Assembly (NCBI GenBank): GCA_012513515.1
Contig: JAAZCA010000015.1
Coordinates: forward strand, 1-24,858
Length of the DNA stretch: 24,858 bases
Reading direction: 5' to 3'
Source of the DNA: Myxococcales bacterium
GTDB taxonomy: Bacteria; UBA10199; 2-02-FULL-44-16; JAAZCA01
Of the stretch, positions 1 through 24,858 are shown piece by piece. Position 1 is the first letter of the stretch; every line of letters begins with the position of its first letter. The position numbers and the translations under genes were made by a program. The notes under the pieces are model-generated. The model was not told the origin of the DNA. It searched no databases and worked only from the letters and a program-made list of their open reading frames with translations.

Positions 1-984
1 AAACTTCTTAGGAATTATGTAGTATCCAGCCGCCGCGTAGTAACCCATCTCCGTCAGCATCGGCCTGATCCAAGCCGCTCCGCTACCGGCAAGATATCCC
101 GGATTGTTGATCTTCGTCCTCTTATAAAAACCCTCTGCAGTAAAGGATAGACCCGCCCAGCGAACCGCAGTGCCAAGGGACGATGTCCATATGTAACCGA
201 TTTCAACCGGATTCGCGTTAGGGTTGCTAGGATCGTACTGATATCTCTTTGGCTGATAATCGGAACCGACGCTTACCATAAATTTCGGCGTATCAGAGCA
301 GTCGAAATCGGTTAGCTTACCCGGCACGGGATCAAGGATATTGAACCCCGTCCAAAAGCCTACACTCATTCTCTTTGAATCCTTATTTATCTCGTAGTTG
401 CTCTCATTGGCTCCTACGACGGATAGGGAATAGAACCACTTCCAGTATCCACCCGACAGGTTTATACCGAGGCCATCGGGAGTACCAAAGCTGGAACGCA
501 ATGGCGTAAGAGGAAAGCTGACGTCGTCTTCTGACACCACGATGGGAGACTCTGTCACAAGCAGCCACTTGGAGCTCACCTCATTTATGAAAGAAAGTGG
601 CAATCCAACCATCCCTGCGGTTATCGTAAGCTCCGGAATAACATCGATGCTTGCGTAAGCGCCGGTCACGTTGACCGTGGCAAAGGTACCCGTGCCACCC
701 GGGCTGAACTGACTGTGCTTCAAGGTAAGACCAAGGTGTCCCTTCTCATGAACTGTCGCATTAAAACTGACCTCGGCACGCCTCATGGCAAAGGAAAAAA
801 TCGCCGGACCCTGTTTTTCTTTCTCGTAGAAGAGTTGGGGCTGAACCCTTCCGCTTGTCGTCAGCCTGAATGTGTCATCCTCGTTGTTGGTATAGAACCC
901 ACCCTCGTAGCCGGAACCGGCAAATGAAAGGGTTGGCGCCAGCAAGAGAAGCAGGACGGCGGCTGCAATAACTCTCTTTTTCAT
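1..984 (-). CDS. Phosphate-selective porin O/P-like outer membrane protein, C-terminus cut by window edge
   Basis: An open frame of 328 codons runs from ATG at 984 to the window edge without a stop, so the C-terminus is missing. Residues 1-22 form a classic signal peptide (MKKR, then a leucine/alanine-rich core ending SFA). The mature start (GFYTNNEDDTFRLTTSGRVQ), a following FAMRRAEV segment and alternating aromatic/polar strands resemble OprO/OprP-type porins, which form anion or phosphate channels in the outer membrane. A GAAAGGAG ribosome site precedes the ATG, and a good sigma70-type promoter lies about 100 bp upstream. The family call comes from overall resemblance. The substrate is unknown, and a generic 16-stranded porin is possible. 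Confidence 0.7.
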   Translation of the reverse strand, partial: MKKRVIAAAVLLLLLAPTLSFAGSGYEGGFYTNNEDDTFRLTTSGRVQPQLFYEKEKQGPAIFSFAMRRAEVSFNATVHEKGHLGLTLKHSQFSPGGTGTFATVNVTGAYASIDVIPELTITAGMVGLPLSFINEVSSKWLLVTESPIVVSEDDVSFPLTPLRSSFGTPDGLGINLSGGYWKWFYSLSVVGANESNYEINKDSKRMSVGFWTGFNILDPVPGKLTDFDCSDTPKFMVSVGSDYQPKRYQYDPSNPNANPVEIGYIWTSSLGTAVRWAGLSFTAEGFYKRTKINNPGYLAGSGAAWIRPMLTEMGYYAAAGYYIIPKKF

Positions 985-1084
985 CGGAAGCTCCTTTCAA
1001 AATCCCCCCGAGCGGGGAGATGAAATGTCGGATAAATTTCTTTTAAAAACAACAATTTAAGAGCTATATCTGACAGTTGAACGA

Positions 1085-1113
1085 GTTATAAAGTAATTGA
1101 TCAGCCATATCAA
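1085..1113 (-). promoter_or_regulatory. Putative sigma70 promoter of the porin gene
   Basis: Read on the minus strand, TTGATA (1113-1108) and TATAAC (1090-1085) are separated by exactly 17 bp. The predicted start of transcription near 1078 gives a leader of about 94 nt before the porin ATG at 984. Confidence 0.55.
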
Positions 1114-1145
1114 GCGATTAATTATCCGAAGCAACTATTTTTCGG

Positions 1146-1477
1146 CTATTTGAATTTAACCAACCCTGCACCTTCGTCAAACTCCACGAGCCCCGACTTG
1201 AAATCATCAACAGCCACACCCCGTTTGGATGCAACAACCTTCACCCCATCCGAATACGGCTGAGGACATTTCATGCCATCTATCCTCCGCACCGCGAAGC
1301 GTTAACATGACTCCATCCGAATATCTCTTTTTGACCATCCACAAGAAGCAGATCCGCACCCACATCGTAAGAACCTGAAGATGCAATACCTGCAAGCCCC
1401 TGATCCGCCCCGGAGACAGAAATTATTTTGCCGCACGGTAGCAGAAAAAAGAGGAAAAGCATAGAATTTTGGATCAT
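1146..1477 (-). pseudogene. Frame-broken small secreted-protein remnant coupled to uvrB
   Basis: An ATG at 1477 overlaps the uvrB stop as ATGA, a typical coupled start. The first frame encodes 65 residues with a hydrophobic signal-like N-terminus (MLFLFFLLPCGK) and stops at 1280. Protein-like sequence then continues in the other two frames: one contains YSDGVMLTLRG near 1320, the next contains YSDGVKVVASKRG near 1255 and ends at TAG 1146. The two YSDGV motifs are 67 bp apart, so they cannot share a frame. The simplest reading is a small gene with two frameshifts, or two sequencing errors. Alternatively the 65-residue ORF (1280-1477) is the whole gene. No family was recognised. Confidence 0.35.
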
Positions 1478-3465
1478 CTAAATCCAAGATCTCGCTGCTC
1501 AAGGGCAGATATTCTATCGCGCAGTTCAGCGGCCGTTTCAAAGTCCAGCCTCTTCGCAGCAGCTAGCATCTGCTTTCTGAGTTTTGATATCGTCTTCTGA
1601 AATTTGGAAGGATCGATAGGCTCGTCGTCAGGATCCGGTATTGCAGGATAATCCTGTTCATATATCGAATGAAGCGCATCGCTTATGTTTTTCTTGATGG
1701 TGGAGGGGGTTATGCCGTTGACCCTGTTATATTCCATCTGGGCCTCCCTGCGTCTCATCGTCTCGTCAATTGCGCGGCGCATGGAGCAGGTTATAAAATC
1801 GGCGTACATGATGACTGAGCCTCCGACATTCCTAGCTGCCCTACCGAAGGTCTGAATCAAGGATCTCGTAGAACGCAGAAAGCCCTCTCTATCTGCATCG
1901 AGAATTGCTACAAGCGAAACCTCCGGTAGGTCGAGCCCCTCTCGCAGAAGATTTATTCCGATGAGGACATCGAATTCCCCTTTCCGAAGGCCGCGCAGAA
2001 TTTCCACACGTTCGAGTGACTCGACATCGGAATGCATGTATTTGACGCGCACCCCCTTCTCACGCATGAAGTCAGCGAGCTGCTCTGCCATCCGCTTTGT
2101 CAAGGTCGTGACAAGCACGCGTTCGGAAAGATCGACCCGTTTCTTTATCTCGGCAAGTAGATCTTCTATCTGCCCCTCAGTCTTTCTAACTTCCGGAGCC
2201 GGATCTATCAAACCTGTCGGCCTTACTATTTGCTGAATTATCTCACCATGAGATTTTTGAAGTTCATATTCGGCTGGAGTTGCAGAGACATAGATCGCCT
2301 GCCCTCTCAACGCCTCAAACTCATCGAATTTGAGGGGCCGGTTATCGAGCGCCGAAGGAAGCCTGAATCCATATTCCACAAGAGTCATCTTGCGAGACCT
2401 GTCGCCGCTATACATACCGCCGATCTGCGGAACTGTGACATGACTCTCGTCTATGACGAGCAGAAAATCCTTCGGGAAATATTCCATTAGGGTCGGAGGA
2501 GGTTCGCCGGGCTTTCTGCCTGTGAGATATCTGGAATAATTTTCAATCCCCTTGCAAAAACCCATCTCCTCCATCATCTCAAGGTCGAATTTCGTACGCT
2601 GCTCTATCCTTGCGCGCTCGAGCGGTTTGTTGGTTTCATGAAACTGCTTCATCCTCTCTGCAAGTTCGACTCGGATGCCGGCTACCGCCTCTTTCATCTT
2701 TTCTTCCGGGGTCACATAGTGACTACCGGGGAAAATTACAACTTCCTGAAGTTCCCCTACGGCCGCGCCCGTTATAGAATCGATCTCGGTTATCTTAGAT
2801 AACTCGTCGCCGAAAAATTCAAGGCGAACCGCCTTGGCATCTTCGTATGACGGAATAATTTCCACAACATCACCGCGAACGCGAAATGTTCCCCTGTGAA
2901 AATCGTAATCGTTGCGCTGGTATTGGATTTCGACAAGCCTCAACAGAAGTTCCTGACGATCGATCCGTGCGCCCCTCTCGGTGCGGATTAGCATGTTCTT
3001 GTATGCCTCGGGACTGCCAATGCCATAAATGCATGAAACGCTCGCGACTATAATGACATCTCTCCGCGTGAGAAGCGACCTGGTAGCGGAATGCCTAAGC
3101 ATATCAATCTGCTCGTTGATGCTGGAATCCTTCTCGATGTAGAGATCCTGCGCCGGAAGATATGCCTCGGGCTGGTAATAGTCGTAGTAGCTTACAAAAT
3201 ATTCCACCGCATTTTCAGGAAATAGCTCCTTGAATTCCGAGTAAAGCTGGGCGGCAAGCGTTTTGTTAGGGGCCATCACTAATGTCGGACGCCCGGTTTT
3301 CGCAATTACGTTGGCGATCGTGAAAGTCTTTCCGGACCCTGTGACACCGAGAAGAACTTGATCTTTTTTCCCATCCTGTATGCCGCGGACGAGAGAATCT
3401 ATAGCCTGGGGCTGATCTCCGGCAGGTGAGAATTCCGTCACAAGTTTAAATTGTGAATGGGGCAT
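1474..3465 (-). CDS. uvrB: Excinuclease ABC subunit B
   Basis: This is the UvrB subunit of nucleotide excision repair, a helicase-like protein loaded by UvrA that verifies lesions and recruits UvrC. At 663 residues it is full length. Visible features are Walker A GVTGSGKT (40-47), the beta-hairpin region with [10 protein letters not shown] (93-102), the DESH Walker B box (339-342), helicase motifs VSATP and [15 protein letters not shown], a QTFGRAARN motif, and a C-terminal UVR domain (about 625-660) that contacts UvrC. The ATG at 3465 lies 6 bp after the cysS stop and has only a weak ribosome site, so it probably depends on translation of cysS. It is the last intact gene of the ispD-ispF-cysS-uvrB operon. 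Confidence 0.98.
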
Positions 3466-3471
3466 TCCGAT

Positions 3472-4947
3472 TTATTTTATCTTCCAGTCGGTCTTTCCGT
3501 CGGGGAGATCCTTTATTTCCACACCCATTTCGGAAAGCTCCTTCCTGATACGATCGCTCTCAGCAAAATTCTTGGAAAGACGCGCCTCTCTTCTCTCCTC
3601 TATCAAACGCTTTACTTCAGTTACGTTGATTCCACGGGCCAGGCTCTGTCTTGTTATGGATCTTCTCCTGTATTCATCCGGGGAAGATCCGAAAATACCA
3701 AGGGTCTCTCCAAGCAGCTCCTGAATGGACATAAACTGTAAAACCGACCAGCCCGTAAATGGAGTATTCTTCCCGTCTATTTTATCGAGATATCTATTTG
3801 CCAATCTGACGATGTCGAATGCCAGAGCGACAGCTCTTGCAGTATTGAAATCGTCGTTCATGTCTTCACGAAAAGAAGACTCAAAAGATTCGAGAGCTTT
3901 TTTAAAATCCCTAGCCTCGTCAAAATCATCCGGTTTTTCATTTACAGTTTTACCTGGATGTACCGCGCCCAACCTCGCAGCTGTCTCATAAAAACGATCG
4001 AGGGAACTTTGGGCCTCTTCCATTGCAGTCTTGGTGTAATCTATCGGAGAACGATATTGATTCGAAAGAAGGAACAACTTCACGGCCTCCGCGTCGTACT
4101 GTTCCAATACCTTGCTTATCGTCGTGATATTACCCAGCGACTTGCTCATCTTCTCGGCATTGATGTTGATGAAACCGTTATGCAACCAATACTTCACAAA
4201 ATGCTTGCCGGTCGCACCCTCCGCCTGCGCTATTTCATTTTCATGATGTGGAAAGATGAGATCGCGCCCACCGCCGTGAATATCGAATGGTTGCCCTAAG
4301 TACTTCGCGCTCATGGCCGAGCACTCGATATGCCAACCCGGACGCCCTTCGCCCCATGGAGATGGCCATGTTGGCTCGCCTGGTTTGGCCTTTTTCCAAA
4401 GAGCAAAGTCGAGAGGGTCGCGTTTCGATTCATCAACATCCACGCGCGCTCCGCTTTCGAGTTCCTCAATATTCTTTTTGGAAAGTTTTCCGTACCCCTT
4501 GAAATTTCTAACCGAGAAAAATACGTTTCCGTCTACTTCATATGCCATGCCTCTTTCAATCAACCCTTTGATCGTATCAATCATGCAGCCAATATGTTCG
4601 GTAGCCTTTGGGCTCATATCCGGCTTTTTAAGACCCAGAGATTCCATATCCTTTTCATATTCCGCTATATATTTTTCGGATATCTCCTGGCATGGCACGC
4701 CCTTGAAATTCGCGCGATTGATGATCTTGTCATCTACATCGGTGTAATTTCTTACGAAGGTCACATCATATCCAAGAAACTTGAGATATCTGTAAACTAC
4801 GTCGAATACCACGGCGGCACGAGCGTGCCCCAGATGACAGCTATCATACGCCGTGATTCCGCAGACGTACATCCCAACCTTCGGAGGATTTATCGGGATA
4901 AATTCTTCTTTTTTCTGAGTCAGAGTGTTATACACAAACAGCGGCAT
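3472..4947 (-). CDS. cysS: Cysteinyl-tRNA synthetase
   Basis: A cytosolic class I synthetase that charges tRNA-Cys. The 491 residues fit the family. The zinc ligands fall at the positions known from E. coli or next to them (Cys29, Cys209, His234, Glu238). The HIGH signature reads HLGH (38-41) and KMSKS is at 266-270. The tRNA-contacting helical domains fill the C-terminal third. An AAGGAAGGA ribosome site lies just before the ATG at 4947, and ispF ends 27 bp upstream, so it is co-transcribed with the MEP genes. Linkage of cysS to ispD/ispF is common in bacteria. Nothing in the sequence suggests loss of function. Confidence 0.98.
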   Translation of the reverse strand: MPLFVYNTLTQKKEEFIPINPPKVGMYVCGITAYDSCHLGHARAAVVFDVVYRYLKFLGYDVTFVRNYTDVDDKIINRANFKGVPCQEISEKYIAEYEKDMESLGLKKPDMSPKATEHIGCMIDTIKGLIERGMAYEVDGNVFFSVRNFKGYGKLSKKNIEELESGARVDVDESKRDPLDFALWKKAKPGEPTWPSPWGEGRPGWHIECSAMSAKYLGQPFDIHGGGRDLIFPHHENEIAQAEGATGKHFVKYWLHNGFININAEKMSKSLGNITTISKVLEQYDAEAVKLFLLSNQYRSPIDYTKTAMEEAQSSLDRFYETAARLGAVHPGKTVNEKPDDFDEARDFKKALESFESSFREDMNDDFNTARAVALAFDIVRLANRYLDKIDGKNTPFTGWSVLQFMSIQELLGETLGIFGSSPDEYRRRSITRQSLARGINVTEVKRLIEERREARLSKNFAESDRIRKELSEMGVEIKDLPDGKTDWKIK

Positions 4948-4974
4948 AAATCCTTCCTTTCGAAAAATCGTTTT

Positions 4975-5451
4975 TTATTTAGTCAGCATAACGACCGCCT
5001 GAACTGCTATCCCCTCTTCACGTCCCACCGCGTCCAGACCTTCATTGGTTCTGGCCTTTACGCTCACCGAGTCTAACTCGATTCCAAAAATTTTTGAGAT
5101 ACTCTTTCTGACATCTTCTATAGCAGGACGCATCTTCGGTCGCTGCGCTATGATATTCGAATCTATGTTGACGATCCTCCATCCTGCATCTTTCGCCATT
5201 CGGACAACATCCATCGCGAGCTTTGCGCTATCGGCCCCCTTGAATTTCTTGTCGGTATCTGGAAAGTGCAACCCGATATCGCCCATCGATGCAGCTCCGA
5301 GAATAGCATCGCAGATTGCGTGCAGAAGTGCGTCGCCGTCGGAATGGGCATCGAGCCCCATCTCGAATGGAATCTCAACCCCACCGAGGACCAGTTTTAT
5401 GCCAGGCTTTAACCTGTGAATATCGTAGCCTATCCCGACTCTAAAATTCAT
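4975..5451 (-). CDS. ispF: 2-C-methyl-D-erythritol 2,4-cyclodiphosphate synthase
   Basis: The fifth enzyme of the MEP isoprenoid pathway, which cyclises CDP-methylerythritol 2-phosphate with release of CMP. The chosen start, MNFRVGIGYDIHR, gives 158 residues, the usual length. A longer frame exists, but the extra 34 residues do not belong to the family. Metal ligands Asp10, His12 and His44 are present in GYDIHR and GDALLHAICDAILGA, and the DIGLHFPDTD loop is intact. The ATG overlaps the ispD stop by four bases (ATGA), indicating translational coupling with the enzyme that acts two steps earlier. Confidence 0.97.
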   Translation of the reverse strand: MNFRVGIGYDIHRLKPGIKLVLGGVEIPFEMGLDAHSDGDALLHAICDAILGAASMGDIGLHFPDTDKKFKGADSAKLAMDVVRMAKDAGWRIVNIDSNIIAQRPKMRPAIEDVRKSISKIFGIELDSVSVKARTNEGLDAVGREEGIAVQAVVMLTK

Positions 5452-6134
5452 TTCCACTCCCTTGCGATCGCCTCGGCTACGGTAAGATCCGACGGCGTGG
5501 TTATTTTTATATTTCTGCTGTCGCCGGAGACTATATGCACCTTGCCGCCACATCTTTCAAACAGGCTCGCCTCATCGGTGCCGACAAAACCGTCGGCAAA
5601 GGCGCGCTCCATCGCACCCACGATGACATCCCTTCGAAAGGCCTGCGGAGTCTGCGCTCCAAAAAGCCCTTCGCGATCGACTGTCTCGGCAATGGTTCCA
5701 TCGGAGCAAATGCGTTTGATCGTCTCTTTTATGGGGTGGGCCAAGATACATGCCCCCTTGTGAAAAGCCATGTCAGAAATCTTATCGATCTGTTCACGCG
5801 AGACGAATGGCCTCACTCCATCATGAACGAGCACTACATTCACATCGGAAGAAGTTGCCATGAGACCGTTGTAAACGGATCTTTGCCTAACATCTCCTCC
5901 AGCTACCACGCGCACATTGGATGGATATCCGAAAAATTCGACTATCTCAGCCCTGAAGGATTCGACCCGATCGGTTTCGACGACGACTATTATTTCGTCA
6001 ATTCCGGGCGAAATGAAACGCTCGAGAGTGTGGCAAATTACAGGTTTGCCGAGAAGGTTCAGATACTGTTTCGGAACATTCCCGCCCATCCTGCGCCCTA
6101 CGCCGGCTGCCGCTATTATAACCGCTCTTTTCAT
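5448..6134 (-). CDS. ispD: 2-C-methyl-D-erythritol 4-phosphate cytidylyltransferase
   Basis: The third enzyme of the MEP pathway, transferring CMP from CTP to methylerythritol phosphate. Starting at MKRAVIIAAAGVGRRM gives 228 residues, as expected; an upstream extension of 28 residues has no family character. The glycine-rich nucleotide-binding start AAAGVGRRMGG, the KQYL motif, the VHDGVRPFV segment and the GAQTPQAF motif are all present. It is the first gene of the operon with ispF, cysS and uvrB. The ribosome site is weak (CAGG). carD upstream ends in a terminator, so the operon needs its own promoter between 6135 and 6308; I see no convincing one. Confidence 0.97.
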   Translation of the reverse strand: MKRAVIIAAAGVGRRMGGNVPKQYLNLLGKPVICHTLERFISPGIDEIIVVVETDRVESFRAEIVEFFGYPSNVRVVAGGDVRQRSVYNGLMATSSDVNVVLVHDGVRPFVSREQIDKISDMAFHKGACILAHPIKETIKRICSDGTIAETVDREGLFGAQTPQAFRRDVIVGAMERAFADGFVGTDEASLFERCGGKVHIVSGDSRNIKITTPSDLTVAEAIAREWK

Positions 6135-6259
6135 CGCATACCTGAATAAATCTTGCGCAATGATGTCGCAAGAAAAATAAAAAGGTCGAAACTGGATTTC
6201 CCTCCTGCCCCGCCGCAAACGGCGGTTTACAGCTCGCTGGAATAACCCGGCAGTTGATG

Positions 6260-6289
6260 GTCATCCCCGAATAATTTTATCGCAGATCC
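6260..6289. repeat. REP-like repeat, degenerate copy
   Basis: GTCATCCCCGAATAATTTTA followed by TCGCAGATCC matches the unit at 8595-8624, with the second hairpin arm decayed (CGCAGAT in place of CGGGGAT). It lies between carD and ispD, so it is in the ispD upstream region. Confidence 0.5.
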
Positions 6290-6308
6290 CATGAGAAACA
6301 TCAAAATA

Positions 6309-6337
6309 AAAGGCCCCGAGTAGAGCTCGGAGCCTTT
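6309..6337 (-). terminator. Intrinsic terminator of carD
   Basis: On the minus strand AAAGGC-CCGAG type arms (6309-6320 and 6326-6337, one mismatch) enclose a 5-nt loop and lead into TTTTATTTT. It sits 21 bp after the carD stop and separates carD from the ispD operon. Confidence 0.85.
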
Positions 6338-6357
6338 GGAATCGCATTCCAATTTAA

Positions 6358-6870
6358 TCAGTCAGCAAAAATTTCCTCTATTTCCTGAGCTACATCCTCT
6401 TCAGACATATCCTGAGCTATCGCAAGCTCCTTCACGATCAGCGTGTTTGCAGTATCGAGCATCTTGCGCTCGCCGAAGGAGAGTTCTTTCTCGTAGCGCA
6501 GAAGCATCAGGTCGCGAAGAACCTCGGCTATCTCGTATATAGAGCCGGTCTTGATCTTGTCCATATACTCGCGATAGCGGCGGTTCCAGGTCTGTTCGTT
6601 TATCGAAATATCGCGCTCGCGCATAATCTCATAGACAATGTCCACTTCGCTAGGATTGATCACCTCGCGCAGACCGACGCTTCTCACATTTCCGGTGGGA
6701 ACCATGATCGTCATTCCGGTGTCGATAATCTTCATGATATAAAACTTATGCCTATTGCCAGCTATCTCACGCTCTTCTATGGAATCGATCTTTCCAACCC
6801 CATGCGCTGGATAAACCGCTACATCGCCCACCTTAAATTCCCTGTTCAATGCTGAACGTCTCTCCGTCAT
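6358..6870 (-). CDS. carD: CarD/CdnL family transcriptional regulator
   Basis: CarD/CdnL proteins bind the RNA polymerase beta subunit and stabilise the open promoter complex, especially at rRNA promoters. The N-terminal Tudor-like RNA polymerase-interacting domain covers about residues 10-65 (FKVGDVAVYPAHGVGKI, then a strand-rich stretch with MTIMVP). A helical C-terminal domain for upstream-fork DNA follows, with RDISINEQTWNRRYREYMDK, LRDLMLLRYEKELSFGERKM and a closing acidic tail. At 170 residues it is standard. The ATG at 6870 is preceded by GGGAGGGTTAC. It appears to be a single-gene unit with its own promoter and terminator. Neighbouring ispD/ispF/cysS are a usual context. The gene symbol is used in the family sense. 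Confidence 0.93.
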   Translation of the reverse strand: MTERRSALNREFKVGDVAVYPAHGVGKIDSIEEREIAGNRHKFYIMKIIDTGMTIMVPTGNVRSVGLREVINPSEVDIVYEIMRERDISINEQTWNRRYREYMDKIKTGSIYEIAEVLRDLMLLRYEKELSFGERKMLDTANTLIVKELAIAQDMSEEDVAQEIEEIFAD

Positions 6871-6976
6871 GTAACCCTCCCGATAGTATAGACAAGACCA
6901 ACCCGTCAGGGACGAGCCTTAAAATCCCCTTTAAAAACATCTAGTTGAAGTATTTCCCCCATGAAAATCGAGGGCA

Positions 6977-7006
6977 TATATAGCACACGATTCGGCATAC
7001 CGTCAA
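6977..7006 (-). promoter_or_regulatory. Putative promoter of carD
   Basis: On the minus strand TTGACG (7006-7001) is followed after 18 bp by TATATA (6982-6977), itself preceded by TGTGC. The predicted leader to the carD ATG is about 100 nt. Confidence 0.6.
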
Positions 7007-7135
7007 CTCGTAACATAGTGTTTTTTAAAATCTTTTTTCTTCCCGTGCGGTTCAATCGCATCTCCTATCCTAAAGTTGAACTAAACCTCTTGCGACCTTG
7101 AATTCTATGAGTATTTCATTTTTTCATCATGTTGC

Positions 7136-7164
7136 TTGACAGCTTATACGCTTTCAACTATCGT
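7136..7164 (+). promoter_or_regulatory. Putative promoter of tRNA-Phe
   Basis: A perfect -35 TTGACA (7136-7141), a 17-bp spacer and -10 TATCGT (7159-7164) lie about 49 bp before the tRNA. A GC-rich patch (CGTCCCCC) follows the -10, as seen in stable-RNA promoters. Confidence 0.6.
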
Positions 7165-7212
7165 CCCCCTCCACTTAAGAAAGTACTATCTTTTCAATGA
7201 CTTAGCGGTACC

Positions 7213-7285
7213 GGGCAGGTAGCTCAGTCGGTAGAGCAGGAGACTGAAAATCTCCGTGTCGGGGGTTCGATTCCCTCCTTGCCCA
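7213..7285 (+). tRNA. tRNA-Phe (anticodon GAA)
   Basis: A full 73-nt cloverleaf: acceptor GGGCAGG/CTTGCCC with one G-U pair, D arm GCTC/GAGC, anticodon stem GGAGA/TCTCC with loop CTGAAAA, variable loop GTGTC, T arm GGGGG-TTCGATT-CCCTC, discriminator A. The anticodon at 7246-7248 is GAA. CCA is not encoded (the next bases are CAG), so it must be added by CCA transferase. Confidence 0.98.
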
Positions 7286-7368
7286 CAGGCAAAACCGGGA
7301 AGGATCTCGCCCCTTCTTTGAACTCAGCATAAACGTATAAACGCCGTGATATCAAAGAGTTAAGTTGT

Positions 7369-7394
7369 TTAGGGATTCAACCTTGAATCCCTAA
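7369..7394. repeat. Perfect 12-bp inverted repeat
   Basis: TTAGGGATTCAA (7369-7380), a 2-nt centre CC, then TTGAATCCCTAA (7383-7394). No T-tract follows on either strand, so it is not a normal terminator. It lies between tRNA-Phe and the small operon that ends at 7516 and could be an operator-like dyad or RNA hairpin. Confidence 0.6.
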
Positions 7395-7454
7395 CCCGTA
7401 AAAACTTCCACTACTGTTATCGGTTGAAAATGCGATTTGTTGCTGAAAATATTT

Positions 7455-7487
7455 TTCCGGGGATACGAACGATACGTATCCCCGGAA
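7455..7487 (-). terminator. Hairpin terminator after the small two-gene operon
   Basis: A perfect 13-bp stem, TTCCGGGGATACG (7455-7467) with CGTATCCCCGGAA (7475-7487), around a 7-nt loop, 28 bp after the stop at 7516. On the minus strand the tail reads AAATATTTT, so the T-tract is displaced. Termination is likely but not textbook. Confidence 0.55.
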
Positions 7488-7515
7488 TAAAATCCCCAGG
7501 CATCATTTTTACCTT

Positions 7516-7824
7516 TCAGACCACACCGAGCTTTTCGGCCATCTTAACCAGAGCGGCCGCGGCATTTTCCTCTATGAGATCATTATAGGGGGTATCTTCT
7601 ATGCGCGCCCAGAACTCCTCATCATTTATGTCTATTACGTCGAAATCCACTGTCCTGTAGGCGATATTTCCATTGGCCTGGCGAATGATCTGATTCGTCG
7701 CCAAATTCTGATCCCTGTCGAGAAGCCCACGAAATTTCTGGTGCGTAAGGATAGGGGCATTCTTCTCAATAAGAATCTCAAATATCCTCGTTATCTGCTC
7801 TTTTGTAAGTTTCGCCTTCGCCAT
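7516..7824 (-). CDS. Hypothetical protein, 102 residues, small operon
   Basis: No family was recognised. The protein has no signal peptide or membrane segment and is probably cytosolic. It starts with a basic stretch (MAKAKLTKEQ), continues with a predicted helix (TRIFEILIEKN), a polar middle with RQANGNIAYRTVDFDVID, and an acidic, then alanine-rich helical end (LIEENAAAALVKMAEKLGVV). The ribosome site GGGAGGGG just before the ATG is strong. The preceding gene ends 10 bp upstream, so the two are co-transcribed, with a strong hairpin closing the unit. The start is well supported. Confidence 0.8.
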   Translation of the reverse strand: MAKAKLTKEQITRIFEILIEKNAPILTHQKFRGLLDRDQNLATNQIIRQANGNIAYRTVDFDVIDINDEEFWARIEDTPYNDLIEENAAAALVKMAEKLGVV

Positions 7825-7834
7825 AACCCCTCCC

Positions 7835-8227
7835 TTATGAAAGCCTCATGTACTCTTCAACCAGCCTCTTCGCCAATTGGCCCTTTTGGTCCGTAGCATC
7901 TCCAAGCAGGGCGCTAGCTATTTTTTCTTCTACAGAAACTTTGCTCGCGGAAACGGCTCTAGCGCTTGGAGCAAAAAGGCCTGCTTTAATCCCCCCCTTA
8001 GAAGAATGGTTGAGCAGCGCCTTTGCCTTGGCGATATCGACCTTAGTGGCATCCGGAGCCGAAAGAGCCGCCAAAGCCTTTTCCGCATCAACTCGTGCAA
8101 GTTCCACAGCTTTCTTTTCAGCAGCCTCTGCAAGCTGTTCCTTAGTCCAGAGCTTTGCCGACTCATGGCCTAATGCATTCGCTGCCCGTCTGTCGCCCGT
8201 AACCTTTGGATCGCCCGCTGACATCAT
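7835..8227 (-). CDS. Hypothetical Ala/Lys-rich helical protein, 130 residues
   Basis: No family was recognised. The protein is very rich in alanine, lysine and glutamate and is predicted mostly helical: an EQLAEAAEKKAVELARVDAE block (about 30-49), a KVDIAKAKALLNHSSKGG block, a flexible FAPSARAVSASK linker and a final helix ending KRLVEEYMRLS. There is no signal peptide. Two ATG codons stand in tandem at 8227; GGGAGGTAGG is a good ribosome site for either. It is the first gene of the two-gene unit with the 102-residue protein. The pairing suggests a joint function that cannot be named from the sequence. Confidence 0.75.
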   Translation of the reverse strand: MMSAGDPKVTGDRRAANALGHESAKLWTKEQLAEAAEKKAVELARVDAEKALAALSAPDATKVDIAKAKALLNHSSKGGIKAGLFAPSARAVSASKVSVEEKIASALLGDATDQKGQLAKRLVEEYMRLS

Positions 8228-8546
8228 AACCTACCTCCCTCTCTCTCGGGCGCTTACCATGCAAGAGGCTTGCCATATTTTAACAGTATAACTAAGTGAA
8301 ATTACTAAATAAAAATAGATGAGGAGCGCTGGAAGTCGCAAAAATACCCCAAAATGAGGAAATTACGGGGTTTTGAATCCCCAGAGTCAATTTTTGGACA
8401 TTTCACGAAATGGAGAGGGACTAAGCAAAATAGGGGATCCGGTGAATGCTGTGATATGCTTCAAAACCTTTCCACAAGATTTTTTGAACGCCAAAAAGTC
8501 GAAGCCGGACCAAGAAATATATCGCTCAGGAAGGAGAAATTTTAGC
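8228..8546. other. AT-rich spacer with no gene seen
   Basis: No coding sequence is supported. On the minus strand TATACT (8290-8285) with TTTATT 17 bp upstream (8313-8308) could be the promoter of the small operon. The rest is AT-rich, with a GGGGATCC fragment near 8435 that recalls an arm of the REP unit at 8595. Confidence 0.4.
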
Positions 8547-8594
8547 AACCTCCGAAAAACTATGCTCTTGTCATCCCCGAATGACGAGAAGGTT

Positions 8595-8624
8595 GTCATC
8601 CCCGAGTGCTTTAATCGGGGATCC
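8595..8624. repeat. REP-like hairpin repeat, intact copy
   Basis: ATCCCCGA (8598-8605) and TCGGGGAT (8615-8622) form an 8-bp stem in a unit starting GTCATCCCCGA. A half copy (TCATCCCCGA) lies just before it at 8571, and a degenerate copy at 6260-6289. Confidence 0.65.
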
Positions 8625-8649
8625 AGCAACGACCGTGACCGGGAAAAAC

Positions 8650-8790
8650 AGAAGCCAGAAGCGAGAGGCTAGAAGCTAGAAAAATCTCGCCTGGAGAAAT
8701 ATCGCTTCTCACTTCTAGATTCTAGCTTCTTGATGTTTTGGTCGATGGTCAATCGTCCATGGTCGAAGTTATTGTTACAGCTAGCTTTTC
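8650..8790 (-). repeat. 141-bp dispersed repeat, copy A
   Basis: Its reverse complement aligns without gaps to 24718-24858, with 8 differences in 141 bases. Read in the direction of the gene ending at 8804, it starts 13 bp after the stop. It contains GAAAAGCTAGCTGTAACAAT, a GACCATGGACGATTGACC block, and then AGAAGCTAGAA, which can pair with the distal TTCTGGCTTCT to form a long imperfect hairpin. Confidence 0.9.
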
Positions 8791-8803
8791 GGAGGTTACC
8801 TTA

Positions 8804-9886
8804 TTAGATTCGATCCTGCGCAGGACCGTCCATTATATTTGAAGGGATCTTCTCTAAAATGTTAAGTCCTATCGATTTCGTAATGAAGATCCCCCCCAGT
8901 ATAAGCCAGAGGTAGGCTGTAAAAAATCTCCACAGGACAACGAATACTCCTAGTATGTGCGTCGGCAGATAGGCAGAGAACATCAGGTATGATCCACCCT
9001 CCGCCACGCCGGATCCACCAGGGGTAGGCGTGAAATACAGGAAAAAATAAAGGACGAACTGGATCATTATGACATCCAGCGGAGCTATGTAGAATCCAAG
9101 TCCGACGATTATCGCATAGGCTATCAGATAGTTCATCGCTAGCGCCAAAACCGTAAGCACAACTACAACCAGTACAGTCTTCTTCTGGTAGCGCATGAAA
9201 TTCTTCATGCACTTCACGAAGTCCTCTATCCAGACATCGATTTTTTTCTCAAAGCTTCCCGCGTACCGCGAAAGAAATTTACACTTCGATATTCGCATGC
9301 GAATCTTGCGTATGAATTTCCCCACCTTTCTCGGTCTATAAAAGGCATATATCAACGCCATTACAAGCATGACTATTACAGTTGCAATCAGGTAGAAGAA
9401 CCATCTCAGATGCTCGTTTTGAACAAGCTCACCGCGAAAAAAAATCACAGCTGGCGCACCCATGACTATCAACAGAAGAACGAGAAAACCGCGCATCAAT
9501 GCTACGCTGAGAGCCTTGCCGAACGGAACCCCCTTGCTGGTTAGCATGTAGATCATGAGGGGTTCGCCGCCGGTTGCCGTAGGAGATATCGAGGAAAGAA
9601 AGTAATAGGAGATGATCGTCTCTATGGAATACAAAAATCCGATTTTGATTCCCGCAGCCGCTTTGACAAGCAGTCTCATGATCACAGCGTTCATAACGAT
9701 CATTCCAGAGCTGAGAACGAAGGCTAGCAGCATGTAAGAGCTCTTCATCTCGAGGATCGCGTGCCAAGTTTTGGGACCCGCCGTTTTGCCAACGACAAAA
9801 CCTATGATCACTATCGTGATAGCGCAGAAAATTAAAAAAAGCCGCTTTATCGAGGCCTTTTTTTTTCGAGCTGCCCTTTTTAGCAT
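8804..9886 (-). CDS. Flippase-like integral membrane protein (LPG synthase TM / UPF0104 family)
   Basis: A 360-residue inner membrane protein with a basic N-terminus (MLKRAARKKKASIKR) and about eight hydrophobic segments. The conserved SSISPTATGGEPL motif (about 96-108), a following VALMRGF, and PTPGGSGVAEGG near residue 290 are typical of the lysylphosphatidylglycerol synthetase transmembrane domain family, whose members translocate or modify lipids. The catalytic C-terminal domain of MprF is absent, as in many stand-alone members, so transport of a lipid or isoprenoid-linked glycan is the more likely role (inference). The ribosome site GGGTGGTG is moderate. It is a single gene, and the 141-bp repeat lies directly after its stop. 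Confidence 0.88.
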   Translation of the reverse strand: MLKRAARKKKASIKRLFLIFCAITIVIIGFVVGKTAGPKTWHAILEMKSSYMLLAFVLSSGMIVMNAVIMRLLVKAAAGIKIGFLYSIETIISYYFLSSISPTATGGEPLMIYMLTSKGVPFGKALSVALMRGFLVLLLIVMGAPAVIFFRGELVQNEHLRWFFYLIATVIVMLVMALIYAFYRPRKVGKFIRKIRMRISKCKFLSRYAGSFEKKIDVWIEDFVKCMKNFMRYQKKTVLVVVVLTVLALAMNYLIAYAIIVGLGFYIAPLDVIMIQFVLYFFLYFTPTPGGSGVAEGGSYLMFSAYLPTHILGVFVVLWRFFTAYLWLILGGIFITKSIGLNILEKIPSNIMDGPAQDRI

Positions 9887-10098
9887 TTTCTACACCACCC
9901 TTTTTGATTAAAAAAATTACGCACAAAGACCGCCATGCGTGTTTCGAGGCGGCATACACCAATGAAGGCCGGAATACAACGCCCTATCAAATCTAAGCGA
10001 AAAAACTACGCTTTCGCACAGCTTTCTTATTTCTGGATGGAAAAATGATAATCCTCGAATCCCGTTAATGATCAGACGCTTACGTTAGAGACATCCCT

Positions 10099-10107
10099 TG
10101 CTATACT
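10099..10107 (+). promoter_or_regulatory. Putative extended -10 promoter
   Basis: TGCTATACT fits an extended -10 (TGn plus TATACT). The -35 region is poor (TTACGT, 16 bp upstream). A transcript from about 10114 would have a 175-nt leader before the gene at 10290. Confidence 0.4.
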
Positions 10108-10164
10108 TGTCATAGTCAGACGACGCTAATGCCAATGGAGAGCCGATCTGAGAGCGCTAATACA

Positions 10165-10188
10165 TCAAAATTTCTATCAAAATTTCTA
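10165..10188 (+). repeat. 12-bp tandem duplication
   Basis: TCAAAATTTCTA occurs twice head to tail. The unit is a multiple of three and so keeps the frame of the 37-codon ORF that spans it. Confidence 0.75.
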
Positions 10189-10289
10189 GCAACTAATTTA
10201 CGCGTCAGACGAAAAGCTGCCTGCGGGTGCGGATGTCAATAAAGACATAGAATGAAATCCGTTCAATCATTTTTACGGAGAGGGATCTC

Positions 10290-11564
10290 ATGAGTCAGGT
10301 ATTGTTTGCGGGCAACCTAGCCGCCTACGGCACGCTAACGCCGGCGTTTCTAACTTCGATTGCGGCAAACGGCATAGAGCCATTTGTGCTGACGCGTTTT
10401 GGAGAAGTACAATCTGATTTGTTCGCCTCTAAGTTTGACACAGTTTCACAACGCCTTTTAGGCCCCAATAAACTTAGCGACATTAATCCGAGCATAATCC
10501 ACGCCTTCTTCGGCAGGCAGATGCCGGAACTCGATACCATGTCACACGTCGAACACCTGGTCCGCAGGTTCGAAGGCGCTAAATTTTTGGTTGGAATCGA
10601 TAGCGTACAAACTGATCAACTCGCCCTTCACAGCGCGCTTCTGGGCGCCGACGCAATAACAGTTCCACACGCAAGCATAGTGGACGCATTCACAGCCGGC
10701 AGAATGACTACGTTAGCCGAGCTAATACGCGATGTCGAAAAGTCGGGCCGACTTTTCGAAGTTAGGCCGGGTATAGACACCAAGAAGTTCAATCCCTACG
10801 AGGATAGGGCCCTAGACGACAATTATTACAGTGACAGCTCACCCTATGACATCAAAGGCAGATTCAATTTCCACAGCCCCGCAGTCAAGAAGTTTCTATT
10901 AAGCACTTTTTCCCGTAAATACGACCTGTTACATACGCGAGACAGTTTCTCGATGCTCTACGGGCCTGACATTTCAATACCGGGAAACCTTTCTCAGCTC
11001 ATATCCTCCGACTATTTCGGAGAAGACACGCCGAAAGGAGGAATTAACACCTTTTTTGTGGGATCAGATCCAATACCCCCACCGTACCTGGACGGCTTGA
11101 AGGAAAGAGTCGTGCAGTACAGAAAAAAAAATACGGTCGTCTACGTCCACTTGGACGACGAATCCGAATATCGCAGAATGCTTGCCGGAACATACATGGG
11201 GATATTCCCCCCAGAACTAGGAGAGTTTGGGTTCGCAAGCGTCCCCTACGTACAACGAGCGTTCGAGGCCATGCGTTACGGCGTTATGCTTGCGGTTGCC
11301 CCCGCCTTTCAAAGGCAGGGTATCGTACGGCCTCACAAAAACCGCTTGCCCGGAACTCCATACGAAGGCATCGCCTTCCCGGCAGAGGATGACTCGCCCA
11401 AGGCCATGTCCGATGCAAAAGGCTGCATGTACAGGGAGGCATTCGAGTACATAAATGGAAACTACAGATTTTCCGGGGCTGTAGTGGGAGCTATGAGGGT
11501 TCGCTGTAGTTTGGAGGAAACGGTCAAGAGCTATCTGGATATCTATAAAATGCTCTTTTCGTAG
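10290..11564 (+). CDS. Divergent glycogen/starch synthase-like (GT5) glycosyltransferase
   Basis: The 424 residues show GT-B traits of the glycogen synthase family. RPGIDTKKFNPYED (159-172) corresponds to the NGID-x-x-x-WNP stretch, followed by a spaced Ser/Tyr segment as in GlgA. ELGEFGF then AFEAMRYG (324-331) corresponds to the acceptor-proximal E-P-x-G-L and A-x-R-Y-G motifs. The N-terminal K-x-G-G-L ADP-glucose loop of true GlgA is not visible; the start reads AGNLAAYGTLTPAF. The usual G-R-L/QKG donor strand is also missing. So the enzyme may use another donor or be inactive. There is no signal peptide. GGAGAGGGATCTC precedes the ATG. It stands alone, without glg neighbours. Confidence 0.6.
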   Translation: MSQVLFAGNLAAYGTLTPAFLTSIAANGIEPFVLTRFGEVQSDLFASKFDTVSQRLLGPNKLSDINPSIIHAFFGRQMPELDTMSHVEHLVRRFEGAKFLVGIDSVQTDQLALHSALLGADAITVPHASIVDAFTAGRMTTLAELIRDVEKSGRLFEVRPGIDTKKFNPYEDRALDDNYYSDSSPYDIKGRFNFHSPAVKKFLLSTFSRKYDLLHTRDSFSMLYGPDISIPGNLSQLISSDYFGEDTPKGGINTFFVGSDPIPPPYLDGLKERVVQYRKKNTVVYVHLDDESEYRRMLAGTYMGIFPPELGEFGFASVPYVQRAFEAMRYGVMLAVAPAFQRQGIVRPHKNRLPGTPYEGIAFPAEDDSPKAMSDAKGCMYREAFEYINGNYRFSGAVVGAMRVRCSLEETVKSYLDIYKMLFS

Positions 11565-11573
11565 AGGCAGGAA

Positions 11574-11823
11574 TTATCCCAACACTGGCGAGATGCTTCG
11601 CAATGCGGCGCTTCTCCCGCTATCGCTTACGCCGTTGCACCGGCATGCATCATGATATTTTCGCTCGCCGAAGCCGGTACATTCACGTCCATAAAATCAA
11701 AAATTTGTCCCAACCCTCTTGCTCAGCCAGAGCCATTTCGACGACATCATATCCCAACTGACCAGAAATAACATTTTTTTGACGCAAGGGGGTCGTAAAT
11801 ACCGCCAAAATTCCGAATGTAGC
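11574..11823 (-). pseudogene. Remnant of a protein-coding gene C-terminus with two frameshifts
   Basis: Three consecutive protein-like stretches occur in three frames on the minus strand. The first, after a TAG at 11826, includes VISGQLGYDVVEMALAEQEG and stops at 11693. The second includes DVNVPASASENIMMHAGATA and stops at 11627. The third reads NGVSDSGRSAALRSISPVLG and stops at 11574. Joined, they would give one continuous C-terminal region. There is no start or ribosome site upstream, and the 5' part is absent. No family was recognised. The plus strand also has an open stretch here, so the strand call is an inference. Confidence 0.35.
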
Positions 11824-11924
11824 CTATAATTCTTAATTAAATCAACACATTAGCTCAAAACAGTTAGAACAAAAATTGGCATTTTTATTGCTCTGAATCT
11901 TCGACTGTAAAAGCGGGAGGGAAT

Positions 11925-13493
11925 ATGAAAAACCTTAAAATATTGTCACTTTTATTAGCGGCTGTTGCCGTCGGAGTGATTTACTCAAGTGGGTGCGGCA
12001 GTGGCGTCGAGTTTTCGGATATCCCCAGCGAACTGACGGTCGAGCCGGCCTCTACAGAGCTTCTCCTTTCCTGGAGGGGAGTAGATGGGGCATCGTCCTA
12101 CAACATCTACTGGGGGACCTCGCCTGATATTTCCGAAATGAGTCCAAACAAGATAGAGGGGATAGAGGATACATCGTATCTCCACACAGGGCTCCGAAAC
12201 GGGACGAGGTACTACTACGTGGTCACAGGCATAAGCGACACAAAGGAAAGCGCGCCGTCCGATCTGGCATACGGAACCCCTGTTTTCTCGGGAGAAGAAG
12301 ACTTTGAGATAATAATACCGATGAAGAGCACCCCCCCTTGGGGGGATATAGAGCTGAGGATTCTGGCGGACAGCAATGGGTTCATATACCTGATGGTACA
12401 GAAAAATGAAGAGGGACTTTTTGAGGTGTATAAATACAACTCCGATGGAAAACTGGAACGTGGCTTCGGCGAGAATGGCAAGGTTTCGCACGGCCCGGAT
12501 GAGGATGGATGCCTGCTGCGTTACATGGAGGTCAATTCCAGACAGGAGCTCGTAATCGTCGCCGCATGCGGATGTCAAAATCCAGACTGTGAGGGTGATA
12601 GTGTATTCTCTAGGATGTACAGATATCTGCCATCAGGAAAAATAGACAGCTCCTTCGGGGAGGATGGAATAGCAGATGGGACTCCCGGGCATAAGCCGGA
12701 ACAGATAAAGTTCGATGAAAATGACGATATGATCCTGGCTGGACGGATCACCCCCGGACGAAAGCTATCCGTAGCAAAGTACTCCGATGCCGGGAAAGAG
12801 CTTTGGGTCTCTGACGATCAGGAATCGCAAGCAGAAACCAAGGGGCAATCGATACTCATCGATGAGGATGGAAATATCATAGTAGCCTATGACAACGGAG
12901 TAGCGCTGGACGGCGACGAAGATAATCGACAATTCATAGTGTGGAAAATGGATGCGAGAGGAAAGTTGATAAAAAGTTTTAGCAAGAATGGCCGCCTTGA
13001 TCCGGAAGGCTACATGACCGGAATGCTGATGAAGGTGGATTCAGAAAACAGGATCACCACCAACGTAAATACGGCTAAAATGCCGCTGTTCGGAGAGGCT
13101 AGAATTCTAAGATACAGTGAGAGGGGCCTCCTGGACAAGAGTTTCGGAGGCGGAAAAGGCATGATAGAGATGGATAGTGCCTGCGCTACTAATTTCAGAC
13201 CGTCAGTGGCGTATCTGGGAGCCTTGGCGGAGTACGGCGGAAAGTTTATAGGTATAGGAGGGGGCGCGAATGACTTTGAAAGCAGCTTCGCCAACTTAAT
13301 GGGATTCATGTGCATATTCAATGAGGACGGGGATCTCGAGAGATCGATGTTCGAGGATGGCTTCCACTACGGCCCGCCATCATCATTCCCTATGTGGCTC
13401 GACATAGACTCCCTTGGCAGGGTCCTGATCGGCTATCAAGTTATAAATCCGGAACTCGAGATAACTGAAATAAGGGTCTTGAGATACAAATAG
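11925..13493 (+). CDS. Lipoprotein with fibronectin type III domain and delta-60-type repeats
   Basis: An exported protein of 522 residues. The N-terminus has MKNLK, a hydrophobic core and SSGC with Cys24 as likely lipidation site; the -3 residue is Ser rather than the usual Leu, so the lipobox is imperfect. Residues about 33-118 form a fibronectin III domain (SELTVEPASTELLLSWRGVD, then SSYNIYWGTS and GTRYYYVVTGI). The rest carries repeats of the delta-60 type, as in GKLERGFGENG, GKIDSSFGEDG, GKLIKSFSKNG and GLLDKSFGGGKG, which probably fold as a beta-propeller. Function is unknown; surface or periplasmic binding is plausible. GGGAGGGAAT precedes the ATG, and a strong terminator follows. Confidence 0.85.
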   Translation: MKNLKILSLLLAAVAVGVIYSSGCGSGVEFSDIPSELTVEPASTELLLSWRGVDGASSYNIYWGTSPDISEMSPNKIEGIEDTSYLHTGLRNGTRYYYVVTGISDTKESAPSDLAYGTPVFSGEEDFEIIIPMKSTPPWGDIELRILADSNGFIYLMVQKNEEGLFEVYKYNSDGKLERGFGENGKVSHGPDEDGCLLRYMEVNSRQELVIVAACGCQNPDCEGDSVFSRMYRYLPSGKIDSSFGEDGIADGTPGHKPEQIKFDENDDMILAGRITPGRKLSVAKYSDAGKELWVSDDQESQAETKGQSILIDEDGNIIVAYDNGVALDGDEDNRQFIVWKMDARGKLIKSFSKNGRLDPEGYMTGMLMKVDSENRITTNVNTAKMPLFGEARILRYSERGLLDKSFGGGKGMIEMDSACATNFRPSVAYLGALAEYGGKFIGIGGGANDFESSFANLMGFMCIFNEDGDLERSMFEDGFHYGPPSSFPMWLDIDSLGRVLIGYQVINPELEITEIRVLRYK

Positions 13494-13520
13494 TTGAACT
13501 TTAGATTGCTCGATTCCAGG

Positions 13521-13550
13521 AGGGCGCGAAAAAAAATCGCGCCCTTTTTT
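13521..13550 (+). terminator. Strong intrinsic terminator
   Basis: AGGGCGCGA (13521-13529), a 7-A loop, TCGCGCCCT (13537-13545) and a run of T to 13550. It lies 28 bp after the lipoprotein stop. Confidence 0.95.
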
Positions 13551-13805
13551 ATACCCAAAAGGACAGGATCGCTAAAAATCACGAGATGGAAAGAAAATAT
13601 CCGCACCTTACCTGCGAGAAAATACAAGACCATATCATATCGCGTCTAACCACCCGTTTTAAAACCTTTTTATATGGACTTTTCAATTGCTCCATCATAA
13701 TGGGCAGGTGGAGGACTCTGCGTTCTGTTTGGCTTCACGCCGGAGGGGGGTGATTTTTTCTGCGCTGCTCGACATTTTTTTGAACCAAATTAAAATCCAA
13801 ACTGA

Positions 13806-16049
<2,244 letters not shown>

Positions 16050-16073
16050 AAAACCGTCATAAACCAAAAAACC

Positions 16074-16103
16074 GTCAGACGGAGCAAAGTTCCTCCGTCT
16101 GAC
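16074..16103 (+). terminator. First hairpin after isocitrate dehydrogenase
   Basis: GTCAGACGGAG (16074-16084) pairs with CTCCGTCTGAC (16093-16103). An A-run rather than a T-run follows, so it may stabilise the mRNA end or terminate on the other strand. Confidence 0.6.
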
Positions 16104-16111
16104 AGAAAAAA

Positions 16112-16136
16112 GGGGATGTATTCGCATCCCCTTTTT
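16112..16136 (+). terminator. Second, classical terminator after isocitrate dehydrogenase
   Basis: GGGGATG (16112-16118) pairs with CATCCCC (16125-16131), flanked by A on the left and T on the right (16132-16136). It can work in both directions. Confidence 0.85.
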
Positions 16137-16143
16137 CTACTTG

Positions 16144-16157
16144 GCTCCGAAGGCCAG
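16144..16157 (-). repeat. Duplicated 3' end of tRNA-Asn
   Basis: GCTCCGAAGGCCAG is identical to 16307-16320, which covers the last 13 bases of tRNA-Asn and one flanking base. The two copies are 163 bp apart in direct orientation. It may be an attachment-site scar or the relic of a second tRNA gene. Confidence 0.6.
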
Positions 16158-16273
16158 GCGTCGGCTCGCGCTACCCACTCGCCGACACTTCATCATTACA
16201 CAAAAATGGTATGAAGGTCGTCGAACGCTCCGCCTTTCGGCGGAAGTTCTCATCGTGGCATCACAATAAAAGA

Positions 16274-16301
16274 AACGGGAGGACCAAAAGACCCTCCCGT
16301 T
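16274..16301 (-). terminator. Terminator of tRNA-Asn
   Basis: AACGGGAGG (16274-16282) and CCTCCCGTT (16293-16301) form a perfect 9-bp stem. On the minus strand it is followed by TCTTTTATT and starts 7 bp after the tRNA 3' end. Confidence 0.85.
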
Positions 16302-16307
16302 CCTTTG

Positions 16308-16381
16308 CTCCGAAGGCCAGATTCGAACTGGCGACCCGCTGATTAACAGTCAGCTGCTCTGACCGGCTGAGCTACTTCGGA
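16308..16381 (-). tRNA. tRNA-Asn (anticodon GTT)
   Basis: A 74-nt cloverleaf on the minus strand: acceptor TCCGAAG/CTTCGGA, D arm GCTC/GAGC, anticodon stem GCTGA/TCAGC with loop CTGTTAA, variable loop GGGTC, T arm GCCAG-TTCGAAT-CTGGC, discriminator G. CCA is not encoded (next bases CAAA). It is followed by a clear terminator. Confidence 0.98.
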
Positions 16382-16589
16382 ATATCAAATTTTCGAGGTT
16401 CAGAGAGAGACCCCCTCCGGACCAAGGCGGAGGCTACTAACACGAGCATCTAAACTTGTCAAAAGCGATGTGCAAGTTTAACCTGCATATCAAATTTACC
16501 ATAAAAAGCTTAAATAACAGCGAGATACAAAAGGGCCACCCTCATGAGAAGAGGGTATTGCGTACATTTAACGCATCAGACCGCCTAGA
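16382..16589. other. Spacer upstream of tRNA-Asn, hairpins only
   Basis: No gene is supported. CCTCCG/CGGAGG (16414-16433) and ACCCTC/GAGGGT (16538-16556) can form short hairpins. The second could end minus-strand transcription from the relic at 16590, since GGCCCTTTTG follows it on that strand. Confidence 0.4.
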
Positions 16590-16781
16590 TTAGAATCTGC
16601 AGCCCTGTTCGATCTGCTCATCTGTCGGGTTAGATATGGTGATGCTCCGATCCAAATACCGAAGATCGTCGGAAAGATCCAGAGTGCCAACGTAACCGAT
16701 GACGATTGACAATGGACCATTGACCAACTGCGATAATATGCCGACGTTTACATTTTGCTTGCCATCGCACCCCTGCCTCAC
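16590..16781 (-). pseudogene. Possible C-terminal gene remnant with repeat-derived 5' part
   Basis: A 63-codon frame on the minus strand ends in plausible protein sequence (SDDLRYLDRSITISNPTDEQ, then IEQGCRF and stop). Its first half (VNGPLSIVIGYV) comes from DNA that resembles the ACGATTGACC/CCATTGACC block of the 141-bp repeat. There is no ribosome site. It may be a gene 3' end cut by repeat-like DNA, or chance. Confidence 0.25.
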
Positions 16782-16811
16782 TATGAGCCGACAGCTGAAT
16801 CAAGAAACGCC

Positions 16812-17720
16812 ATGAAGCTAAAAAACAGACATAACGAGGAGATGATAGAACTCCTATTCACATGTGAGGATCGCCTGACCCGCGAGGAGGCCGACGAGAT
16901 GATCCGCCGCGGCGAAGAGCTCATACCGCTATTGGGGGAGATCATCATGGACAGGGCCTTCTGGACAGTCGATCTCCCGGAATGGTGGGCCCCTGTCCAT
17001 GCTACCTATATACTCGCATCGATCGGCGGGAAGAGCTCTGTGATTCCGCTGATGGCAGCCCTTCGATGGTCGGATGCCTACGACAACGAATGGGTGACCG
17101 AGGATCTGCCGTCAATACTGGGATCGCTTGGGGAGATCTCATTTACACCTGTAAAGTCCGTTGTGGCAGACAAAAGCGCCGGATGGTCGGCCAGATCCAT
17201 AGCGATGGACGCCCTCGGGTCACACGCCCTGCTGAATCCCACATGCGAAGAGGAGTGTATGAAAATTCTGGCCCGAATAGTCGATGACCCGCGGGAGGAG
17301 TTCGGTGCGCGCAGAAGCGCTGCGTTCGTTCTGGTGGATTTCAGAAGGTCGGATTACAAAAGAGCGCTCATAGGCTTTTCGCAGGCCGAGGAAAATTATG
17401 CAAAGGCCGACCCGAATTACAAAAGAACATTCACCATAAGGGATTTGGAAAAGGATCTAAGCGCCGCGAGATCCGGGCTTGAGATGTACACACGTGATTG
17501 GATGGAGTTTTACTCGCCGGAGCAGATACACAAACGCAAAGAACTCTGGGAAAAAAGCGACCGCGGGGAAACGCAGCTTTTTGGCGATATCCCCGATAAG
17601 CATGGGCAGCAAAAATGGCGCACCCTGGGGGGAAGAAGCGTTATTATGGATCTAAACGGTCCCTGTCCCTGCGGAAGCGGCAGGCCATACAAACGCTGCT
17701 GCTGGAAGAAGGTTCATTAA
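16812..17720 (+). CDS. SEC-C motif protein with HEAT-like helical body
   Basis: The C-terminus NGPCPCGSGRPYKRCC is a SEC-C zinc motif, as at the end of SecA and in many stand-alone proteins. The body is helical, with EELIPLLGEIIMD and HATYILASIGGKSSVIPLMA repeats recalling HEAT-like proteins of the DUF1186 type (resemblance only). There is no signal peptide, so it is cytosolic. The start is uncertain: ATG 16812 gives 302 residues without a clear ribosome site, ATG 16842 has GAGGAG directly in front (too close), and an in-frame TTG at 16755 is less likely. Family similarity becomes visible from about residue 10. Its role is unknown. Confidence 0.8.
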   Translation: MKLKNRHNEEMIELLFTCEDRLTREEADEMIRRGEELIPLLGEIIMDRAFWTVDLPEWWAPVHATYILASIGGKSSVIPLMAALRWSDAYDNEWVTEDLPSILGSLGEISFTPVKSVVADKSAGWSARSIAMDALGSHALLNPTCEEECMKILARIVDDPREEFGARRSAAFVLVDFRRSDYKRALIGFSQAEENYAKADPNYKRTFTIRDLEKDLSAARSGLEMYTRDWMEFYSPEQIHKRKELWEKSDRGETQLFGDIPDKHGQQKWRTLGGRSVIMDLNGPCPCGSGRPYKRCCWKKVH

Positions 17721-17767
17721 AAAGTTTTTTTGTGTTAGCATCCTGCGCCTCAATAGGAGAAAGAACT

Positions 17768-18142
17768 ATGCCGAAATTCGAAGATATGCAGGTGAAGGCC
17801 AAGACTCTCATCGAGGAGGCCCTGGCCCTTTTAAAATCGGGAATGAGCGACGCCGAATTCATCGCCGGCAAGACAGCCACTGCTGCAAAACTTCATATAA
17901 AGTCGAAACAGGGCCGCATAGAAAAATACAGGCTTCTCCATGAATTAGGCGAGCTTTTTCATGCCGCCATTTTGGACGGCAAGCCGGTTCAGATTAGCAA
18001 GAGGATGAAGGAGATATCCCAACAGGTGGCCAAATTGGATAAACTTCTTGCCAGTACCACCAAAAAGATATCATCGCTCACAGTGACCACAAAAACAGCC
18101 GTGACAACCAAGAAAACCACTAAGAAAAAAACCGGTTCCTAG
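17768..18142 (+). CDS. Hypothetical protein with Lys/Thr-rich C-terminal tail, 124 residues
   Basis: No family was recognised. The first 100 residues are predicted helical (VKAKTLIEEALALLKSG, then IEKYRLLHELGELFHAAI and KRMKEISQQVAKLDKLL). The last 25 are nearly only threonine, lysine and valine (TTKTAVTTKKTTKKK), a tail like those of nucleic-acid-binding or histone-H1-like proteins. The start ATG 17768 has AGGAGA eight bases ahead; longer in-frame reading overlaps the SEC-C gene and is not needed. TGTTAGCAT 35 bp upstream could be a -10 region. Confidence 0.75.
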   Translation: MPKFEDMQVKAKTLIEEALALLKSGMSDAEFIAGKTATAAKLHIKSKQGRIEKYRLLHELGELFHAAILDGKPVQISKRMKEISQQVAKLDKLLASTTKKISSLTVTTKTAVTTKKTTKKKTGS

Positions 18143-18325
18143 GCGTGTAGAGCATGGTTATGATTAAGATGACGATGAAGCTGAAGATTCAAGTGAACAA
18201 ATCAGGACACAATCATACCTGTCCACTATCATGATTCGGAACACCTCCATAGCAATTGCTCGGCGTCTTTGCCGCCTTGTACTTGTTCCTCTCATCTGCT
18301 ATTAGAGTTCACTCCGGAGGCTGTC

Positions 18326-19978
18326 ATGTTAAAGAAATTCAACATAACGATGAACGGCAAAAGACTTGTTGTCGATATAGACACCAAGATATGCGATCTC
18401 CTGGAAAAAGCCCCGCACAGGGGAAAACGCACAGCTGTGGGCGCAAAGCTCAACAACCGAGTCGTAGGGTTGAGATACTCACTAAAGTGCTCTGCAGAAA
18501 TCGTGACGATCGACATCTCAGACAGGGAGGGAATGGACATCTACAGGAGAACGGCCAGCACCGTTCTCTACGCCGCAGTTGCCAAGGTCGCACCTGATGC
18601 CAGAATAGTGGTGGGGCAGTCGATAGGCAGCGGCTACTTCTTTGAAATCCACAACCACGTCGTCGATGAAAAATTCATACAGGATGTGGACCGCACGATG
18701 AAGAATATCGTCGCGGCCGACATCCCTATAAGCCGGAAATGGATACCGATAGAAGAAGCGATAGAGATATTCTCTTCTCACAATGCCAGCGACAGGGTCA
18801 AACTCGTAAGCCAGCTCAAGCGTTCCGAAATACCGATGATCTCTATGGGAGATTACAGGGGATATGCCCACGGACCTATCGCATACAAGTCGTCATTGAT
18901 AGACTCCTGGAACCTTGTGCCATACGAGCACGGAATGGTGCTCATCTTCCCCGATTCCGAAGGAAACCTCGAAACCAACTTTTCAGCCCAGCCAAAGCTC
19001 TTTGCCACCTATCTCGAAGCCAAACGCTGGAACGAACTCATGCACATAGAAAATGTCGCAGACCTGAATGAACGATGTATGGGCAGAAAGTCCGACGAGA
19101 TGGTCAAGGTCGCTGAGGCGATCCATGAAAAAAAGATATCAGCCATAGCGGATACGATATCCTCGAACGAAAACCTGAGGCTCATTCTCATATCCGGACC
19201 GACCTCGTCGGGGAAAACCACTTTTTCAAAACGGCTGCGAATACATCTGAAGATTTTCGGACTGGAACCGGTCACCATATCACTGGACAACTACTATCTC
19301 GACCGCGACGACTCACCAAGGCATCCGGATGGAACTTATGATTTTGAAACTATCAATGCCCTTGACCTGGAGCTTTTCAACGACCACCTGACAAAACTTT
19401 TAAAGGGCAAGGAAATCGAGATGCCCGCATACTCATTCTCTATAGGTAAAAGGGATCCATCCAAACTCACTAGAATGAAGCTTGGGCGCGGTCAGATTAT
19501 AATCGTTGAAGGGATACACGGCCTGAACGAGGAACTCACGAAGTCGGTGCCCCATCAAAATAAGTTCAAGATATATGTTTCGGCGCTGACCCAACTTTGT
19601 CTCGACGATCACAATAGGATATTCACCACGGATACAAGGCTCTGCAGGAGAATAATACGCGACAGGCTCTTCAGAGGAACCACCGCAGCCGACACTATAG
19701 AGGGATGGCAGAGCGTGCGCCACGGGGAAAAGAAATACATTTTTCCGTACCAGGAAAACGCGGACGTGATGTTCAACTCGGCTCTGCCGTATGAGCACTC
19801 ACTGCTAAAGCCATATGCGGAAAAATTCCTGGCCGAGGTCCCTCGCGAACATCCTTCGTATATGGAAGCCTACAGACTCACAAAATTCTTCTCCTTCTTC
19901 ATACCCATCCTGTCGAGGGAAGTGCCACACACATCGATACTGAGGGAATTCATCGGGGACAGTGCATTTCGTTATTGA
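18326..19978 (+). CDS. Nucleoside (uridine) kinase fused to TGS and tRNA_SAD-like domains
   Basis: 550 residues. The N-terminus (about 1-65) is a TGS-like beta-grasp domain. Residues about 70-260 resemble the second additional domain of threonyl-tRNA synthetase (IGSGYFFEI, then DYRGYAHGP). The C-terminal half is a phosphoribulokinase/uridine kinase domain, with Walker A GPTSSGKTT (291-299), SLDNYYLDRDDSPRHPDG, the PAYSFSIGKR loop and IIIVEGIHGLN. Such fusions are known in many bacteria and are annotated as nucleoside kinases; the role of the ThrRS-like half is unclear. The chosen ATG has CCGGAGG six bases ahead; a longer frame upstream lacks support. It is a single gene. Confidence 0.9.
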   Translation: MLKKFNITMNGKRLVVDIDTKICDLLEKAPHRGKRTAVGAKLNNRVVGLRYSLKCSAEIVTIDISDREGMDIYRRTASTVLYAAVAKVAPDARIVVGQSIGSGYFFEIHNHVVDEKFIQDVDRTMKNIVAADIPISRKWIPIEEAIEIFSSHNASDRVKLVSQLKRSEIPMISMGDYRGYAHGPIAYKSSLIDSWNLVPYEHGMVLIFPDSEGNLETNFSAQPKLFATYLEAKRWNELMHIENVADLNERCMGRKSDEMVKVAEAIHEKKISAIADTISSNENLRLILISGPTSSGKTTFSKRLRIHLKIFGLEPVTISLDNYYLDRDDSPRHPDGTYDFETINALDLELFNDHLTKLLKGKEIEMPAYSFSIGKRDPSKLTRMKLGRGQIIIVEGIHGLNEELTKSVPHQNKFKIYVSALTQLCLDDHNRIFTTDTRLCRRIIRDRLFRGTTAADTIEGWQSVRHGEKKYIFPYQENADVMFNSALPYEHSLLKPYAEKFLAEVPREHPSYMEAYRLTKFFSFFIPILSREVPHTSILREFIGDSAFRY

Positions 19979-20075
19979 CCGAAATGCCCGCCCGTTTATT
20001 CACGTGTCCCCGTCTGCCGACGGCTCACCAGTTACGCGTTACTGTTTACAGTTGCTCGGAAATGATGTTTTTGAA

Positions 20076-20756
20076 TCAATTATGCAGCCTTCTCTTCTTG
20101 TTTTTCTCTATCAGCTTTAGCTTGCCGCGAAGGCCGTAGTCGAAGGGGCGCAGCACCGGTATATCCAGAGCCAGTATCTTCTGAAGGATTTTATCCTCCG
20201 GATAGCTCTCTTTTATCTCCTGTGCGTACTCGAAAGCAGTAAGGATCTCACCTATGCAATAATCGACGTATTCACCATCATCTTCAAAAGGTATGAGCTG
20301 TCCCCTCTCAGCCAGCATCACCGCGAGAGAGGTGCAAAATTTTACTTCATCCTCGGGACGTAAGCGGATGAAATAGTCTGACATAATCCTGCCGATGACT
20401 ATTCTCATATCTCGCACTATCTCGCCAAGGGCCTCTATCGATTTCCCCAGATGTCTCTCCGTAAGAAAAAACTCGAAGAGGTCGAGAAGATTCCTGACCT
20501 CATTTTCAATGGGCGCAAGCGATATATCCATCCCCTTCTTTTGTATGCTCATGAGGGCAGAGTAGCAAATAGATGGCGATGAGCCAACCTTTTCTTGTAA
20601 GAACGAAATCTGCAACACATTAAACCGGAAAATGATCCTGCGGATGTATGAATACGCTTCACTTAGCCGGTTTTCATGCAGTTTCACGAAACGCATAAAA
20701 ACCCCAGCTGAAAGAGTTTCCTTAACAATCAACGATTTGCATCGGTATCTCGACAT
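20076..20756 (-). CDS. Hypothetical helical protein, start uncertain
   Basis: No family was recognised. The frame is convincing from about 20531 down to the stop at 20076: amphipathic helices such as IENEVRNLLDLFEFFLTERH, an EALGEIVRDMRIVIGRIMSD block, a PEDEVKFCTSLAVMLAERGQ segment and a basic end (KLKLIEKNKKRRLHN). There is no signal peptide or membrane segment. Upstream the reading is less protein-like, and no start has a good ribosome site. Options are ATG 20756 (used here), 20696, 20552 and 20531 (AAGAAGGGG directly in front), or TTG 20825, which would nearly collide with the divergent gene at 20840. The true protein may be only about 151 residues. Confidence 0.6.
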   Translation of the reverse strand: MSRYRCKSLIVKETLSAGVFMRFVKLHENRLSEAYSYIRRIIFRFNVLQISFLQEKVGSSPSICYSALMSIQKKGMDISLAPIENEVRNLLDLFEFFLTERHLGKSIEALGEIVRDMRIVIGRIMSDYFIRLRPEDEVKFCTSLAVMLAERGQLIPFEDDGEYVDYCIGEILTAFEYAQEIKESYPEDKILQKILALDIPVLRPFDYGLRGKLKLIEKNKKRRLHN

Positions 20757-20839
20757 TTCATCATATGGCACGGCGATTGCTTTGATGAAAGCAGCAAGAA
20801 GCGATCGATCGCCAAGCGGTTTCAAAATCAGGGAGGAAT

Positions 20840-21031
20840 ATGAGTTCGATTCAAGCGAAGGATGTCTTCACCATAATAGAGGGAAAGGAGGGAAAATCCA
20901 GGTGGGTCAAAATAGGATCCGCCTACGGAAACAAGGACGGCTCGATAAATGTCATACTCGACGCCCTCCCTTGTGACGGCAAGGTTCAGATACGTGAAAA
21001 AAGGAAAACTGAAGTCAAAACTTCTGAATGA
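20840..21031 (+). CDS. Small conserved-looking protein, 63 residues
   Basis: The pattern VKIGSAYGNKDGSINVILDA followed by LPCDGKVQIRE recalls small proteins of many proteobacteria with a K-I-G-x-A-x-x-N-K-D-G core and L-D-A-L-P, of unknown function. It is probably a small beta-rich cytosolic protein. GGGAGGAAT precedes the ATG, and the comEA-like gene starts 15 bp after the stop, so the two share an mRNA. The charged tail (REKRKTEVKTSE) is probably disordered. Confidence 0.75.
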   Translation: MSSIQAKDVFTIIEGKEGKSRWVKIGSAYGNKDGSINVILDALPCDGKVQIREKRKTEVKTSE

Positions 21032-21046
21032 GAAAAGGAGACTTAC

Positions 21047-21385
21047 ATGAAAAGAAGTAATGGAATGAAATCAATAGCGTTAATCGCCGGACTGCTGGGG
21101 CTTCTGTGCATAGCCGGAAACTCCTTCGCCGCAAAGCCGCCTCCGCAGTCGCCGGTGGATCTCTCAACGGCCACCGTCGAACAGCTGGTGGCGCTCCCAG
21201 GGATAGGACAGGCCAAAGCCCAGGCGATAGTCGAATATCGCGCACAGAACGGCATCGCTGTGAAGGAAGACCTTCTGAACGTAAAAGGAATAGGTCAGGC
21301 GTTGCTGGCAAAGATAAGCGAACACATAACCATATCCAATGGGCAGAAGAAAACATCTGGCATGGCGGAAAAGGTCGTCAGGTAA
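21047..21385 (+). CDS. ComEA-like secreted helix-hairpin-helix protein
   Basis: 112 residues. The N-terminal signal peptide (MKRSNGMKS, hydrophobic core, NSFAA) sends it to the periplasm. A double helix-hairpin-helix module follows: VDLSTATVEQLVALPGIGQA, then KAQAIVEYRAQNG and DLLNVKGIGQALLAKI. This is the ComEA DNA-binding fold, used to pull in DNA during natural transformation. The membrane anchor of Gram-positive ComEA is replaced by a cleavable signal, as in Gram-negative versions. AAAAGGAGA precedes the ATG. No other competence gene is in the window, so a role in DNA uptake is inferred. Confidence 0.88.
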   Translation: MKRSNGMKSIALIAGLLGLLCIAGNSFAAKPPPQSPVDLSTATVEQLVALPGIGQAKAQAIVEYRAQNGIAVKEDLLNVKGIGQALLAKISEHITISNGQKKTSGMAEKVVR

Positions 21386-21408
21386 TCGGCGTTTTTCGTC
21401 AACAAGTC

Positions 21409-21445
21409 GGGGCTCGCGGCTTGGGTCGGCCGCGGGCCCTTTCTT
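21409..21445 (+). terminator. Terminator after the comEA-like gene
   Basis: GGGGCTCGCGGC (21409-21420) pairs with GCCGCGGGCCC (21429-21439) around a short loop, with one G-U pair and a small slip, followed by TTTCTT. It separates the comEA-like gene from the esterase. Confidence 0.75.
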
Positions 21446-21479
21446 GTAAATACCGACCGCATGTGCTAGCCTGCCCTTC

Positions 21480-22211
21480 GTGAAAGACGGATGTCTCATT
21501 TTACACGGCCTGACCGGTACCCCCGATACAGTATCATCTTTCAGGCGCGTATTTCTTGACGCAGGGTTCAACATATCGGCGCCATGCCTGGCCGGACACG
21601 GCGAAAGCATCGAAGAACTTTCCAAGGTAAAGTGGCAGGACTGGTATAACAGCGTAAGGATAGCCTATTCAACGCTGAAAAGAGACTCACACAGAATTTT
21701 CTGCGCAGGGACCTCCCTTGGCGCGCTCCTCTCCTTGAAGCTCGCGATAGACGAAGGCTGGGGGGTCAGGGCGATATCGGTTATAGGCACGCCGCTCAGG
21801 CTTTCCAGGCTTGAGAGCGTCGCGCTAACAATAGTCAGATATTCGCCGTTGAGATTCATGATAAAATCGATTCCCAAGGATCTCACGAAAAGTGTCGCAG
21901 ATCCGGAAGGAAGAAAGCGCTATGAGCTCATGAGCCTGCCGCGCCTCCCCGTTCACGCGGTCCATGAGTTGACGAAGCTCCAGTGCGAGGTAGCGAAAGG
22001 GCTGCAAAAAATTTCCCATCCCCTGCTGGTGATGCACGGCAGGGAAGACAAAGTCGCACCCTTATTCAACGCGGATATATTGAGGAATTCAGTATCATCA
22101 AAAATAGTCGAAAGCGTCATATTGAATGGTTGCAAACACGTGCTCACTATGGACTACGAAAGGGTCCGCGTCGCCAAAACGGCACTATACTTTTTCAAGC
22201 GCTTTGCATAA
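21480..22211 (+). CDS. Alpha/beta hydrolase, carboxylesterase / monoacylglycerol lipase type
   Basis: 243 residues, cytosolic. The oxyanion motif LHGLTGTP opens the protein. The nucleophile elbow is GTSLGA (Ser at about 79), the acid is Asp in HGREDKVAP and the base is His in GCKHVLTMD near the end, so the triad is complete. Size and motifs match Est30-like carboxylesterases, which cleave short-chain esters. The start is GTG at 21480. An in-frame TAA at 21447 excludes anything further upstream, and no ribosome site is seen, so the message may be leaderless (TTGTAA and TAGCCT, 17 bp apart, sit at 21444 and 21467). The barrel-protein gene follows after 30 bp. Confidence 0.88.
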   Translation: MKDGCLILHGLTGTPDTVSSFRRVFLDAGFNISAPCLAGHGESIEELSKVKWQDWYNSVRIAYSTLKRDSHRIFCAGTSLGALLSLKLAIDEGWGVRAISVIGTPLRLSRLESVALTIVRYSPLRFMIKSIPKDLTKSVADPEGRKRYELMSLPRLPVHAVHELTKLQCEVAKGLQKISHPLLVMHGREDKVAPLFNADILRNSVSSKIVESVILNGCKHVLTMDYERVRVAKTALYFFKRFA

Positions 22212-22241
22212 AATGCGCAAATTAAATATGGAGGTTTTGAT

Positions 22242-22955
22242 ATGAAAAAAATTTTAACACTGGCAGCTGTTCTGTTTTTATCACTTCCTGCGGCGCTTTT
22301 GGCCGAGGAGATTCTTTTGGAAGAATATGAGATCACTGGAAATATCGAAGAGATAAATCTGGAACCGGCACCCGCGAGCTCTCCTACAAAAAGAAATCCC
22401 AAAAAGGCCACATCATATGAAAGACCGGCCAGCCGAAGCAGCCAGCAAGTAGGTGAAGTCGAGGTAAGCATAGACAAACGTGTCAAGATAGCTCCGGCTT
22501 TCACGGCCGAGCCGAGAGAGGGGACCTTCAGGGTAGGGCTTGTCGGCCCCGGCATCTACGTGGGGAACAAGGGAATAGACACGATGATGGGGATAGGAGC
22601 AGAGGGCGAGTATTTCATCTTTGAAAGGTTGTCAGCCGGAATGAAAATTCAGGTGGCCACGGACTTCGCCAGCAACAACGAGCTCAATTCGATTCTAAGC
22701 TTCATCCCGCAGGCAAGATACCTCTTCGATTTTGACAGCCATCCGAGGTGGACGGCCTATGTACAGGCCGGGGCAGGGATAGCCCTCCTAGACGGCAGCT
22801 CTGTTGCCGCAGATATCGCCATACCCGGCGGAGGAATATGGTGGCAGTACAACGAAAAACTTTCCATTGGTCTCGACCTTTCATTGCACATACTTGCCAG
22901 AAGTTCGACGGCGGTGGCCTTTTTCGCCGGACCGGCATTTAGATACCAGTTCTGA
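22242..22955 (+). CDS. Outer membrane beta-barrel protein, unknown role
   Basis: 237 residues with a clear signal peptide (MKKILTLAAVLFLSLPAALLAEE). A proline/serine/lysine-rich linker (about 45-75) precedes a C-terminal barrel region from about 90, with alternating strands (FRVGLVGPGIYV, GIGAEGEYFIFERL, QARYLFDF, WTAYVQAGAGIALL) and a terminal phenylalanine in FRYQF, the usual signal for barrel assembly. It resembles small OMP_b-brl proteins; the substrate is unknown. TGGAGG precedes the ATG. It overlaps the adenine deaminase start by one base (TGATG), so the two are coupled. Confidence 0.8.
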   Translation: MKKILTLAAVLFLSLPAALLAEEILLEEYEITGNIEEINLEPAPASSPTKRNPKKATSYERPASRSSQQVGEVEVSIDKRVKIAPAFTAEPREGTFRVGLVGPGIYVGNKGIDTMMGIGAEGEYFIFERLSAGMKIQVATDFASNNELNSILSFIPQARYLFDFDSHPRWTAYVQAGAGIALLDGSSVAADIAIPGGGIWWQYNEKLSIGLDLSLHILARSSTAVAFFAGPAFRYQF

Positions 22956-24676
22956 TGAAAAAATATCAGATCAAACACAGGATAGATGTCGCAGCTGGAA
23001 GAAAACCTGCAGACCTCCTGCTGAAAAACTGCAGGGTCGTCTCCGTTCTCGCCGATGAAGTGGTCAATACCAGCGTGGCGATAGCCGACGGCGTCATAGT
23101 TGGTTTTGGCAATTACAGCGCCAAAAAAGAGATCGACCTGGGCGGAGGATATCTCTCCGCCGGCCTCATTGACAGCCATATACATATCGAAAGCACTTTG
23201 CTCGTACCTCAGGAATTCGCAAAGACGGCACTCATCCACGGTACGACCGCGGTAATAGCCGACCCCCATGAAATCGCGAATGTCATGGGCGCCGCCGGAA
23301 TACGCTGGATGATCAAGGCCAGCGAGGGGCTCCCTCTCGACATCAACATAGTGCTTCCATCGTGCGTTCCCGCCTCCAGATTTGAAAGCCCGTGGGGCAC
23401 CTTTGGCAGCAGCGATCTGAAAAAACTGGCCTCGCTTCCGAGGGTGATCGGAATCGGCGAAGTCATGAATTATCCGAAAGTCATTGCAGGAGATCCCGAA
23501 TTCCTCAGGAAGATCCGCCTGATCCCAGGAATGCGCGTCGACGGACATGCACCGGGGCTCACCGGCAAAGATCTAAACGCGTACATAGCGGCTGGAATAC
23601 ACTCCGACCATGAAAGCACAAAGGCATCCGAGGCAAAGGAAAAGCTCCTTGCGGGTCTGCACATAATGGTACGAGAAGGAAGTTCGGAAAAGAATCTCAA
23701 CGAGATAGCCAAAATCATCACCCCCGCAAATTCACACCGTTGCTTTTTCTGCTCGGACGACAGGAGCGCCCACGACCTGGTTAACAAGGGCCACATAGAT
23801 GAAATACTTCGCATGGCGGTGCGTGCGGGAATACCTCCGATCACCGCCCTGCAGATGGCCACGAACAACGCCCCCTATTATTTCCGTATCAAGCGGAGAA
23901 AAGGGGCGGTGGCCGTAGGGTATGCTGCAGACCTGGTGGTTTTTGACAGCCTGAAAAAATTCAACGCCAGAATGGTATTCAAAGAAGGAAAGCTTGCCGC
24001 CAAAGATGGTGAGATCTTAATTCCCTGCAAGGCCAATTTCGCCCCGAAGGTAGAAAATAGCGTAAACCTCGCTCGCACAGAACTCGAAGTTTTCAGGGTA
24101 AAAGCCCAAGCTGGAAAAATGAGGGTCATGAGGATCATCCCCGGCCAGATAACCACGGAGCTCGAAACAGCAAGGCCATCAGTATCCGATGGCCTTGTTG
24201 AATCGGATATTTCTAGGGATCTCCTGAAGGTTACAGTTTTGGAGCGTCATCACGCCAGCGGAAGATTTTGCACCGGCTTCGTCAGGGGATTCGGCCTGAA
24301 AAAAGGCGCGATAGCCTCCACCGTATGCCATGATGCGCACAACATAGTGGTGGTTGGAACAAATGATCGCGATATGCTCTGCGCCGTCATAGAACTCGTA
24401 AGATGCAAAGGGGGATTCGTAGCCACATGCGGTGAAAAGGTAGTGGACTCTCTGCCGCTTCCAGTCGCAGGGCTAATGTCCAACATGCCAGCGGCAGATG
24501 TAGCCTCCGCTTACACCAGGATAGAAAAAACGCTGAAAAAGCTTGGTTCTGCTGTCGATGACGCATTCCTGACCATGTCCTTTCTGTCGCTCTCGGTGAT
24601 ACCGAAGATCAGAATCACGGACCGCGGCATCATAGACGTAAACGGAGACAGAATAGTCCCCCTCTTCCTGAAATAG
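22955..24676 (+). CDS. ade: Adenine deaminase
   Basis: Converts adenine to hypoxanthine and ammonia in purine salvage; cytosolic amidohydrolase with a binuclear metal centre. 573 residues, family length. Metal and catalytic residues are visible: DSHIHIES (His75, His77), ADPHEIANV (His105), GEVMNY (Glu169), DGHAPGL (His198), SDHE (His219) and CSDDR (Asp268/269). The C-terminal adenine-deaminase domain is complete (GFGLKKGAIASTVCHDAHN). The ATG overlaps the stop of the barrel protein by one base and lacks its own ribosome site, so it is read by re-initiation. No terminator is seen; a 141-bp repeat follows 41 bp later. Confidence 0.96.
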   Translation: MKKYQIKHRIDVAAGRKPADLLLKNCRVVSVLADEVVNTSVAIADGVIVGFGNYSAKKEIDLGGGYLSAGLIDSHIHIESTLLVPQEFAKTALIHGTTAVIADPHEIANVMGAAGIRWMIKASEGLPLDINIVLPSCVPASRFESPWGTFGSSDLKKLASLPRVIGIGEVMNYPKVIAGDPEFLRKIRLIPGMRVDGHAPGLTGKDLNAYIAAGIHSDHESTKASEAKEKLLAGLHIMVREGSSEKNLNEIAKIITPANSHRCFFCSDDRSAHDLVNKGHIDEILRMAVRAGIPPITALQMATNNAPYYFRIKRRKGAVAVGYAADLVVFDSLKKFNARMVFKEGKLAAKDGEILIPCKANFAPKVENSVNLARTELEVFRVKAQAGKMRVMRIIPGQITTELETARPSVSDGLVESDISRDLLKVTVLERHHASGRFCTGFVRGFGLKKGAIASTVCHDAHNIVVVGTNDRDMLCAVIELVRCKGGFVATCGEKVVDSLPLPVAGLMSNMPAADVASAYTRIEKTLKKLGSAVDDAFLTMSFLSLSVIPKIRITDRGIIDVNGDRIVPLFLK

Positions 24677-24717
24677 TACGCCCCGCCAGAGACATGAATT
24701 CAAATTTAGGAATCTCT

Positions 24718-24858
24718 GAAAAGCTAGCTGTAACAATAACTTCGACCATGGACGATTGACCATAGACCAAAACATCAAGAAGCTAGAACCTAGAAGTGAG
24801 AAGCAATATTTTTACAGGCGAGGTTTTTCTAGCTTCTAACCTCTCGCTTCTAGCTTCT
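24718..24858 (+). repeat. 141-bp dispersed repeat, copy B (runs to window edge)
   Basis: Gapless match (133 of 141) to the reverse complement of 8650-8790. It starts 41 bp after the adenine deaminase stop and may continue outside the window. The arms AGAAGCTAGAA (24778-24788) and TTCTAGCTTCT (24848-24858) are perfectly complementary here. Confidence 0.9.

Follow-up and report, generated by a model that had tools for sequence, protein, structure and literature searches.

The 141-bp repeat that occurs twice in the window (the whole 24,858-nucleotide stretch of DNA analyzed here) is very probably the inner part of a non-autonomous MITE family, which is found whole only in its own genome. Its members have terminal inverted repeats (TIRs), are shorter than ~500 bp, contain no transposase gene, show a moderate target-duplication signal, reach a high copy number and lie mostly between genes. 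The gene-end RNA signal that was first read from the sequence is a false lead, and its place is taken here by a MITE family that can be defined within a little-studied lineage.

The two copies and their true extent

The two copies in the window, 8650-8790 (-) and 24718-24858 (+), match without gaps at 133 of 141 positions, and the E value of the pair in a search of the genome (3e-58) excludes chance. They begin 13 bp (copy A) and 41 bp (copy B) after a stop codon, and their hairpin arms pair in both copies with a single G-U/A-U difference, all as the sequence-only reading had claimed. That reading also took the 141 bp for the unit of repetition. The copies are real but these boundaries are wrong, as the 141 bp are the inner part of an element of 129-385 bp. 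The similarity of copy A exceeds the 141 bp and reaches about 8545, while copy B is cut off by the assembly where contig C15 ends, at 24858 (Table 1). Copy A holds open frames of chance size only.

Table 1 Features of the two elements and their neighboring genes in the window
Feature	Position	Strand	Remarks
Element A, complete, ~255 bp, with both TIRs	8545..8799	-	between stop codon 8804 and the next gene
Left TIR of element A, GTAACCTCCGAAAA	8786..8799	-	
Right TIR of element A, GCAACCTCCGAAAA on the + strand	8545..8558	+	
Hairpin module of element A (the hairpin reported first)	8650..8730	-	a pair of degenerate 7-bp arrays in inverted orientation, AGAAGCT / AGCTTCT
REP-like palindrome module of element A, GGATCCCCGATTAAAGCACTCGGGGATGACA...	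8568..8640	-	occurs by itself elsewhere in the class
Element B, left part only	24709..24858	+	left TIR, TTGACCA array and hairpin; contig end cuts off the rest
Left TIR of element B, GGAATCTCTGAAAA	24709-24722	+	
The 141 bp reported first, in element B	24718..24858	+	start falls within the TIR
LPG_synthase_TM gene, neighbor of copy A	8804-9886	-	stop codon at 8804
Adenine deaminase gene, neighbor of copy B	22955-24676	+	

Copies, ends and target duplication

A search of the whole genome with the repeat, as the sequence-only reading had proposed, gave at least 40 matches in the 1.79 Mb and 42 contigs of this uncultivated bacterium. When copies are aligned, one end of the element (GGAACCTCYGAAAAGCTAGC...) is seen to be the inverted repeat of the other (...GCTGATTTTTCRGAGGTTAC). 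The 12-bp core of this TIR, AACCTCYGAAAA (also written GGAACCTCYGAAAA / GNAACCTCYGAAAA), has 52 exact occurrences in the genome, and the reversed control pattern has none. Both ends could be extracted for 22 elements, which measure 129-385 bp from core to core, a length insufficient for a transposase gene. Several elements have a second TIR-like box (CCTCTRAAAA) ~28 bp inside the end.

The sequences flanking the 22 elements can be used to look for a duplicated target. With several lengths and offsets tried and the p values uncorrected for this choice, an exact 4-bp flank match is found in 9 elements against a shuffle mean of 4.1 (p 0.004), the matches other than TTAA alone number 4 against 0.9 expected (p 0.006), and a 2-bp TA reading of the duplication, which fits about as well, is found in 14 (p 0.002). 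The matching 4-bp flanks are TTAA in five cases, and TCAA, TTAT, TTAG and TTTA. The signal is moderate and points to a TTAA-like target duplication of 4 bp, with TA (2 bp) as the alternative.

Care must be taken with repeats of this kind in a fragmented assembly, as collapsed or duplicated contig ends could mimic many copies. The assembly breaks off within an element at 16 contig ends, copy B's included, and several of the contig-end sequences are identical, so distinct copies are fewer than matches. An artefact of this origin is nevertheless extremely improbable, as many copies lie inside long contigs with unique, differing flanks on both sides; for these interior copies it is refuted.

Interior modules

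Seven modules make up the map, which covers 72 places; copies were read as stretches, and module counts outside these stretches are lower bounds. The order runs from the left TIR through a TTGACCA array, the hairpin, two REP-like palindrome modules and a GATC/GATTAA array to the right TIR. Both the order and the relative strand of the modules are nearly constant, and copies differ mainly by the absence of modules; there are small exceptions, as at C29:212960, where the GATC/GATTAA module precedes the palindromes. Several variants keep their TIRs and have no hairpin. A near-constant order with differing losses is what would be expected if internal deletions had shortened a single long ancestor. 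The window also holds a solitary REP-like palindrome module without TIRs, between two genes at 6260-6290 (-).

A 7-bp period runs through the elements, with an identity of 0.36 at lag 7 and 0.35 at lag 14, whereas the remaining lags give ~0.20-0.28 and intergenic DNA outside the elements gives ~0.26. It stems from different units, approximately TTGACCA, AGAAGCT, AGTCACG and TGATCNC. The hairpin is an AGAAGCT array opposite its inverse, a product of the two oppositely oriented arrays of degenerate 7-bp units in the interior.

Gene context

Elements are largely confined to the space between genes. Only 1 of the 72 places scored lies inside an ORF, although 82% of the DNA retrieved is coding, and this one place probably reflects an over-extended start of a gene call (gene calls were simple longest-frame calls). 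Insertions that survive between genes only will leave many copies near stop codons by default, and it is by chance, not as a gene-end signal, that the repeat follows two genes of the window. The equal orientation of the copies relative to their genes holds for the two in the window but not for the family: among 32 hairpin copies whose upstream gene could be scored, 15 lie on the same strand as the upstream gene and 17 on the opposite strand, and relative to the downstream gene the counts are 15 and 16. Between convergent genes there is no significant excess (10/42 vs 22/123, p 0.5). In two sister genera the adenine deaminase gene has no copy of the element in its 3' flank, nor has the LPG_synthase_TM gene in a third; these flanks have diverged too far for a precise empty site to be recognized.

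RNA structure and covariation

The sequence-only reading proposed a terminator, mRNA stabilizer or mobile 3' element under selection for RNA structure. Its mobile part stands, given the many copies, the TIRs, the target-duplication signal and the intergenic placement. A selected RNA 3' element after genes, whether terminator or mRNA stabilizer, could draw on the position of both window copies after stop codons, on the sequence GTTTTTC after the hairpin and on the folding of the window hairpins, which is better than that of shuffles (z -3.3 and -2.1). Element A as a whole folds with a z of -7.0 against shuffles, as is expected of an element with inverted repeats.

Selection for the structure had been argued from one wobble change as its sole basis, and the other copies lend it nothing. 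In the helix register first reported, 0 of 26 pairs show a two-sided change among 11 distinct hairpin sequences, and an alternative register (slide +1) shows one such change in one copy; the hairpin copies are 96% identical, which leaves a covariation test little power. Covariation gives no support to pairing under selection. Covariance models from Rfam gave nothing above the gathering score at the element, and a consensus terminator scan gave nothing at copy A. With orientation balanced across the family, no significant excess between convergent genes, several TIR-keeping variants devoid of the hairpin and homologous genes elsewhere that do without the element, a selected RNA 3' element is very unlikely. 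The gene-end bias and the compensatory changes expected of it are borne out neither in orientation nor in pairing. Single copies could have been co-opted in this role, and an effect of single copies on neighboring transcripts is conceivable.

Search for a transposase

For the MITE family, the observed ends, copies, duplication signal, loss of modules and intergenic restriction suggest how it may have arisen. A DDE-type transposase, absent now or unrecognized, would have acted in trans and moved the element by cut-and-paste at TTAA-like sites, and later internal deletions, aided by the short repeats of the interior, would have produced the shortened variants.

Searches for PF13358, PF01609 and PF01797 found no autonomous element with the TIR of the family, and both DDE_3 (PF13358) and DDE_Tnp_1 (PF01609) are absent from the genome. 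An IS630-type transposase, the candidate parent under the TA reading, was rejected on the absence of PF13358. IS5 elements have the target site YTAR, and the 4-bp duplication is compatible with a YTAR-like site, which would allow a link to the IS5 group; an IS5-type transposase was not found in the genome. Around the PF01609 genes of relatives no TIRs were found except one inside a gene of genome G001 (C3:7406-7419; locus L087, at 2077). This is the only exact TIR core of that genome and may be there by chance.

The genome does have two Y1_Tnp (RAYT-like) genes, at C19:40794-41120 (L081) and C29:25451-25783 (L082). The repeats in their flanks are CGTCAGACGGAGCA / CGTCCGACGTGC-like and bear no relation to the elements. 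RAYT was rejected as the mover, as neither Y1_Tnp locus has modules or TIRs, and the repeats flanking the RAYT gene that are a trait of REP/RAYT systems were found at neither. These genes also bear on a rival account, in which the repeat is no transposon and independent REP-like palindromes and 7-bp arrays accreted between genes into a BIME-like mosaic, perhaps driven by Y1_Tnp/RAYT. Modules do occur alone in other genomes, Y1_Tnp genes are at hand and TIRs are entirely missing from several hairpin copies. However, accretion is unlikely as an account of the family, given how little the modules vary in order and orientation from copy to copy, the paired TIRs with their target-duplication signal and the Y1_Tnp loci free of any part of the element. 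It may be the origin of the ancestor's interior.

Related sequences in other genomes

The MITE as a whole is absent from the other genomes searched in the family and class, all of which come from other genera. Parts of it are more widely spread. Five genomes have the palindrome module by itself, AGAAGCT arrays without TIRs occur in one genome of the same family, and other 7-bp arrays occur in another family. Free arrays of the 7-bp units TAGCGTC and AGTGTCC were seen in G043 (L123 and L126).

Exact TIR cores are found within the class in G005 (7), G009 (12), G026 (11) and G038 (10), with none for the controls. In other families of the class the core mostly bounds elements of 123-150 bp whose interiors are unrelated and often palindromic. 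Such short elements include L098-L102 (G005), L104-L107 (G009), L108-L110 (G026), L111-L113 (G038), L114 (G012) and L115 (G023), many being near-perfect palindromes. The flanks of some resemble 5-bp duplications by eye, for instance TGGCG at L113.

It is this sharing of a TIR among elements with exchanged interiors that merits further attention. As a tentative explanation, one TIR system (the GNAACCTCYGAAAA core) of several families in the class might mobilize exchangeable cargo. It is possible, though doubtful, that in each lineage the same ends acquired different local repeats, turning free repeats into mobile cassettes. If true, this would offer a route between sites for REP-like palindromes and 7-bp arrays, the spread of which is poorly explained.

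Pattern scans for the hairpin in collections of genome contigs and viral contigs gave no match. Among plasmids the sole match covers 32 bp and is to a simple (AGCTTCT)n array. On the Raoultella planticola plasmid LC735983.1, a perfect (AGCTTCT)n array at ~73,900 (L142) adjoins an annotated ISPa67 (IS5-like) transposase gene.

Comparison with known systems

MITEs with size variants and a modular structure are already known (PMC10969869, PMC2229807, PMC3049150), as are 7-bp repeats (PMC4679880, PMC4692102) and REP palindromes (PMC3733652). A literature search for the TIR core found no description of it and returned unrelated papers only, none on bacterial repeats.

The closest parallels include Correia/NEMIS of Neisseria and Chunjie-1 (PMC2229807, PMC10969869), which are likewise short, non-coding, TIR-bounded and intergenic, with size variants differing in inner stretches, target duplication and stable stem-loops. 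Chunjie also has many partial copies without TIRs, as here. The TIRs are unrelated as far as known, and in the present family the range of modules is wider (129-385 bp), the interior is rich in 7-bp arrays and a 4-bp TTAA-like duplication is possible as well as TA. BOX elements of Streptococcus pneumoniae (PMC3049150) are similarly modular, high in copy number and TIR-ended, with a length set by inner modules. In BOX it is mainly the count of boxB repeats that varies, whereas copies of the present family lack different modules of a near-fixed order, and no significant excess is found between convergent genes.

Individual modules also have their counterparts. Each of two inner modules is a short G+C-rich palindrome beside a GTC motif and is reminiscent of the CGTC-tagged REP palindromes (PMC3733652). 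One of the two occurs alone in several genomes. A dedicated transposase is not known for the CGTC family (PMC3733652). The palindromes here differ in lying within an element bounded by TIRs. The TAACTGA repeats of Beggiatoaceae and cyanobacteria (PMC4679880) and the GGGAATC repeats of Xanthomonas (PMC4692102) are likewise intergenic arrays of a 7-bp unit in many copies, and for the latter an association with mobile elements is reported to be generally absent (PMC4692102). Both are free arrays, whereas the different 7-bp units of the present family sit inside a transposable element, as its modules.
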